Source: an uncultured Dehalococcoidia bacterium (GTDB taxonomy: Bacteria > Chloroflexota > Dehalococcoidia > Lucifugimonadales > UBA1123). Taken from it: a stretch of 64,000 nt of DNA. Numbering within the stretch: position 1 is the stretch's first letter; every line of letters starts with the position of its first letter. The stretch spans positions 531,800-595,799 of the forward strand of contig OY282441.1 of assembly GCA_958296105.1 (NCBI GenBank), given 5' to 3'. Positions 1 to 64,000 of this stretch are shown here, one piece after another. The translations under genes and the position numbers were made by a program. The notes under the pieces were generated by a model. The model searched no databases. It saw only the letters and a program-made list of their open reading frames with translations, and was not told the origin of the DNA.

Positions 1-561
1 GACTTCGGGGTGGGAGAGCTGGCCGATGTATCCCATGGACTGAGCGAGGTCGCTGGGCGCGACGAAGAAGACGTCTATGTGGTCTACGGTCAGTATCTCG
101 TCCAAGTTGTCGACTGCGACGATGTCTTCGATGAGGACGACGAGCAGGCTCTGATCGTTGGCTTCGGCGAAGTAGTTTTCCACTCCGTAGCTCTGGCGGC
201 TGCCGAACATGCCGCGCTCGCCGATTGGGGCGAACTTGCCCGCGCCAACCACCGCTTCCGCCTCCTCCCTGCTGTTGACGTGGGGGACGACTACTCCCTG
301 CGCGCCCACGTCCAAAGTGCGGTATATGACGCCGGGGACGTTCTGGTTGACTCGGACTACGGACGTCATGCCCCAGATGTCTGCGGCGCGGGTGAGATCG
401 GGGATGTCCTTGTAGTCCACGGGGCCATGCTCGCCCTCGATCCATACGCCATCGAAGCCGAGAGGGCCGAGAGAGTCCACTATATCGGGGGTCATGTGTC
501 CAGACAGGACTACGGATACTTCGCCGCGATTCAGCTTTGCCTTTACTCTGTTTTCTCTCAT
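1..561 (-). CDS. HpcH/HpaI-family aldolase, C-terminus cut by window edge
   Basis: Likely metal-dependent aldolase of the HpcH/HpaI (2-dehydro-3-deoxyglucarate aldolase) family, which cleaves 2-keto-hydroxy acids into pyruvate and an aldehyde in the cytoplasm. Reading back from an ATG at 561 gives 187 uninterrupted codons to the window edge, so the last third is missing. Family marks: WIEGEHGPVDY around residue 40-50, VNQNVPGVIYRTLDVGAQGV around 71-90, PHVNSREEAE around 93-102, GERGMFG around 114-120 and VLIED around 142-146. A consensus-like promoter lies upstream on the same strand. The true substrate cannot be read from sequence. Confidence 0.85.
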   Translation of the reverse strand, partial: MRENRVKAKLNRGEVSVVLSGHMTPDIVDSLGPLGFDGVWIEGEHGPVDYKDIPDLTRAADIWGMTSVVRVNQNVPGVIYRTLDVGAQGVVVPHVNSREEAEAVVGAGKFAPIGERGMFGSRQSYGVENYFAEANDQSLLVVLIEDIVAVDNLDEILTVDHIDVFFVAPSDLAQSMGYIGQLSHPEV

Positions 562-613
562 GGACGCCAACGCGCCACCCCCTCGTGTCCTGTGCGGTAC
601 TGGTTCAAAGGGC

Positions 614-642
614 ATTATAGGTTTGGGCGCGGCTGGGGTCAA
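614..642 (-). promoter_or_regulatory. sigma-70-type promoter of the aldolase gene
   Basis: On the minus strand TTGACC (642-637) and TATAAT (619-614) are separated by 17 bp, about 50 bp upstream of the ATG at 561. The spacing and a perfect -10 make this a good housekeeping promoter. It implies a leader of roughly 45 nt. Confidence 0.6.
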
Positions 643-720
643 TCGAGGGGGAGCGGGTATGTCTATCCTCACCCTGAACAATCTCCCGGCGAGGGGGCTG
701 GCAGGGGTCCGGGGGAAGTG

Positions 721-792
721 GCGCGGGCGGCGGCGTCTGTGTACAAGGCGTTTGGGGAAGCGGCGCGGCGGCGCGGGCGGCGGCGTCTGTAT
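721..792. repeat. two copies of a 20-bp G+C-rich direct repeat
   Basis: The 20-mer starting gcgcgggcggcggcgtctgt occurs at 721-740 and 771-790, exactly 50 bp apart, in the spacer between the aldolase and the Nudix gene. The same spacer (562-840) also carries promoters for both flanking genes. No gene is seen in it. Confidence 0.7.
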
Positions 793-828
793 ACATATAC
801 AGTCCGAGCGCGCCAAGCGCGATTGGCG

Positions 829-834
829 TATAAT
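829..834 (+). promoter_or_regulatory. perfect -10 element placing transcription start at the ATG
   Basis: TATAAT at 829-834 is followed by six bases and then the ATG at 841. Transcription would begin on or next to the start codon, so the Nudix mRNA is probably leaderless. No clear -35 element and no Shine-Dalgarno sequence is visible. The same geometry is seen at thiL, mnmA and the cupin gene. Confidence 0.55.
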
Positions 835-840
835 TGCACC

Positions 841-1332
841 ATGCCATCGGACAACACATACTGCCACAGGTGCGGGGGGCGACTGTGCCGCGCGCACGTG
901 GCGGGCGCGGTTAGGCCGAAGTGCGGGGCGTGCGGGGCGGTGGTGTTTCTCGATCCCAAGCTGGCGGTGGTGGTGATCGCGTCTCTGGACTCGCGGATAC
1001 TTATGGTCAAGCGCGACATCGAGCCGATGATGGGGAGGTGGAGCTTCCCATCTGGCTACGTGGATCGCGGCGAGGTGGTGGAGGAAGCGGCGGCGCGCGA
1101 GGTGAGTGAGGAGACGAACGTGGAGGTGGAGTTGGACGGGCTGCTGGGGGTGTACTCGCGGCGCGGCGCGGACGTGATCTTGGTGGCATACGCGGCGACG
1201 GTGTCGGGGGGCTGCGCTATGGCGGGGGACGAGGCGCAGGCGGTGGGCTACTTCGAGGCGGACGATCTGCCGCCGCTGCCGTTTCCGAGCGACGAGCGGA
1301 TCATGGCGGACTGGCGAAGGCTCAGGGGCTAA
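841..1332 (+). CDS. Nudix hydrolase with N-terminal zinc ribbon
   Basis: A 163-aa nucleotide-diphosphate hydrolase. The N-terminus has two CxxC knuckles (CHRCG near residue 8 and CGACG near 29) forming a zinc ribbon like that of NADH pyrophosphatase or ADP-ribose pyrophosphatase relatives. The Nudix box G-x5-E-x7-RE-x2-EE follows (GYVDRGEVVEEAAAREVSEE). The frame is open far upstream, but homology begins at the ATG at 841 right after a TATAAT. The stop overlaps the end of the converging HAD gene by 4 bp. The substrate is not predictable; NADH- or ADP-ribose-type compounds are usual for zinc-ribbon members. Confidence 0.88.
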   Translation: MPSDNTYCHRCGGRLCRAHVAGAVRPKCGACGAVVFLDPKLAVVVIASLDSRILMVKRDIEPMMGRWSFPSGYVDRGEVVEEAAAREVSEETNVEVELDGLLGVYSRRGADVILVAYAATVSGGCAMAGDEAQAVGYFEADDLPPLPFPSDERIMADWRRLRG

Positions 1333-2021
1333 CGGGCGGCTATCCGCAGCAGCGGCGGGATTTCCAAGACGGACTGGACGGCGTAGTCCGGGCTGTACGC
1401 CGCTATGCGCCACTCCCTGCCATGCCGCATCCACGCCGCGCGCATTCCGACTCCCTTCGCGCCGCCAATATCGGCGCTCGGATTGTCTCCGACGAACAGC
1501 GTCTCGGAGGCGTCAGCCCCGATCAGGCTCAGGGCGCGCTCGAATATGGCGGGGTCGGGCTTGCTGGCTCCGAACTCCCCGGACACGACGACGGCGTCCA
1601 CCAGACCATCCACGCCCGTGGAGCGAACTTTGGCGCGCTGCTCGAAGCCGCCGCCGTTGGTGACGACTCCCACCGGGACGCGCGCGCTTCTGAGGTCGCG
1701 CAGCATGGCTTCGGTTCGTGGGTCGAGGGCGACCATATCGGGCATCGCGGCGGCGTGCGCCTCGACAGCCGCCTCGACGCTGGGGAAGCAGCCATGCCAG
1801 ATGTCCAGCATCCTCTCGTAGACGTCCGTCAAACTGAGTGGCTCCGGGTACGGCTCGAACATGCGCGCGATGAACTCGCGCTCGGTCGCAGGGCGGGCGC
1901 GGGGCGGCAGCGTCCTGTACCAGTGGCCATAGAGGAGGATTACTGCCTTCCTCGTATCTATCAGCGTATCGTCTAGGTCGAAGAGAACTGCGGTTATGGG
2001 AGGGTGGCTCGGGGAGGTCAT
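1329..2021 (-). CDS. HAD-superfamily hydrolase (phosphatase-like)
   Basis: A 230-aa haloacid dehalogenase fold enzyme. Motif I is LFDLDDTLID (nucleophile Asp and acid Asp), motif II VVTNGG, motif III lysine in SKPDPAIF, and motif IV VGDNPSADIGGAK. The long helical insert after motif I is a C1 cap, as in phosphoglycolate phosphatase, haloacid dehalogenase and YjjG-type nucleotidases. It is probably a small-molecule phosphatase. It lies 10 bp after the MFS stop codon on the same strand and is likely cotranscribed with it. Confidence 0.88.
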   Translation of the reverse strand: MTSPSHPPITAVLFDLDDTLIDTRKAVILLYGHWYRTLPPRARPATEREFIARMFEPYPEPLSLTDVYERMLDIWHGCFPSVEAAVEAHAAAMPDMVALDPRTEAMLRDLRSARVPVGVVTNGGGFEQRAKVRSTGVDGLVDAVVVSGEFGASKPDPAIFERALSLIGADASETLFVGDNPSADIGGAKGVGMRAAWMRHGREWRIAAYSPDYAVQSVLEIPPLLRIAAR

Positions 2022-2031
2022 GCGGCTGCTC

Positions 2032-3255
2032 TCACGGCTCGGATCGGCGCACAGAGTTTAGCACGAGGAGGGCGATCAGCGACAGGGACGCCACGCCGCT
2101 GAAGCCGACGCCCCAGCGGAGGGACTGCGGCACGATGTCTAGGATTGCGCCGATGTATATGGGGCCGACCACGCCGCCCATGAAGCCGACGAACGCCTGA
2201 ACAGCCATCGTGGATCCGAGGCTGCGCGGGTCTGCTGTCTCGGTGACGGCGGTGGAGTAGATGGACGAGTCGGCGGAGATCGCCCATCCCAGCGCGCACG
2301 AGAGGGCTACGACGAGCGGCCACGGCGCGCCGGCAGTCCAGCCGATGGCGAGGCTGCATACGCCGCTGAGGGCGAAGATCGCCATTGCGCTGGCAGCGCG
2401 TCCGAGACGGTCGGAGACGGCTCCGCCGATGACGGGGCCCACGGAGCCGGCGGCGAGCGCGATTCCTCCGACCGTCGCCGCCGAGATCGCCGCCTGCGAG
2501 ATGTCCACTCCCCTAGCCGTCTGCGCCGCCACGAGGAGCCCGGGCAGCCACACCCTCACCGCGTAAAGCTCCATGGCGTGCAGCGAGTAGCCGACTATGT
2601 ACGCGGTGGAGCGTCTGTTCCTGAGAACGTCGAGCTGGAGCCTGCCGCTGGCGGACGGGGCGCGGGCGTCTGGGCGGCGTCCGAGCAGCAGGACGATCAG
2701 CGGAATGCTCAGGGCAGAGGCGACGGAGGCGACCAAGTGCGCCTGTCGCCACTCGAAGGAGTTCAGCAGAAGGCCGGTCGCGACGAGGGAGACGGCGTTG
2801 GCGCTGTAGAAGGCGGTCACGTACAGCCCCATGGCGAGGCCGCGCGCGGATGCCGGAAACGCGCCCGCTATGAGCCTGAGTCCGGGCATGTAGATGCCCA
2901 CGAGTCCGATGCCGCAGACGAAGCGGATGAGCGAAGCCGTAATGGAGTCGTAGGCGGCTATGGGGAACAGGATGTTTCCCGCTACGGAGACGATGGCGGA
3001 GTACAGAAAGACCCGCTTGGCGGGGAGCCTGTCGGTCATGGGCAGGATGAGAAGCGCGGCGATGGCGTAGCCTGCGAGGTACGAGGAGTAGATGACTCCG
3101 GCGGCGGTGTTGCCGGCGTTCCACTCGCGCTGTATGAAGGGCAGCGCGGCGACGTAGCTGGAGAACGGCAGCAGCGCGATCAGCAGCATGGCGCACATGC
3201 CGATCAGCCACCCCGCCCTCGAAGCCGCCGCGCGGCTGGGCAGCTGGCTTCTCAT
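2032..3255 (-). CDS. MFS transporter, 12-TM type
   Basis: A 407-aa major facilitator superfamily carrier with about 12 hydrophobic segments. It starts MRSQLPSRAAASRAGWLIGM and has the cytoplasmic loop 2-3 motif region (LPMTDRLPAKRVF) and a second-half counterpart (GGAVSDRLGRAASA). The CynX/NimT-like or sugar-phosphate antiporter-like type is possible; the substrate is unknown. The ATG at 3255 is the first start before the first membrane helix. It is followed after 10 bp by the HAD phosphatase, so uptake and dephosphorylation of a shared substrate is conceivable but unproven. Confidence 0.85.
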   Translation of the reverse strand: MRSQLPSRAAASRAGWLIGMCAMLLIALLPFSSYVAALPFIQREWNAGNTAAGVIYSSYLAGYAIAALLILPMTDRLPAKRVFLYSAIVSVAGNILFPIAAYDSITASLIRFVCGIGLVGIYMPGLRLIAGAFPASARGLAMGLYVTAFYSANAVSLVATGLLLNSFEWRQAHLVASVASALSIPLIVLLLGRRPDARAPSASGRLQLDVLRNRRSTAYIVGYSLHAMELYAVRVWLPGLLVAAQTARGVDISQAAISAATVGGIALAAGSVGPVIGGAVSDRLGRAASAMAIFALSGVCSLAIGWTAGAPWPLVVALSCALGWAISADSSIYSTAVTETADPRSLGSTMAVQAFVGFMGGVVGPIYIGAILDIVPQSLRWGVGFSGVASLSLIALLVLNSVRRSEP

Positions 3256-3378
3256 AGTGGCTGTGCGGCTGTGTTCGGCATGGAGGTACAGGATATACGG
3301 AATGGGTCGGCACTGGAACGGGGACTCGCCTCAGGGGATTCGCCTCGGGCTATTCGCGCTGTTCGTCACGTCGAATCG

Positions 3379-4023
3379 TCAGCGGATGGCGGACAGCAGC
3401 TCGCGCGCGGCGGATGCGATACTCTCGTCGCGGGAGAGTGAGAGCGCGCGATGAAGGTCGTCTTCTGCGCTGTCGGTGTCGCCGAGCGTCAGATGCACTC
3501 TGGCGCGGGTGAGCAGAAGCGCGGCGTTTTCGGGGTCGAGCGCGGCGGCGCGGTCGATGTCTGCGAGCGCGGACTCTGCATCTCCGGAGTCGTAGTAGAC
3601 GGCGGCGCGGTCTGTATACGCTCCGACGGCGCTGGGCGCAAGCTCGATAGCCCTAGTGAGGGCGATGATCGCCTGCCCGTGATTGTCTCTCATCGCGAAT
3701 ACGAGTCCCCTGTACCTGTGGGCGAGCGCGAGGTCTGGGTCTATGTCGAGCGCAAGGTTCAGGTTGGCGACCGCTCTGGTGAAGTCCTCGCGGACGATGT
3801 GGGCGAAAGCTCTCCTCGCGTATGCTTCCGGGTTGTCGGGATCGAGGGATATGGCGGAGTCGAACGCGGATGCCGCCTGATCGAGGTGTCCGCCGCGCTG
3901 AAGCTCGATTCCGCGCTCCAGCTCCAGCGCGGCGGCTTGCGCAGGCGAGACTTCGGCGCGGGCGCAGGCGAGCGATGCCAGAGTGAGGGCAAGCGCGGCG
4001 GCGAGCTGCCAGACGCGGCTCAC
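3379..4023 (-). CDS. exported TPR-repeat protein
   Basis: A 214-aa protein with an N-terminal hydrophobic signal (VWQLAAALALTLASLAC), possibly a lipoprotein signal, followed by about five tetratricopeptide repeats such as NPEAYARRAFAHIVREDF and SAVGAYTDRAAVYYDSG. I chose the GTG at 4023 rather than an upstream ATG: it overlaps the stop of the PPOX gene by four bases (GTGA) and puts the signal peptide at the N-terminus. TPRs usually scaffold protein contacts. It is the last gene of the metallo-beta-lactamase/PPOX/TPR run. Confidence 0.8.
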   Translation of the reverse strand: MSRVWQLAAALALTLASLACARAEVSPAQAAALELERGIELQRGGHLDQAASAFDSAISLDPDNPEAYARRAFAHIVREDFTRAVANLNLALDIDPDLALAHRYRGLVFAMRDNHGQAIIALTRAIELAPSAVGAYTDRAAVYYDSGDAESALADIDRAAALDPENAALLLTRARVHLTLGDTDSAEDDLHRALSLSRDESIASAARELLSAIR

Positions 4024-4484
4024 TGTCCGCTTCCCGCAGAGGGCGGCCACGGGGTGAGGTCTCCCCAAGACGAGACTGCTACGGGGGAGATGCGCAGCAC
4101 GGGGGCGTCGTCCCGAAGCATCCGCTCGTACTGCCGATACTTCGCCCTAAGCGCGCGGATCGCCTCGCGGCGCTCTGGTTCGGGGACGTCCAGAGTGGCG
4201 CGCGCGCTGATCAGCACGTAGCCGAGCCTGTTCCAGTCTTCATCGTACCTGTCCACGAGGAGCGCCACGCTCGGGTTGTCCAGGATGTTCCTGACTCGCC
4301 GCAGGCGCATCGCGTCCACGGACTTGGGCTTGGAGTCGATGCCCACGTAGAGACGTCCGCGCATCAGCTGGAAGCAGACTGGGACGACGTGGGGGCGGCC
4401 GGCGCGCGAGGAGGATGCGAGATGCGCGACCCTCGCGCTGGCGACGAACAGCTCCTGACGGGCGCTCAGCTGCTGGCTCGACAC
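4020..4484 (-). CDS. PPOX-class F420/FMN-binding oxidoreductase-like protein
   Basis: A 154-aa split-barrel flavin-binding protein of the pyridoxamine-phosphate-oxidase-like group. ASSSRAGRPHVVPVCF near the N-terminus, the KPKSVDAMRLRRVRNI stretch, and NPSVALLVDRYDEDW resemble the Rv0121-type F420-dependent subgroup. These bind F420 or FMN and reduce or sequester small molecules. It starts 6 bp after the stop of the metallo-beta-lactamase gene and its stop overlaps the TPR start, so the three are probably translated from one mRNA. Confidence 0.8.
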   Translation of the reverse strand: MSSQQLSARQELFVASARVAHLASSSRAGRPHVVPVCFQLMRGRLYVGIDSKPKSVDAMRLRRVRNILDNPSVALLVDRYDEDWNRLGYVLISARATLDVPEPERREAIRALRAKYRQYERMLRDDAPVLRISPVAVSSWGDLTPWPPSAGSGQ

Positions 4485-4490
4485 ACGAAT

Positions 4491-5294
4491 CTACTCGGGC
4501 CGCCAGATTCGGCGCTCGCCCGATCGAACGAACCTGCCGAAGCCGGGATGCGGGAAGTGGCCGGAAGCTACGAGGGTGGAGCCTTCCTCCAGATGGTCCA
4601 GCACGCTGTGGCGGGTATCGCGCGCTAGGTCAGGGTCGGTGTCGAATCCCGGGCTCCAGTCGGTGTACTGCGCCTGCGCGGGGCTGTGGGCGACGTCTCC
4701 CAGCACGAACGCGGATTCGCCGGCGGACGAGATCAGCAGGGATACGTGGCCGGGGGTGTGTCCCGGCGTGGGTACGGTCTTGATCTCGGCGGTCACGTCA
4801 TACTCGTCCTGTATCAGGTCGAGTACGTCGAGGGATTCGAGGGGGAGCATCTGCGCGTCCACGTGGGGCGCCTGAGAGCGAACTTCGGGCTGTGTCCAGT
4901 GGTCCCAGTCGGTCTTGGAGACGAGATAGCGCGCGGCGGGGAACGTGGGGCTGCCGTCGGACAGGTTCCAGCCGACGTGGTCGGGGTGTATGTGGGTGAG
5001 GACGACGAGGTCTACGGCGCGGCGCTCGACGCCGCTGTCCGCCAGCTGCGTCAGCAGGGTTCCGTCCGGCCCGCCCAGTCCGGTGTCCACCAGCACGGTC
5101 TTGCCGCCGGAGTAGAGGACGAACGAGCCGAATCGCGGGTGTATCAGCCCGGCGTCGTCGAGCAGGTCGGCGTACTCGGTCTGCCAGATGCGTATGTCGC
5201 TGGCGGGAAACACTTCCGCGGGCGACATGTCGCCCTGCCCGTCGCTGACGGAGACTATCTCGACGCTGCCTACGGCTATCTTCTCCCCTGCCAT
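4491..5294 (-). CDS. MBL-fold metallo-hydrolase
   Basis: A 267-aa metallo-beta-lactamase-fold hydrolase with the dinuclear-zinc motif HxHxDH (THIHPDHVGWN), a downstream PGHTPGHVSLL histidine, and VLGDVAHSPAQ carrying the bridging Asp. The arrangement is that of the lactonase/glyoxalase II side of the family, so an ester or lactone substrate is likely. A strong GAGGAGG Shine-Dalgarno precedes the ATG at 5294. It is the first gene of a three-gene run. Confidence 0.88.
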   Translation of the reverse strand: MAGEKIAVGSVEIVSVSDGQGDMSPAEVFPASDIRIWQTEYADLLDDAGLIHPRFGSFVLYSGGKTVLVDTGLGGPDGTLLTQLADSGVERRAVDLVVLTHIHPDHVGWNLSDGSPTFPAARYLVSKTDWDHWTQPEVRSQAPHVDAQMLPLESLDVLDLIQDEYDVTAEIKTVPTPGHTPGHVSLLISSAGESAFVLGDVAHSPAQAQYTDWSPGFDTDPDLARDTRHSVLDHLEEGSTLVASGHFPHPGFGRFVRSGERRIWRPE

Positions 5295-5560
5295 GCGAAG
5301 CCTCCTCTGACGGTGTGGATATTATGTGGCTCTCTGTAAAGAGCATGGGGTATTCTATATTGCGGCGCGGGAGGGCGCAAACTCTGGGGAGCGGGACGGT
5401 CGGTTTCCAGCCTACAGACGCCTGTCTGTGTTACATTATAGGGAGAGAAGAGTTCGGAGGGCGTCCTCCACTCGGCGGCGGCGCATCCTGCTGGAGTGCG
5501 GCAGTCCGCTCGACGAGCTGGGCGCTGGCAGTTCGACAAGGCGCGCTGGGCGATTAAAAC

Positions 5561-6073
5561 ATGAGTCGTTATCTGAAGGCGAGGAGGTACGCGAGGCTCA
5601 GCTTCGTCACTGCGCTTCTGAAGGCTGCGCTCATGCTGGCGGTGATTCCGTTCGGGGAGCCGGGATCCGGTCCTCCGCCCGAGCTGCTCATGCTCAACTC
5701 GATATGGTCGGGCGCGCTGAAACTCTTGGTCTGCTTCTTTCTGGCGGGCCTCACGCTCATTCCGCTCTATCGAAGATTGAGCATTCCTCAGCATGGCAGG
5801 GTCGATACTCGGCGGTATCTGGGCGGGGCGATAGGTCTCGACGGACTGTCGGACATAATCATGAACGTGTGGCCCATGGAGCTGCACTCGCGGCTGGGAC
5901 TGATGAGCTTCCTGATATCCGTATTCTTCCTCCTCGCCATATATCACGACTACTCATCGGATGACGACGACAAGCCGCGCAAGCGCAGGCGATTCAGGGC
6001 GAAGTGGCCTTCTTGGGTCAAGAAGCGCTGGGTAGAAGCTCCGCCCGCGCCCAGTCCGAGACCGTCGAGATAG
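5561..6073 (+). CDS. small membrane protein of unknown function
   Basis: A 170-aa protein with about four hydrophobic stretches (FVTALLKAALMLAVIPF, LKLLVCFFLAGLTLIPLY, a weaker amphipathic segment, and LGLMSFLISVFFLLAIYH). An acidic DYSSDDDD run follows and then a strongly basic tail (KPRKRRRFRAKW). I do not recognise the family. The ATG at 5561 follows an A-rich spacer without a clear Shine-Dalgarno. It ends about 50 bp before the hydantoinase, and a shared transcript is possible. Confidence 0.6.
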   Translation: MSRYLKARRYARLSFVTALLKAALMLAVIPFGEPGSGPPPELLMLNSIWSGALKLLVCFFLAGLTLIPLYRRLSIPQHGRVDTRRYLGGAIGLDGLSDIIMNVWPMELHSRLGLMSFLISVFFLLAIYHDYSSDDDDKPRKRRRFRAKWPSWVKKRWVEAPPAPSPRPSR

Positions 6074-6125
6074 CGAAAGCGGACGCTGGCGCAGATGCGG
6101 ACAAGACGATTTTGGGGTGCGAAAG

Positions 6126-7541
6126 ATGAGCGACAAAAGCGTGGACTGTTCGATCAGGGGCGGGCTGGTGGTCAGGGGTTCTGGGATAACGCGCGAGGAC
6201 ATCGCGGTTAAGGACGGGCGGATCGTGGCGGATGCGGACGGCTATGGAGACTCGGACGTGGGCAGGGTGATAGACGCGAGCGGGCTGTACGTGATGCCGG
6301 GGATCGTGGACGCGCACAACCACCCCGAAAACGCCGACCGCATAGAGACGTTCTCGCTCAGCGCGGCTTTCGGCGGGGTGACGACCGTCGTTCCTTTCGT
6401 TCGCAACAGGCGGCGCTACGGCGTGGAAGGGACGGTCACGGACATGATCGAGGAGTTCATGGACGAGGCGGCGAGGACGTCCTATCTCGACTACGGGATT
6501 CACGCGATCCTGCTGGGGGATGACGACGTGGAGGATCAGGTGCCCAGGATGATGAGCATGGGCGTCATCTCCTTCAAGATGTACATGACCTACCCAAGAC
6601 GCGGGATGATGATGCCAGACGAGCGGATGCTGAAGGCGATGGAGCTTGCCGCGCAGGACGGCGGAATCGCCATGGTTCACGCGGAGAACGGCTACTGCAT
6701 AGACTATCTGGTGGAGAAGTCCATAGAGGCGGGTCACACGGGCAGGGAGCATTACGCGCCTACGCAGCCGCGAATACTGGAGATAGAGGCGGCGAACCGC
6801 GCGGCGACGTACGCGCAGGTGACGGGCTGCCCGCTGTACATCGTCCACCTGTCTGCCAGGGAGATGCTGGGCGTGCTGGAGCGGTTCAGGGGGGCGGACA
6901 TGAACCTGTTCGGCGAGACGTGTCCGCAGTATCTGGACTTGACGAATCAGGCGATGCTGGATCACGGCGCGCTGGCGAAGATAGGGCCGCCTCTGCGCGA
7001 GCGCGAGGACAACGAGGCGATGTGGCGCGGGCTGTCTTCCGGGCTGATAGATACGATAGCCAGCGACTTTTGCGGATACGAGAAGAGCCAGAAGGCGCTG
7101 GGCGGCGAGGGCGAGGGTTCGATATTCGATGCGGCTTTCGGCGGCAACTGGGTTGAGCAGATGCTGTGCGTGGCGTTCCAAGAGGGGGTGAACGCCGGTC
7201 GGATAACGCTTCCGCGTCTGGTGCAGGTGATGTGCGAGAACCCGGCGAAGATATTCGGGCTGTATCCCAAGAAGGGGTCGCTCGACCCGGGGGCGGATGC
7301 GGACATCGTGCTGTTCGATCCCTCGCTCGAACACGTTCTTTCCGCCGAGGAGCAGCACTGCATAGCGGACTACACGATGTTCGAGGGCAAGCGCGTTGTG
7401 GGAAAGCCTGTGCTGACGATGCAGCGGGGCGAGATTCTGGTCGAGAACGGCATCATGCGCGGACGGATGGGGCAGGCGGAATATCTGCCGGGCAATCCGT
7501 CTCTCGCCGCCTACGCGCCCGGAGGGCATGGGGTATCTTAA
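6126..7541 (+). CDS. dihydropyrimidinase / D-hydantoinase-type amidohydrolase
   Basis: A 471-aa cyclic amidohydrolase that opens hydantoin, dihydropyrimidine or allantoin-type rings. Metal ligands are visible in order: VDAHNHPE (HxH), SFKMYMTY (carbamylated Lys), VHAEN (His), IVHLS (His) and ASDFCGY (Asp). The C-terminal FGLYPKKGSLDPGADADIVLFDP is the usual small beta-domain closure. The ATG at 6126 was preferred over an in-frame GTG three codons upstream. Substrate choice within the family cannot be settled from sequence. Confidence 0.9.
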   Translation: MSDKSVDCSIRGGLVVRGSGITREDIAVKDGRIVADADGYGDSDVGRVIDASGLYVMPGIVDAHNHPENADRIETFSLSAAFGGVTTVVPFVRNRRRYGVEGTVTDMIEEFMDEAARTSYLDYGIHAILLGDDDVEDQVPRMMSMGVISFKMYMTYPRRGMMMPDERMLKAMELAAQDGGIAMVHAENGYCIDYLVEKSIEAGHTGREHYAPTQPRILEIEAANRAATYAQVTGCPLYIVHLSAREMLGVLERFRGADMNLFGETCPQYLDLTNQAMLDHGALAKIGPPLREREDNEAMWRGLSSGLIDTIASDFCGYEKSQKALGGEGEGSIFDAAFGGNWVEQMLCVAFQEGVNAGRITLPRLVQVMCENPAKIFGLYPKKGSLDPGADADIVLFDPSLEHVLSAEEQHCIADYTMFEGKRVVGKPVLTMQRGEILVENGIMRGRMGQAEYLPGNPSLAAYAPGGHGVS

Positions 7542-7635
7542 TCAAGGCGCATGGGCGCAGGGAGGCTGTGATATACTCGAAGCGCGCGCCGCCCCGAAAC
7601 CGTTCTACCAGCCAGCGCATTATCTTCGATGCAGA

Positions 7636-7739
7636 CGTGATGAAAACGGCAGGCTCGACACGGGCGCTCAAGAACATGAGTTTACCGAAACTAATTAGAG
7701 GGCGTCGTGATGAAAACAGCAGGCTCGACACGGGCGCTC
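7636..7739. repeat. 34-bp direct repeat upstream of selD
   Basis: A 34-bp sequence starting cgtgatgaaaac occurs at 7636-7669 and 7706-7739 with a single A/G difference, 70 bp apart. A shorter ctcgaagcgcgc element occurs near 7576 and again near 7737. The spacer 7542-7828 holds no convincing gene. The repeat could be a dispersed chromosomal repeat or a local duplication. Confidence 0.75.
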
Positions 7740-7828
7740 GAAGCGCGCACGCGAATACCTGCACCCAATAACTTGCACACAATCATGTAACTTGCGTTCA
7801 TCGCACACGAGAGACAGGAGCGCGCAAC

Positions 7829-8884
7829 GTGGTCGACATACATGAAGAGATTAGGCTTACGAGCCTCGCAAGCTGCGCGGGTTGAGCGTCCAAGTTCAGC
7901 CCCGAGGACCTGGGACAGGTTCTGAGCCAGCTTCCTCCGATGTCCGATCCCAACCTGCTGGTGGGGGTCAACACCGGAGACGATGCCGCCGTGTACCGCA
8001 TGGACGAGGACACGGCATTGATACAGACGGTCGATTTCTTCCCGCCAATAGTGGACGATCCCTACGCATTCGGGCAGATAGCGGTGGCGAACGCGCTGAG
8101 CGATGTCTACGCGATGGGCGGCAAGCCGCTGATCGCGCTGAACGTGGTGGGCTTCCCGGTCGCGCTCCCCAAGCACATACTCGGAACCATTCTCATCGGC
8201 GGCTCGGACAAGGCGCGGGAGGCGGGGACGCTGATCGTGGGAGGCCACACGGTGGACGACGACGAGCCGAAGTACGGCCTGTCGGTGACCGGGGTGGTGC
8301 GTCCGGGCGCGGAGGTGACGAACGCGGGCGCGCAGCCGGGCGACAGGCTGGTGCTGACGAAGCCGCTCGGCACGGGCATCATCACCACGGCGGGCAAGCA
8401 GGGGGTGGCGCCGCCTGACGTCATCGAAGCGGCGGTCGAGGTTATGAGCGCGCTGAACAGGTCGGCGTCCGAGGCGATGGTCTCGGTGGGCGCGAGCGCG
8501 TGCGTGGACGTCACCGGCTTCGGGCTGCTGGGGCATCTGCGCGGCATGACTCGCGCCAGCGGGGTCTCGGCGACGGTGTCGCTCGACTCGATACCGTTCA
8601 TAGAGGGCGCGGTTCGGCTTGCGGAAGAGGGGGTGGCGCCCGGCGGCACTCACCGCAACCTCGAATCGCTGGAGGGCGACGTGGCGTGGGACGAGGGGAT
8701 CACGGACGTTCAGAAGATACTGCTGGCGGACGCGCAGACGTCCGGCGGGCTGCTGATAGCGGCGGCGGAAGGGTCGATCCCCGCCCTGCTGGACGCGCTG
8801 GAGGAGCGCGGCGTGGAGACGCGGGCGGTGATCGGCGAGATTTCGGCGGCGGACGGCGGCGCGGCGATTCGCGTTGCGCTGTAG
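7829..8884 (+). CDS. selD: selenide,water dikinase, itself a selenoprotein (in-frame UGA)
   Basis: Makes selenophosphate from selenide and ATP, the selenium donor for selenocysteine synthesis. Starting at the GTG at 7829 (AGGAG eight bases upstream) the frame reads RLTSLASCAG, then TGA at 7883-7885, then ASKFSPEDL and on without interruption for 351 residues in all. The UGA falls exactly on the catalytic Cys position (Cys17 of E. coli SelD), three residues before the conserved Lys, so it is read as selenocysteine 19. GVNTGDDAAVYR, the NALSDVYAMGG ATP-binding stretch and TGFGLLGHL are diagnostic. A hairpin follows the UGA. Starting instead at the ATG at 7940 would remove the active site. Confidence 0.93.
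7905..7923 (+). promoter_or_regulatory. candidate bacterial SECIS hairpin in selD
   Basis: AGGACCTG (7905-7912) pairs with CAGGTTCT (7916-7923) through eight base pairs with one G-U, closing the loop GGA. The stem begins 19 nt after the UGA and presents GG in the apical loop, matching the known bacterial SECIS pattern recognised by SelB. Confidence 0.7.
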
Positions 8885-8897
8885 CTTGGGCAGACGC

Positions 8898-10571
8898 ATG
8901 TCGCTTTCGATCAGATACGAGATAGCCGATCTGGTTCGGCGCGCGCTCGATTCGGCGCAGGCTTCGGCGGCTCTTCCGCAGGCGGAGATAGACGACCTGT
9001 CGATAGAGCGTCCGCAGAAGGCGGAGAACGGCGACTTCTCTTGCAGCCTCGCCATGAAGCTGGCGCGGCCAATGAGGATGAACCCGCGCGCCATCGGACA
9101 GGCGATCATCGACTCGCTGCCCGGCTCCGATCTCGTGGGCCGCGTGTGGCTGGCGGGTCCGGGGTTCGTCAACTTCGCGCTGGACGAAGGCTGGCTGAGG
9201 TCTCAGGTAGATGCGGCGGCGGAGGCGGGAGAGCGCTTTGGCGACTCGCAACGCAGGGGCGCGAGCGTTCAGGTGGAGTTCGTCAGCGTCAATCCGACGG
9301 GGCCTGTCCACGTGGGACACACGAGAGGGGCGGTTATCGGAAGCGCGCTCGCCAACGTGCTGGGCGCGGCAGGTTACGAAGTGCAGCGCGAATACTACGT
9401 CAACGACGCGGGCAGGCAGATGGAGCTGTTCTATCAGACTGTCTACGCGCGCTACCTTCAGGCTTGCGGCAGGCGCGCGGACGTTCCCGAAGACGGCTAC
9501 CGGGGCGAGTACGTGATCGCGCTGGGGGAGGAGATCGAACGCGAGCGCGGCGACCACTTCCTAGACATGGAGCCGTCTCGAGCCACGTCTGAGATCGGCG
9601 AGGTGGCGCTGGAGGCTATGGTAGCCTCCATACGGCGCTCGCTCTCGCGTCTGGGCGTGGAGTACGACAACTGGTTCCGCGAGCGCGAGCTGTACTCTCG
9701 GGGAGACTTCGAGCGCGTGATGGCTCTGATGGACGAGCGCGGCTTCCGAGCGGAGCGGGACGGCGCGGTGTGGTTCGCGGCTACGAAGCTGGGCGAGGAG
9801 AAGGACGCGGTGCTGATTCGCTCCAACGGCGCGCCGACCTACTTCGCCTCGGACGTGGCTTACCACTACGACAAGCTGATGGAGCGCGGGTTCGACCGCG
9901 TGGTGGATATATGGGGAGCGGATCATCAGGGCCACGTCAGCAGGATGAAGGCGGCGGTCTCGGCGATGGGCGCGGATCCCGAGCGGCTGACGCTGATGAT
10001 CTACCAGATGGTGACGTTCAAGCAGGGTGAAGAGCTGGTGCGCCTGTCGAAGCGGTCTGGGGACATAATCAGCGTGGACGATCTGGTGGACGAGGTGGGG
10101 GCGGACGCCTGCCGCTACTTCTTCCTGTCGCGCGCGGCGGATACGCAGATGGAGTTCGATCTGGAGCTGGCGGTGCGCCAGTCTTCGGACAACCCGGTGT
10201 ACTACATCCAGTACGCGCACGCGCGGATTGCGGGGATCATCGCCATGGCGCGGGAGCGCGGCATCGCGGCGGACGGCGGGGACACCTCCCTTCTAACCCA
10301 CGAGGCGGAGCTTGCGCTGATCCGAAAGATCGTGCAGCTGCCAGAGCTGATAGAGGTCATGGCCGCCAGTCTGGAAGTCCATCACCTGCCGCACTACGCG
10401 CAGGAGCTGGCGACTGCGTTCCACTGGTTCTATCAGCAGTGCCGCGTTATCTCCGGGGTGGAGGGCGATGAGGAGCTTACGAGGGCGCGGCTGATGCTGT
10501 GCCAAGCGGCGAGGGTCGCGCTGGCGCGCTGCCTGTCGCTCATGGGCATGGACGCTCCCGAGCGGATGTAG
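8898..10571 (+). CDS. argS: arginyl-tRNA synthetase
   Basis: A 557-aa class I aminoacyl-tRNA synthetase charging tRNA-Arg. The N-terminal additional domain 1 is followed by the HIGH-type motif in NPTGPVHVGHTRGAV. The region DIWGADHQGHVSRMK and KRSGDIISVDDLVDEVGADACRYFFL are typical of ArgRS, which commonly lacks a standard KMSKS. The C-terminal DALR anticodon-binding domain ends at MGMDAPERM. The ATG at 8898 lies 13 bp after the selD stop and matches the expected N-terminus better than an in-frame upstream start. It is probably cotranscribed with selD. Confidence 0.96.
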   Translation: MSLSIRYEIADLVRRALDSAQASAALPQAEIDDLSIERPQKAENGDFSCSLAMKLARPMRMNPRAIGQAIIDSLPGSDLVGRVWLAGPGFVNFALDEGWLRSQVDAAAEAGERFGDSQRRGASVQVEFVSVNPTGPVHVGHTRGAVIGSALANVLGAAGYEVQREYYVNDAGRQMELFYQTVYARYLQACGRRADVPEDGYRGEYVIALGEEIERERGDHFLDMEPSRATSEIGEVALEAMVASIRRSLSRLGVEYDNWFRERELYSRGDFERVMALMDERGFRAERDGAVWFAATKLGEEKDAVLIRSNGAPTYFASDVAYHYDKLMERGFDRVVDIWGADHQGHVSRMKAAVSAMGADPERLTLMIYQMVTFKQGEELVRLSKRSGDIISVDDLVDEVGADACRYFFLSRAADTQMEFDLELAVRQSSDNPVYYIQYAHARIAGIIAMARERGIAADGGDTSLLTHEAELALIRKIVQLPELIEVMAASLEVHHLPHYAQELATAFHWFYQQCRVISGVEGDEELTRARLMLCQAARVALARCLSLMGMDAPERM

Positions 10572-10598
10572 GGCGTTCGCGGGGCGTTCGTGGGGCAT

Positions 10599-11114
10599 TC
10601 AAGAAGCGAGGCCGCCGTTTCTGAGGTATCGCTGGGTCTTGAGGACGTACACGCCGCTGAAGTATCTTCCCAGCTCCAGATGTCTGTCCTGAACCTCTCC
10701 CCTGACGCGGCCCGGAACGCCTGTGACGATCGACCGATCCGGAACCTGCATGTCGTCCAAGACGACGGCGCCGGAGGCGATGACGCACTCATCGCCGATG
10801 GAGACGCCGTCGTTGACGACGGCTCCGTTTCCCAAGAGGGTTCTCGCGCCCACGCGCTTGGCGTGGCAGACCACTCGATGGCCTATGACCACGTAATCTC
10901 CTATGGCGGCGTCTGTGTCGCAGTGGACGACGGAGTTGTCCTGAACGCAGGTGTACCTGCCGATGACTATGCGCCCCATGTCTGCGCGAATGACGCTTCC
11001 GGGCCATACGCTGGAGCCTTCTCCGATCTCGACGTCTCCTATCACGTATGCCGCCTCGCTGACGAATGCGGTTGGGTGTATGCGCGGGGCGATGCCGTCA
11101 AGGGTCCTGATCAC
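10599..11114 (-). CDS. gamma-carbonic-anhydrase-like hexapeptide-repeat protein
   Basis: A 171-aa left-handed beta-helix protein of the gamma-carbonic anhydrase/PaaY/YrdA group. It starts VIRTLDGIAPRIHPTAFVS and has about six hexapeptide turns. The metal-binding histidines are in DNSVVHCD, VIGHRVVCHAKRV. I chose the GTG at 11114, which has GGAGGA six bases upstream and matches the family start. A longer reading from 11243 only adds unconserved residues. It may hydrate CO2 or be a thioesterase-like scaffold. Confidence 0.85.
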   Translation of the reverse strand: MIRTLDGIAPRIHPTAFVSEAAYVIGDVEIGEGSSVWPGSVIRADMGRIVIGRYTCVQDNSVVHCDTDAAIGDYVVIGHRVVCHAKRVGARTLLGNGAVVNDGVSIGDECVIASGAVVLDDMQVPDRSIVTGVPGRVRGEVQDRHLELGRYFSGVYVLKTQRYLRNGGLAS

Positions 11115-11267
11115 TTCTGTTCCTCCATAGCCATAGCGCGCTGTTTCGGTATCGAGCCTAACTCTAGTGCATCGCGGCTTGGATTGGAACGCTGAATCCG
11201 CGCCGCATGTGCTATTCTGATTGGGACGCTCACCAAGACACAATGGCTCACGCGCAGGCTGGTTCGT

Positions 11268-11861
11268 ATGCTGAAGACTGTAATCGGGTTCGGATTGGGA
11301 TTGGCGGTTCTCGCCGCTCTGGCTTGCTCGACTCCGCCGCCGCCTCCAACGCCGACGCCGGAGCCGACTGCCACGCTCACGCCGGTTCCTACTGTGACGC
11401 CCACGCCGACGCCGACTGCGACGCCCACGCCCGTTCCCACTGCCACGCCCACGCCTGCGCCCACGCCGACCGTGACGCCCACGCCGCAGACGGCGGCGCT
11501 GTTCGAGTATTCGCGCGCGATCAGGCTGCTGGAGGTGCAGGAGTTCAGAGACTCGATAGCCGCGTTCGATCTGGTCATCAGGAAGCTGCCCGAATTCAGC
11601 AGGGCGTACTACTACAGGGGGCTGGCGTTCCGAGGGGACGAGCGGATCGAGCTGGCGATGGAGGATTTCGGCAAGGCGATAGAGCTGGAGCCGGGCTTCC
11701 CAGACCCCTACATAGTCAGGGCGCTGGTGTACCTGGATCGGGACGAGACGGAGAAGGCGAGGGACGATCTGGAGACCGCGCTGGACGTTGCCAATCCGAT
11801 TCGGGACGCGGACTCCATTCAGGCGGCGCGGCGTCTGCTGTCGAGGATCGGAGGGCGCTGA
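11268..11861 (+). CDS. TPR lipoprotein with Pro/Thr-rich linker
   Basis: A 197-aa secreted lipoprotein: signal peptide with lipobox LAALAC near residue 20, a Pro-Thr repeat linker of about 55 residues (PTPTPTATPTPVPT type), then about three TPR units (FEYSRAIRLLEVQEFRDSI, AYYYRGLAFRGDERI, PYIVRALVYLDRDE). Pro/Thr linkers of this type are common in Chloroflexota cell-surface proteins. A TATTCT -10-like hexamer lies near 11213. It converges with the DUF2851 gene, 21 bp between stops. Confidence 0.82.
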   Translation: MLKTVIGFGLGLAVLAALACSTPPPPPTPTPEPTATLTPVPTVTPTPTPTATPTPVPTATPTPAPTPTVTPTPQTAALFEYSRAIRLLEVQEFRDSIAAFDLVIRKLPEFSRAYYYRGLAFRGDERIELAMEDFGKAIELEPGFPDPYIVRALVYLDRDETEKARDDLETALDVANPIRDADSIQAARRLLSRIGGR

Positions 11862-11882
11862 TACGCTGGACGACGCGGGAGG

Positions 11883-13196
11883 CTATGCCCCAGCTGGCTG
11901 GGGCCACGATGCGGAGCGCGCCAGCTCGTGCAGCCCGAAATGGCGAGCGGCGAGCTTGGAGCGCGGCGATACTCCCAGCGACTTGGCCACGGATCTGGTG
12001 ACTGCGTCCGAGGGCGGCGCGCGCATCCTCATAAAGGCTGGCAGGGCGCGCTCAGGGGCGTCGCCCCCCGCCAGCGTCGCCCATGCGTGCAGGGCGGGAA
12101 GAACGACGTTCGCCACGAGTGTGACGGCGAATCCCCGCCCTATGAACGGCGGCTTCAGGGCGGCGCGTATCAGGCCGCCCGCCCCGTCCGAGTCCAAGAC
12201 CGAGAGCAAGCCGCGCAGCAGGCCGGGGCGAAGGTGGTCGGCGACGAGCGACGCCGCGCCCCTCATCCGGCTGAGCGGCGCGGCGCTCGGACGCACTCTG
12301 AAGCCGCTCCACTCTTCGGGGCGGACGCGCTGCCTGACTCCCAGGCTGCGCGCGACCCGCCGCATCTGCGCGCGCTCGCGCTCCTCTACCCTGCCGATCA
12401 GACCGCCTCCCACGACGAGCGCGGACAGCAGGGCGAATCTCGCCGACTCCGACGGCTCGGCTCGCAGGCGGGCGAACCTGCGGAGAGGGAGCGACTTCGC
12501 CAGCGCGAGGAACGGGGCGCGATTGCGCGCGTAGCCCATGCCTTCGAGAAGCGACTGGTAGACTGTCTGATCCGGGTCTGCGCCGTCGTCCATCTCGACT
12601 CTGTATCCCGCGCTCTTCGAGAGGAACCTTCGCAAGCCGAGCCGTTCGATCTGGGTCTCCGAGGGTCTTTCGCGGAGATCGGGCGGCGCGCGCTCGTCCT
12701 GCGGGAACGTGGCGGCGGCGGTGGGCGGAGCGGGCAGGCTGCCGGCGGATCGGAGCGGTCCGAGGACGACCTGAAGGACGACTCCGCGATACGCCGGATC
12801 GTGATGGTGTCCGTGCGCGCGCCAGCCGGAGGGGTCCACGTGAAGCTCGATGTCTCCTGCGAGCGCGCGTCCGCCGTGTCTGAGAACGGCGCCTCTGAAG
12901 TCCGGCCCCGGGCCGGTGTTCCTGACGCCGGGAAAGACGATCTCGTACTCGCCGCCGTCAGCGTCCACTACGGAGGGACGCAACTGAAGGGAGCGCTCCC
13001 ACAGGGCGGAGAATGCCTTTTCGGATTCGATTCCGGTTCGCTCTGTAGGTTTTTCCCGAAGCGCGCCGCCATACAGGGCGGAGAATGCCTTTTCGGATTC
13101 GATTCCGGTTCGCTCTGTAGATTTTTCCCGAAGCGTGCTGCCATACAGGGCGGAAAATGCCTTTTCGGATTCGATTTCGGGGCTGGGTAGGGGCAT
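11883..13196 (-). CDS. DUF2851 family protein with tandem N-terminal repeats
   Basis: A 437-aa cytoplasmic protein of unknown function. The DUF2851 core starts at SEKAFSALWERSLQLRP and contains FPGVRNTGPGPDFRGA, AGDIELHVDPSGWRAHGHH and DPAYRGVVLQVV, all typical of the family. The N-terminus is abnormal: the 24-residue block IESEKAFSALYG... is repeated so that the natural start (ESEKAFSALW) is preceded by two further copies. The DNA underneath is a 72-bp tandem repeat. The gene begins 32 bp after the amidohydrolase stop. Confidence 0.8.
   Translation of the reverse strand: MPLPSPEIESEKAFSALYGSTLREKSTERTGIESEKAFSALYGGALREKPTERTGIESEKAFSALWERSLQLRPSVVDADGGEYEIVFPGVRNTGPGPDFRGAVLRHGGRALAGDIELHVDPSGWRAHGHHHDPAYRGVVLQVVLGPLRSAGSLPAPPTAAATFPQDERAPPDLRERPSETQIERLGLRRFLSKSAGYRVEMDDGADPDQTVYQSLLEGMGYARNRAPFLALAKSLPLRRFARLRAEPSESARFALLSALVVGGGLIGRVEERERAQMRRVARSLGVRQRVRPEEWSGFRVRPSAAPLSRMRGAASLVADHLRPGLLRGLLSVLDSDGAGGLIRAALKPPFIGRGFAVTLVANVVLPALHAWATLAGGDAPERALPAFMRMRAPPSDAVTRSVAKSLGVSPRSKLAARHFGLHELARSASWPQPAGA
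13002..13180. repeat. 72-bp in-frame tandem repeat, about 2.5 copies
   Basis: Units begin cagggcgga(g/a)aatgcc at 13002, 13074 and 13146, an exact 72-bp period with few mismatches, so each unit adds 24 codons without a frameshift. It lies inside the 5' end of the DUF2851 gene. Confidence 0.92.
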
Positions 13197-13228
13197 CTCC
13201 CCGCTCGACGGCGACGGCGGGCGCGAGG

Positions 13229-14617
13229 CTATACGAGCGGCCAGCGGGATGGGAACGAGACGCCGGCTCGATGCAGAATGCGCTGGCCTATCTCCTGTAC
13301 GCGCTGTATCAGATCCCACTCGTCTACGAAGGTGGGCTGGTGGTTGCGCACTACGGTTCTGCCGCTGACTATGACGGTGTGGACGCTGCGCCCGTCTGCG
13401 GAGTAGACGAGGTTGTTCACCGGGTCCAACAGCGATCTCCACTCGGGGCGGCGGGTGTCGAACAGCACGATGTCGGCGAGCTTGCCGGGTTCTATCGAGC
13501 CGATCCTGTCCGCCATTCCCAGCGCGCTCGCGCCCGTGATGGTGGCTAGCTCCAGCGCGGTTTCTGCCGGGATCATGGAGACGTCCTGCCTGCCGTCCTT
13601 GTACAGGATGGCGGCTAGGTACATGGAGCGCATGGTCTCTATGAGGTTGGAGTTGTTGGCGGCGTCCGTGCCGAGAGACACGGGGACGCCGGCTTCGAGC
13701 AGCTCGGGAAGCAGCGCGCTTCTGGTCATGCCCGCTCCGCTCTTCGCCGCCGCGCTGGGACACATGGCCGCGGATGCGCCGGACTGCGCGATGATCGACA
13801 CGTCATCCTCGCTTATGCCGAGCGCGTGGGCGAGCAGGGTTCGCTCGTCCAGCGCGCCGATGGATTCGAGATACGCGGTGGGCGCGCGCCCCTCGCGCTC
13901 GATCCAGCGGGTGCGGGCGTCCTCGCTGTAGCTGTGGTGAAACGTGACGCGAGAGCCGAGATCGCGCGCGATCTCGGATGCGCCGCGCAGCAGATCGGCG
14001 GATGCGCAGTCGGGGGAGAATGGCATTGCCCATGCGCTCACCATTCCGCCGAGCGCGCCATCGAAGCGCTCGATGGCGGCGCGGGTCAGCGCGAGCGCCT
14101 CGCTGGTCTCGTACACTGGCACGCCGAGCGCGTTGGGCATGTCTGCGACGTGGCTTCCGGTGACTATCCTGCATCCCGCCTGCTGGTAGGCATCTAGGCA
14201 CGTTTCGACGTGCTTGGTGCTTCCGGGATCCACGAAGGTGGTGGTTCCGTATTTGAGAAGCTCGGTGACGGCGAGAAGAGAGGTCAGCCGCTCTTCTTCG
14301 GGCGTCATGGCGGCCTGGAGTCTGAAGACGCTGGGGAGATAGGCGGGGCCGAGGTCGTCCGGGAAGACGCCTCGCACGGCGTGGGCGTAGCTGATGTGCA
14401 TGTGGCCGCTGACGAAGCCGGGGGTCGCCACGAAGTGGCGCGCGTCCACAGTCTCGTCGGCGGCGACGTCTCGCAGGTCTCGGGACTTGCCCACTGCGGC
14501 TATGGAGTCGCCTTCGATTAGAATTGCGGCGTCGGCTACTATCCTGCGCTCGGGGTCGAGCGTCAGCGCGTAGGCTATGTTGTCTATCTTGGTGGATACG
14601 GCGCGGGGCGCGGTCAC
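13229..14617 (-). CDS. amidohydrolase of the Atz/Trz/MTA-SAH deaminase type
   Basis: A 462-aa metal-dependent deaminase or chlorohydrolase of the amidohydrolase superfamily. The GHMHISYAHAVRG segment carries HxH, HHSYSED a further His, LLAHALGISEDD another, and SLGTDAANNSN the metal Asp. The C-terminal IGSIEPGKLADIVLFDTRRPEW completes the fold. Start is a GTG at 14617. Likely substrates are aminated purine or triazine-like rings. The gene is followed by the DUF2851 gene on the same strand. Confidence 0.9.
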   Translation of the reverse strand: MTAPRAVSTKIDNIAYALTLDPERRIVADAAILIEGDSIAAVGKSRDLRDVAADETVDARHFVATPGFVSGHMHISYAHAVRGVFPDDLGPAYLPSVFRLQAAMTPEEERLTSLLAVTELLKYGTTTFVDPGSTKHVETCLDAYQQAGCRIVTGSHVADMPNALGVPVYETSEALALTRAAIERFDGALGGMVSAWAMPFSPDCASADLLRGASEIARDLGSRVTFHHSYSEDARTRWIEREGRAPTAYLESIGALDERTLLAHALGISEDDVSIIAQSGASAAMCPSAAAKSGAGMTRSALLPELLEAGVPVSLGTDAANNSNLIETMRSMYLAAILYKDGRQDVSMIPAETALELATITGASALGMADRIGSIEPGKLADIVLFDTRRPEWRSLLDPVNNLVYSADGRSVHTVIVSGRTVVRNHQPTFVDEWDLIQRVQEIGQRILHRAGVSFPSRWPLV

Positions 14618-14712
14618 GGCTGTCTCCCAGTAGAGTTCACGCTGACGGCTGGGGCGCGGGGTTCATCTCGCGTTCGCAGACATTTCTAGCGCGAGATGCG
14701 CGGATCGGGAGT

Positions 14713-15639
14713 CTATCTCCAATGCTCCGGCAGGATTGGGTCGCCGAGCTGGAGACTGTCTGCGATCCAGCGCTCGGAGAACATGCCGTCCAGATAGCTG
14801 GACTGCTGGGATGCGTACACACGCGCGCCGCCGCGCAGGACGTTCGAGATGGGGGCGAGGGCTTCGGGGGCGAGGGCGGAGCCTTTCGCGCCAGCCATCA
14901 GCAGGGTATGGGCGCGGACGCTCGGAGCGAAGGCGCGAAGGTCGAAGTACGAGAGGGTGTCGGCTACCACCTCGCGCATGGACGGGCTGCTTCTCAGATA
15001 GTCGTTGTACTCCTCCAGCGGGTAGCTGGTGGTCTGGGCGGCGAGCGCGAGGGCGTCCATGAAGAGCGCGGGCGCGCAGACGAGATATGACGCGCCGCCG
15101 CCGAGAGCGACGGCGTGCAAAGCTACGTCGTTTCCCACGACCACGGTCCTGAGCGGCTCGACCTCGTCTCTGGAGGACAGGAACTGGATGCCGCGCACGG
15201 CGTCTGCCACTATGCCCCTGAAGACGTAGGCGAGCGGCGATTCGATGCCGAGCGTGAGCAGGCCAGGGATCATGGCGGCGAAGGGCTTGTCCGCGTTTCG
15301 CTGTCCCCTGCCCGCGCAGCTGAAGGTGACGAAGCGGCGGCGGATTTCGTTCGCCGTTCCCTGCGGGATTATCTGCAAGACGCTGGCGTAAGCCGGGGGC
15401 CAGTAGATGGCTGGGAACGGACCGCTCCCCTTCGGCACGCTCAGGTATCCGAACAGCCTGTACGGGCCTATGCTCGTCAGGCGCACGCCGTACAGGGTGG
15501 CGAAGTCGGTTTCGCGCATGGGGATAGGCTCGATTTCGGGGCGCGCGGGCGCGCGCTCCAACTCGGCGAGGACGCCGTTCCAGTAGTCATCGAAATCGGC
15601 GGGCTTGGCGTAGGGAGATTCGGGGGTGGGCATGTTCAC
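14713..15639 (-). CDS. acetyl-esterase-like protein lacking the catalytic triad
   Basis: A 308-aa alpha/beta-hydrolase paralogue of the neighbouring acetyl-esterase, alike along its length (KPADFDDYWNGV, GLLTLGIESPLAYVFRG, YPLEEYNDYLRSSPSM). The nucleophile elbow that reads GSSQGG in the neighbour is GNDVAL here. The acid loop LQDNVCPP is AKGSALAP, and the His loop DQGHSAGS is QQSSYLDG. All three triad positions are therefore lost, so it is probably a non-catalytic partner or binding protein. The ATG overlaps the neighbour's stop by four bases, indicating coupled translation. Confidence 0.82.
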   Translation of the reverse strand: MNMPTPESPYAKPADFDDYWNGVLAELERAPARPEIEPIPMRETDFATLYGVRLTSIGPYRLFGYLSVPKGSGPFPAIYWPPAYASVLQIIPQGTANEIRRRFVTFSCAGRGQRNADKPFAAMIPGLLTLGIESPLAYVFRGIVADAVRGIQFLSSRDEVEPLRTVVVGNDVALHAVALGGGASYLVCAPALFMDALALAAQTTSYPLEEYNDYLRSSPSMREVVADTLSYFDLRAFAPSVRAHTLLMAGAKGSALAPEALAPISNVLRGGARVYASQQSSYLDGMFSERWIADSLQLGDPILPEHWR

Positions 15640-16565
15640 ACTCCGCGCAGATGCTTGTCGAAGAAATCCACGATGACGGGGCCATGCTCAGCCGAGCCGG
15701 CGCTGTGTCCCTGATCGTGGTATGCGTACAGCTTCTTGTCGGCGCTCGCTATCTTGTCGAACAGGGCGTAGCCGGTTTCGGGCGGGCATACGTTGTCCTG
15801 AAGGCCGATGTTGACGATGATGGGACAGGTTATCTTGTCTGCGAAGTTGATGCAGTCGAAATAGGCGAGCGTCTCCACTACCTGAGCGCGGCTTTCGGGG
15901 CGCTGGCGCAGGTAGTCGTTGATCTCCTCGTAGGGGTAGGTGTGGGTCAGCTCGATGGAGTCCACGTAGCCGGTCAGGTACGGCGCGCCGGCGGCGGCGG
16001 CGCGTATCTCGGCGCGCATGGCAGCCGTGCAGATGGTCAGGCCGCCTCCCTGACTGCTGCCGGTAACGCCTATCCTGTCGGAGTCCACCTCGTACCTGCC
16101 CAGCAGGAAGTCCACTCCGCGCCAAGCGTCTGCGTAGAAGCCGCGATACGAATAGACGCTGCGATCCACGATGCCGTATGTGAGCAGGCCGGGGTAGCCT
16201 GGGTCGAACTGGGATCTGGACCTGAGCTTGCCCCTCGGCGCGAGCGCGAGGGCGGCGTATCCGCGCCTCGCCCACTCCTTGGGTATGCCCGGATCGCTCT
16301 GGTAGCCGGGCGCGACTATAATGGCTGGAAGCTGCGCGCGCGCGCCCTTCGGCAGGCAGTACCAGCTCGCCACGCGCACGCTGTCCAGGCTGGTGTAGAA
16401 GGCTTGGAACACGTCCACGTCTTCGGACGTTCGCATCGGGTCCGGGCGAAGATCGGGGCGGAGCGGGACGGCGGCGGTCTGCGCCTTCACGCCGTCCCAG
16501 AACTGATCGAAGTCTTCGGGTTTTCGCACCTTGCTCTGGTAGCTGGGGTCAACGGTGTATGTCAT
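15636..16565 (-). CDS. acetyl xylan esterase / cephalosporin-C deacetylase family esterase
   Basis: A 309-aa carbohydrate-esterase-7-like hydrolase that removes acetyl groups from small acetylated substrates. The nucleophile is Ser171 in VTGSSQGGG, the acid is in GLQDNVCPP and the His in YHDQGHSAGS. The substrate-loop RGKLRSRSQFD and YRGFYADAWRGVDFL are typical. The ATG at 16565 has GGAG upstream; a longer frame toward 16712 runs into tRNA-Gly and is rejected. It is followed, with ATGA overlap, by a triad-less paralogue. Confidence 0.9.
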   Translation of the reverse strand: MTYTVDPSYQSKVRKPEDFDQFWDGVKAQTAAVPLRPDLRPDPMRTSEDVDVFQAFYTSLDSVRVASWYCLPKGARAQLPAIIVAPGYQSDPGIPKEWARRGYAALALAPRGKLRSRSQFDPGYPGLLTYGIVDRSVYSYRGFYADAWRGVDFLLGRYEVDSDRIGVTGSSQGGGLTICTAAMRAEIRAAAAGAPYLTGYVDSIELTHTYPYEEINDYLRQRPESRAQVVETLAYFDCINFADKITCPIIVNIGLQDNVCPPETGYALFDKIASADKKLYAYHDQGHSAGSAEHGPVIVDFFDKHLRGV

Positions 16566-16659
16566 CTTGTCGCTCCGAGCCTGCCACTCTGTATGATTGT
16601 ACACGGATGTACGCGATTCTGCGGTCTGGGGTAGAATAGCAGATGCGCGCGCGGCGGGA

Positions 16660-16734
16660 TGGAGCGGGTGATGGGATTCGAACCCACGACATTTTGCTTG
16701 GGAAGCAAACACTCTACCCCTGAGTTACACCCGC
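16660..16734 (-). tRNA. tRNA-Gly (anticodon TCC)
   Basis: The minus strand folds as a standard tRNA: acceptor GCGGGTG/CACCCGC, D-arm with AACTCAGGGGTAGAGT, anticodon stem TTTGC/GCAAA around loop CTTCCCA (anticodon TCC), T-arm GTGGGTTCGAATCCCAT, discriminator T and an encoded CCA. It lies just upstream of the acetyl-esterase operon. Confidence 0.95.
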
Positions 16735-16789
16735 TCGAGGAGACGGCAGGGGTTCCGTGCGTCGATTCTAGCATCAACACGCTCTGCCA

Positions 16790-16868
16790 GACAACACATC
16801 GGACAACAGGTTACATACTTTCATTAGACTCACGAGCCGAGAATACTCAGACAACACATCAGACAACA
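16790..16868. promoter_or_regulatory. two pairs of GACAACA direct repeats (candidate operator)
   Basis: GACAACA occurs at 16790-16796, 16802-16808, 16850-16856 and 16862-16868. Each pair has a 12-bp start-to-start distance, and the two pairs are exactly 60 bp apart, all within 105 bp of the Lin0512 start codon. A weak TTTCAT-N17-AATACT promoter (16819-16847) lies between the pairs. A related pair sits upstream of the ABC operon at 35195. Confidence 0.5.
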
Positions 16869-16890
16869 TATCAAGGACGGGGAGACGAGC

Positions 16891-17235
16891 ATGGCGCTTC
16901 AGCCGGCGATACTGGAGATAGGAATTGGAATAGATCTGCACGGTCAGGACTACACCCGAGCAGCGAAGCGCGCGGTGTGGGACGCGGTGCATCACAGCAG
17001 CCTGATGTTCCTCAGTATGCTCGGACCCGACGCGTCCAAGGATATGATCGTGGACGTTACGGTGGCGATACCGAAGCCTGACGAGGTGGACGCCGAGCAG
17101 GTCTTGGCGGTTCTGCCGCACGGGAAGGGGCGGCTGACGAGTGTCGAGGGCGGCCTGGAGATCGAGCCGCGCGAGGGGTCCGGGGACAAGACGGTCATCG
17201 CCAACGCCGCCGTGGTGGTGCGCGTGGACGTGTGA
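16891..17235 (+). CDS. Lin0512-family protein
   Basis: A 114-aa conserved hypothetical protein. The segment EIGIGIDLHGQDYTRAAKRAV and DAVHHSSLMFLSML near the N-terminus, then VDVTVAIPKPDEVD and AVLPHGKG, match the Lin0512 family, whose biochemical role is unknown to me. GGAGACGAGC precedes the ATG. The upstream region carries repeated GACAACA elements, so expression is probably regulated. Confidence 0.75.
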   Translation: MALQPAILEIGIGIDLHGQDYTRAAKRAVWDAVHHSSLMFLSMLGPDASKDMIVDVTVAIPKPDEVDAEQVLAVLPHGKGRLTSVEGGLEIEPREGSGDKTVIANAAVVVRVDV

Positions 17236-17260
17236 GCGGACGGCGGGGGGACGGGAGATA

Positions 17261-17743
17261 TCAGGCGCGCGCCAGACGGTCGAGGCCGGGCAGGTCGTCT
17301 AGGTCGATGATCTCGCCGGTGGCCTCGTAGGTTTCGATCAGCTTTCGCATGTCCGGGGGCACCGGTCTGGCGGCGGTGGCGACGCTGTCGAAGTTGACGT
17401 TTACGATCTCGGCGCGCATCAGCAGCCTGTCGGCGCGCGCTTGGCGAATCTCGGCTCTGGTGGTCATGCTGGACGTGCCGATTCGGGCGACCCGCCAGCG
17501 GATCGTCAGCAGATCGTCCAGACGCGCGGGGGACAGGTATTCGAGTGTTGCCTTTACGGTGGCGGTGTCGAAGTGGCGGCGGCTTTCGGGGTCGTACAGG
17601 CTGATGCCCAGATTCCTGAAGTAGGCGGACTGGGCGACCTCTATGAACGACAGGTACACGCCGTTGACCACGATGCCCTGAACGTCGCAGTCCGACCAGC
17701 GGACGCGCAGCTCGCAGCTGAACCTGAACTTTTCGTCAGTCAC
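17261..17743 (-). CDS. acyl-CoA thioesterase, 4-hydroxybenzoyl-CoA thioesterase/YbgC type
   Basis: A single hot-dog domain of about 160 residues hydrolysing acyl-CoA thioesters. The signature RVRWSDCDVQGIVVNGVYLSF (read here in two parts, catalytic Asp in WSDCD) is at the N-terminus, followed by YFRNLGISLYD. I prefer the GTG at 17743 with GGAGG upstream over an in-frame TTG at 17761. It is divergent from the cupin gene. Confidence 0.83.
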   Translation of the reverse strand: MTDEKFRFSCELRVRWSDCDVQGIVVNGVYLSFIEVAQSAYFRNLGISLYDPESRRHFDTATVKATLEYLSPARLDDLLTIRWRVARIGTSSMTTRAEIRQARADRLLMRAEIVNVNFDSVATAARPVPPDMRKLIETYEATGEIIDLDDLPGLDRLARA

Positions 17744-17821
17744 TTGGCTTCTCGCCTCCAACGCTCGATTGGGAAGGTCTCTCGGGCTTTCGGTTTCTCT
17801 TTCAGACTGCTGTGCCGATTA

Positions 17822-17851
17822 TTGACATGATTTTCGGTGCAAAGATATACT
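17822..17851 (+). promoter_or_regulatory. consensus promoter giving a leaderless cupin mRNA
   Basis: TTGACA (17822-17827), 18-bp spacer, TATACT (17846-17851), then seven bases to the ATG at 17859. This is the strongest promoter in the window, and its position leaves essentially no 5' leader. Confidence 0.75.
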
Positions 17852-17858
17852 CAACGCG

Positions 17859-18263
17859 ATGGGTTCGCAACAGACAGCAGAGTGTACGGTGACGCATCCC
17901 GACGGTCTCGAGGTCGAGATAGCGTCTGGCAGCATGACGAGGCTCGCGGGCGTCTCGGCGGCGCTCGGCGGGGCGGAGGGGATACACCTAGCCATAGCGA
18001 CTATCCCGCCGGGCTGCGCGTCCAGTCCGCACTATCACGTCAACTGTGAATCTGCCATCTACGTCGTCAAGGGCAGGGGCAGGTTCCTCTCCGGGCCCAA
18101 GCTGGAGAAGTCGGACGCGATCGCGGCGGGGGATTTCATCTACGTTCCGCCCAACTCGGTTCACCAGCCGATCAACGACAGCCTCACGGACGAGCTGGAG
18201 CTGATCGTCGCCAGAAACGCGCCTGTGGAGATAGTGGTCGAGTACGACCCGGAATCCGAGTGA
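17859..18263 (+). CDS. cupin-domain protein
   Basis: A 134-aa single-domain beta-barrel. The metal-binding cupin motif 1 is HYHVNCESAIYVVKGRGRF (His, His, Glu) and motif 2 is DFIYVPPNSVHQPIN (His). Such proteins are dioxygenases, isomerases or ligand-binding storage proteins; the substrate is unknown. The ATG at 17859 starts right after a consensus promoter and there is no Shine-Dalgarno. Confidence 0.85.
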   Translation: MGSQQTAECTVTHPDGLEVEIASGSMTRLAGVSAALGGAEGIHLAIATIPPGCASSPHYHVNCESAIYVVKGRGRFLSGPKLEKSDAIAAGDFIYVPPNSVHQPINDSLTDELELIVARNAPVEIVVEYDPESE

Positions 18264-18603
18264 GCCGTCGGCGTCGATCATGGCGCGCGACGGTTGACAG
18301 GGCGGTCACACGGGACGGCTCACGGAACGAACCTGCGGGGCGCATTGGCGCGGTTCACACGGGCGGTTCACCGTCTTTGTAGCCATCTGCCATAGAGGGG
18401 GATGGGGGTATCCAAGCCTTCTTCGCTGGGCGCGGTCACGGGCGCGGGAAGTGGTGTACACTTGGCGCGAATCGAAAGGGGCGCCAGATGGACTTTCGCG
18501 CGCGGGCGCTGTCTTCTCTCCTCGTGGGCGCGGCTGGCTCTGGGTCGGCTTGCACGGCGAGGTACTGTCTAGTCTCCTCGCGGGCGCGGGGGCTGGGGTG
18601 AAT
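18264..18603. promoter_or_regulatory. leader region of the first MFS copy
   Basis: No separate gene is supported. From about 18387 the sequence is the first of three similar upstream blocks. Each has a TACACT- or TAAACT-type -10 (here 18457-18462), a short ATG frame (here 18488-18601, stopping three bases before the MFS ATG), and a G+C-rich run ending gtgaatatg. In copy 2 the short frame reads through in frame with the MFS gene; in copies 1 and 3 it stops, which argues against a conserved peptide. Confidence 0.45.
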
Positions 18604-19818
18604 ATGGCAGCTCCGAAGTGGCCGCCGCAGATATATCGGGGATGGTGGGTGGCTTCGGCGGCGTTCCTGGTGTCTGGACTGTACACGGGCGCGGGGATGT
18701 ACGGATTCGGCGTCTTCATAAGCCCGCTCGAAGAGACTTTCGGGTGGAACAGGTCGCAGATAAGCGCTTCTCTCTCTTTCATGGCGTTCGGCAGCATGGC
18801 GGCGCCGCTGCTGGGCAGGGTCATGGACAGGCGCGGCGCGAGGATGATCCTAGTGGCGGCGCTTACGGCGCTCTCGGTGAGCTTCGCGCTCAGGCCGCTG
18901 ATGACGGAGCTCTGGCACTGGTACGCGCTGAGCTTCTTGCAGCACACGGGATACACGGGGGCGGCGCTGATGCCGGCGGGCAAGCTGGTCGGGACGTGGT
19001 TCCATCGCACGAGAGGGCGCGCGCTGGGTCTGACTGCCGTGGGACACAACCTCGGTGGCCTGTTCATCCCTCCGATGCTGGTGATAGTCCTGCAGCTGGC
19101 TTCGTGGCAGGGTTCGTACATATTCCTGGGGGCGATAAGCGCGGGGCTGGTGGTGTACTCGCTCGTCATGGTGCGCGACTTTCCATCGGACGAGGAGCTG
19201 GGCGAGGAGCTGGATGGGACGGGCGCGGACGGCGCGCCAACGAGCGGCTGGACGCTGCGCGAGGCGCTGAGGGGACGGGCGTTCTACGCTATCACGCTCG
19301 CGGTGGTTCTGGGCTCGTTCACCTACACGGGGGTAATTCCGCATATAATCACCCACCTGACCGACAACGGAGTCGGGCTCGGGGTGGCGTCTCTGGCGCT
19401 GGGCGGGTTCGCCATGATGGGCATGGCGGGGAAGTTCGCCATGGGCTACTTCGCGGAGCGGACGTCGTCTCGGTATGCGCTGATGCTCAACTTCGTGGGT
19501 CAGGGGTCGTTCCTGATCGCCATTATCTGGGCGGGCAATCCGCTGGTGATGTGGACGGCGATTCCGCTGTTCGGATTCTTCAACGGCGCGTTCGGGGCGC
19601 TGTTTCAGCTGGTGGTGCCTGACGTCTTCGGCGTTCGCCACTTCGGGAGCATCATGGGGGTGGTCAACATGATGACTTTGATCTCGTTCGGGGCGGGGCC
19701 GATCATAGCGGGCGCGTCTTCGGACCTCAGCGGCAGCTATACGCTGGCGTTCGCGGCGGTGGCGATGATGTGCTACGGCGGGGCGCTGCTGATGACGCAG
19801 GCGCGGACGGATGGGTGA
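18604..19818 (+). CDS. MFS transporter, tandem copy 1 (OFA/MCT-like)
   Basis: A 404-aa, 12-helix carrier starting MAAPKWPPQIYRGWWV. The first helix YRGWWVASAAFLVSGLYTGAG, the GRVMDRRGARM loop, HRTRGRALG and GFFNGAFGALFQLVVPD are like oxalate/formate antiporter and monocarboxylate-type MFS carriers. Small organic acids are a reasonable guess. The gene, with its leader and 3' flank, is repeated twice more downstream; copies differ mainly in the membrane helices. Confidence 0.88.
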   Translation: MAAPKWPPQIYRGWWVASAAFLVSGLYTGAGMYGFGVFISPLEETFGWNRSQISASLSFMAFGSMAAPLLGRVMDRRGARMILVAALTALSVSFALRPLMTELWHWYALSFLQHTGYTGAALMPAGKLVGTWFHRTRGRALGLTAVGHNLGGLFIPPMLVIVLQLASWQGSYIFLGAISAGLVVYSLVMVRDFPSDEELGEELDGTGADGAPTSGWTLREALRGRAFYAITLAVVLGSFTYTGVIPHIITHLTDNGVGLGVASLALGGFAMMGMAGKFAMGYFAERTSSRYALMLNFVGQGSFLIAIIWAGNPLVMWTAIPLFGFFNGAFGALFQLVVPDVFGVRHFGSIMGVVNMMTLISFGAGPIIAGASSDLSGSYTLAFAAVAMMCYGGALLMTQARTDG

Positions 19819-20257
19819 GAATTTTCCTTACCCTATCCTCATCCTGTACGCGGAAGCGGACTTCTGCGCGCCTTATATAGATTGACGCTACCAGCGGTTC
19901 GCCGCCTGCTTCTTCGCACATGCACGGAAGCGGACTTCTGCGCGTCTTCTATCGAAGCCATGAGAGGCTAGCCGCAGCTTACACGGGCGGGATGGCAGAC
20001 GCTCCAAGCTATCCGCCATAGAGGGGATGGGGGGTCATACAAGCCTTCTCCGCTGGGCGCGGTCACGGGCGCAGGCGATCACGGGCGCGGGAAGTGGTGT
20101 AAACTTGGCGCGAATCGAAAGGGGGCGTCAGATGGACTTTCGCGCGCGCGGACGCTGCCTTCTCTCGTCCATCGTGGGCGCGGGGTCTGGCAGCTGGGCA
20201 ACCCTGCGCGGCAAGGCGCTGCCTTCTCTTCTCGCGGGCGCGGGGGCTGGCGTGAAT
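19819..20257. repeat. spacer between MFS copies 1 and 2, part of the tandem unit
   Basis: No gene seen. The first 170 bp (gagaattttccttacccta onward, with a ttatatagattgacgctacc element near 19873) recur after copy 2 at 21474. The rest repeats the leader block of copy 1, with TAAACT as -10 at 20100-20105. The minus-strand and plus-strand frames here are by-products of the repeat. Confidence 0.7.
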
Positions 20258-21472
20258 ATGGCAGCTCCGAAGTGGCCGCCGCAGATATATCGGGGATGGT
20301 GGGTGGTCTCGGCGGCGTTCTTTGCGTCTGGGCTGTACACGGGCGCGGGGATGTTCGGATTCGGCGTCTTCATAAGCCCGCTCGAAGAGGCTTTCGGGTG
20401 GAACAGGTCGCAGATAAGCGCGTCTCTCTCTTTCATGGCGTTCGGCAGCATGGCGGCGCCGCTGCTGGGCAGGGTCATGGACAGGCGCGGCGCGAGGATG
20501 ATCCTGGCGGCGGCGCTTGCGGCTATCTCGGCGAGCTTCGCGCTCAGGCCGCTGATGACGGAACTCTGGCACTGGTACGCGCTGAGCTTCTTGCAGCATA
20601 TAGGATACACTACGGGGTCGATACTGCCGGCGGGCAAGCTGGTTGGGACGTGGTTCCACCGCACGAGAGGGCGCGCGCTGGGCGTGACGGTCATGGGACA
20701 CAACTTCGGAGGCCTGTTCATCCCTCCGATGCTGGTGATAACCTTGCAGCTGGCGTCGTGGCGGGGTTCGTACATATTCCTGGGGGCGATAGGCGCTGCG
20801 CTGGTGGTGTACTCGCTCGTCATGGTGCGCGACTTTCCATCGGACGAGGAGCTGGGCGAGGAGCTGGATGGGACGGGCGCGGACGGCGCGCCAACGAGCG
20901 GCTGGACGCTGCGCGAGGCGCTGAGGGGACGGGCGTTCTACGCCATCACGCTCGCGGTGGTTCTGGGCGCGTTCACCTACACGGGGATAATTCCGCATAT
21001 CATCGCCCACCTGACCGACAATGGAGTGGGGCTCGGGGTGGCGTCTCTGGCGCTGAGTGTGTACGCCATGATGGGCATGGTCGGAATGTTCGCCATGGGC
21101 TACCTTGCGGAGCGGACGTCGTCTCGGTACGTGATGATGCTCAACTTCGTGGGTCAGGGGTCGTTCCTGATGGCCATGATCTGGGCGGGCAATCCGCTGG
21201 TGATGTGGACGGCGATTCCGCTGTTCGGATTCTTCAACGGCGCGTTCGGGGCGCTGTTTCAGCTGGTGGTGCCGGACACCTTCGGCGTTCGCCACTTCGG
21301 GAGCATCATGGGGGTGGTCAACCTGATGACTGTGATCTCGTTCGGGGCGGGGCCGATCATAGCCGGCGCGTCTTTCGACCTCAGCGGCAGCTATACGCTG
21401 GCGTTCGCGGCGGTGGCGATGATGTGCTACGGCGGGGCGCTGCTGATGACGCAGGCGCGGACGGATGGGTGA
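20258..21472 (+). CDS. MFS transporter, tandem copy 2
   Basis: A 404-aa carrier nearly identical in plan to copy 1 and starting with the same MAAPKWPPQIYRGWWV. Differences cluster in transmembrane stretches (for example SASFALRPLMTELW after a changed ALAAI, YTTGSILPAGKLVG, LTDNGVGLGVASLALSVYAMMG), which may shift substrate preference. The frame is open for 77 codons upstream of 20258; I keep the conserved ATG shared by all three copies. Confidence 0.88.
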   Translation: MAAPKWPPQIYRGWWVVSAAFFASGLYTGAGMFGFGVFISPLEEAFGWNRSQISASLSFMAFGSMAAPLLGRVMDRRGARMILAAALAAISASFALRPLMTELWHWYALSFLQHIGYTTGSILPAGKLVGTWFHRTRGRALGVTVMGHNFGGLFIPPMLVITLQLASWRGSYIFLGAIGAALVVYSLVMVRDFPSDEELGEELDGTGADGAPTSGWTLREALRGRAFYAITLAVVLGAFTYTGIIPHIIAHLTDNGVGLGVASLALSVYAMMGMVGMFAMGYLAERTSSRYVMMLNFVGQGSFLMAMIWAGNPLVMWTAIPLFGFFNGAFGALFQLVVPDTFGVRHFGSIMGVVNLMTVISFGAGPIIAGASFDLSGSYTLAFAAVAMMCYGGALLMTQARTDG

Positions 21473-21956
21473 GAATTTTCCTTACCCTATCCTCATCCTG
21501 TACGCGGAAGCGGACTTCTGCGCGTCTTATATAGATTGACGCTACCAGCGGTTCGCCGCCTGCTTCTTCGCACATGCGCGGAAGTGGACTTCTGCGCGCC
21601 TTGTATCGAAGCCATGAGAGGCGAGCCGCTCGATGAAATGGCGCTGTACGGGCGCAGCGGCGGCTCACTGTCACCCAGCAATCCGCCATAGGGGGATGGG
21701 GAGTCAGCCAAGTCTTCTGCACTGGCGGGAGTAGGCGCGGTCACGGGCGGGATGGCAGGGCATGGGGGCTGCGCGAGGCGGTCACGGGCGCGGGAAGTGG
21801 TGTACACTTGGCGCGAATCGAAAGGGGGCGTCAGATGGACTTCCGCGCGCGCGGGCGCTGCCTTCTCTCTTCGTGGGCGCGGGGGCTGGCAGCTGGGCAA
21901 CCCTGCGCGGCAAGGCGCTGCCTTCTCTTCTCGCGGGCGCGGGGGCTGGCGTGAAT
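21473..21956. repeat. spacer between MFS copies 2 and 3, part of the tandem unit
   Basis: No gene seen. It repeats the post-stop block of copy 1 and then the leader block. TACACT sits at 21803-21808 and a short ATG frame begins near 21835. It holds an extra 50 bp relative to the copy 1-2 spacer, around 21735-21780. Confidence 0.7.
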
Positions 21957-23162
21957 ATGGCAGCTCCGAAGTGGCCGCCGCATATATATCGGGGGTGGTG
22001 GGTGGTCTCGGCGGCGTTCTTTGCGGCGGCGCTGAACACGGGCGCGGGGCAGTACGGATTCGGCATCTTCATCGGCCCGCTGGAAGAGACTTTCGGGTGG
22101 AGCAGGTCGCAGATAAGCGCGTCTCTCTCTTTCACGGCGTTCGGCAGCATGGCGGCGCCGTTTCTGGGCAGGATCATGGACAGGTACGGCGCGAAGATGA
22201 TCCTGGCGGCGTCGCTTGGGGTGATCGCGGCGAGCTTCGCGCTCAGGCCGCTGATGACGGAGCTCTGGCACTGGTACGCGCTGAGCTTCTTGCAGTACAT
22301 GGGATACACGGGGGCGGCGATGCTGCCGGCGGGCAAGCTGGTTGGGATGTGGTTCCATCGCACCAGAGGGCGCGCGATGGGTCTGACGGCCATGGGACAC
22401 AACTTCGGAGGCCTGACTATCCCGCCGCTGCTGGGGATGATCCTGCCGCTGGTGTCGTGGCGGGGTTCGTACATAGCGCTGGGGGCGATAGGCGCGGGGC
22501 TGGTGGTGTACTCGCTGATCACGGTGCGCGACTTTCCATCGGGCGAGGAGCTGCGGGAGGAGCTGGATGGGACGGGCGCGGGCGGCGCGCCGATGGGCGG
22601 CTGGACGCTGGGCGAGGCGCTGAGGGGACGGGCGTTCTACGCCATCACGCTCGCGGTGGTTCTCGGCACGTTCACCTACGCGGCGATACTTCCGCAGATC
22701 ATAACCCACCTGACCGACAACGGTGTGGGGCTCGGGGTGGCGTCTCTGGCGCTGAGTGTGTTCGCCATAATGGGCATGGTGGGGAAGTTCGTCATGGGCT
22801 ACCTCGCGGAGCGGAGGACGTCTCGCTATGCGCTGATGCTCAACTTCGTGGGTCAGGGGTCGTTCCTGATCGCCATGATCTGGGCGGGCAATCCGCTGGT
22901 GATGTGGACGGCGGTTCCGCTGTTCGGGTTCTTCAACGGCGCGTTCGGGGCGCTGTTTCAGCTGGTGGTGCAGGACGCCTTCGGCATTCGCCACTTCGGA
23001 AGCATCATGGGGGTGATCAACCTTACGACCGTGATCTCGTTCGGGGTGGGGCCGATCATGGCGGGCGCGTCTTTCGACTTCAGCGGCAGCTATACGCTGG
23101 TGTTCGCGGCGGTGGCAGTGATGTTCTACGGGGCGGCGCTGGCGCTGACGCAGGCGCGGTGA
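21957..23162 (+). CDS. MFS transporter, tandem copy 3
   Basis: A 401-aa carrier with the same start. It is the most diverged of the three: NTGAGQYGFGIFIGPLEETFGW, DRYGAKMILAASLGV, MGYTGAAMLPAGKLVGMW, LTIPPLLGMILPLVSW and a shortened end ALALTQAR. Helix changes beside preserved loops suggest divergence in transport specificity. Pieces of its 3' end recur three times immediately downstream. Confidence 0.88.
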   Translation: MAAPKWPPHIYRGWWVVSAAFFAAALNTGAGQYGFGIFIGPLEETFGWSRSQISASLSFTAFGSMAAPFLGRIMDRYGAKMILAASLGVIAASFALRPLMTELWHWYALSFLQYMGYTGAAMLPAGKLVGMWFHRTRGRAMGLTAMGHNFGGLTIPPLLGMILPLVSWRGSYIALGAIGAGLVVYSLITVRDFPSGEELREELDGTGAGGAPMGGWTLGEALRGRAFYAITLAVVLGTFTYAAILPQIITHLTDNGVGLGVASLALSVFAIMGMVGKFVMGYLAERRTSRYALMLNFVGQGSFLIAMIWAGNPLVMWTAVPLFGFFNGAFGALFQLVVQDAFGIRHFGSIMGVINLTTVISFGVGPIMAGASFDFSGSYTLVFAAVAVMFYGAALALTQAR

Positions 23163-23820
23163 GAATTTTCCTTACCCTATCCTAACCCTATGCGCCTTGC
23201 GGGGTCGCGCCATAGGCAGGCGCGGGTGTCGCGGACCAGGGCGATGTCGGTCTCTCTTTGGGTCTCCGTCGACTTCAGCGGCAGCTATACGCTGGCGTTC
23301 GGGGCGGTGGCGATGACGCAGGCGCGGTGAGAATTCTCTCGCCCTATCCCCTACCCTACGCGCGGAAGCGGCCTCCTGCGCGCCTTGCGGGGTCGCGCCA
23401 GCGGTAGGCGCGGGTGTCTCGGCCCAAGGCGATGTTGGTCTCTCTTTGGGTCTCCGTCGACTTCAGCGGCAGCTATACGCTGGTGTTCGGGGCGGTGGCG
23501 ATGACGCAGGCGCGGTGATAATTCCCCTCGCCTATCCCCTACCCTACGCGCGGAAGCGGCCTCCTGCGCGCCTTGCGGGGTCGCGCCAGCGGTAGGCGCG
23601 GGTGTCGCGGCCCAAGGCGATGTTGGTCTCTCTTTGGGTCTCCGTCGACTTCAGCGGCAGCTATACGCTGGCGTTCGGGGCGGTGGCGCTGACGCTGGCG
23701 CGGTGAGAATTCCCCTCGCCTATCCTCACACTATGCGCGGAAGCGGCCTCCTGCGCGCCTTGCGGGGTCGCGCCAGCGGTAGGCGCGGGTGTCGCGGCCC
23801 AGGGCGATGTTGGTCTCTCT
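23163..23820. repeat. 188-bp tandem array made of MFS and YihY gene 3' ends
   Basis: The landmark cgccttgcggggtcgcgcca recurs at 23193 (last few bases changed), 23381, 23569 and 23756, a 187-188 bp period. Each unit holds a copy of the YihY gene's 3' coding end (read on the minus strand) followed by a copy of the MFS 3' end. The MFS piece reads VDFSGSYTLAFGAVA, then TQAR or TLAR and a stop (units at 23268, 23456, 23644). The last copy of the first part is the real end of the YihY gene. The array lies between two converging genes, so repeated duplication of the convergent junction explains it. Confidence 0.9.
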
Positions 23821-25620
23821 TTGGCTTTGGGTCTCGGTTTGCAGCTGCGGCTCGATGTCGGCGTCTTCCTGGCGCAGGGTGGCTCTGCTGTGGGGGCGCA
23901 GGTCTGCGGAGTGCTTGGTCAGGGCGGCGCCGTACAGAAAGATCATGCCCGCCGCGTGCGACCAGATCAGCAGCAGGATGACGGACGACAAGGAGCCGTA
24001 CAGCAGGCTGCGCTGGGTTGCCAGATTGCCGAACAGCAAGAAGAGGTACTTGGCGATTTCGAAGATTATGACGGTCACCAATCCGCCGAACGTGGCGTCT
24101 CCCCAGGTGATGGTCTGGTTTGGCAGGTACTTGTACACTACGACGAAGACCAGACCGGCGAACAGGAACGGGGTAAGAACGGAGATGATCTGCGTGGCAG
24201 TGATCAGCAGTCGGCTGAGCGGAGCGCCCAATCCGGGAATCTGCTCGGTCAAGCTTCTCACCACTTGGAATACGCCGGTCAGCCCGACCGACACCAAGAA
24301 CAGCATCATAACCATGAACGCTACGGACACGGTGACCGTAGTCGCGCCGAGGATCCTCTTGGGGGACTGTCCGAACACGAGGTTGACGCCTCGGTTGGCT
24401 GCCATGAACATGCCATGCACGCCGAGGAGCATGCCTCCGAGCGCTATCAGCCCGACCCACAGGCGCTGCTGCAAGATGCGGTCGAAGGCTTCGGCCAGGA
24501 ATTCCTGAGATCCGGGGAAGTAGTATTTGGCTGCCTCGACCACGGTGTTGCGTATGGTCTCGGGGTCGACGAAGCTGGAGAAGCCAAGTATGATCAGGGC
24601 GACGAGGGGAAAGAGCGCGAGGAGCAGGTAGTAGGCGAGGGCGGCGCCGGCGTCTAGGCCGTTGATCGCCACGAGCCGCTTGACCGACTGCCAGAGCGCT
24701 TTGCCGCGCCACGCCTGCGGTCTCTGGCTGAGGTCTTCGGACAGCTCGCCAAGCGCTTCGGTGATGGAGTTTCTGATAGATGGGGTCAGGTCGTTGACGG
24801 GGGCGTCCACGACTGCCACGACCATCATCCTGACGTCTTCTCCGAGCGCGATGTCGATGTCGTGGGCGGCTTCGACGCAGCCCTGCGCCGCTCCCATCAT
24901 GGCGTCGGTGGAGTTGACGTGTTGCATCTCCGAAGCGAGGATGGCTTCGTCTACTATCAGGCGCGCGATGCCGGGAACGTCCTGGCCCATTCTCGCGCCG
25001 CTTTTGAGGAGGGATTTCGACGTGTCGCGCACAGCCTCGAACAGGTCGCCCTGCGTGGATACGACGCCGATGACGACGCCGTGGATCGCGGGGGCGACGA
25101 CGGCGTCGAACTCTCCGCCGAGGTCGGTGACCGCCTTGACGACTCCGGAGGATGCCTGCGCGCCGGCCGACTCGCTGTCGACTCCGAGAGAGGCGGCGCC
25201 CACGATGGCGCCCTCGACTGCGCTCTGCGCGGCGTCCGGCACGTTGCCGCCGACCTCTATGGAGCTTCTGATGGCGCTGGCGACGACGTCCTTGACCACC
25301 GGGCGGCCGACTTTGGCGACCTGACCTGTGCCTTCCATGACGCCGACTACGGCGTCGCGCACGAACGCCGTAGTCTCTCCGGTGATCTCCTCGGTTGCCT
25401 TGATGGCGCCTGCCACGGCGTCCGCGGCGACGCTGCCCGCGCCCATTCCGAAGCGGCGCATGGTGCTGACGGCCGAGGCCGAGGCGTTTCGGAACAGCTC
25501 GGTCGTCGGCCTCGTATGCCTCGTCCGAGCGGCGGTGTTGACCCGCTCTCGGACGCGCTCACCTATTCTTCCTACTCCCAAACTGCGCTCTCCCTCGCTG
25601 CGCACAGTTGAGTATGCCAC
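23731..25620 (-). CDS. YihY/BrkB-family membrane protein with long N-terminal repeat domain
   Basis: A 629-aa protein. Residues about 320-580 are a YihY/UPF0761 membrane domain (GKALWQSVKRLVAINGLDAGAA, then LAYYLLLALFPLVALIILG, PNQTITWGDATFGGLV and YGSLSSVILLLIW), with six or so helices. Older annotation as RNase BN is not supported for this family. Residues about 50-300 are Ala/Gly/Val-rich repeats of roughly 30 residues (VVKDVVASAIRSS, AVEGAIVGAASLG, AIHGVVIGVVSTQGD), predicted amphipathic and of unknown role. The last codons lie in the 188-bp array, so its C-terminal tail may be unstable between strains. Confidence 0.85.
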   Translation of the reverse strand: MAYSTVRSEGERSLGVGRIGERVRERVNTAARTRHTRPTTELFRNASASAVSTMRRFGMGAGSVAADAVAGAIKATEEITGETTAFVRDAVVGVMEGTGQVAKVGRPVVKDVVASAIRSSIEVGGNVPDAAQSAVEGAIVGAASLGVDSESAGAQASSGVVKAVTDLGGEFDAVVAPAIHGVVIGVVSTQGDLFEAVRDTSKSLLKSGARMGQDVPGIARLIVDEAILASEMQHVNSTDAMMGAAQGCVEAAHDIDIALGEDVRMMVVAVVDAPVNDLTPSIRNSITEALGELSEDLSQRPQAWRGKALWQSVKRLVAINGLDAGAALAYYLLLALFPLVALIILGFSSFVDPETIRNTVVEAAKYYFPGSQEFLAEAFDRILQQRLWVGLIALGGMLLGVHGMFMAANRGVNLVFGQSPKRILGATTVTVSVAFMVMMLFLVSVGLTGVFQVVRSLTEQIPGLGAPLSRLLITATQIISVLTPFLFAGLVFVVVYKYLPNQTITWGDATFGGLVTVIIFEIAKYLFLLFGNLATQRSLLYGSLSSVILLLIWSHAAGMIFLYGAALTKHSADLRPHSRATLRQEDADIEPQLQTETQSQRETNIALGRDTRAYRWRDPARRAGGRFRA

Positions 25621-25813
25621 TGTTGCGTGGTAGTTGGCAATGCGAACAGAAAATTGTATTTTGCGATTTTCGGGGGTTGGCGGCTGCTGATCGTCACAGC
25701 CCTAATCCTCATAGGCCTAATCCTCTCCCATCGAGCGAAGGAGGCGCTGGGCGCGGGGGGATTATAAGATTATACTTGTGTGGAAAAGAGTACACGACAG
25801 GAGGCGCGGGAAG

Positions 25814-26212
25814 ATGGACGAGGTGGAGCGTCAGCTGACGGAGGCTAGGACGGTTGCGGTCGTCGGCATGTCGCCGAGACCGGACCGCCCCAGCCACTAT
25901 GTGGCGAAGTATCTCATGGAGCAGGGTTACAGGGTCATACCCGTCAACCCGGCAGTGGACGAGGTCTTGGGGCTGAGGAGCTATCCGAACCTCGGATCCA
26001 TCCCGGAGAAGGTCGATCTGGTGGACGTGTTTCGCAGGTCGAGCCAGACGCCGCCGATAGTGGACGAGGCTATCGAGATAGGGGCGAAGTTCATCTGGAT
26101 GCAGGACGGCGTTTCTCACGAGGGCGCGGCGGAGAAGGCGCGCAGGCGGGGCGTGTCGGTGGTGATGGACAACTGTATGATGCGCGAGCATATGCGGCGG
26201 TTTGGGGGTTAG
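25814..26212 (+). CDS. CoA-binding domain protein (YccU type)
   Basis: A 132-aa Rossmann-fold protein of the CoA_binding family. VAVVGMSPRPDRPSHYVAKYL at the N-terminus is the nucleotide loop, RVIPVNP follows, and the C-terminal VVMDNCMMREH is diagnostic. Function is unclear; it resembles the CoA-binding part of succinyl-CoA synthetases. The ATG at 25814 has CAGGAGG about ten bases upstream, preferred over a GTG at 25778. A TATACT element at 25771 would give a leader of about 30 nt. Confidence 0.87.
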   Translation: MDEVERQLTEARTVAVVGMSPRPDRPSHYVAKYLMEQGYRVIPVNPAVDEVLGLRSYPNLGSIPEKVDLVDVFRRSSQTPPIVDEAIEIGAKFIWMQDGVSHEGAAEKARRRGVSVVMDNCMMREHMRRFGG

Positions 26213-26565
26213 CGCGTCAGCACGGTCTCTTCGTACAGCTCGAAGCGCTGGCGGATCATGTCGCAGGCGAGCCGAACGCCTTCGAGTATCTGCTCGGCGC
26301 TGAGGCCGGGCGCGAACTCGCCTTCTATGGCGCTGCGGGTGGAGCTTGCCGAGACTCTGGCGCGGTAGAGCCAGCGCGTATAGCCGCGCACCCAGTCTGC
26401 GAGTACGGGGGACGCATCGGACTCGAACGGGATCGGCGTATCGGAGCCGGCGGCGAGCGCGACGAGCGAGAACGATGCGCCGCTCCCACGCTCGGCGGGG
26501 GCGGCGACTCTGAGTTCGAAGCGGACGCCGGCGGCGGGGAACGGCAGTGTGAGGTCTAGGTTCAT
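26209..26565 (-). CDS. hypothetical protein
   Basis: A 118-aa soluble protein that I do not recognise. It begins MNLDLTLPFPAAGVRFELRV, has a VLADWVRGYTRWLYRARV helix in the middle and ends in a helical LSAEQILEGVRLACDMIRQRF. The stop overlaps the converging CoA-binding gene by four bases, and it begins 21 bp after the hydratase stop, so it is probably in that transcript. The ATG at 26565 is preferred over a TTG three codons upstream. Confidence 0.6.
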   Translation of the reverse strand: MNLDLTLPFPAAGVRFELRVAAPAERGSGASFSLVALAAGSDTPIPFESDASPVLADWVRGYTRWLYRARVSASSTRSAIEGEFAPGLSAEQILEGVRLACDMIRQRFELYEETVLTR

Positions 26566-26586
26566 CTTGGTCAATTTGGCTCTCCC

Positions 26587-27396
26587 CTATTTCAGCAGGG
26601 CGTCTTGGCGCTCGGTGGGTCTTACTGGCAGGTTCTTGGCGGGGTCTATGGGTCTGCGCTCGATGAATGCGAGGCGGCGCTCCTCTGCCTCGTCGGTCTC
26701 GGAGTAGTCGGGGGCGTATCGGGCAGTGGGGCTTTCGATCTCTTCGAGGTAGTCGGCGGACTCGTTGAAGGTGATCTTCTGAAGCTGGAGGATGACCGGG
26801 CTGTTGTTCTTGATGAGGTTGCAGTACCTGATGGTCTCGTCCATCAGCCGCTCGTGGGGGACGACGGAGTTTGCCAGCCCCATGTCCAAGGCCTGCTGGG
26901 CGGAGTACTGCTGGGTGAGCATCCAGATTTCGCGGGCGCGCTTCTGCCCCACCACGTGGGCGAGATAGCCCACTCCGGCGCCGGACGCGGGGCTGCCGAC
27001 TCGCGGCCCGGTCTGGCCGAAGATGCTGCGAGATGATGCCACTGTGAAATCGCAGCTGTAGGCGAGGATGTTCCCGGAGCCGATGGCGTAGCCGTCCACC
27101 ATCGCTATGACGGGCTTGGGGACGTGCTTGACCAGATCCATGAACATGCCCTCGCTGCTGCCGGAGTACTCGGGGCTGTTCCTGTCTTCGCCCTGGTCTC
27201 TGCCGGAGCAGAAGGCGTTTGGGCCGGAGCCGGATATGACGATGGCTCTGACGTCGTGATCGCCGCCGGCGTCCTTCAGGGCGTGCGCCATCTCGTCTGT
27301 GGTGCGCCCGCGTATGGCGTTGTAGACTTCGGGCCTGTTGATGGTGACCCAAGCGATGCCGTCGTCCTTCTTGTAGATGATGTCCGTGAATGCCAA
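26587..27396 (-). CDS. crotonase-fold enzyme, MenB/BadI-like
   Basis: A 269-aa enoyl-CoA hydratase/isomerase superfamily member. The substrate-binding PKPVIAMVDGYAIGSGN and oxyanion-hole region GQTGPRVGSPASGAGVGYLA, followed by VGQKRAREIWML and ALDMGLANSVVP, are closest to dihydroxynaphthoyl-CoA synthase (MenB) and 2-ketocyclohexanecarboxyl-CoA hydrolase (BadI). No other menaquinone gene is near, so a ring-forming or ring-cleaving CoA reaction in degradation is at least as likely. It is divergent from thiL. Confidence 0.82.
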   Translation of the reverse strand: MAFTDIIYKKDDGIAWVTINRPEVYNAIRGRTTDEMAHALKDAGGDHDVRAIVISGSGPNAFCSGRDQGEDRNSPEYSGSSEGMFMDLVKHVPKPVIAMVDGYAIGSGNILAYSCDFTVASSRSIFGQTGPRVGSPASGAGVGYLAHVVGQKRAREIWMLTQQYSAQQALDMGLANSVVPHERLMDETIRYCNLIKNNSPVILQLQKITFNESADYLEEIESPTARYAPDYSETDEAEERRLAFIERRPIDPAKNLPVRPTERQDALLK

Positions 27397-27471
27397 GCGG
27401 CTTCCCTCCTGTGGCTTCTCGTCAAGATATGGTAACGCATTATCGGGCTGGTGAGAATGGGCGCGCCCGAA

Positions 27472-27477
27472 TATAAT
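27472..27477 (+). promoter_or_regulatory. -10 element for leaderless thiL
   Basis: TATAAT at 27472-27477 is followed by exactly six bases and the ATG at 27484, the same geometry as at the Nudix gene at 841. No Shine-Dalgarno is present. Confidence 0.55.
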
Positions 27478-27483
27478 GCGCCC

Positions 27484-28554
27484 ATGCTGGTAAGAGAGCT
27501 GGGAGAGTTCGAGCTAATCCGCCTGCTCGAGTGTTCGACGCGCGAGCGCAACCGCGCGCGGATCGAGGGTCTGCGCGAGCTTGGCATCGAGATGGAGCTT
27601 GGCATAGGCGACGACGCGGCGGCGTGGACGTGCCGCGCCTCGACGGTGGTTTCGACTACGGATACGATGGTGGAGGGCGTCCACTTCAGGACGGAGACGA
27701 CGGGCTGGAACGATCTTGGCTGGAAGGCGATGGTGTCGAACCTTAGCGACGTGGCGGCGATGGGGTGCGCGCCCACGATGGCTCTGGCGACGCTCGGACT
27801 TCGCGGCGATATTCCGGTGGGCGGTCTGCGCGAGATGTACGCGGGGATGATGGACGCCTGCGAGCGGTTCGGGGGCGCGCTGGCGGGGGGGGACGTGGTG
27901 AGATCGGACACGTTCTTCGTCACGATCGCGCTGGAGGGGACGGCGCCCGAAGGGGCGCGCGTCATGTCGCGCGGAGCGGCGCGGGCAGGCGACCTGATAG
28001 CGGTGACGGGGACGCTCGGATCATCCGCGGGCGGGCTGCGGATGCTGCTCGATCCATCATCGGGCGCGGGTGCGGCGGCGGGCGCGGGCGCGGCGGCGGG
28101 CGCGGGCGTCAGGGCGCGGCTGGCTGCGGCGCACAACAGGCCGACGGCGAGGGTGGCGGAGGGCTTGGCGCTTCGGGGGCTTGGCGCGCGCTGCGCCATG
28201 GACATAAGCGACGGGCTGGTGGCGGACCTAGCCAAGCTGTGCGCCGCCAGCGGGGTGTCGGCGGTGGTGGAAGCGGAGGCGGCGCCGGTCGATCCGGAGC
28301 TGGCGAGGGTGTTTCCGAACGACTGGCTCGATCTGGCGCTGGGCGGCGGCGAAGACTACGAGCTGGCGATCTGCGCGGACGCGGCGACGATGGCGGCGGC
28401 GGCGGAACGGCTGGGCGATACGCTGTCGGTGATAGGCTGGATAGAGGCGGGCGGCTCGGAGGTCAGGGTGATCGACTCGGACGGCGAGCCGATGCGCACA
28501 GGGGCCGGCGGGTGGGATCACTTTTCGCAAAGCGGGCGGCGCGGCGGGGGCTGA
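27484..28554 (+). CDS. thiL: thiamine-monophosphate kinase
   Basis: A 356-aa kinase phosphorylating thiamine monophosphate to the diphosphate cofactor. GIGDDAAAW near residue 40, STTDTMVEGVHF, WKAMVSNLSDVAAMGCAP and AMDISDGLVADLAKLC are the ThiL/PurM-fold signatures. A low-complexity Gly/Ala insert (GAGAAAGAGAAAGAG) sits in the loop around residue 200. The ATG at 27484 follows a TATAAT by six bases. The next gene begins two bases after the stop. It belongs to the same fold family as SelD, encoded 20 kb away. Confidence 0.93.
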   Translation: MLVRELGEFELIRLLECSTRERNRARIEGLRELGIEMELGIGDDAAAWTCRASTVVSTTDTMVEGVHFRTETTGWNDLGWKAMVSNLSDVAAMGCAPTMALATLGLRGDIPVGGLREMYAGMMDACERFGGALAGGDVVRSDTFFVTIALEGTAPEGARVMSRGAARAGDLIAVTGTLGSSAGGLRMLLDPSSGAGAAAGAGAAAGAGVRARLAAAHNRPTARVAEGLALRGLGARCAMDISDGLVADLAKLCAASGVSAVVEAEAAPVDPELARVFPNDWLDLALGGGEDYELAICADAATMAAAAERLGDTLSVIGWIEAGGSEVRVIDSDGEPMRTGAGGWDHFSQSGRRGGG

Positions 28555-28555
28555 C

Positions 28556-28852
28556 ATGGAGAGGGTGACGGTGCGAATCGAAACGGAGTCTTCGTTTCGG
28601 GCATCGGAGATAATGGGAGACCTGCGAATAGTGGCGGAGACGCTGTACTATCCGATGCGGCTGGTGGGGTTCTGGGACGAGCCTGTTGGGACTCATATGT
28701 GTCCGGAGACGGAGATGGGGCGCTCGTGTCCGCACGGCGCGGCAGAGGACGATCCCGCCCACGTCCCCTACAGCCGCTCGATGGAGAGATACAAGCAGGC
28801 GGCGATCGAGGTCGCGTTTCCACACGCGCGGGTCAGGATGTTCTTGAGCTAG
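28556..28852 (+). CDS. hypothetical protein downstream of thiL
   Basis: A 98-aa soluble protein, not recognised. It begins MERVTVRIETESSFRASEIMG, contains a HMCPETEMGRSCPHG stretch with two Cys and two His that could bind metal, and ends VEVAFPHARVRMFLS-like. The ATG lies one base after the thiL stop, so it is translationally coupled and probably not a chance frame. Confidence 0.6.
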   Translation: MERVTVRIETESSFRASEIMGDLRIVAETLYYPMRLVGFWDEPVGTHMCPETEMGRSCPHGAAEDDPAHVPYSRSMERYKQAAIEVAFPHARVRMFLS

Positions 28853-28897
28853 GACGGCGCGCGCGCGGCGGCAGCTGACGCAGCTAGGGAGGTTTAC

Positions 28898-30490
28898 ATG
28901 GCGACGGCACGACATATGAGAAGATCACTGGCGCCCTACGAGTCGATTCCGCTTCAGGAGCTGCTCGGGCGCGCATCGAGGCGGTACGGGCATAAGACGG
29001 CGGTCATAGACGGGGAGAAGTCTTTCACCTACGGGCAGATGGGCGAGTATTCGGACAGGTTCGCGTGCGCGCTGGCTGAGCTGGGGGTAGCGCCCGGGGA
29101 TCGCGTGGCGGCGCTTGCGCCCAACTGCGCGGAGTTCGTCATCGCGTTCTACGGAATCATCAAGGCGGGCGCGATAGTGACGACGGTCAACTCCGGCTAC
29201 CGCGAGCGGGAGATAGCGCACCAGCTGAACGACAGCGGCGCGGAGACGCTGGTGGCGCACGAGGCGCTTCTACCGATGGCGAACGCCGCGCTGGGCGAGG
29301 CGCTGGGCGTGAGACGGCAGATCGTAATTGGGGAAGGGTCGTCCGGGAGCGAGTCGTTCTGGGATCTGATCGAGGGCGCGTCTGGGGAAGTTCCGGAGCT
29401 GGAGATCGACCCGGTGAACGACGTGGTCGCGCTCCCCTACTCTTCCGGCACGACCGGCCTCTCGAAAGGGGTCATGCTCACGCACTACAATCTGGTTTCC
29501 AATACGCGGCAGTTCTTGGATCGGGCGGACGAGCGCGGATCGCTGGAGGAGGACGACGTGATTCTGACGCATCTGCCGCTGTTCCACATATACGGCTTGA
29601 ACGTGCTGATGAACGGGGCGATCGGCTCTGGGGCGACTCAGGTTATGATGGGGCGGTTCGACATGGAGGAGTTCCTGTCGCTGCTGGAGCGGCACAGGGT
29701 GACGGTGCTGTTCACGGTGCCTCCGGTGGGGCTCGGGCTGACGCAGTATCCGGGGGTGGCGGAGCGCGATCTGTCTTCGCTGCGGCTGGGCTTCTTCGGG
29801 GCGGCTCCGCTGTCTGCGGAGATGCAGCGGCGCATCGAGGAGGTGATGGGATTTCCAATCATCCAAGGGTACGGGATGACGGAGGCGTCTCCGGTTACGC
29901 ACGCGGACTTCGCGGAGCCGGAACTCGCCCGCCCCGGCTCGATAGGCGCGGCGCTGCCGGACACGGAGCAGAAGGTGGTGGACCTGGAGAGTGGGGAGTC
30001 GGAAGTGGCGCGCGGAGAGATGGGCGAGCTGATGGTGCGCGGTCCGCAGGTGATGAAGGGCTACTACAACAACGACGAGGCGACGGCGGAGACGCTCACC
30101 GAGGACGGCTGGCTGCACACTGGGGACATAGTTCGGATGGACGAGGACGGCTACGTGTGGGTTCTGGACCGCAAGAAGGAGCTGATCAAGTACAAGGGCT
30201 TCCAAGTGCCGCCGGCGGAGCTGGAAGGGGTGCTTCTGGAGCATCCGGGAATCGCGGACGCGGCGGTGATAGGCAAGGATGACTTGGAATCTGGGGAGAT
30301 ACCGAAGGCGTTCGTGGTTCTCAGGCCGGGCGCGGAGCTGAGCGGCGAGGAGGTGATGAGCTTCGCAGCTTCTAAGGTCGCCACGTTCAAGCGCGTGCGC
30401 GAGGTGGAGTTCATAGACGCGGTGCCGAAGAATCCATCGGGCAAGATACTCAGGCGCGCGCTCATCGAGCGCGAGCGGGGACGGTCTTGA
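28898..30490 (+). CDS. acyl-CoA ligase, 4-coumarate-CoA-ligase-like
   Basis: A 530-aa AMP-forming ligase activating a carboxylic acid as an acyl-adenylate and then an acyl-CoA. ALPYSSGTTGLSKGVML is the AMP-binding loop, YGMTEASPVTH and the GWLHTGDI/DRKKELIKYKGFQVPPAELE hinge are in place, and the catalytic lysine is in NPSGKILRR. Overall it matches the 4CL/medium-chain subgroup; the substrate is not assigned. Shine-Dalgarno GGGAGG precedes the ATG. Confidence 0.92.
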   Translation: MATARHMRRSLAPYESIPLQELLGRASRRYGHKTAVIDGEKSFTYGQMGEYSDRFACALAELGVAPGDRVAALAPNCAEFVIAFYGIIKAGAIVTTVNSGYREREIAHQLNDSGAETLVAHEALLPMANAALGEALGVRRQIVIGEGSSGSESFWDLIEGASGEVPELEIDPVNDVVALPYSSGTTGLSKGVMLTHYNLVSNTRQFLDRADERGSLEEDDVILTHLPLFHIYGLNVLMNGAIGSGATQVMMGRFDMEEFLSLLERHRVTVLFTVPPVGLGLTQYPGVAERDLSSLRLGFFGAAPLSAEMQRRIEEVMGFPIIQGYGMTEASPVTHADFAEPELARPGSIGAALPDTEQKVVDLESGESEVARGEMGELMVRGPQVMKGYYNNDEATAETLTEDGWLHTGDIVRMDEDGYVWVLDRKKELIKYKGFQVPPAELEGVLLEHPGIADAAVIGKDDLESGEIPKAFVVLRPGAELSGEEVMSFAASKVATFKRVREVEFIDAVPKNPSGKILRRALIERERGRS

Positions 30491-30554
30491 GAAGATCGGG
30501 CAAACTCGGCTTTGGGGCGGCGGCTCGGGGGGCGCAGCGTCGCCGTCTATGAGA

Positions 30555-31108
30555 CGCCGAGTCTTGGCGGGGGTGAGAACCCGCCGCGCCAACTTCGGAG
30601 GGGGCGCGCCGATGTCTATGAGACGCCATTGAGATAAGACGCCGAGGCGGGCGGGGTGAGGGGGAGGCGAGAACGCACCGCGACAACTTCGGGACGGGGC
30701 GCAACGCCGTCTATGTACTGCCGAGACGCCGAGGATTGGCGGGGGCGAGAGGGAGGCGAACTCACCGCGCCAAACGACCCCGGGACGGGGCGCGATGCCG
30801 CTGTCTATGTCACGCCGAGGATTGGCGGGGCGAGGGGGTGGCGAGAACACACCGCGCCAAACGCCCCCGGGACGGGGCGCAACGCCGTCTATGAGAACTG
30901 CGAACTGCTGAGGATTGGCGGGGGCGAGAGGGAGGCGAACTCACCGCGCCAAACGCCCCCGGGACGGGGCGCAACGCCGTCTATGAGAACTGCGAACTGC
31001 GCCGAGACGCCGAGGCTGGCGGGAGCGAGGGGGTGTCGAAACCACCGCGCCAGACGCCCCCGGGACGGGGCGCAACGCCGTCTACGAGAACTGCGAACTG
31101 CTGAGGAT
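30555..31108 (-). repeat. tandem array of about six units carrying the tRNA-Sec 3' end
   Basis: Six degenerate units of 80-100 bp begin near 30563, 30645, 30733, 30818, 30911 and 31013. Read on the minus strand, each ends with a copy of roughly the last 40 nt of the adjacent tRNA-Sec: T-arm with ggcgcggtg(a/g)(g/a)ttcg, acceptor strand and the encoded CCA. The other half of each unit has a G+C-rich inverted repeat (cgcccc/ggggcg) and gtctatgagaactgcgaact. Unit similarity rises toward the tRNA. No unit contains an anticodon arm. No gene is supported in 30491-31108. Confidence 0.88.
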
Positions 31109-31207
31109 TGGCGGGAGCGAGAGGGAGTCGAACCCACCGCGCCAACCGCTGGGTTGCCGCCGGACGGTTTTGAAGACCGCGAGAGCCACCAGGCCCTATC
31201 CGCTCCC
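31109..31207 (-). tRNA. selC: tRNA-Sec (anticodon TCA)
   Basis: On the minus strand: acceptor GGGAGCGG..CGCTCCC, D-arm GGGCCTGGTGGCTCTC, anticodon stem GCGGTCTTCAAAACCGT (loop CTTCAAA, anticodon TCA reading UGA), long variable arm GGCGGCAACCCAGCGGTTGGC, T-arm with GGTTCGACTCCC, discriminator G and an encoded CCA. The 99-nt length and long variable arm are typical of bacterial selenocysteine tRNA. It decodes the UGA in selD. Its 3' end is the source of the neighbouring tandem array. Confidence 0.95.
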
Positions 31208-31275
31208 ACGCCGTAATGCTGTTGGGGCCTCGCCGCCGCGGGCAAAGCCCCTGCCGGAAGACGAGCTTCTTGGCG

Positions 31276-31602
31276 CTACGCCAATACCTCGTCCACTCTC
31301 TTCTTGAGCATGGACTTGGGGACTGCTCCGACGACCTGACCCACTGCCTTTCCGCCGCTGAAGATCAGCAGTGTGGGGATGCCGCGTATCCCGAACTGCA
31401 TGGGGGTCTGGGGGTTGGAGTCGACGTCCAGCTTGGTGAACTTCACCTTGCCGTCGTACTCGCCTGCAAGCTCTTCGACGATCGGGGCGATCATCTTGCA
31501 GGGGCCGCACCACTCTGCCCAGAAGTCCACGACTACGGGCGTATCGGAATTGACAACCTCATGCTGGAAGGTTGCGTCTGTGATCTCAACGGGATGGGAC
31601 AT
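31276..31602 (-). CDS. trxA: thioredoxin
   Basis: A 108-aa thioredoxin reducing protein disulfides. The active site is VDFWAEWCGPCKMIAP, with the cis-proline in GIRGIPTLLIFSGG. Full length for the family. It lies 70 bp downstream of tRNA-Sec on the same strand. Confidence 0.96.
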   Translation of the reverse strand: MSHPVEITDATFQHEVVNSDTPVVVDFWAEWCGPCKMIAPIVEELAGEYDGKVKFTKLDVDSNPQTPMQFGIRGIPTLLIFSGGKAVGQVVGAVPKSMLKKRVDEVLA

Positions 31603-31665
31603 TTCAGCTCCATTCTTGTTCTTGGCTGTGAGTCTTGGCTTGCCGCTACAGTCATCGCTACAGTC

Positions 31666-31683
31666 ATTATAATGGTCATTATA
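31666..31683 (-). promoter_or_regulatory. two overlapping -10 elements before trxA
   Basis: On the minus strand TATAAT reads at 31683-31678 and again at 31671-31666, 12 bp apart, about 65-75 bp upstream of the trxA ATG. A 12-bp direct repeat (tcgctacagtca) covers the first leader bases at 31642-31665. The arrangement suggests two alternative starts. Confidence 0.45.
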
Positions 31684-31779
31684 TTGGATGCGCGCCGCTT
31701 ATGACAGTTCGATATCGAACGTGAGTCTGCCAATAACGTCAATCTAGGCGGGCTAGGCGGGGACGCGGCGGCACAAGGG

Positions 31780-32316
31780 CTAACGTCTTACGTATTCCAC
31801 GAAGTCGGCAACCACTTCGTCTATCTCGTCCCACCAGAGGGTGCCTAGTGTGAGTCCTCTGGGGACGTCGAACAGCATCCAGCCCTGCACTTGGAAGTTG
31901 CGGTCCAGCTGGATGTCGCCCCAGAGCATTGGAACGAACCTGTCTTCGTCTTCGTCGGGGACGCTGACGACGGAGTAGCGATCGAAGGGGTCGAGCGCCT
32001 CGATTCTCTCGCCGCGCCTGTCGCCCAGTCTGGCTGCCTCGGGGTTGACGAGGAGGGGCATGACGGTGCTGGTGCGGTTGACTACGGTGACGAAAACCGC
32101 CGCCAGCTGCCTGTTGGACGCCCTGGGCCTGATGACGTGGTGATCTCCGGCGGTGGTGGAGTACGAAATCTTGTCCACGATGACGGGGCGCTCGGCGTGA
32201 ATCTCGATGCTCCTGCCTCTTACGGCGACGATGTCCGGCTCGTTCGAGCAGGCGGCGAACAGTGCCAGCAGCGAAGCCAGCGCGAGGGCGACGAGCGCGC
32301 GGGAGGGTATGGTCAT
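31780..32316 (-). CDS. lipoprotein of unknown function
   Basis: A 178-aa exported protein: n-region MTIPSRALV, hydrophobic core, and lipobox-like LLALFAAC near residue 23, then a beta-rich domain with SNRQLAAVFVTVVNRTSTVMPLLVNPEA, reminiscent of DUF4352-type immunoglobulin-like lipoprotein domains. Two upstream in-frame ATGs exist. The one at 32409 overlaps the cysteine desulfurase stop (ATGA) but would put 31 hydrophilic residues before the signal peptide, so I prefer 32316. Transcribed after the desulfurase. Confidence 0.65.
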   Translation of the reverse strand: MTIPSRALVALALASLLALFAACSNEPDIVAVRGRSIEIHAERPVIVDKISYSTTAGDHHVIRPRASNRQLAAVFVTVVNRTSTVMPLLVNPEAARLGDRRGERIEALDPFDRYSVVSVPDEDEDRFVPMLWGDIQLDRNFQVQGWMLFDVPRGLTLGTLWWDEIDEVVADFVEYVRR

Positions 32317-32405
32317 GTTCTTACGGCGGGGATGTGGGAAGTGGTTCATTTGCTCGCGGGGCTGATTGCGTGTGTCATATGTGCGGGAACGGCTCGGGTT
32401 CGTAC

Positions 32406-33596
32406 TCATACGCTGGAGAGGGACGGCATCGCTCTCAATCTTGCTACCAGACCGGCGAGCGTGTCCAGCAGATAGTCCACCTCTTCATGGGTATTGTCCC
32501 TTCCGAGCGTAATGCGAAGGCTGCCTTGCGCCAGATCCGCGGGCAGCCCTATGGCGGTCAGGACGTGCGAGGGTTCGAGGGAAGCGGTGGAGCAGGCGGA
32601 GCCGCTGGAGGCGCAGATGCCTGCGAAATCGAGGCCCAGCAGTATGGGTTCGCCCTCGACTTGGTGGAAGGAGACGTTGACGTTGTTGGGCAGACGGCGC
32701 GAAGGATGGCCGTTGATCTTCACTCCTTCGATTCTGCGCTCGATGCCGCGCGTCACGCGGTCGCGCAGGCGGAGCAGATGCTGGGTGGCTGCGTCTCTCT
32801 CCTCGTCGGCTAGGCGGATCGCCTCGCCGAGTCCGACTATGGCGGGGACGTTCTCGGTGCCTGATCTCTTCTCTCTCTCCTGTCCTCCGCCCATGATCAG
32901 CGGCTCGAAGGGTGTCCCGCGTCTGACGTAGAGCGCGCCTATGCCCTTGGGGCCGCCGAACTTGTGGGCGGAGAGGCTGAGAAGGTCTACGCCCAGATCG
33001 CGGACGTTCACGGGGATGGACCCGACCGCCTGCACCGCGTCTGTGTGAAGGTGTATCTTTCTGCCGATCTTGGCGGCTTCGCGCGCGACTGCCGCCGAGA
33101 TTTCGGGGAGGGGCTGGATGGAGCCGATCTCGTTGTTGGCGAGCATTACGCTCACCAGAGTGGTGCGCTCGGTGATCGCGGCGGCGACGTCGCGCGGGTC
33201 GACGAGTCCGAACTCGTCCACAGGCAGGTAGGTTACGTCGAAGCCGAACTGCTCCAGCTGGTGGCAGGCGTGAAGCACGGCGTGATGCTCTATGGACGTG
33301 GTGATTACGTGGCTGCCGACGTTTCTGAGGGCGAGGGCGACGCCCTTGAGGGCGGCGTTGTCTGACTCGGTGCCGCCGGAGGTGAAGACGAGCTCGCTGA
33401 TGCGGCAGCCGATGGTGCGCGCCACGCTCCGGCGCGCCATGTCCACGGCGGCGGCGCTCTGCTGGGCAAGCTCGTATATTCCGGACGGGTTGGCGAAGCT
33501 CTGGGTGAAGTACGGCATCATCGCGCGCACCACCTCGGGGCGGGTCGGCGTGGTCGCGGCGTTGTCCATGTATATTAGCCTGTCTGGCGAGACCAT
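32406..33596 (-). CDS. cysteine desulfurase, IscS/NifS type
   Basis: A 396-aa PLP enzyme removing sulfur from cysteine for Fe-S clusters and thio-nucleosides. [14 protein letters not shown] opens the fold, the PLP lysine is in [16 protein letters not shown], and the catalytic Cys loop is [10 protein letters not shown]. MnmA, which needs such sulfur, is encoded elsewhere in the window. As selenocysteine is used here, it could also release selenium, though that is inference. No iscU is adjacent. Confidence 0.92.
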
Positions 33597-33654
33597 CCGA
33601 TATATCCCCTGTATCCCTCTCGTATGCTCCGACTGCGGAGCGGTCTTCTCAATT

Positions 33655-33701
33655 GTAGCACGTACCTAGGGTGTAGCACGTACCTATGCAGCGCGTACCT
33701 A
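33655..33701. repeat. triplicated 14-bp motif at the speB 3' end
   Basis: gtagcacgtaccta occurs at 33655-33668 and 33673-33686, and gcagcgcgtaccta at 33688-33701. The last copy contains the TAG stop of the agmatinase gene, so the two outer copies look like duplications of the gene terminus. Confidence 0.75.
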
Positions 33702-34580
33702 GCGCGCGCCGGCTACGATGTATCCGGCGAGCTTGTACGCGAGGCGGGCGGCGGTGAACGAGCAGGCGACTGGGCCCTCTTCGGGGCTTAGCTCCACTAT
33801 GTCGAAGCCGACTATTTGCGTCTGGCGCGCAACTGCGGCGAGCAGGCTGGTTACGTCCCACCAGCTCATTCCTCCGGGTTCGGGGGTGCCCACGGCGGGC
33901 ATGATGGACGGGTCGAGCGCGTCGAGGTCGACGGAGACGTAGACGCGGGGGGAGAGCTGGGCGCATACGTCTGCGATCAGGTCTTCGACGGGGCGCGCCG
34001 GGGGCCAGTGGTGAATCGGCAAGCCGCGCTCGAGGGCGAAGTCGTACTCGGCTCGGCTGATGGACCTGACGCCGACCTGCGCTATGGGGCATGTCTCGAA
34101 GATGCGCCGCGCCACGGATGCGTGTCCCCAGCGTGTTCCCATGTACGAGTCTCTGAGGTCTGCGTGGGCGTCTAGGTACAGTACGCTGAGGTCTGGATAG
34201 CGCGCGGCGCAGGCTTGGACTGCGCCTACGGTGACGGTGTGTTCCCCCCCGAGCAGCGCCGGGGTCTTGCGGTCAGCCAGAACCTGCGCCACGATGTCGC
34301 GCACCTGTTCGATGACGCGATCTGGGCCGGAGAGGTCGGGGGATATCTCGGGCAGGGTGTAGATGCCGCAAGCGGAGGCGTCCACGCCGGTTTCGATATC
34401 GAAGTCTTCGAGCTGGCGGGATGCGTCTATTATGGCAGCGGGGCCGTAGCGGGCGCCGGATCGGAACGAGGTGGTGCCGTCGTATGGGACGGGGATGACG
34501 ACGAAGCGCGAGGATTCGTAAACATGCTCTTCGGGCGGGGTATCCAAGAAGGTATGCCACTGGAAGGCTGCTGACGGCAC
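33699..34580 (-). CDS. speB: agmatinase (ureohydrolase family)
   Basis: A 293-aa manganese ureohydrolase, most likely agmatine to putrescine plus urea. Metal ligands: GGEHTVT, DAHADLRDSY and SVDLDALDPS. The central GHASVARR and C-terminal VGFDIVELSPE are typical of agmatinase more than arginase. AdoMet decarboxylase is encoded 13 bp upstream, which supports polyamine synthesis. Confidence 0.9.
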   Translation of the reverse strand: MPSAAFQWHTFLDTPPEEHVYESSRFVVIPVPYDGTTSFRSGARYGPAAIIDASRQLEDFDIETGVDASACGIYTLPEISPDLSGPDRVIEQVRDIVAQVLADRKTPALLGGEHTVTVGAVQACAARYPDLSVLYLDAHADLRDSYMGTRWGHASVARRIFETCPIAQVGVRSISRAEYDFALERGLPIHHWPPARPVEDLIADVCAQLSPRVYVSVDLDALDPSIMPAVGTPEPGGMSWWDVTSLLAAVARQTQIVGFDIVELSPEEGPVACSFTAARLAYKLAGYIVAGAR

Positions 34581-34593
34581 GGCGCGCCCTACC

Positions 34594-34986
34594 CTACCGA
34601 TCCGCTGGGACGGCGGAGGGGAGGAACTCCAGCCCGCGGTCGAGTATGCGGCTGCTCACGCGCTCCAGTCCGAAGGCGGCGGTGACGATCTCTATGGTCG
34701 CTTGCGCGTCGAACTCCTTGCATGAGAAGACGTCTATGTTGGCGTAGCCGCGACGGGGGAAGGTGTGGATGGTTACGTGGCTCTCGGCGATGAGAACGAA
34801 TCCGGACACTCCCCAGTCATGGGGCTTCTGGCCGCGATAGGTGTACACCTGCGGGGGCGCGACCTTCGTCATTCCGATCTGGTCGGGGAGCTGGTCCAAG
34901 AAGGTGTGGATCAGCTCGACGCTCGCCAGCAGGCTGGGGTCTGCTCCGTAGCTGTCTATCACGAGGTGCATACGCGCCATCCGCAC
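34594..34986 (-). CDS. speD: S-adenosylmethionine decarboxylase proenzyme, prokaryotic type
   Basis: A 130-aa pyruvoyl enzyme that supplies the aminopropyl donor for spermidine. Self-cleavage occurs at the Ser of IAESHVTIHTFP; RRGYANIDVFSC follows as usual, with the catalytic Cys. Length is normal for class 1B. ATG at 34986; a second in-frame ATG three codons later is also possible. Cotranscribed with speB. No spermidine synthase is in the window. Confidence 0.92.
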   Translation of the reverse strand: MRMARMHLVIDSYGADPSLLASVELIHTFLDQLPDQIGMTKVAPPQVYTYRGQKPHDWGVSGFVLIAESHVTIHTFPRRGYANIDVFSCKEFDAQATIEIVTAAFGLERVSSRILDRGLEFLPSAVPADR

Positions 34987-35398
34987 GACTGGAGGGGTGG
35001 ACGGCGAGGGATGCGAAGCTCTGCCTCGCCATGCGCATCTCTCATATTAGGGCATATATAGGGCATATAGGGGCATATAGGCATCTATAATAGGCATCTA
35101 GGGGGAGGGGATCTCTTGCAAGCGTCCCGAAGCGGGTTAGCCGTCGGACTGCTTTCACAGCCCAGCGTCAGTTTAGCATCAGTCACGAAGCGCGGACAAC
35201 ATGCGGACAACATGCCTTGAAAGGGTGGAACATCATCAATTAGAATCCTCTAGGTTTTGTGGAATCCGCTTTGTGGAATCCTCAAGGGCCGTGTGTACGT
35301 AGAAGACAACGAAAGTGAACGCGGTTTTGGCGTGGACGGTCTTCTGTCCGCACAGAACATATCCGCCAGAGCATTAGGCAGCAGCGCGGCAGGGTCTT
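34987..35398. promoter_or_regulatory. divergent control region between speD and the ABC operon
   Basis: No gene is seen. It contains, left to right: a run of five 10-bp units related to gggcatatag (about 35050-35100), two GGACAACAT elements 11 bp apart (35194 and 35205), a TTGAAA-N18-TAGAAT promoter (35217-35246) firing toward the ABC operon, and a direct repeat of tttgtggaatcc near 35256 and 35270. The ABC leader would be about 145 nt. Confidence 0.6.
35217..35246 (+). promoter_or_regulatory. promoter of the GldA/F/G-like ABC operon
   Basis: TTGAAA (35217-35222), 18-bp spacer and TAGAAT (35241-35246). The tandem GGACAACAT pair ends only a few bases upstream of the -35, a usual place for an activator or repressor site. 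Confidence 0.6.
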
Positions 35399-36361
35399 AT
35401 GATCGAGGTCAAAGAGGTAACCAAATACTTCGGGAGCTTCCCAGCTATTACGGATATCAGCTTCACGGTGGAGAGGGGCGAGATAGTGGGCTTCCTCGGT
35501 CCGAACGGGGCGGGAAAGTCCACCACGATGAAGGTGATTACGGGCTTTCTTCCTCCGTCCAAGGGGACGGCGACGGTGGCGGGCTACGACATCGTGAGCG
35601 AGTCTCTCGACGCGAGAAGGCACATCGGATACTTGCCCGAGACGGTGCCGCTGTACACCGAGATGACGGTTCGGGAGTATCTGGGCTACATGGGCAAGAT
35701 CAGGGGGATGTCTTCCGATAGGATACGCTCGCGGACAGGCGACGTGATCGAGATATGCCACCTGGAGGACTACTACTCCTCTATCATCGGGAAGCTCTCG
35801 AAGGGCTTCCGCCAGAGGGTGGGGGTGGCGCAGGCGATCATACACGAGCCGGACGTGCTGGTCTTGGACGAGCCTACGATCGGCATAGACCCGATTCAGG
35901 TTGTGGAGACGCGGCAGCTCATCAAGGATCTGGGCGGGGAGCATACGCTCATCGTCAGCACGCACATCCTCCCCGAAGTCAGCCAGATATGCGAGCGGGT
36001 CATCGTGATCCACGAGGGGCAGATCGTGGCGATAGACGAGCCGCAGAATCTGGCGCGAACGCTGGTGGGAAGCGAGCGGGTCGATCTTCAGGTCAAGGGG
36101 CCTCAGCAGGAGGTCCTGAAGGAGCTGGCGGGGGTGGACGGGGTCAGGGACGTGTCCAGAATCAACATCGAGCGCGGGGAGATTCCGCAGTATCGGGTCG
36201 AGTCCGAGCTTGGGGAGGAGATCAGGGCGTCGCTTGCCAAGGCGGTGGTGGATGCGGGCTGGGAGCTGCACCGCCTGAATGCGGTGGTCATGTCTCTGGA
36301 GGAGATATTCCTTCGTCTGACGACCGAAGAGGATGACGGGGGCGGCGAGGTGGCCGGATGA
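35399..36361 (+). CDS. ABC transporter ATP-binding protein (GldA/NatA-like)
   Basis: A 320-aa ATPase of an ABC-2 type exporter. Walker A GPNGAGKSTT, signature LSKGFRQRVGVAQ, Walker B VLVLDEPTIGID, switch His in STHILPE, then a C-terminal domain of about 90 residues. Acts at the inner face of the membrane with the permease whose start overlaps its stop by 4 bp (ATGA). The gene order ATPase, permease, GldG-like, DUF4340 is conserved in many phyla; the exported substrate is unknown. Confidence 0.92.
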   Translation: MIEVKEVTKYFGSFPAITDISFTVERGEIVGFLGPNGAGKSTTMKVITGFLPPSKGTATVAGYDIVSESLDARRHIGYLPETVPLYTEMTVREYLGYMGKIRGMSSDRIRSRTGDVIEICHLEDYYSSIIGKLSKGFRQRVGVAQAIIHEPDVLVLDEPTIGIDPIQVVETRQLIKDLGGEHTLIVSTHILPEVSQICERVIVIHEGQIVAIDEPQNLARTLVGSERVDLQVKGPQQEVLKELAGVDGVRDVSRINIERGEIPQYRVESELGEEIRASLAKAVVDAGWELHRLNAVVMSLEEIFLRLTTEEDDGGGEVAG

Positions 36362-37068
36362 ACACGTTCAACATAGCCTGGAAGGAGACGAAGTCTTACT
36401 TCGGCACGCCGGCGGCATACGTGGTTGGCGCGATGTTCCTGGCGCTGACTGGGGTGTTCTTCGTGGCGGAGATCACCTCGCCCTTCGCCGAGGCGAGCGT
36501 GCGCGGCATAGTGGACTGGGCTGGCTTCTTCATAATCTTCCTCGCGCCGCTGCTGACTATGAGGCTCTTGGCGGAGGAGCAGAAGCTGGGGACACTGGAG
36601 CTGCTGCTCACCTCGCCCGTGAGCGACTGGGAGGTGGTGCTTGGCAAGTACATAGCCAGTCTACTGATACTGCTGGCGATTCTATCGGTCACCTTCTACT
36701 ACGCGCTGCTGCTGTACGTGTTCGGGTCGCCGGACACGGGGCCGGTGCTGAGTGGGTATCTGGGGCTGATCCTGTACGGGGCGGCGGCGCTGGCGATAGG
36801 GCTGCTCGGCTCGTCTCTGTCGAGCAATCAGATCGTGGCGGCGGTGGTGGGAATCGCCATTCTGCTGATGCTCTCGTTCGTGAACCGAATTGGCGATCTG
36901 GTGAGCGGAATCGCCGAGCAGATAGTCAACGGCATGTCTATGACCGAGCGCATAGCGGACTTCAGCCGAGGGGTGATAGATACGTCCAGCGTGGTCTATT
37001 TCCTGTCTCTGGCGGCGGTGTTCATATTCCTGACAATCCGATCTCTGGAAACGCGCAGGTGGCGTTAG
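36358..37068 (+). CDS. ABC-2 type permease (GldF-like)
   Basis: A 236-aa inner-membrane protein with six predicted helices, starting MNTFNIAWKETKSYFGTPAAYV. The EEQKLGTLELLLTSPVSDWEVVLGKY segment between helices 2 and 3 is the hallmark of ABC-2 permeases. The next gene begins at the base after its stop. Confidence 0.9.
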   Translation: MNTFNIAWKETKSYFGTPAAYVVGAMFLALTGVFFVAEITSPFAEASVRGIVDWAGFFIIFLAPLLTMRLLAEEQKLGTLELLLTSPVSDWEVVLGKYIASLLILLAILSVTFYYALLLYVFGSPDTGPVLSGYLGLILYGAAALAIGLLGSSLSSNQIVAAVVGIAILLMLSFVNRIGDLVSGIAEQIVNGMSMTERIADFSRGVIDTSSVVYFLSLAAVFIFLTIRSLETRRWR

Positions 37069-38733
37069 GTGGTTAGACAGCCAGACAGACGAGAGTCGGC
37101 GGGCCTGGGGCTGGTCGATTCGCTGAAATCCACGGGGTTCTGGAGCGCGATCGGGGCGGTGGTGGGCGTGGTGGCGGCTCTGGTTGGGGTCGCGCTGTTC
37201 ATTACGGTCGACGAGCTGAGGAACCTGGCGGTTTCGGTTCTCATAATCGGCCTAGTGCTGCTGTTCATCGCGTTGGTTCTCTCGCCCAGGGCGGTGGCTA
37301 TATTCATGGCGGGGCGGCAGGGGCGATGGGGGGCGAACTTGGCGATAATGACGTTCGCGTTCTTCGCCATAGTGATTCTGATAAACCTGCTGCTGTTCAG
37401 GACGCCGGCGCGTGTGGACGTGACGGCTACTCGGGTGTTCAGTCTAGCGGAGCAGACGCGGCAGATACTGGACAGCATGGAGGCGCCGGTGCGCGCCAAC
37501 GCCTTCTTCACGCCTTCCGATCAGAGGGCGGCGTTCGACATGCAGCGCGCCGAAGACCTGCTCAACGAGTTCGCGCGGCGCAGCTCGAACTTCACCTACC
37601 GATTCATAGACCCTGAGCTGAACAGGAGCCTGGCGGTACAGTACGACGTGACCGAGTACCCTGCGGTGGTGTTCGAGGATACGGTTACGGGCGCTCAGCA
37701 GACGGTGTTCGGCTTCTCGGAGCAGGAGTTCATCACGGGTATACTGGTCGCCACGAACGTGGATCAGAAGCGGGTCTACTATCTCACCGGGCATCAGGAG
37801 GCGTCTCTGACGCGCGATCTGGCGACGGGGGAGGTGGACAACGAAGGGTTCGACTTCGCGCTTCAAGGGATGCAGCGGGACAACTACCGCGTGATTCCGC
37901 TGAACTTGGCGCAGGACGGGGAGATTCCGGATGACGCGGCGGTGGTGATAGTGCCGGGTCCGAAGCGCGATCTGAGCGGGGACGAGATAAGCGCCTTCAT
38001 GGACTACCTGCTGGAAGGCGGCAGGGTGATCATGCTCCTCGATCCGGACGCGCCGGATTCGTACAGGGAGCTTCTTCTACAGTGGGGAATGCAGGTGGGC
38101 AAGCAGCCGGTGGCGGACATCATAAGCAACGTGGCGGGCGAGGCGACGACGCCGATGATCCAGCGCTCGAACGCGCAGTTCGTGAGCAGCGGGCTGACGG
38201 GCGTCACCATAGGGGACAGGCTGAACGTGGTGTTCTTCTCGGACGCCACGGCGGTTCTGCCTGCGCTTCCGTTCGAGGACATGCCGGCGTGGATGACGTA
38301 CAAATCCATAGCGCACTCGACGCCGGCGAGCTGGCTGGAGTCTCACCCGGAGGTCGTGGAGTACGACTCTGGGGACGACATTCTCGGGCAGTTCGACATA
38401 GTGGCGGCGATGGAGGCGGGGGGCGCAATCGCGGGGCCGCCGGTGATGAAAGAGGGCAGGGACAACGTGATCGCCAAGCTGGTGGTGTTCGGAGACTCGG
38501 ATTTCGCCAAGAACAAGTTCTTCTTCAGCAGCGACAACTCCAACCTGCTGCTGAACTCTGTCAACTGGCTTGCGGAAGACTACGAGCTCATATCCATCAG
38601 GGAGCCGGTGATAGCGAGCAGGCCGATCATCGTCAATCAGCGGGAGCGCGATTTCATCAAGTGGTCGAGCTGGTTCGTGCCGCCGCTGATAATGCTGATT
38701 CTCGCGGTGTTCGTGTGGTGGCGGCGACGATAG
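37069..38733 (+). CDS. GldG-like ABC auxiliary protein
   Basis: A 554-aa protein with three N-terminal helices (residues about 15-110), a large extracytoplasmic domain and a C-terminal helix (WFVPPLIMLILAVFVWWRRR). RVDVTATRVFSLAEQTRQIL and DPELNRSLAVQYDV begin the GldG/ABC_transp_aux domain; DDAAVVIVPGPKRDLSGDEI and LLEGGRVIMLLDPDAP are characteristic. Start is GTG at 37069 abutting the permease stop. Probably part of the exporter complex. Confidence 0.88.
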   Translation: MVRQPDRRESAGLGLVDSLKSTGFWSAIGAVVGVVAALVGVALFITVDELRNLAVSVLIIGLVLLFIALVLSPRAVAIFMAGRQGRWGANLAIMTFAFFAIVILINLLLFRTPARVDVTATRVFSLAEQTRQILDSMEAPVRANAFFTPSDQRAAFDMQRAEDLLNEFARRSSNFTYRFIDPELNRSLAVQYDVTEYPAVVFEDTVTGAQQTVFGFSEQEFITGILVATNVDQKRVYYLTGHQEASLTRDLATGEVDNEGFDFALQGMQRDNYRVIPLNLAQDGEIPDDAAVVIVPGPKRDLSGDEISAFMDYLLEGGRVIMLLDPDAPDSYRELLLQWGMQVGKQPVADIISNVAGEATTPMIQRSNAQFVSSGLTGVTIGDRLNVVFFSDATAVLPALPFEDMPAWMTYKSIAHSTPASWLESHPEVVEYDSGDDILGQFDIVAAMEAGGAIAGPPVMKEGRDNVIAKLVVFGDSDFAKNKFFFSSDNSNLLLNSVNWLAEDYELISIREPVIASRPIIVNQRERDFIKWSSWFVPPLIMLILAVFVWWRRR

Positions 38734-38746
38734 GACGGGCGACGGT

Positions 38747-39778
38747 ATGAACTGGAAACTCACTGTGGCTCTGGTGGTCTTGGCGCTGGTGATCGGCGCG
38801 ACGGCCTACGTCAACCCGTTCCAAGAGAGGGAGACGAGAGAGCCTGACTCCCCCTGGTTCTATCAGGTCAGCTTCGAGGACATCGTATCCATCGGGGTGG
38901 ACACGGGCGAGAACTTCGAGAGCTTCTCGAAGAACGAGCGCGGGGAGTGGGTCATAGACAGGCTGGGCGACATTCCACCCTCGCACGTGCGCTGGGGCGG
39001 GATAGTGCTACTGCTGAGCGGGCCGCAGACACGGCGCGACTTCTCTACGGCGCTGCCGACGATAGACGACCCTGCGGAGTACGGTCTGGACGACCCCGAG
39101 CTGGTGGTGAATATAGGTCTGACGGGCGAGCGCGAGCTGGAGTTCAGGCTGGGGGACAAGACTACGGACGGAAATCAGCACTACGGTCAGGTGAGCGGCT
39201 TCCCGCAGCTGTTCCTGATAGCGAACATCTGGGGCGAGGTGCTGGCGCGGCTGGCGAACGAGACTCCAACGCCCAAGTGGTGGGAGTACCGCGACCCCGA
39301 AACGATTGCGGAAGTGAACATCTATCTTGGCGTTCCGGGCGAGCCGAACGCGCCGTACCTTCGGATACAGAACAAGGACGGCGAATGGCTTGCGCGCGAC
39401 TTCGAGAAGGATGACGACAACCGCGCGCTCGACGTGGAGAAGTGGGCAGAGTACCTTCCGCTGATGGGCGGGCCGGGGCAGATGGCGGTCGAGGCGTACA
39501 AGGTGCGCGACCGCGACTACGTGGACTGGGGGATAGACGAACAGGGCCACTCGGTGGAGATCAGGTTCTCGGGGCTGACCGAGCGCGGCACCAAGTACAC
39601 GGACGGGGTGCTGTTCCTGATCGGCGACAAGACCGAGGACGGACAGAGCTACTACGCTCTGCCCGCGTCCGACTCCTCGCTCTCTCCGGTGCTTCACATG
39701 GACGCGGATTGGGCGGATACGCTGTTCGGGCTGGTCGAGAACGTGCCATACGCGGAGGCATCCTCGCCAAGCAACTAA
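38747..39778 (+). CDS. DUF4340 protein of the ABC operon
   Basis: A 343-aa protein anchored by one N-terminal helix (LTVALVVLALVIGATAYV) with the rest outside the membrane. Repeated beta-rich modules (VSFEDIVSIGVDTGENFESFSKN-like; YGLDDPELVVNIGLTG; FRLGDKTTDGNQHYGQV) match DUF4340, which habitually follows GldG-like genes. Function unknown; probably a periplasmic partner. It begins 13 bp after the GldG-like gene. Confidence 0.87.
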   Translation: MNWKLTVALVVLALVIGATAYVNPFQERETREPDSPWFYQVSFEDIVSIGVDTGENFESFSKNERGEWVIDRLGDIPPSHVRWGGIVLLLSGPQTRRDFSTALPTIDDPAEYGLDDPELVVNIGLTGERELEFRLGDKTTDGNQHYGQVSGFPQLFLIANIWGEVLARLANETPTPKWWEYRDPETIAEVNIYLGVPGEPNAPYLRIQNKDGEWLARDFEKDDDNRALDVEKWAEYLPLMGGPGQMAVEAYKVRDRDYVDWGIDEQGHSVEIRFSGLTERGTKYTDGVLFLIGDKTEDGQSYYALPASDSSLSPVLHMDADWADTLFGLVENVPYAEASSPSN

Positions 39779-40099
39779 GAGCGGCTTGGCGCTGGTCTGT
39801 CTCTGCCCCTGCCGGACGTCTCACGCCCACGCTCTGCCGAATGGGGGTTCAGGGGTTCCGCGATCCTCAACGTGAAAGCCCCCCTGCGCTGATTCCCAAT
39901 CGCGCCTGCCCCGATTGGGGGGCGAAACGCTGTCTCTCTCTGATTCTGTGTGAGTCTTTGCGACTGCGCACAGGGAAGGAGCTCTTGAACGCGCGGGGGC
40001 AAACGCGCGGGAGAATACCATGTTGGCGGCTCTCGCCTACATGGGTATACTTGCGCGGGGCGACTGGGCCCGGTTCGTTCGAGTCACTGGGGACGGGAC
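39779..40099. other. 320-bp spacer without gene
   Basis: No convincing frame. A small inverted repeat (cccaatcg at 39895-39902 with cgattggg at 39912-39919) lacks a following T-run. TATACT at 40046-40051 is a likely -10 for cinA, giving a leader of about 45 nt. Confidence 0.4.
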
Positions 40100-41329
40100 A
40101 TGAAGGCTGAGATAATCTCCATCGGCACGGAGCTTCTGATGGGGGAGACGGTGGATACCAACTCCTCGTACCTTGCGGCGGAGCTGGCGAAGATCGGGGT
40201 GGATCTGGTGTGGGCTACGAAGGTGGGCGATCATCCCGGCAGGCTGGAAGAGGCCATCAGGCGCGCGTGGCGAAGGTCTGACGTGACGCTGACCACGGGC
40301 GGGCTGGGGCCGACTTCGGACGACCTGACGCGCGAGTCTATCGCAAGTGTCATGGGCGAGGATATGACGGTGCAGGACGATCTGCTGGCGCATCTCAGAT
40401 CGCAGTTCGAGGGTCGGGGCATACGAATGCCGGAGACCAACATCAAACAGGCGACGCTCATACCATCGGCTACGGTGATCCCGAATCCGATGGGGACGGC
40501 TCCGGGATGGTGGGTGGAGCGCGGCGGTCACGTCATCGCGGCGATGCCCGGCCCGCCAAGGGAGATCGGCTCGATGTGGGAGAACGAGGTGGGTCCCAGA
40601 CTGCGCCGCCTTAGTCCGAACATCGCCATAGTGACGCGAACGCTCAAGACGTTCGGCATAACCGAGGGCGGTCTGGACGAGATGCTCGCGCCGCTGTTCG
40701 AGAGCGAGAATCCAAGTCTGGGGATATACTCGAAGCAGGACGGCATACACCTTCGCGCTATAGCGAGGGCCGGGACGGATGCGGAAGCGCGAAAGCTGAT
40801 AGAGCCTGTGGAGTCGGAGATCAGGCGCGTGGCAGGGGGGGCGATCTGGGGGGAGGACGAGGACACGCCGGTTTCGGCGGCGCTGGGGGCGCTGCGAAGG
40901 CGCGGGATGACGCTGGGCGTGGCGGAGGGGTTCACCGGGGGGCTGCTGTGCAGCACGCTGCTGGAAGAGGACGGGGCGGCGGAAGTCTTGCGCGGGGCGC
41001 TCGTGGCGGGCGGGGGGATGATGGGGGCGGGGGTGTCGGACAGCCCGACTGCGGACGATGCCGCGACGATGGCGGCGGCGGCGAAGGACAGCGTGGGAGC
41101 GGACGTGGGGCTGGCGATCACGGGGCTGGTCAAGACGGAGAGCGCAGGGAGCGGGCGCGCAGGGTCGACGCACATAGGCATCGCCCTAGGAAACGAGACG
41201 CACGTTAGATCGGGGGCATACCCCACGCGCCGCCTGCGGATTCGGGCGCGCGCTGTGACACACGCGCTCCTAGAGCTGGCGAGGGTGATCGAGACAGGCG
41301 CCGGCGGGCAAGAGGAGCGCTGGGGATAG
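40100..41329 (+). CDS. cinA: CinA-family protein with degenerate C-terminal deamidase domain
   Basis: A 409-aa protein. The N-terminal molybdopterin-binding-like COG1058 domain is well kept (EIISIGTELLMGETVDTNS, TTGGLGPTSDDLTRE, MPGPPREIGSMWEN) and in CinA acts as an ADP-ribose/NAD-related pyrophosphatase. The C-terminal PncC-like domain begins near residue 255, but the usual AESCTGG nucleophile motif is AEGFTGG and the following YSNxxK-type segment is missing. NMN deamidase activity is therefore doubtful. Confidence 0.88.
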   Translation: MKAEIISIGTELLMGETVDTNSSYLAAELAKIGVDLVWATKVGDHPGRLEEAIRRAWRRSDVTLTTGGLGPTSDDLTRESIASVMGEDMTVQDDLLAHLRSQFEGRGIRMPETNIKQATLIPSATVIPNPMGTAPGWWVERGGHVIAAMPGPPREIGSMWENEVGPRLRRLSPNIAIVTRTLKTFGITEGGLDEMLAPLFESENPSLGIYSKQDGIHLRAIARAGTDAEARKLIEPVESEIRRVAGGAIWGEDEDTPVSAALGALRRRGMTLGVAEGFTGGLLCSTLLEEDGAAEVLRGALVAGGGMMGAGVSDSPTADDAATMAAAAKDSVGADVGLAITGLVKTESAGSGRAGSTHIGIALGNETHVRSGAYPTRRLRIRARAVTHALLELARVIETGAGGQEERWG

Positions 41330-41453
41330 GCAGGGCGGCTGCGAGAACCGCCCTACCCCATTTCATCGTCGGATCACCCCTGCCCTAGCCCTCTCCCTAT
41401 ATTGAAGAATGGGGTGTCCGTCTCGTCGTCACAGAATAGCTCTGCGCGCATTG

Positions 41454-44400
41454 CTACATGGTCAGGCGGCGGTAGAGGAACAGCAGGCGCTCGGGCAGGT
41501 CGTAGATGTTGTCCAGGACCTCGTAGCCCATGTCGGCGCACATGGTCTTGAGGTAGTCGTGGCCGTTCTTGTCTACGGTGAGGCAGAAGGCGTTGATGTC
41601 CTTGCGGCGCGCCTCTTCGAGCGCCATGCGCGTGTCGTGTACGGCGTACTCCTTTTCGACCCCTTCCCTGCTGTAGCCCCTGTCCTGCGGGCGTCCGTCG
41701 CTGACTAGGAACAGAATCTTGGTGCGCGCGTCTGCCTTTTCCAGTGTGGCGGTGGCGTGGCGGATGGCAGGGCCCATGCGTGTGGCGTGGAGGGGGGCTA
41801 CTCTGTCTATCCGCCTCTTCACGCGGTCGGAGAAAGGCTCGTCCAGGTCTTTGATGGTGTAGTACTCGACGTTCTCGCGGCCATAGCCGGAGAAGCCGTA
41901 GATGCCGTAGACGTCTCCAATGGCTTCGAGGGCGTTGACGATCAGCACGATCGCCTCCTTCTCGACGTCTATGATGCGCTTGTAGGAGCGTCTAGCCGCC
42001 TCGCCTCTGCGCGTGCGCAGCCAGACCATATACTCCACTGGGTCATCGGGCGCGTCCCAGTCGTCTGCGGCGCGCTTGCCGTCGTCTATCGCCTCGGCGG
42101 TGGACGCGCTGGTGTCCAGCAGGAAGGCTGCTGCCACCTCGCGCTGTACCTTGTTGCGCCGCCAGTAGAACTTGTCCGACGGGCTTGCGCCGGTCTTCAT
42201 GTCGACTATTGCCTCGATGATGTCGTCTATGTCTATCTCTTCGCCGTCTTCGAGCTTGCGCACCTTGCGGAACATCTCGGGAACCATCATCTCGAACTGG
42301 CGGCGGATTCGGGAGACCAAGCCGCCGTAGCTGTGGAGTGTGCTTCCGAAGAAGTTGGGGTCGCCTTCCGCCATCGTCTTCTGGCGCACTATGCACCAGC
42401 GGGGCTTGTAGTCGCCTGCTCTGAAGTCCCACTCGTCATAGACGAACGTCTGCGGCTCGCTGGCTTCGAGCGAGTCTCCGTCCTCGTCCACGTGGACGAA
42501 CGGGCCATTGCTGAACTCGGGGTTGTCGGGCAGCTGCATCCCCGCTTCCTTGAGCAGGTTATCGGCGAACATGCCCTGTGTCTCCTGAATGTCGCCCTCG
42601 ACGGCTTGGAGGTCCAGCTCGGCGCTGTTCTGGAGAAGCTCTTCGAGCTGCTCCTGAGTGATGGGATCGCCGCTGGCGTCTGTGGGTCCGTCCTGCTGCA
42701 TTCTGAGCTGTGTCAGCAGCTGTGTCAGCTCGGGCTTGAAGTCGCCGCGGTAGTCCACCTCTTCGGAGGATTCGTAGTCCTGCTCGCCATCGGGGCGCAG
42801 CTCCATATCCATGCCCATCGCCATCTGCTGGAGGAGCTGCTGCATGTCTTCGGGGTCGGTGTACTCTTCGTCCTGTTCGTCTTCGACGTCCACGTCGTCC
42901 CACTGGTCTTCGGGGACTTCTTCGTTGGGTATGGACGAGATGATGGCGTAGATGCGCAGGGTGGCTTCGGCGGTGTCTTCGACGGCGGCTTCGGCGTCCA
43001 GTATCTGGCGGGCGACTGCGGCGATCTGGCGCGCCTGCTCGACGTAGTCATGCGGGGCGGGAATCTCGCGGTACTGCTGGAGGCTGAGGCGGACGAGGAA
43101 CTCCACGAGCGCCTCGCGCGCGGGCATGGAGGTTATCTCGGGCCTGCCCTCGGAGGAGTCGATCTGAACGCGCGCGTATGCTGCCTTGATGCCGGGGTAC
43201 TCGTACTTGACGCGGAAGTCCAAGCGTCCGTCCTCTACGACGGTGAAGATGTCGAGCGAGAGCTTGCGATCTTCGAACAGGTTGAAGTAACGCTGCATGT
43301 CGGTTATCCAAGCGCGCTCCAAGCCTTCGCCGTCGAGGTCTGGGGAGTTGGCGGCGGTCTCGGAGGAGCGCTGGCTTTCCACGTGGGAGCGGCGGTCTTC
43401 GAAGAGCGCGGAGGGGCGCTCGAACTCGAAGAAGAAGCTGCCGAATTCGAGGTGGGCGACCTGATGGGTGGAGACGACCTTGAACCAAGAGAAGTTTTCG
43501 TCCTTGCTGTGGTATCGGTCGACTACGTCGGGGACGAATACTGTCGATCCCTCAGTGGTGGGGGATTCGGCGGAGACCCAGCCGATGTTGCGGTCGACGA
43601 GCTCTGGGGACGAAGCGAGCTTGACTTCCTCGCCTGCCAGAGCGCGACAGTACATCTCCATTATAGCCTTTATGCGCTCGAACTCGACGCCGGACGAGAG
43701 GGCTTCGAGCATGGTCTCGGAGTGCGCCGACTCGATCTTGAAGTAGGCTAGGCCGCCGTCAGGGTTCTGGCGAAGGAGGTTCACGCCCTCTTCGTACCAT
43801 CTTTCGAGCTGAGCCATGGAGAGGCGATCCATGACCTGCGCGGACGCTTTTATGAATTCGGGGACGGCTTGGGGCGACTCTTGGATGAGGGCTTCGGCAA
43901 GGTCGAGGATGCGCGAGTGGAGGTCTGGCTCGATGCGGGAGAAGGCTTGGGAGGTTTCCAGCATTACGCCGGGTATGTTGGAGCCGCCGCCGTGAACCAA
44001 GTTTTCGGCTATCTTGAGGAATCTGAAGCGCTGCTCCTGGTCTATCTTGGGCAGCGCCTTCGCGCCGGCGTCGAAGAAGCTCTTGACCTCGCGCCAGCCG
44101 GAGTCGACCAGGGCGGTCGCCAGTGTGATGAAGGCTGTCTTGTCTTCGCCGATGAGCGGGAATATCTGCACGCCGAGCGACAGGCACTCGGCGGCGAGGT
44201 CGTAGGATCTGTGGGCGAGGGCGTCAAGGAAGGCGACGAAGCGCTCCAGCTCGGGGAAGGTGAGGCTGTCCATCAGCGCGGGGCTGAATGCGAAGAACTT
44301 GCAGGCGAGGGTGCTGGATTTCCACGTGCCTTTGTACAGGCTGCCGCCGAGCGCAGCCCAGCTCTCTATGTGGCGCGAGCGCAACTTGCTCATGGCGGCG

Positions 44401-44726
44401 GGGGACGCCTCGAAGTAGGATGCCGCCAGCGTGGGCGACTCCTTGCACAGGTCGGAGCCGCAGTCCGTCCACTTCAAGAAGTAGTTGAACGGCATGTATG
44501 CGACGACTTTGGGGCTGACGCGGAAATACTGTGTGGTGGCTTCCCACGAGCGGACGGTCTGATCTGCGATGTGAAGTCCGGCCGCGCCCCAGGCGAGGAT
44601 GTTGGCTTCCTCCATCGTGCGGGGCATCTTTGCCCTAGCCTTGTCGAACTCCTCTACCACGGGGGCGGGGAACCTGCGGAGCTCGGTCCTGAGCTGCTGT
44701 AGTGTTGGCGGTTGCTGGTTAACCAC
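41454..44726 (-). CDS. large NorD/CbbO-like protein with C-terminal VWA domain
   Basis: A 1090-aa cytoplasmic protein. The C-terminal about 250 residues are a von Willebrand A domain: MIDAS DxSxS in AAFLLDTSASTAEA, the Thr region HATRMGPAIRHA, and LFLVSDGRPQDRGYS, as in NorD and CbbO. Residues about 640-760 are very acidic and Gln-rich (DVDVEDEQDEEYTDPED). The first 450 residues form helical repeats specific to this subtype. Such proteins pair with a CbbQ/NorQ AAA+ motor, encoded two genes upstream, to remodel a metalloenzyme client. No norCB or rubisco gene is near. Confidence 0.87.
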   Translation of the reverse strand: MVNQQPPTLQQLRTELRRFPAPVVEEFDKARAKMPRTMEEANILAWGAAGLHIADQTVRSWEATTQYFRVSPKVVAYMPFNYFLKWTDCGSDLCKESPTLAASYFEASPAAMSKLRSRHIESWAALGGSLYKGTWKSSTLACKFFAFSPALMDSLTFPELERFVAFLDALAHRSYDLAAECLSLGVQIFPLIGEDKTAFITLATALVDSGWREVKSFFDAGAKALPKIDQEQRFRFLKIAENLVHGGGSNIPGVMLETSQAFSRIEPDLHSRILDLAEALIQESPQAVPEFIKASAQVMDRLSMAQLERWYEEGVNLLRQNPDGGLAYFKIESAHSETMLEALSSGVEFERIKAIMEMYCRALAGEEVKLASSPELVDRNIGWVSAESPTTEGSTVFVPDVVDRYHSKDENFSWFKVVSTHQVAHLEFGSFFFEFERPSALFEDRRSHVESQRSSETAANSPDLDGEGLERAWITDMQRYFNLFEDRKLSLDIFTVVEDGRLDFRVKYEYPGIKAAYARVQIDSSEGRPEITSMPAREALVEFLVRLSLQQYREIPAPHDYVEQARQIAAVARQILDAEAAVEDTAEATLRIYAIISSIPNEEVPEDQWDDVDVEDEQDEEYTDPEDMQQLLQQMAMGMDMELRPDGEQDYESSEEVDYRGDFKPELTQLLTQLRMQQDGPTDASGDPITQEQLEELLQNSAELDLQAVEGDIQETQGMFADNLLKEAGMQLPDNPEFSNGPFVHVDEDGDSLEASEPQTFVYDEWDFRAGDYKPRWCIVRQKTMAEGDPNFFGSTLHSYGGLVSRIRRQFEMMVPEMFRKVRKLEDGEEIDIDDIIEAIVDMKTGASPSDKFYWRRNKVQREVAAAFLLDTSASTAEAIDDGKRAADDWDAPDDPVEYMVWLRTRRGEAARRSYKRIIDVEKEAIVLIVNALEAIGDVYGIYGFSGYGRENVEYYTIKDLDEPFSDRVKRRIDRVAPLHATRMGPAIRHATATLEKADARTKILFLVSDGRPQDRGYSREGVEKEYAVHDTRMALEEARRKDINAFCLTVDKNGHDYLKTMCADMGYEVLDNIYDLPERLLFLYRRLTM

Positions 44727-44900
44727 GGGGACTCCTTAAAGTCAGTCAGTCAAGTCAGTCCGAATTTCCTTCTCCGCTCGGTGAGAGAAGGCTGGGATTG
44801 GGTGCGCTTCTCACCTTCACCCCTGCCCTATCCCATCGAGGGAGAGGGGCATCGAGGGAGGGGCTGCTTGGTCTATCGTCTTCGCTTCCGAAACACCCTC

Positions 44901-45479
44901 TCACAGCGGTATGTTCGCGGTCAAGGTGAGGAACTGATCGAGTATCCTAGCCGTGGCTCCGAAGACGACGTGGCCATCGTACACGAACGTGGGCATGGTG
45001 TCCGTCGTCGAATCGGCTCTCAGCCGCGTCTCGTCTCTGTGAGAGCTCTGGCGTCTCAGGTGTGAGATGGGCGCTTGGATGACCTCGGCGACCTCGATCT
45101 CCGACGGGTGGAAGGTGTAGGGAGAGGGGATCGCGCCTACGTAGGTGGAGATCATAAAGCGGGTGATGGTGGGGGTGTCGTCGAGGCGTCCGATGACGTC
45201 CACGTCGGCGGGGAGAATGCCCATCTCCTCATGGGCTTCGCGCAGGGCGGTATCCAAGCGCGATTCGTCTTCGGCGTCCGCCATGCCGCCGGGGAAGGAG
45301 ATCTCGCCTTTGTGATGCTCGACCGTCTGGGAGCGTTTCTGGAGGACGACGCACAACTCATCTCCGACGGCGTGCAGCGCGAGCAGGACGGCTGCCGGAA
45401 GCATCGAATGGGCATCCTCGGCGGCCGTCTCGCGGTCTCCGAGAATGCGCTTTGCGTTCGCTATGAATTCAGCGTCCAA
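44901..45479 (-). CDS. Nudix hydrolase, CoA pyrophosphatase (NudL) type
   Basis: A 192-aa hydrolase cleaving CoA or acyl-CoA to phosphopantetheine and 3',5'-ADP. The UPF0035 motif LQKRSQTVEHHKGEISFPGG precedes the Nudix box (GGMADAEDESRLDTALREAHEEMGI, shown in part by EAHEEMG). It lies between the CbbQ-like ATPase and the NorD-like gene, in a run that starts with coaE. That places a CoA-making and a CoA-breaking enzyme in one transcript. Confidence 0.88.
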   Translation of the reverse strand: MDAEFIANAKRILGDRETAAEDAHSMLPAAVLLALHAVGDELCVVLQKRSQTVEHHKGEISFPGGMADAEDESRLDTALREAHEEMGILPADVDVIGRLDDTPTITRFMISTYVGAIPSPYTFHPSEIEVAEVIQAPISHLRRQSSHRDETRLRADSTTDTMPTFVYDGHVVFGATARILDQFLTLTANIPL

Positions 45480-45521
45480 ACCGGGCCTCGCCGCTCTCCG
45501 GCCGATTGCCGGCAGAGTGTG

Positions 45522-46433
45522 CTATTCGAATATGGAGGTGGTCAGCTCTTCGATGCTCCGCTGGATGTTGTAGTCGTCCGTCACCGCCCAGTTGACTGCC
45601 ACCTGACAGGCGCGGCGGGGGGCGATGCCGTTGGAGATCATCTGTCCGGCGTATATCAGCAGGCGGGTGCTTGCGCCCTCTGCCAGTCCATGCTCCTTGA
45701 GGTTGCGGATCTTCTCGCCGAGTTTGGCGAGCTGCATGGCGGTGTCTTCGTCGCAGCCCGACTCGTGGGCGATTATCTCTGCCTCGATGTCGCGCGGGGG
45801 GTAGTCGAACTCGATGGAGATGAAGCGCTGGCGCGTGCTGTGCTTGAGGTCTTTGAGGGCGCTCTGGTAGCCGGGGTTGTACGACAGGATGAGGAGGAAG
45901 CCATCCGCCGCTTCGAGAAGCTCGCCGCGCTTCTCCACGGGAAGTATGCGTCGGTGGTCGGTGAGCGGGTGGATGAGTACGGTGGTATCCTTGCGCGCCT
46001 CTACGATCTCGTCGAGGTAGCATATGCCGCCGACCTTGACGGCGCGGGTGAGGGGGCCGTCTATCCAGACTGTGCGGTCGCCTTCGAGGAGGTAGCGTCC
46101 GACGAGGTCGCTGGCGGTCAGGTCCTCGTGGCAGGCGATGGTGACCAGCGGCAGGTGGTCGCGATCGTCGGCTTCGGCGCTGCCGTTTTCGGGGGGCGCG
46201 CCGTTGTTCTGCTGAACTCGGGTGAGCGGCTGTCCGAGCCGGTAGGACATGTACTCAACGAAGCGCGTCTTGCCGCAGCCGGTGGGTCCCTTGAAGATTA
46301 CGGGTATCTTCTGGGCGTAGGCGGCCTCGAACAGCTCTATCTCATCTCCGACGGGAACGTAGTAGGGCTCCTCGGTGAGGTGATACTCCTCGATTATGTA
46401 GCTGCGAAAGAGGGTTCGCGTTGGTGAAGTCAT
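45522..46433 (-). CDS. MoxR-type AAA+ ATPase, CbbQ/NorQ family
   Basis: A 303-aa motor protein. Walker A is [11 protein letters not shown], the family-specific [20 protein letters not shown] follows, Walker B is [15 protein letters not shown], and sensor 1 is [12 protein letters not shown]. The C-terminal extension [17 protein letters not shown] is typical of CbbQ/NorQ. It would form a hexamer with the NorD-like VWA protein and act as a chaperone or activase. The ATG overlaps the coaE stop by four bases. Confidence 0.92.
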
Positions 46434-47050
46434 CTGCCTTCCTGGTCTCCTTGTAGTGCTGCGGAGATGCGCGACTGCCACTTCGATTTCACGGAGGCTT
46501 CCAGCTCGCTAATCCCCAGATCGTTGGCTATTACGACGTCCGCGCGCGAGGCGCGCTCGTCCTGCGGCATCTGAGAGTCGATCCTCGCCTGCGCCTGTTC
46601 GGGCGGCATCCCGCGCGCGGTCAGCCTAGACAGGACCTGTTCGGGCGGCGCGGTCACGACCCATATCTCATCCGCCAGCGGCGTCCATCCCGCCTCGAAC
46701 AGAAGCGCCGCCTCTACTACTGCCACCGATACGCCTTCGCCTGCGAGCGCGTCTATCCGCTGGCTGATCATAGCATATATTCGGGGGTGGACGATGGAGT
46801 CGAGGCGGGCGAGCATGGACGGGTCGCTGAAGACGATCGCTCCGAGCTTTCGGCGGTCTATGTGGTCGCCGTCGTCGAGTATGTCCGAACCGAAGGCGTC
46901 CACGACCGCGCGCCACGTCTCGGTTTGGGGAAGATATGCCTCGTGGCCCACGAGGTCCGCGTTGATTACTGTTGCGCCGAGGGCTTCGAGCGTGTTCGAC
47001 ACCTGTGTCTTGCCTGCGCCGATGCCGCCCGTGAGACCGATAACGAACAT
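46430..47050 (-). CDS. coaE: dephospho-CoA kinase
   Basis: A 206-aa P-loop kinase making CoA from dephospho-CoA. Walker A is [34 protein letters not shown] and [12 protein letters not shown] are the usual CoaE stretches, and [20 protein letters not shown] is the lid. It is the first gene of the CbbQ/Nudix/NorD-like run and is coupled to the ATPase by an ATGA overlap. Confidence 0.95.
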
Positions 47051-47225
47051 GAGACGTCCATAGAATCATAAGATTGGGAAAAGTCTTGTCATTCTACTAG
47101 AGTGGCGGAAAATGGGTCAACACGCTGGGAAGCATCGAAGCGGCGGTGTGAGCGCGCGCAGCGGCGATGACAAGATGCCGTCCGGCGTCTCAATTGGCGC
47201 TCGGCGCGGGCGCGGGCGGTCTTCG

Positions 47226-47255
47226 TTGAACGGCAGCTGGCAGCTGTGCTAGGCT
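47226..47255 (+). promoter_or_regulatory. promoter for leaderless mnmA
   Basis: TTGAAC (47226-47231), 18-bp spacer, TAGGCT (47250-47255), six bases, then ATG at 47262. No Shine-Dalgarno, so the mRNA probably starts at the ATG. Confidence 0.5.
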
Positions 47256-47261
47256 GGCTGC

Positions 47262-48368
47262 ATGAACAAGGGCAAGGTGATAGTGGCGATGAGCGGCGGG
47301 GTGGACTCCTCAGCTGCCGCCCTGCTTCTTCACAGGCAGGGGTACGACGTAGTGGGCGTCACGATGCGCCTGTGGTCGGTGGAGAGGGACGATGTTCCGG
47401 AGTCCAGAAAGCGCTGCTGCTCGGTGGAAGACGTGGAGGACGCGCGGCGGGTGTGCCGCGTCATCGGGATTCCTCACTACTTCGTGAACTTCGAGCGCGA
47501 ATTCCAGCGCCACGTCATAGACTACTTCGTTCGTGAGTACGACAGGGGGCGCACTCCGCATCCGTGTCTTGCGTGCAACGACAAGATCAAGTTCGATTTT
47601 CTGCTCAGGCGCGCTATGTTCTTGGATGCGGATTACATCGCCACGGGCCACTACGGGCGTATCAGGACGGGGGCGGACGGCGGGCGCGTCCTGCTCACGG
47701 GTCTGGACGCGGCGAAAGATCAGTCATACGCGCTGTTCACGCTGGGGCAGGCGGAGCTGAAGCGTCTGCTGCTGCCGGTTGGGGAGTATCGCAAGGGCGA
47801 CATTCGCGCTCTTGCCGCCGATGCGGGGCTGCCGGTGGCGGACAAGCCGGACAGTCAGGAGATATGCTTCATCCCAGACGATGACTACCGCAAGTTCGTC
47901 GCCGATCGGGTCAAGCCGCGTCCGGGCAACCTGATATCGAACAGCGGGGAAGTGCTGGGCAGGCACCCGGGCATCCAGTTCTTCACGATTGGCCAGCGGC
48001 GCGGTCTCGGGCTTCAGGGGAACAGCCGCGCTCCTCTGTACGTGACGCGGATAGACGCGGACTCGAACGAGGTGACGCTGGGCGGGCGCGAAGAGCTGAT
48101 GAGTGGGACGCTGTGGGCTTCGCGCGTCAGCTGGCTGTCGGACGTCTCGCCGGTCTCGCCGATTCGCGTTAGCGCGAAGATACGCTACAAGGCTCAGCCG
48201 TCTGCCGCTACAGTCGTCCCGATTGGGGAGGACGGGGCCGAGGTCAGGTTCGACGAGCCTCAGCGCGCCGTCACGCCGGGCCAAGCGGTGGTCTTCTACG
48301 AGGGCGAGCGCATTCTCGGCGGCGGCTACATAGAGACAGAGGCGCCGGTGGCGGCGGCCGTCGGGTAA
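47262..48368 (+). CDS. mnmA: tRNA-specific 2-thiouridylase
   Basis: A 368-aa enzyme adding sulfur to U34 of Lys, Glu and Gln tRNAs. The PP-loop is AMSGGVDSSAAALLL, the first catalytic Cys is in PHPCLACNDKIKF, ATGHYGRI follows, and the second Cys is in SQEICFIPDDDYRKF. The C-terminal beta-barrel contains TIGQRRGLGL. Sulfur would come from a cysteine desulfurase such as the one encoded at 32.4-33.6 kb. Confidence 0.96.
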   Translation: MNKGKVIVAMSGGVDSSAAALLLHRQGYDVVGVTMRLWSVERDDVPESRKRCCSVEDVEDARRVCRVIGIPHYFVNFEREFQRHVIDYFVREYDRGRTPHPCLACNDKIKFDFLLRRAMFLDADYIATGHYGRIRTGADGGRVLLTGLDAAKDQSYALFTLGQAELKRLLLPVGEYRKGDIRALAADAGLPVADKPDSQEICFIPDDDYRKFVADRVKPRPGNLISNSGEVLGRHPGIQFFTIGQRRGLGLQGNSRAPLYVTRIDADSNEVTLGGREELMSGTLWASRVSWLSDVSPVSPIRVSAKIRYKAQPSAATVVPIGEDGAEVRFDEPQRAVTPGQAVVFYEGERILGGGYIETEAPVAAAVG

Positions 48369-48392
48369 GCGCCAGCATCTAGGGAGGCTCTC

Positions 48393-48902
48393 TTGGACTT
48401 CAAAGACCTGATTAGGATGGGATTCGACGAGTACCTGAGCGACCTGAAGGGCCTCCTAGACGGGCTGTCGGAGGAGGAGCGCCGCTTTCAGGTGACGCCC
48501 GAATCGAACCACATAGACTTCATCGTGTGGCACATGGCGCGGGTGGAGGACGATTTTCTCCAGAGGTTCGCGCAGAGGGCGGCGACGGTGTGGCAGCGCG
48601 ACGGCTGGCACGGCAAGCTGGGCCTGCCGGAGAGGGAGAGCGGCTTCGGGTACACGGCGCAGCAGGTGGCAGACCTGCCGAGATACGACATGGGCGACAT
48701 GCTCGCCTACTACGACGCGGCGCGCGCGGAGACGTACAGGTTCCTGGATTCGATCTCGGAACGCGATCTTGCAGTCAAGCCGCATCCGCGCAGGCCGGAG
48801 TACTCGCTCTGCAACATGTTCAGCCACCTGATGATCGAGGAGGCTCAGCACGTGGGCCACGTGGCTTACATCAGGGGCATTCAGCGGGGAATCGAGGGCT
48901 GA
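48393..48902 (+). CDS. DinB-family protein
   Basis: A 169-aa four-helix-bundle protein of the DinB/YfiT group, metal-dependent thiol-transferase-like proteins. Candidate metal ligands are His in FIVWHMARVEDDF and the two His of EEAQHVGHVAYIRG. The start is a TTG at 48393 with GGGAGG upstream. It is followed after 14 bp by rnhB-yraN; a shared transcript with mnmA is likely. Confidence 0.83.
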   Translation: MDFKDLIRMGFDEYLSDLKGLLDGLSEEERRFQVTPESNHIDFIVWHMARVEDDFLQRFAQRAATVWQRDGWHGKLGLPERESGFGYTAQQVADLPRYDMGDMLAYYDAARAETYRFLDSISERDLAVKPHPRRPEYSLCNMFSHLMIEEAQHVGHVAYIRGIQRGIEG

Positions 48903-48916
48903 AGCGGGGCTGGACG

Positions 48917-49918
48917 ATGCCAGCGCGCGCCGCGCCGCACTTCGAGATGGAGCGGCGGCTACAGAGGCGGGGATACGCGCATCCGGCGGGGCTGGACGAG
49001 GTCGGGCGCGGATGCGTCGCTGGGCCCGTGGCGGCGGGGGCCGTGATTCTCGACCCCAAGCCAAGCGCGCGGATATTCGGGCTGGTCAGGGACAGCAAGC
49101 AGCTTCGCGCCAGCGGTCTGAGGGCGGCGAGAGAGGCGATCGCGCGAGAGGCGGCTGCCTTCGCGGTGGGCTGGGCGTCGGCGGCGGAGATCGACCGTGT
49201 CGGGATAAGCGGCGCGGTCAGGCTGGCGATGCGGCGGGCTGTGGGCAAGCTGGACCCCAAGCCGGATCACCTGCTCATAGATGCCGTTCCCCTGCCCTCT
49301 TCCAATCTGCCGCAGATTTCGATAGTGCGCGGGGACTCGGAATCGCTGAGCATCGCCGCCGCGTCCATCGTTGCCAAAGTCGAGCGGGACGCGCTGATGG
49401 CGGAGCTTGCGAAGACCTACCCGGAGTACGGGTTCGATTCGCACAAGGGTTACGCCACCAAGCGACACGTCAGCGCGATACGCAGGCTTGGGCCGTGCGT
49501 CGAGCATCGTATGACCTTCCGCCCTGTCAGTGGCGACGGGCGGGCGCCGGCTCGTCCGAGCGCGTCGGAAGTGGGCAGGCGGGCGGAGGAGTTCGCGGGT
49601 CTGACTCTGGAAGAGCGCGGGGCGCGGGTGGTGGAGCGCAACTTCAGAACGCGCTTCGGGGAGGTCGATCTGGTGGCGGTCTCGGGGGATACGCTGGTGT
49701 TCGTGGAGGTGCGCGCGCGCAGATCGACGGCGTTCGGCACACAGGCTGAGACGGTATCGCGCTCGAAGTCGCGGCGGCTGATCGCGGCGTGCGAGGAGTT
49801 CGTTCAGCAGACGGATATAGGCTGGTCGGACTGGCGCATAGACGTTGCCGCCGTCGATCTGGACGGGTGGGGACGGCCTGCGGCGGTGGAGCTTATCGAG
49901 TCGGCGGTGGAGGAGTAG
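48917..49918 (+). CDS. rnhB: fusion of ribonuclease HII and YraN-type (UPF0102) nuclease-fold domain
   Basis: A 333-aa two-domain protein. Residues about 20-205 are RNase HII, which nicks at ribonucleotides in DNA: AGLDEVGRGCVAGPV, ASIVAKVERDALM and YGFDSHKGYATKRH hold the catalytic acids and substrate-binding residues. Residues about 215-333 are a complete YraN domain (VGRRAEEFAGLTLEERGA, FGEVDLVAVSGDTLVFVEVRAR) with the endonuclease-like E-x-D-x-E-x-R core. In many bacteria rnhB and yraN are neighbours; here they share one frame with a short linker. ATG at 48917. Confidence 0.9.
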   Translation: MPARAAPHFEMERRLQRRGYAHPAGLDEVGRGCVAGPVAAGAVILDPKPSARIFGLVRDSKQLRASGLRAAREAIAREAAAFAVGWASAAEIDRVGISGAVRLAMRRAVGKLDPKPDHLLIDAVPLPSSNLPQISIVRGDSESLSIAAASIVAKVERDALMAELAKTYPEYGFDSHKGYATKRHVSAIRRLGPCVEHRMTFRPVSGDGRAPARPSASEVGRRAEEFAGLTLEERGARVVERNFRTRFGEVDLVAVSGDTLVFVEVRARRSTAFGTQAETVSRSKSRRLIAACEEFVQQTDIGWSDWRIDVAAVDLDGWGRPAAVELIESAVEE

Positions 49919-50071
49919 AGGGTTTCCTGTCCCTAAACGGCAGGAACGGATGGACGGAAAAACATGCTTATCGAGCGGCGGTCAAGGAATAGAGAATCTC
50001 GATCTCCTCTCCTCTAGTGAGATCGAAGGGGATGCGGGCGGCGCATACGGCAATCCGTCTGGAGCGACTAT

Positions 50072-51535
50072 CTACTGGTCAGAGCTGTCGGCGGCGGCGA
50101 AGAACCGGTCCACGCTGGCGAGGGCCTGGGAGTAGTCGTAAGTGGCGTAGCGGCGCTGGCGCAGGACTACGGTATCGCCGTTGAAAAAGCGCTCGTAGAG
50201 CGCCTGCCGAGAGCCGAACTGCGTTCCTACCAGATCCCATGCCAGTCTGAACAGGCGTATTCTGTCTCTGGCGTCGACGGTCGCGCCCTGATAGTACTTG
50301 GAGATGAGGTCGGAGAGGGGGCCGTCGAGGTCTTCGCGGGTGGGCGTAAGCATGAGGCCGCTGGCAGAAAGCTGCTCGATGATCCAGACTATTCTGGTGT
50401 GGGCGTCCGGGAACCAGTGTCTCATGGCGTGCAGCGGCTCGGGAGCGAGCCAGACGCCGGGGCCGAGGTGGGGGGCGGCGTCTGCCTCGGATGCGCGCAG
50501 ATAGGCGCTGACGGTTGCGCGGATGTCTGCTATCTCCGATATCTTCTCCTGAACGTGGCTGTAGATGTCTATGCCGATGGCGTGGGCTATCTTGTAGGTT
50601 ATGCCAAGCATGAAGTCGAGCTTGGCGAGGTTCTTCACGGCGACCTGCTGCATGTACTGACGCCACAGCAGCACGCGGCCCAAGTTCCTGTTCGCCAGCT
50701 CCACGTCATCGAACGAGAATACGCGCTCCCAAGGGATGAGAACGTCATCGAACACGGCTAGACAGTCCATCTCGTCGTAGCGTCCGGAGAGGGGATAGTC
50801 GAACGAGTCTTCGCCCCGATCGTATGACTGGCGGCATATGAACTTGAGGCCGGGGGTGTCTGCGGGAATGGCGAACCCGATGCAGTATCTGTTGGAGTCC
50901 GGCAGGTCGGGGCGCAGCGGGCGATAGACGGGCGCGAATATCTCGTCCGAAAACGGCGCGAGGGTCGCAAGCAGCCTTGCGCCTCTGACGGTCACGCCTT
51001 CGGAGCTGGTCTTGACCACGCCCAGAGCCAGATAGGGGTCGGCAAGCTCGCTCACGTCCACGGAGCGGTTGGTCTGCGGATGGCCGAAGGTGTGGGTGAG
51101 GCACAGATCGTTTTCGCTGACGTACTGGTAGTATTCGATCACGTTCCGGCGGTAGCGGTCTTCGTTTTCGCCGTAGACCTCGGCGGCCTGGCGCATGGCC
51201 GCGATGCAGATGTTCACGTAGTCGGGGGTTCTGCCAAGCATTCCGAAAGAGGCGCGGGCGGTCACTTCCAAAGCTCGCCTGCGGCGAACGAGGTCGTCCA
51301 CCGATTCGGGGATCATGTACGAGAGGGATATCGGCTCGCCGCTGATCGGGGACTCGAACGACATCAGATCGCGGGTCTGGGGGTCGTGCTGCAAGTCGTA
51401 CATGCTTGCGAGGGTGGCTGCCATGTGTCCGAGCTTGGGGTGAGTGGCGACGTCCTCTACTCTTTCGCCCTCCAGCCATATCTCGCGTCCGTCTCTCAAG
51501 CCCTCGATGAACTCGCTGCCTGTCCGAACAGCCAT
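50072..51535 (-). CDS. 4-hydroxyphenylacetate 3-monooxygenase (HpaB) family flavoprotein
   Basis: A 487-aa FADH2-dependent oxygenase of the HpaB/PvcC/4-hydroxybutyryl-CoA dehydratase superfamily. Typical points: RTGSEFIEGLRDGREIWLEG at the N-terminus, FGHPQTNRSVDVSELADPYL, VTVRGARLLATLAP, FDDVLIPWERVFSFDD, and MLGITYKIAHAIGI. The family hydroxylates phenols; a flavin reductase partner is not nearby. The true substrate is unknown. The gene stands alone. Confidence 0.9.
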   Translation of the reverse strand: MAVRTGSEFIEGLRDGREIWLEGERVEDVATHPKLGHMAATLASMYDLQHDPQTRDLMSFESPISGEPISLSYMIPESVDDLVRRRRALEVTARASFGMLGRTPDYVNICIAAMRQAAEVYGENEDRYRRNVIEYYQYVSENDLCLTHTFGHPQTNRSVDVSELADPYLALGVVKTSSEGVTVRGARLLATLAPFSDEIFAPVYRPLRPDLPDSNRYCIGFAIPADTPGLKFICRQSYDRGEDSFDYPLSGRYDEMDCLAVFDDVLIPWERVFSFDDVELANRNLGRVLLWRQYMQQVAVKNLAKLDFMLGITYKIAHAIGIDIYSHVQEKISEIADIRATVSAYLRASEADAAPHLGPGVWLAPEPLHAMRHWFPDAHTRIVWIIEQLSASGLMLTPTREDLDGPLSDLISKYYQGATVDARDRIRLFRLAWDLVGTQFGSRQALYERFFNGDTVVLRQRRYATYDYSQALASVDRFFAAADSSDQ

Positions 51536-51742
51536 GCCGCACCTCCGAAAAAGTAGAAGATCTTCATGCCGAACGTATCATAGCACGCTGGGGAACTGCT
51601 GGCGCATGAAGCGGCAAGCGCGCAAGGGACGAAGTGGATCCGCAGCCGAATTCAGGGCGGCGTCTGGCGTCTGGCGGACGTGGAAGCGCAGGAAAATGTT
51701 CGGTTCGTGTACACTGTGAAAAAGACCGCTAGGGGGCGAAAA

Positions 51743-52105
51743 ATGGGAGCGACGTACGTAAACGCGATCATCAGAAATCCGTCGGATACGAGCAGGGCAT
51801 GGGAGGGGCGCTTTCTGGTGGATACGGGCGCGTTCGACTGTCTCGCTCCTCGCGCGGCCCTGGAGTCCATAGGTCTCGAACCCAAAGGGAAGCGCGCGTA
51901 CATTCTGGGGGACGGAAGCGAGGTGAACCTGGAATTCACGACGGCGGACATAGAGCTGATGGGAGAGGTTACGGGGACGGCGATCATATTCGGGGAGGAA
52001 GGGGTGGAGCCGCTGCTGGGCGTGACCGTTCTCGAATCCACAGGGTTCGAGGTGGACGCGCGGGGCGAAAGTCTGCGGAAACTTCCGGCGGTCTTGCTGA
52101 GGTGA
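51743..52105 (+). CDS. clan AA retropepsin-like aspartic protease
   Basis: A 120-aa single-domain protein with the retropepsin active-site motif FLVDTGAFDCLAP (D-T-G) near residue 29, followed by an expected ILGDGSEVNLEF flap region and the hydrophobic LLGVTVLESTGFEVD end motif. It would have to dimerise to be active. The ATG at 51743 has AGGGGG upstream; a TACACT element lies near 51711. It is immediately upstream of, and on the same strand as, the McrBC-type cluster. Confidence 0.78.
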   Translation: MGATYVNAIIRNPSDTSRAWEGRFLVDTGAFDCLAPRAALESIGLEPKGKRAYILGDGSEVNLEFTTADIELMGEVTGTAIIFGEEGVEPLLGVTVLESTGFEVDARGESLRKLPAVLLR

Positions 52106-52136
52106 CGGCGGACGGGGAAGGCTGGGAGCGAAGATA

Positions 52137-52225
52137 TTTCAGGTGCCGGTGAACGCTCTCAGGCGGGAATCCGACACCAATGCCGAGTGGACGACGGGGG
52201 CGGAGATATCAGGTGCCGGTGAACG
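52137..52225. repeat. direct repeat upstream of the McrB-related genes
   Basis: aggtgccggtgaacg occurs at 52141-52155 and 52211-52225, 70 bp apart, each preceded by an AT-rich atat(t)tc or atatc. A decayed third relative (gggcgacggtaaac) lies at about 53111 before the full-length mcrB. The repeats were probably carried along in the same duplications that copied the gene 5' end. Confidence 0.65.
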
Positions 52226-52267
52226 GAATACGACGGGAACAAACGCAAGGGCGACAGGAGCGAGGCA

Positions 52268-53089
52268 ATGGGCGACGGCGTGGAGAATGTATACACGGCG
52301 TACACGGCGGCGAAGGCATGGGTAGAGAGGGCGCTGAAGGCGGACGACTCGCTGTTCACGCCGGGCAGGGAAATCTGGTCGAGCAGGTGGCTTGGGGAGC
52401 TGCGCGAGCGGCTCTTGGACAATACAAACGTGGAAGGCTCCGGGTTCTGGGAGAAGCTGGAGCGGCAGATGGAAGGCAGCCCTCCGCAGGTCTATCAGCT
52501 GATGGGGGAAACGCTGTACGTCCACTATCTGATCATCTGGCACAGCGCTATGAAGGGCGAGACGAAAGAGAGCAATATCAACAAAGTGATCGGATGGTCT
52601 GGGCAGGCGGTGACAATTCCCGATGATCTCGTCAGCGTCCTGACTCCGGGAATAGCCAAACCTGGGATGTATTTCACCATCACCCGACACCTTCAGATCG
52701 GCTTCATTATCGAGTTCGCGGAGCAGTGGAAGGAGCAAGGGACGGGCGAACAGAATCTCATGCTGTCCGATCCATGGGAGTTCAGAGCCTTCGCAGAAGG
52801 TGTTGAATTCCGCAGCGCGCTTCTGCGCGATAAGAGTCCGTCCACAACCAACGCTCAGCGGTACGCTACGCTCAATCTCGTCTTTCCAGACACGTTCGAG
52901 GCAATCATCAGCAATGATCACAGGAGCAAGATCACCGAGGCATTCCAAAGATACGTCACGCAGCCAACCGACGATGTCGACCGTCAACTACAGCAGATTC
53001 GCTCTGCTCTCGAAGCCGTGTATGGAAGCCGAATTAACTTCTACGATAATCCGGAAATCAGGAGCCAGTGGGACCCCAGCTACACCTAG
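52268..53089 (+). CDS. free-standing copy of the McrB N-terminal domain
   Basis: A 273-aa protein collinear with residues 1-270 of the adjacent McrB (WVERALKADDSLFTPG, GSPPQVYQLMGE, QWKEQGTGEQNLMLSDPW, VEFRSALLR) but stopping before the AAA+ part. The 5' leader is duplicated too: both starts share gcgacaggagcgaggcaatg, 901 bp apart. The two copies differ at many residues, yet this one has no stop or frameshift over 270 codons, so it appears to be kept under selection. Likely a specificity or inhibitory module of the restriction system. Codon use is less G+C-biased than in flanking genes. Confidence 0.8.
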   Translation: MGDGVENVYTAYTAAKAWVERALKADDSLFTPGREIWSSRWLGELRERLLDNTNVEGSGFWEKLERQMEGSPPQVYQLMGETLYVHYLIIWHSAMKGETKESNINKVIGWSGQAVTIPDDLVSVLTPGIAKPGMYFTITRHLQIGFIIEFAEQWKEQGTGEQNLMLSDPWEFRAFAEGVEFRSALLRDKSPSTTNAQRYATLNLVFPDTFEAIISNDHRSKITEAFQRYVTQPTDDVDRQLQQIRSALEAVYGSRINFYDNPEIRSQWDPSYT

Positions 53090-53168
53090 GGCTGAGGAGT
53101 GGAGATAGATCGGGCGACGGTAAACAAGGTATGACAGAACAAAACGCAATGGCGACAGGAGCGAGGCA

Positions 53169-55481
53169 ATGGGCAGCAGACTAACGTACGGCGACGATAT
53201 CTACGAGGGGGCGAACACGTGGGTAGAGCGCGCGCTGAAGGCGGACGACTCGCTGTTCACGCCGGGCAAGGAAATCTGGTCGATCAGGTGGCTTGAGGAG
53301 CTGCGCGAGCGGTTCTTGGACAATACAGACGTGGAAGGCTCCGGATTCATGGGAAGGCTGGAGCGGCATCTGGAAGGCAGCCCTCCGCAGATCTATCAGC
53401 TGATGGGGGAAGCGCTGTACGTCTACTATCTGGTCGCCTCGAGTATGAAGGGCGAGACGAAAGAGAGGCGTATCAACGAAGTACTCGGATGGTCTGGGCA
53501 GGCGGCAACGATTCCCCCTGAGCTCGTCAGAGGTCTGGACGGAGGAATAGGCAACCCTGGGATGTTTTTCATCGCCAACCCTCAAGTTCAGGCCGGTTTC
53601 ATTGTCGAGTTCGCGGAGCAGTGGAAGGAGCAAGGGACGGGCGAACAGAATCTCATGCTGTCCGATCCATGGAAGTTCAAAGCCTTCGCAGAAGGCGTTG
53701 AATTCCGCAGCGCGCTTCTGCGCGGTAAGAGTTCCGACGGTCAGCGGTACGCTACGCTCCATCTCGTCTTTCCAGACAAGTTCGAGTCAATCATCAGTAC
53801 TGATCACAAGATCAAGATCGCCGAGGCCGAGGCATTCCAAAGCTATGTCACGCAGCCAACTGGCGATGTCGACCGCAAAATCCAGCAGATTCGCTCTGTT
53901 CTCGAAACCGCATATGGAAGTCCAGATCACCTCTTCTATTATCCGGAAATCAGGATCCAGTGGGACGACAGCTACGATCCTTGGGATGAGTTGGTCAGGC
54001 GCGCCAAGCGCGTCGAGCGCGAAGTCATAGGCAGCGAAGTGGGATTCAAGAATGAATTCGCCAAGGGACTCTCGAATGCGCGCGAAGCGATGGCAGGTGG
54101 AGGCGATGACTGGGTCGATCTCATAAAGGAAGCGAACCCAAACAATCTCATCAACTGGAGGAATTGGAATCCCTTTCTCGGCTGGGTCGAGAACAATCAA
54201 GAAGACGCTCGGAAGGCGATGCAAGCGCTCTGGGCGGAGGACGATTCACCCATCTCTGAACGGATCGGGGATTTCATGGACATGTTTCCCCCATCCGTGC
54301 TAGGCCGCGGCGTCGGAATCCGCGCGTCCGTTGCCGCCGGCTTGCTAATGGGAGTGGATCCCAAGCTGTATCCTCCATTTAGGATCACCATATTCAGAGC
54401 GGCATACAAATTTACAAGATACGACGAACCGGAGCGGGGCGCGAAGGAGGCGGAGCTGTACGAACACGCTCTGGGCTTTCTGGACAAGTTCATCGAGGAA
54501 GCTGACAAGCGCGGGCTGACCATAAACGATCGTCTTGAAGCGCAATCCATCTTGTGGCGAATCTCGCTCGACGATCCTCCTGCGCCGCTGCCCGTGGATG
54601 ACTTCGAACGTCTGGCAGAGGAGCTGCTTCTGCCCGTAGGGTTTCTAAAGGAGATCGAGGCGCTCTTGGCCGACAAGAGGCAGGTAATCTTCCAAGGGCC
54701 GCCGGGGACGGGGAAGACCTACGTTGCGCAGGCGCTGGCGCGGCATCTCGCGGGGGCGGGCGAGCGGGTGACGCTGGTTCAGTTCCATCCGTCCTACGCA
54801 TACGAGGACTTCATCCAGGGGTTTAGGCCCACGCTCAGCGGCGGACAGGCGGGGTTCGAGCTGAGAGACGGGCCGCTCGTGCGCTCGGCTCGGCAAGCGA
54901 TAGCGGAGCCGGACAAGCAGCACTTCCTAGTAATAGACGAGATCAATCGCGGCAACCTGTCCAAAGTCTTCGGGGAGCTGTACTTCCTGCTGGAGTACAG
55001 GGACAAAGAGATAAGCCTTCAGTACTCGGACGAGAAGTTTCGGCTGCCCGGCAATCTGCACTTCATCGGCACGATGAACACGGCGGACCGCTCCATCGCG
55101 CTGGTGGACTCGGCTCTGAGACGGCGGTTCTACTTCGTGGGGTTCGACGCGGACGGCGAGCCTGTGAAAGGACTCCTGCGCCGCTGGCTGAACAAGAACG
55201 GCATGGACGGCATGGGGTGGGTGGCGGACATGGTGGAACGCGCGAACGATCTGCTGAAGGACGATCCGCACTCCGCCATTGGGCCGAGCTACTTCATGCG
55301 CAAAGGGCTGACAGAGGACGTCGCGCGCCGAATATGGAAGCACGGCGTACTGCCCTACGTGGAAGAGCGGCTGTTCGAAGGGAGCGAGCGCATGGGCGAG
55401 TTCGATTTCGACAGGCTGCGCGGAGCGAGCCGACAGGCAGACTCGGACGAACGCAACGTGAACGGCGCAGGCGATGCGTGA
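53169..55481 (+). CDS. mcrB: McrB-like AAA+ GTPase of a type IV restriction system
   Basis: A 770-aa motor subunit. Residues about 1-490 are the large N-terminal region seen in some McrB-like proteins, including the duplicated first 270. The AAA+ core follows: Walker A IFQGPPGTGKTYVAQ near 505, HPSYAYEDFIQGFRP, Walker B FLVIDEINRGNLSKVFGELY, and MNTADRSIALVDSALRRRF, the McrB-specific signature. With McrC it would translocate on and cut modified or foreign DNA. The mcrC start overlaps its stop by eight bases. The first half is less G+C-rich than the second. Confidence 0.92.
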   Translation: MGSRLTYGDDIYEGANTWVERALKADDSLFTPGKEIWSIRWLEELRERFLDNTDVEGSGFMGRLERHLEGSPPQIYQLMGEALYVYYLVASSMKGETKERRINEVLGWSGQAATIPPELVRGLDGGIGNPGMFFIANPQVQAGFIVEFAEQWKEQGTGEQNLMLSDPWKFKAFAEGVEFRSALLRGKSSDGQRYATLHLVFPDKFESIISTDHKIKIAEAEAFQSYVTQPTGDVDRKIQQIRSVLETAYGSPDHLFYYPEIRIQWDDSYDPWDELVRRAKRVEREVIGSEVGFKNEFAKGLSNAREAMAGGGDDWVDLIKEANPNNLINWRNWNPFLGWVENNQEDARKAMQALWAEDDSPISERIGDFMDMFPPSVLGRGVGIRASVAAGLLMGVDPKLYPPFRITIFRAAYKFTRYDEPERGAKEAELYEHALGFLDKFIEEADKRGLTINDRLEAQSILWRISLDDPPAPLPVDDFERLAEELLLPVGFLKEIEALLADKRQVIFQGPPGTGKTYVAQALARHLAGAGERVTLVQFHPSYAYEDFIQGFRPTLSGGQAGFELRDGPLVRSARQAIAEPDKQHFLVIDEINRGNLSKVFGELYFLLEYRDKEISLQYSDEKFRLPGNLHFIGTMNTADRSIALVDSALRRRFYFVGFDADGEPVKGLLRRWLNKNGMDGMGWVADMVERANDLLKDDPHSAIGPSYFMRKGLTEDVARRIWKHGVLPYVEERLFEGSERMGEFDFDRLRGASRQADSDERNVNGAGDA

Positions 55482-56706
55482 GATAGATCTGAAAGAGTAC
55501 GAGCGGAGTGAGCCGTATAAGCTGTCGGCGTCCGAGCGGGATGCGCTGGGACGTCTGGATCTGTCCATCGGCATCGAGCCGGCCCGGGGAGAGGATGGCT
55601 GGTACGCGCTGACGCCGGGATCGAAGGTCGGCGCGGCGGAGGTCGGCGGATTGTCGGTCCTCATACGTCCCAAGATCGGCATTCCGAATCTGCTGTCGCT
55701 GGCGTGCTACGCTAGCGGACTGGTCAAGCTGCGGAGCGAAGACTTCGATTTCCACAGTGACGACGCTCTGCCGGACGTTGTGGCTCGGGCGCTGGCGCGT
55801 CACGCGAGGCGGGCGTTCGCTCGCGGGCTGCTGCACGGCTACCGCGCGGAGGAGGACGCGCTCCACACGGTGCGCGGTCGGGTGCGCTTCGAGGATCAGA
55901 TACGGCGGCGGCTCGGCGCTCCCCTGCCGGTGGAGGTGAGGTACGACGAGTTCACGGACGACGTTACGGCGAACCGTCTGGTGAAGGCGGCGGCGGCGCG
56001 GCTGAGAGTGATGCGCCTGCGCTCGGCGGAGGCGCGGCGCGGGCTGGGCTGGACGCTCGGCACACTGGACAACGTTTCGCTGGTGGAGTTTCCGAGCGGC
56101 GACGTCCCTGCCATACGCTACGACCGCCTGAACGAGCATTACCGAAACGTTGTCGAGCTGTCGCGGCTGATCCTGCGACGCAGTGTGTTCGAGTCGAGGC
56201 GCGGAGAGGAGCGCGCCAGCGGCTTCCTGATGGATATGAACGGGGTGTTCCAAGAGTTCCTGACGCAGGCGCTGAGAGAGGCGCTTGGGGTATCGGCAAG
56301 AACGCTGCGCTCGGACGAGAATCTGTCTCGCACGGTGACGCTGGACGAAGCCGGGCGGCTGTCGCTGAAGCCGGATCTGTCGTGGTGGGAAGGCGGCGTC
56401 TGCCGATTCGTGGGGGACGCGAAGTACAAGAGAGTAGGCGGCGATGGAAGTGCGCCCGCGCCCGACCTGTATCAGATGCTCGCCTATACGACCGCGCTCG
56501 ACCTGCCAAAGGGCTTGCTGATCTACGCGAAGGGGGAGGCGGACGCGGCGAAGCACCGCATCCGCCACTGCGGGAAGCTGCTGGAAGTGGCGGCGCTGGA
56601 TCTGTCCGGGACGCTGGACGAGACGCTGGCGCGAGTAAGGGTACTGGCGAACAGGGTCAGGAACATGCGCGACGAGGCGCGGGGGATTCGCGCCGCGCCT
56701 GTGTAG
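55474..56706 (+). CDS. mcrC: McrC-like nuclease subunit
   Basis: A 410-aa protein that stimulates McrB and carries the nuclease. The N-terminal part has VGGLSVLIRPKIGIPNLLSL and HTVRGRVRFEDQI; the C-terminal PD-(D/E)xK core reads LKPDLSWW and VGDAKYKR, followed by DLYQMLAYTTAL. It is complete for the family. The ATG at 55474 lies inside the last codons of mcrB, ensuring coupled synthesis. Confidence 0.92.
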   Translation: MREIDLKEYERSEPYKLSASERDALGRLDLSIGIEPARGEDGWYALTPGSKVGAAEVGGLSVLIRPKIGIPNLLSLACYASGLVKLRSEDFDFHSDDALPDVVARALARHARRAFARGLLHGYRAEEDALHTVRGRVRFEDQIRRRLGAPLPVEVRYDEFTDDVTANRLVKAAAARLRVMRLRSAEARRGLGWTLGTLDNVSLVEFPSGDVPAIRYDRLNEHYRNVVELSRLILRRSVFESRRGEERASGFLMDMNGVFQEFLTQALREALGVSARTLRSDENLSRTVTLDEAGRLSLKPDLSWWEGGVCRFVGDAKYKRVGGDGSAPAPDLYQMLAYTTALDLPKGLLIYAKGEADAAKHRIRHCGKLLEVAALDLSGTLDETLARVRVLANRVRNMRDEARGIRAAPV

Positions 56707-56744
56707 TGTAGAATGCGCTGGCGACGCACTGCACGAGTCGGGAG

Positions 56745-58037
56745 ATGACGATGAGCTACGGAATCCGAATATTGGCTGCCGCGCTCGGCGTGTGTCTCGC
56801 GCTCGGCGCGTGCGGCGGGGGCGAGACGCAGTCGGATTCGATCGTGGAGGTCGCCAAGGGCGAGGCGGTTCAGGCGCGCGCGATGTTTTCGTTCACGGGG
56901 GCTTCCTCGCAGGGCGAGACGCTGCGCCGCGCAGTGGATCTGGCAGTCGAAGACTTCAGCGGGGGGATACACGGCTACGAGGTCGCCTTCGGGGAGACGC
57001 TGGACAGTGGATGCTCCACGGAGAGCGGGAGCGATGCCGCTCGCCAAGTCGCAGCGGACGGGCGCGTGGCCGGCGTCATCGGGACGACCTGCTCGGTCGC
57101 GGCGGTCGGGGCCTCGCCCATTCTGAGCGCGGCGGGGCTGTCGATGATCTCGCCGTCCAACACCTCGCCGGCGCTCACTTCCGATCTCGCGGGGAACGAA
57201 GGTCCTGACTATCATCCGGGCTACTTCCGCATCTCCAACAACGACCTGTACAATGCGCCGGCCGTGGCGGATTTCGCCTACGTGGAGCTTGGCCTGCGGC
57301 GCATGGCGACACTGCACGACGGAGACACCTACACGAGCGGGATGGCGGCAGCGTTCGGCAAGGCATACACGGAGCTGGGCGGAGAGGTGGTTGCGGCAGA
57401 GTCGATCAGCAAAGGCGATACGGACATGTCGGGGGTTCTCTCGCGGTTCGCCGCGGCGGCGCCGGACGGCGTGTTCTTCCCGATATTCGCGCCGGAGGGC
57501 GAGATATTGGTTCGGCAGGCGCGGGAGATGGAGGCGCTGGACGGCGTGACGCTCATCGGCGGAGATGCGCTGGTGGTGGTGGACTTCCTATCCGCGCCCG
57601 AGACGGAAGGGGTCTATCTGGCGGGGCCGGAGTCGGTCTTCACCGGGCGCAATTCGGCTACGGGTATGGACGCGAGCGAGGTCTTGGCGGCGTTCGAGAC
57701 GGCTTACGGAGAGTCTCCGCCGTCTCCGTACTGGGCGCATACATACGATGCGACCACGATGCTTCTGACGGCGATCCGCAACGCCGCGGTGAAGGAGGAG
57801 GGGAACATCCTCACGCGCGCGCTGGGGCTTGCGGACGAGAGGCTGATCATAGACCGCGCCGAGATTCGCAAAGTCATGGGCAGGGACGGGGCGCAGAATC
57901 TCCAAGGGCTGACCGGCGAGATACGGTGCGACGAGTTCGGAGACTGCGGCGAGATCCGCGTGAACATCTACCGCCACACTGACGCAAGTATCACGGACCC
58001 GGCGCTGCTGGAGGTGGTGTACCGCTTCGATCCGTGA
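56745..58037 (+). CDS. periplasmic binding lipoprotein of the branched-chain amino acid (LivK) type
   Basis: A 430-aa type I periplasmic-binding-fold lipoprotein. Signal peptide with lipobox LALGAC near residue 24. The mature part has FSFTGASSQGETLRRAVDLAV, VIGTTCSVAAVGASPILSAAGL, SPSNTSPAL, GYFRISNND and YDATTMLLTAI, typical of LivK/urea/amide receptors. No permease or ATPase is adjacent, so it is an orphan receptor. The second ATG (56751) is equally possible. Confidence 0.88.
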   Translation: MTMSYGIRILAAALGVCLALGACGGGETQSDSIVEVAKGEAVQARAMFSFTGASSQGETLRRAVDLAVEDFSGGIHGYEVAFGETLDSGCSTESGSDAARQVAADGRVAGVIGTTCSVAAVGASPILSAAGLSMISPSNTSPALTSDLAGNEGPDYHPGYFRISNNDLYNAPAVADFAYVELGLRRMATLHDGDTYTSGMAAAFGKAYTELGGEVVAAESISKGDTDMSGVLSRFAAAAPDGVFFPIFAPEGEILVRQAREMEALDGVTLIGGDALVVVDFLSAPETEGVYLAGPESVFTGRNSATGMDASEVLAAFETAYGESPPSPYWAHTYDATTMLLTAIRNAAVKEEGNILTRALGLADERLIIDRAEIRKVMGRDGAQNLQGLTGEIRCDEFGDCGEIRVNIYRHTDASITDPALLEVVYRFDP

Positions 58038-58076
58038 GGGGCGGGGCAGCTCGCCCACAGCGGGGGGGTGTTCTTG

Positions 58077-58082
58077 TATAAT
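58077..58082 (+). promoter_or_regulatory. -10 element of the MoxR operon
   Basis: TATAAT at 58077-58082, 42 bp upstream of the TTG start at 58124. A short repeat cttcgggctt cgg follows in the leader. No clear -35. Confidence 0.4.
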
Positions 58083-58123
58083 CGGAGCAGCTTCGGGCTT
58101 CGGCCTGTGATCAGGAGAGTTTA

Positions 58124-59095
58124 TTGCAGCAGCTAAACGGCGCGAGGGATCTGGCGCAGAGGATAATCGAAAACGTCGAGCGGGTGATGGTGGGCAAGAG
58201 CGAGGCGGTGGAGCTGGGCGTGGTGGCGCTGATGTGCCAAGGACACGCGCTGATCGAGGACGTTCCCGGCGTGGGAAAGACGATGCTCGCGCGCAGCCTC
58301 GCGCGCTCGGTCGGGTGTACGTTCAAGCGTATTCAGTTCACTCCGGACCTACTGCCCACGGACGTGACGGGGGTTTCGATCTACAATCAGCAGACTGGGG
58401 AGTTCGAGTTCAGGGAGGGGCCGATCGTCTCTCAGCTGGTGCTTGCGGACGAGGTGAATCGCGCCACTCCAAAGACGCAGTCCGCCATGCTCGAAGCGAT
58501 GGACGAGAGGCAGGTCACGGTGGAAGGCATCACCCACACGCTGCCAAGTCCGTTCATGGTGATGGCGACGCAGAATCCGGTGGAGTACGAAGGCACGTTC
58601 CCGCTTCCGGAGGCGCAGCTGGACAGGTTCCTGCTCATCATCAGGCTCGGATATCCGACTGTGGAGGAGGAGCTGGAGATCGTGGAGCGTCAGCAGATGG
58701 ATCATCCCATCGAGACGCTGGGGCCGGTGGCGAGCGCGGAGGAGGTTGCCGGTCTCCAGCGCGCTATACGCGACATATACGTTGACGATCTGGTGAAGCG
58801 GTACATAGTTGGCTTGGTGGATTCCACGAGGTCTCACGCGGACGTTGCGCTTGGCGCGTCTCCGCGCGCCTCGCTCGCGCTGTTCAGGGGCGGGCAGGCG
58901 GTGGCGCTGATCAGGGGGCGGGACTTCGTTCTGCCCGACGACGTGAAGGAGCTTGCGGTTCCGATGCTGAGCCATCGGATGATCGTCTCGGCGGCGGCGC
59001 GGATGCGCGGAACGGCCAGCGAGGAGATAGTGGGGGCGATCTTGGACGATACGGCGGTGCCCGGCGGGCAGGCGCGCTCGGCGGGCGGGAGGTAG
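58124..59095 (+). CDS. MoxR-family AAA+ ATPase
   Basis: A 323-aa chaperone ATPase. Walker A in [31 protein letters not shown], Walker [23 protein letters not shown], sensor 1 [23 protein letters not shown] are MoxR signatures. The start is a TTG at 58124 with AGGAGAG five bases upstream. First gene of the usual MoxR-DUF58-transglutaminase trio, which acts at the membrane on an unknown client. Confidence 0.93.
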
Positions 59096-59123
59096 TCCGA
59101 TTTCCTCCTCCGTCAGGCTGCTG

Positions 59124-60359
59124 GTGCAGAAACGGTTCTACCTCGTGATCGGGCTGATCGTGGTCACGGCGTTTACGGGCGTGGCGACGGGGTTCGGGCT
59201 GTTCTTCAGGCTGATCTACATTCTGGCGATCACGGGCGCGCTTGCCTTTCTGTGGAACTGGTCGACGGTGAGGGGGCTGGAGGTGAGCGTGGAGCGGCGC
59301 ACGCGGCGCGCGAGGGTGGGGGACGATATCGAGGAGAGAATCACGGTGCGCAACAAGAGCGCGTGGCCGAAGTCCACTCTGGAGGTGGAGGACGTGACGG
59401 ACATGCCCGGCTACCACAACGGCAGGGTTCTCAACCTGCCGACCAAAGGGTTTCGCTCTTGGCGCACTCTTGCGCCCGCAAGGAAGCGGGGCATCTACAA
59501 GCTGGGGCCTGTGCGCGTATCGAATACGGACGCCTTCGGGCTGTTCAGGCGCGATCAGGACTTCGGGGGGCAGGACGATCTGGTGGTCTATCCACGGGTT
59601 CACGAGCTGCGGGACTTCGAGATTCCGGCGGGCTTTCTCACGGGTGAGAGCGCGGCGCGGCGGCGGTCTCACGATCTGACTCCACACGCGGCGAGTGTGC
59701 GCGAATACTCGTTCGGGGACAGTCTGAGCAGAATTCACTGGAACAGCACGGCGAGAACGGGCAGACTGATGTCCAAGGAGTTCGATCTGGGGCTGGCTAG
59801 CGATGTGTGGATACTGGTCGATCTGCACCGCGACGTTCAGGCGGGCGAGCTGGAGGACAGCACGGACGAGTACGCGGTTTCGATAGGGGCGTCTCTGGCG
59901 CAGAAATACATAGGGGCGCAGCTGCCGGTGGGTCTGATCTCCTACGGGGACGACCGCTACCTGCTTCCGGCAGACACGGGCGCGGGGCAGTACGAGCGCA
60001 TCATGGAGTTCCTGGCGCGGAGCAAGGCGGAGGGGAGCGTACCCCTGGAGGACGTGATCTCACGCGAGGAGCAGCTGTGGGGAACTCACAGCTCGCTGGT
60101 GGTGATAACTTCGTCGCATCGGGAGGCGTGGACGGTGGCGGTGCGAGAGCTCGGGCGGCGGCGCGTCAGGGTGGCGGTCATCCTCATAGACGGGGCATCC
60201 TTCGGAGGGATGTTCCGCAGCATGGATACGGTGCCGCTGCTGTACGATGCCGGAGTGGCGCCGTTCGTGGTGCGTATGGGAGACGACATACCGGTTGCGC
60301 TGGCGCGACCGTACACCTTCGACGCGCTTGCGGAGTCGGAGACTGGGGAGGCGGTATGA
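59124..60359 (+). CDS. DUF58 membrane-anchored protein
   Basis: A 411-aa protein with two N-terminal helices (LVIGLIVVTAFTGVATGFGLF and IYILAITGALAFLWNW) and a cytoplasmic VWA-like DUF58 core. DSLSRIHWNSTARTGRLMSKEFD is the family signature, preceded by RKRGIYKLGPVRVSNTDAFG. The start is GTG at 59124; an ATT eight codons upstream is also conceivable. It partners MoxR. The stop overlaps the next ATG (ATGA). Confidence 0.9.
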   Translation: MQKRFYLVIGLIVVTAFTGVATGFGLFFRLIYILAITGALAFLWNWSTVRGLEVSVERRTRRARVGDDIEERITVRNKSAWPKSTLEVEDVTDMPGYHNGRVLNLPTKGFRSWRTLAPARKRGIYKLGPVRVSNTDAFGLFRRDQDFGGQDDLVVYPRVHELRDFEIPAGFLTGESAARRRSHDLTPHAASVREYSFGDSLSRIHWNSTARTGRLMSKEFDLGLASDVWILVDLHRDVQAGELEDSTDEYAVSIGASLAQKYIGAQLPVGLISYGDDRYLLPADTGAGQYERIMEFLARSKAEGSVPLEDVISREEQLWGTHSSLVVITSSHREAWTVAVRELGRRRVRVAVILIDGASFGGMFRSMDTVPLLYDAGVAPFVVRMGDDIPVALARPYTFDALAESETGEAV

Positions 60360-62899
60360 GCTCTCAGACTCGGAGCATAGGGGATCTGCTGGGCAGTCGC
60401 GGGGAGAGGGCCGAGAGGCCGATGAACCCCGCGCTGGCGTGGATCCAGAAGTACAGCCCAAGCCAAGGGTGGGCGACGTTCGTCATACTGCTTCTCACGC
60501 TCTTGGTGGTGTCCAACTCCATCAACGTGGCGGACTGGGTGGACTTCGAGGGGCTGACCGCTATTATGGTGTGGTCGGCAGTGGTTGGCTTGGCGCTGTC
60601 GAAGATTCGCGCGCGCTGGTTCGCGCTGATTCCGGCGGGTCTGCTGACAGGCGCGTTCGCCATTCTGTGGCAGGCGGCGGGCCAGATGGGGGGAGAGTCG
60701 GCGGCGGATGGGCTGCGGGTGGTCTTCGAGCGGCTGGGCGTGTGGTGGGAAGCGGCGACCACAGGAGGGATCAGCACCGACCTCTTGCCGTTCTTCCTGG
60801 CTATGCTGACCATCGGCTGGTGCGTAGGGTTCTTCAGCTCGTGGTTCATCTTCAGGAGCGACAACGTATGGGTGGCGGTGGTTCTGATGGGGACGGCGAT
60901 CTTGACGAATCTGAGCTTTCTGCCGGAGAGCTTCGCCTTCCGATTCTTCATGTTCGTCTTTCTCGCCATGATTCTGGTGGTGAGGGTGAGCTTCGTCCAG
61001 CGGCACGAGCGGTGGAAGGCTCTGGGCGTGAGCTTCACGTCCGCCACCAGCTGGCTCGCGCTGCACGCGACGATCTGGTTCAGCATAGTAGTTGTGATAG
61101 TCGCGCTGGCGCTGCCGCTCAGGGTCTACACGAACGAGACGGCGGCGCGGGTGTGGACGGTGGGGCGAACGCCTGTCGCCAGCGCGGAAGACTTCTTCGC
61201 GCGCATGTTCGCGGCGCTGCCGTCCAAGATGGATCAGCCGGGCAGGTTCTTCAGCAAGTGGCTTCCGTTCACGGGAAAGATATCGTTCGGGGGCGAGCCG
61301 GTCGGGTGGGCGAGCAGCAGGTATCCGTCCTACTGGACGTCGCAGACGTACAACTACTACACCTCGAAGGGCTGGATAGCCACGGAGACCGAGCATCTGG
61401 ACATAGGGCCGGATACGCTGCCCCCGCCTCGACGGGACGGCTTGGAGCGGGTGGCGGAGAGCCAAATCATGCAGCTTGGCTTCGAGACGAACAGCTTCCT
61501 GACGGGCGGAGATTTCGAGTGGGTGAGCCGCGAGGGTACGGTGGAGTCGCTGGCGCCCAGGAAGTTCGCCATCTACATGAACGACTCTTCGGTGGATGCG
61601 GAGTATCCGCAGGATATACAGGAGCTTGCGGCGCAGGTGCGGACGAACGCGGCGGGGCTGACCGCCGTCCACGCGCAGGCGACTATCTCGGACATACTGC
61701 CCAGCGACCTGCTGATCGTGGACGTGGAGGCTGACTCTTCGGACGCGACTCAGAGGGTGACGCTCCAGCGCAAAGCGCCCACGGCGCCGGAGCTGGTGGC
61801 GTGGAGCTTCTCCGAGCGATCCACGGCGCACGAACCCTATCGGATGACGTCTTACGTGTCGGTGGCGACGGACGACGATCTGAGGGGGGCATCGACCGAG
61901 TACGAGGCGTTCACGACGGATCACTACCTTCAGCTGCCCTCCTCCCTGCCGCAGAGGGTGGGGGAGCTTGCGGAGAGTGTGACGGCGGGCGCGGACAACC
62001 CTCTGGACAAGGCGCTCGCCATTCAGGGCTATCTGCGAGGCTCGGAGTTCACCTACTCGCAGGATATCGAGGCTCCGCCTCCGGACTCGGACGGCGTGGA
62101 CTGGTTCCTGTTCGATGCCAAGTCGGGCTACTCGGACTACTTCGGCTCGTCCATGACGGTCATGCTCAGGTCTGTGGGCGTTCCGGCGCGCATGGCGGCG
62201 GGGTACGCTCCGGGCGAGCTGAACGAGGAGGGGCAGAGGGTGATACGCGACTCGGACAGTCACGGCTGGGTGCAGGCGTACTTCCCGGAGTACGGCTGGA
62301 TAGACTTCGAGCCGACTCCGAACTGGCCTACGCACGAGCGTCAGCCGCTGGCGGGGCGGGCAGCGGGCATCATGGAGGATCCTCTCGAAGAGGACCCGGA
62401 CGATGCGCTGGGGGCGCTCGGATTCAATACGTCCATCGAGGATCTGCTGGAAGAGGGGGGCGGCAGCGGCGGGGGCGGCGCGCTCGCGGAGGTGGTCTCG
62501 GACTACTCCCGATATCTGGTGGGCGCGGGCATCGCGCTGGCAGGGGCGGCGGCGATATGGCTGGCGTGGTCTGCCATCTGGAACTTCGGGCTCGGGGCGC
62601 TGGCGCCGGAGTCCAGGCTGTACGCCAAGATGACTAGGCTGGGCTGGCTCGCGGGCTTGGGGCGGAAGCCGGAGCAGACGCCCATCGAGTACGGGGCATA
62701 CGTGGGCCGCTCTGTGCCGGCGGCGGACGAGGGGGCGCGGAAGATAGCTTCGACATACGCGACAGCGCGCTACGGAGGGCGCGAGGCGGACGAGGACGAG
62801 CGCGAGGAGCTTGCGCTGGCGTGGAAGGGGATGAGGCTCAGCCTAGCAAGCCGAATGTTCAGGCGGCTGATTCCGCAGACGCAGGAGAGGCGAGGGTGA
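60356..62899 (+). CDS. transglutaminase-like membrane protein with Cys-to-Ser active site
   Basis: An 847-aa TgpA-like protein. About six N-terminal helices (residues 35-265) precede an outer domain with a transglutaminase-like fold, then one helix (YLVGAGIALAGAAAIWLAW, near 725) and a DUF4129-like tail. The fold motifs VMLRSVGVPARMAAGYAPGE, DSDSHGWVQAYFPEYGWIDFEPTP keep the His and Asp. The nucleophile position, usually GYCxYFA, reads GYSDYFG: Ser593, codon 62132-62134. It may be a hydrolase with Ser or a non-catalytic protein. ATG overlaps the DUF58 stop. Confidence 0.9.
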   Translation: MSSQTRSIGDLLGSRGERAERPMNPALAWIQKYSPSQGWATFVILLLTLLVVSNSINVADWVDFEGLTAIMVWSAVVGLALSKIRARWFALIPAGLLTGAFAILWQAAGQMGGESAADGLRVVFERLGVWWEAATTGGISTDLLPFFLAMLTIGWCVGFFSSWFIFRSDNVWVAVVLMGTAILTNLSFLPESFAFRFFMFVFLAMILVVRVSFVQRHERWKALGVSFTSATSWLALHATIWFSIVVVIVALALPLRVYTNETAARVWTVGRTPVASAEDFFARMFAALPSKMDQPGRFFSKWLPFTGKISFGGEPVGWASSRYPSYWTSQTYNYYTSKGWIATETEHLDIGPDTLPPPRRDGLERVAESQIMQLGFETNSFLTGGDFEWVSREGTVESLAPRKFAIYMNDSSVDAEYPQDIQELAAQVRTNAAGLTAVHAQATISDILPSDLLIVDVEADSSDATQRVTLQRKAPTAPELVAWSFSERSTAHEPYRMTSYVSVATDDDLRGASTEYEAFTTDHYLQLPSSLPQRVGELAESVTAGADNPLDKALAIQGYLRGSEFTYSQDIEAPPPDSDGVDWFLFDAKSGYSDYFGSSMTVMLRSVGVPARMAAGYAPGELNEEGQRVIRDSDSHGWVQAYFPEYGWIDFEPTPNWPTHERQPLAGRAAGIMEDPLEEDPDDALGALGFNTSIEDLLEEGGGSGGGGALAEVVSDYSRYLVGAGIALAGAAAIWLAWSAIWNFGLGALAPESRLYAKMTRLGWLAGLGRKPEQTPIEYGAYVGRSVPAADEGARKIASTYATARYGGREADEDEREELALAWKGMRLSLASRMFRRLIPQTQERRG

Positions 62900-63420
62900 G
62901 GACGCTCTTCTACGATGTGTTCGAGACGGATCTCGGCTGGGTGGGGCTGCTGGGTTCGGAGCGGGGCATCAGGAGAAGCTCCCTGCCCTGCCGCTCTCCG
63001 AAAGAGTGTCTGGGCGATCTGGGGGCTGAGGCGGAGGGCGCGGCGCGGGACGAGAGACGGTTCGAGGGGCTGAGGCAACGGCTTTCGGGCTACCTGCAAG
63101 GGCGCGCGGTGGACTTCCACGACGTGGCGCTGGACGTGGAGGACGCAACGGGGTTCCACAGGCGCGCGTGGGCGGCGTGCAGGTCGATTCCTCGCGGGGA
63201 GACGCGGACGTACAAGTGGCTGGCGCAGATGGCGGGGAGTCCGAGGGCGTCCAGGGCGGCGGGGCAGACTATGGCGAGAAACCGCGTTCCGATCATCGTG
63301 CCGTGCCACCGCGTGGTTGGGACGGACGGCAGCCTGAGAGGGTTCGGCAGCGGCGCGGCGCGGCTGGACCTCAAAAGGCAGCTGCTGGAGATGGAGGGGG
63401 TGGGCGGGCGTCTGCTGTAA
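62896..63420 (+). CDS. ogt: methylated-DNA-protein cysteine methyltransferase
   Basis: A 174-aa suicide DNA-repair protein removing O6-alkyl groups from guanine. The acceptor Cys is in VPIIVPCHRVVGTDGSLRGFG; the upstream helix-turn-helix RGETRTYKWLAQMAGSPRASRAAGQTM is intact. The start is a GTG at 62896 overlapping the transglutaminase stop (GTGA), so it belongs to the same transcript. Confidence 0.93.
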   Translation: MRTLFYDVFETDLGWVGLLGSERGIRRSSLPCRSPKECLGDLGAEAEGAARDERRFEGLRQRLSGYLQGRAVDFHDVALDVEDATGFHRRAWAACRSIPRGETRTYKWLAQMAGSPRASRAAGQTMARNRVPIIVPCHRVVGTDGSLRGFGSGAARLDLKRQLLEMEGVGGRLL

Positions 63421-63527
63421 GAGAGGATGGAGGGGGAAAGCCGGCGGCGGCTGTAAGAGGGGGCGGCGTCTGGGGGGCGGGGCGGCGTCTGCTGTAAGAA
63501 GGCGGCGGGCGTGAGAGTCTGCCTGCC

Positions 63528-63734
63528 CTACGTCTGGAGATCGCGGAGGACTTGGCGGGCGGTTTGCAGGTGTGGCTCGTCTACCATCAGGCGGCAGGGG
63601 TAGGCGGATACTCCCAAGAACGTGGAGGTGTCTCCGGCTCTGATGAGGGCGGGGACGCCGTTCTGGGTCAGGATGTCTCGCCACATCTCTGCGACGAGCT
63701 GATCGGGGGCGGTGGCGAGGTGGACCCACTTCAT
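63528..63734 (-). CDS. DUF2007-like small protein
   Basis: A 68-aa protein beginning MKWVHLATAPDQLVAEMWRD, with QNGVPALIRAGDTSTFLG and CRLMVDEPHLQTARQVL, the pattern of DUF2007 (putative signal-transducing, PII-like fold). The ATG overlaps the stop of the upstream gene (ATGA), so it is coupled to it. Function unknown. Confidence 0.72.
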   Translation of the reverse strand: MKWVHLATAPDQLVAEMWRDILTQNGVPALIRAGDTSTFLGVSAYPCRLMVDEPHLQTARQVLRDLQT

Positions 63735-64000
63735 GGCTGGACAGTCTCGACCGTGGCGGATCCGGAGCCGCCGAGAATATCTTGCAGGCTCTGGGCTAGA
63801 TCGTCCGACGCGCTGACCTTTATGGGTGTCCACTCCAGACGATATATCTTGCCGCCGGACGCTATCTCGAGCATGACGTCGTCAGCGCCAGAGTTGTCGA
63901 GCAGGAGACGCTTCACGTCGTCCAGCATCATCTGATCGGCGGCGACGCTGTCGGACTCGCGCATCTTCAGGCTGAGACGCTGAGGCAGGGTGGGCTTGGA
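63731..64000 (-). CDS. dnaE: probable DNA polymerase III alpha subunit, C-terminal end
   Basis: The frame is open to the window edge and shows the last 89 residues of a larger protein (PTLPQRLSLKMRESDS, then LDDVKRLLLDNSGADDVML, then a SDDLAQSLQDILGGSGSATVE tail). This layout of a short helix, a beta-hairpin and a closing helix resembles the C-terminal domain of DnaE in Chloroflexota and Actinobacteria. The start lies outside the window; an internal ATG at 63964 should not be taken as the gene start. Assignment is tentative. Confidence 0.5.
   Translation of the reverse strand, partial: SKPTLPQRLSLKMRESDSVAADQMMLDDVKRLLLDNSGADDVMLEIASGGKIYRLEWTPIKVSASDDLAQSLQDILGGSGSATVETVQP

Follow-up and report, generated by a model that had tools for sequence, protein, structure and literature searches.

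A tandem duplication in an McrBC operon of an uncultured Dehalococcoidia bacterium released the N-terminal module of McrB as a separate gene, which has its own start and ribosome-binding site and ends at the domain boundary. The window (the whole stretch of 64,000 nucleotides that was analysed) carries the free-standing N-domain gene at 52268–53089, mcrB at 53169–55481 and mcrC at 55474–56706, all on the plus strand. The free gene is intact from ATG to TAG and encodes 273 aa, of which residues 3–272 are covered by the N-domain profile (E 2e-122). McrB (770 aa) comprises the N domain (residues 1–270), a middle domain (about 272–470) and an AAA+ motor (about 480–752). The mcrC gene overlaps the end of mcrB, and its product (410 aa) matches PF10117 (E 1.4e-50).

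The AAA+ domain of McrB matches AAA_5 (E 1.5e-24). Its motifs are Walker A GPPGTGKT (residues 510–517), D590-E591 and NTAD (637–640, of the NxxD form), and they were invariant in 17 relatives. Because of these motifs and the PF10117 match of McrC, the locus is classed, from its sequence, as an McrBC-type (Type IV restriction) system; GTP- and modification-dependent DNA cleavage is only predicted. The CoCoNuT subclass of McrBC has an NxD signature in place of NxxD (PMC11090510), and membership was ruled out by NTAD. A promoter and terminator scan of the locus found none.

In the DNA self-alignment, copy 1 of the duplication (leader and N domain) spans 52202–53096, and copy 2 (leader and N domain, fused to the remainder of mcrB) spans 53101–53990, both on the plus strand. 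They align with 81.9% identity including gaps (E 0.0, far above chance). This confirmed the sequence-only reading, which had proposed, with the right coordinates, that the leader and the first ~270 codons of mcrB had been duplicated in tandem. The ungapped blocks were 84–89% identical, at spacings of 901, 895, 886 and 892. The leader of the free gene, which contains the ribosome-binding site, lies at 52203–52267 (plus strand) and is duplicated at 53104–53168, with 77% identity over 71 nt. Around the start codon, 23 nt including the AGGAG box were identical between the copies. A third leader-like copy was seen upstream of the free gene, where 52133–52169 is 78% identical to 52203–52239 (37 nt, spacing 70).

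The free gene differs from the 5' end of mcrB at 126 bases and 80 amino acids (267 aligned codons), and its reading frame is free of stops. The copy is thus diverged at many residues and still open, as had been claimed. Three indels separate the copies within the N domain; each is a multiple of three, and comparison with relatives assigned most of them to the fused copy. Near its end, copy 1 stays similar to copy 2 for a few bases beyond the stop, and a 2-nt gap gives the TAG at 53087 (by eye). Hence, the stop of the free gene probably arose from a small deletion. Without the gap, the stop would still come about seven codons further on, at the start of the second leader. Read-through from the free gene into McrB was ruled out, as a TGA follows one codon beyond the TAG. 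An assembly artefact or collapsed repeat was also ruled out, given the 126 base differences between the copies and a genome that consists of a single 3.18 Mb contig.

The same two-gene arrangement, which the sequence-only reading had suggested looking for, was found in a second genome, G124 (OY282385.1), where a free N domain again precedes McrB. In the N-domain tree, the window copies are sisters (support 100/99), and so are the G124 copies (99/98). A single origin of both free genes was rejected: forcing them together costs 101 lnL units (AU p 1e-71). The duplication junctions differ, being contiguous in the window and separated by a 180-bp spacer in G124. The parent McrBs also differ in architecture, with a middle domain in the window and without one in G124. 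In both genomes, the free gene stops close to the domain end, at most a few residues away. By tree and junctions, the two free genes arose by independent duplications in two distantly related lineages. An ancient duplication with later homogenisation is compatible with a tree but is disfavoured because the junctions differ.

The N domain had no match in Pfam, NCBIfam or PADLOC and no sequence match in the PDB. A Pfam search of 30 N-domain members at E values up to 10 gave scattered sub-threshold matches only. The E. coli McrB-N family, DUF3578, matched neither the free protein nor the 30 relatives (E up to 10) nor McrB residues 1–270. The name 'McrB N-terminal domain' given in the sequence-only reading therefore holds for the position of the domain and not for its family. 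E. coli McrB-N (DUF3578/ADAM) is a DNA-binding domain with a base-flipping beta-sheet fold. AlphaFold predicted the free domain on its own, as had been proposed, as a compact all-helical unit (pLDDT 94, pTM 0.91), and the domain was acidic in all 30 members (pI 4.7–6.5). With an acidic, all-alpha domain that does not match DUF3578, the analogy to the DNA-binding domain of E. coli is unsupported as it was worded. The proposed competition for target DNA would depend on this premise.

Structure searches with the N-domain model were similarly negative: Foldseek gave nothing at E 0.001 or better in the PDB or BFVD. VIA-align returned six 8-oxoguanine DNA glycosylase (OGG/AGOG) entries at Z 2.3–3.5, which is the chance range for helical models. 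Against HhH-GPD proteins from the same genomes, the hhalign probability was 0.6%, and no HhH family of Pfam matched. Given the low Z and the 0.6% profile probability, a relation to HhH-GPD glycosylases is a weak lead only. The idea that the N and middle domains are ancient duplicates of each other found no support in hhalign. Judged from the searches and the model, the N domain is an acidic, predicted all-helical module without a Pfam family or a clear PDB match.

Within the order, 21 of 250 genomes contained the N domain, and across the phylum 29 of the 400 that were sampled. It also occurred in Actinomycetota, and on plasmids of Actinomycetota and Alphaproteobacteria; the nearest named matches were SAR202/Dehalococcoidia MAGs (Chloroflexota). 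The architectures were mostly N-AAA (~600 aa) or N-middle-AAA (~780–840 aa), usually with McrC after them. Only two of the ~50 loci examined, the window and G124, had a free-standing N domain. A third candidate (G829) was ruled out, as its 255-aa frame is cut off by the contig end. No free-standing phage homologue that might act as a decoy was found in 50,697 phage records. Five viral-classed IMG/VR contigs (L155–L159) carry N-domain McrB and McrC pairs; none of their N domains is free-standing, and the one on L159 is apparently split by a frameshift. The N-domain McrBC system may travel on mobile elements, or the viral-classed contigs may contain host DNA. In four loci of other Chloroflexota (L107, L108, L110 and L112), the N domain heads AAA proteins of 734–946 aa with no clear McrC neighbour, and the large downstream ORFs have at most marginal similarity to McrC. 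These loci probably represent a different McrB-like system. A broken N-AAA McrB remnant was found in G817 (L106, 3544–5131, minus strand), meaning that such systems decay in some genomes.

Three congeners lack the whole McrBC system. HpaB and MoxR, which flank the system in the window, are both present there without being neighbours. The system was therefore probably acquired in this lineage specifically, at a site that has been rearranged. The entire HpaB-MoxR interval of the window is lineage-specific. Directly upstream of the operon, at 51680–52105, lies a small aspartyl-protease-like gene (PF13650, barely above the cut-off), which is absent from the HpaB locus of the congeners.

The locus resembles E. 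coli K-12 McrBC in having an AAA+ McrB with NxxD and a PF10117 McrC in one operon, and a partial McrB beside the full one. The partial form of E. coli, McrBs, withdraws McrC when overproduced and suppresses restriction (PMC12707154). The two partial proteins differ in what they keep: McrBs arises from an internal translation start and retains the motor but lacks the N domain, whereas the duplicated gene of the window encodes an N domain that lacks the motor. The N domains differ as well, as the window domain does not match DUF3578 and is all-alpha in the AlphaFold model. Other McrB homologues have exchangeable front domains, such as EVE/YTH/PUA-like domains, or B3 in LlaJI (PMC12707154, PMC11090510). 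They share with the window a modular front-end, the assumed seat of specificity, on a common motor; the front domain is fused there, whereas the window encodes a second, free-standing copy. Published work describes the modulator McrBs of E. coli and front domains that are fused to McrB and exchangeable (PMC12707154, PMC11090510, PMC3874153); our literature search of open-access papers found no report of an McrB front domain released by tandem duplication.

A related system in G039 (L035, 2782–9548, minus strand) has two tandem N-AAA McrBs, a 526-aa McrB whose start coincides exactly with that of the middle domain, and McrC. It shares with the window a tandem expansion of N-domain genes ahead of McrC; the difference is that it has two whole N-AAA McrBs and one McrB without an N domain, and no free N domain. 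By analogy, it may be seen as a complementary split of the McrB domains, resembling a genome-encoded McrBs.

In the sequence-only reading, a dN/dS near 1 between the copies was to count against a function. The window pair indeed gave 1.07–1.22 (dN 0.18, dS 0.16), but the fused copy carries most of the change, and the G124 pair gave 0.35–0.50 (dN 0.16–0.18, dS 0.36–0.46). In purpose-written codon models (11 sequences, 262 codons), the background omega was 0.20–0.22. After the duplication, omega in the window was 1.2, far from the background (LRT 52.6) and not different from 1. At equal time, it was 0.75 for the free and 1.64 for the fused copy (LRT for the difference 7.2, p 0.007); the test of the fused copy against 1 gave LRT 3.6 (p 0.06). 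The free copy alone, with omega 0.57–0.75 and an LRT against 1 below 1, was indistinguishable from neutral. A model with a neutral free copy and a fused copy constrained like the family was rejected, being worse by 34 lnL (equal time) or 20 lnL (free branch lengths). The branch lengths in the N-domain tree were 0.11 for the free and 0.29 for the fused copy. The nearest outgroup (G028) shared the state of the free copy at 26 diagnostic sites and that of the fused copy at 11. In these comparisons, the window free copy is the conservative half of the pair, not the degenerate one, and it is McrB's own N domain that moved. As the branch models assign most amino-acid change to the fused copy, a dN/dS of ~1 in the window does not mark the free gene as an extra copy in decay.

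For G124, the free copy had an omega of 0.42 at equal time, and omega = 1 was rejected (LRT 14.7). With free branch lengths, the same test gave an LRT of 0.7, having no power without the equal-time assumption. In simulations, the chance of the frame staying open under neutrality was 0.13–0.25 for the window and 0.02–0.09 for G124, so that the open frame alone is weak evidence in the case of the window.

From the independent recurrence, the purifying selection in G124 and the conservative copy in the window, the view with the best support is that such systems can use a free N domain as a functioning component. We tentatively favour the explanation that the free protein is a putative functional accessory subunit of the restriction system that keeps the ancestral form of the sensor. 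The N module would serve these McrB-family motors as their front-end (sensor or adaptor), and the free copy would retain its ancestral form and probably its ancestral ligand. The free protein would be made together with McrB and would bind either the N domains carried by the McrB hexamer or a common ligand, which would leave the fused copy free to diverge. Two non-identical sensor modules would then feed one AAA+/McrC machine, giving it a wider or better tuned target range. The compact predicted fold, the retained start and ribosome-binding site, and the end at the domain boundary are in favour of a functional subunit. The points against it are that the window free copy cannot be separated from neutral, that its frame could be open by chance, that the G124 test loses its power once equal time is no longer assumed, and that the arrangement is rare. 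In Type I restriction, the specificity subunit HsdS provides target recognition from a gene of its own, separate from those for the motor and the nuclease. If the sensor-subunit explanation is true, the free protein would be similar in being a separately encoded recognition module; the difference is that there is no homology and that the window McrB also keeps its fused recognition domain.

For the window by itself, a nearly neutral recent duplication is a serious rival and quite possible. The free gene would be functionless and not yet inactivated, and the fused copy would have changed fast through an arms race or relaxed constraint. The pairwise dN/dS, the post-duplication omega, the chance of an open frame, the rarity of the arrangement and the small deletion that probably gave the free gene its stop are all in line with this. 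What fits less well is that the fused copy, although tied to an McrB that has to remain intact, shows more change than its free counterpart, and that the in-domain indels all keep the frame and lie mostly in the fused copy. Moreover, the arrangement recurs independently, with a low dN/dS in G124.

An unlikely but not far-fetched alternative is that the motorless free domain binds the trigger of McrB, competes with it and so limits self-damage. It would be a mirror image of E. coli McrBs, which is a precedent for a modulating partial McrB (PMC12707154), and the ancestral form kept by the free copy would suit a common ligand. However, a competitor of the present McrB should track the specificity of the fused domain, and the fused domain has moved off. 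The choice of an accessory sensor subunit over a damper is inferred from this divergence. It is very improbable that the direct repeat is a cassette that stores sequence for reshuffling the McrB N domain by gene conversion or deletion: direct repeats of this size can recombine, and the longest identical run is 68 nt in a pair that is 84% identical (permutation P 0.0004), but this run sits in a protein-conserved block, no run stands out among the silent differences (P 0.88), so that they give no support to gene conversion between the window copies, and the run of the G124 pair is not significant (P 0.07).

The front domains of McrB are thought to set the targets of Type IV systems, but they have been described as fused parts. 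The N domain studied here is frequently found on McrB-like proteins from several phyla, yet it has no family model or assigned function. The two independent releases suggest that it can work alone and that a free-standing version of it can be useful. They also provide natural pairs for finding its ligand; in the window, a conservative free copy can be set against a diverged fused one.
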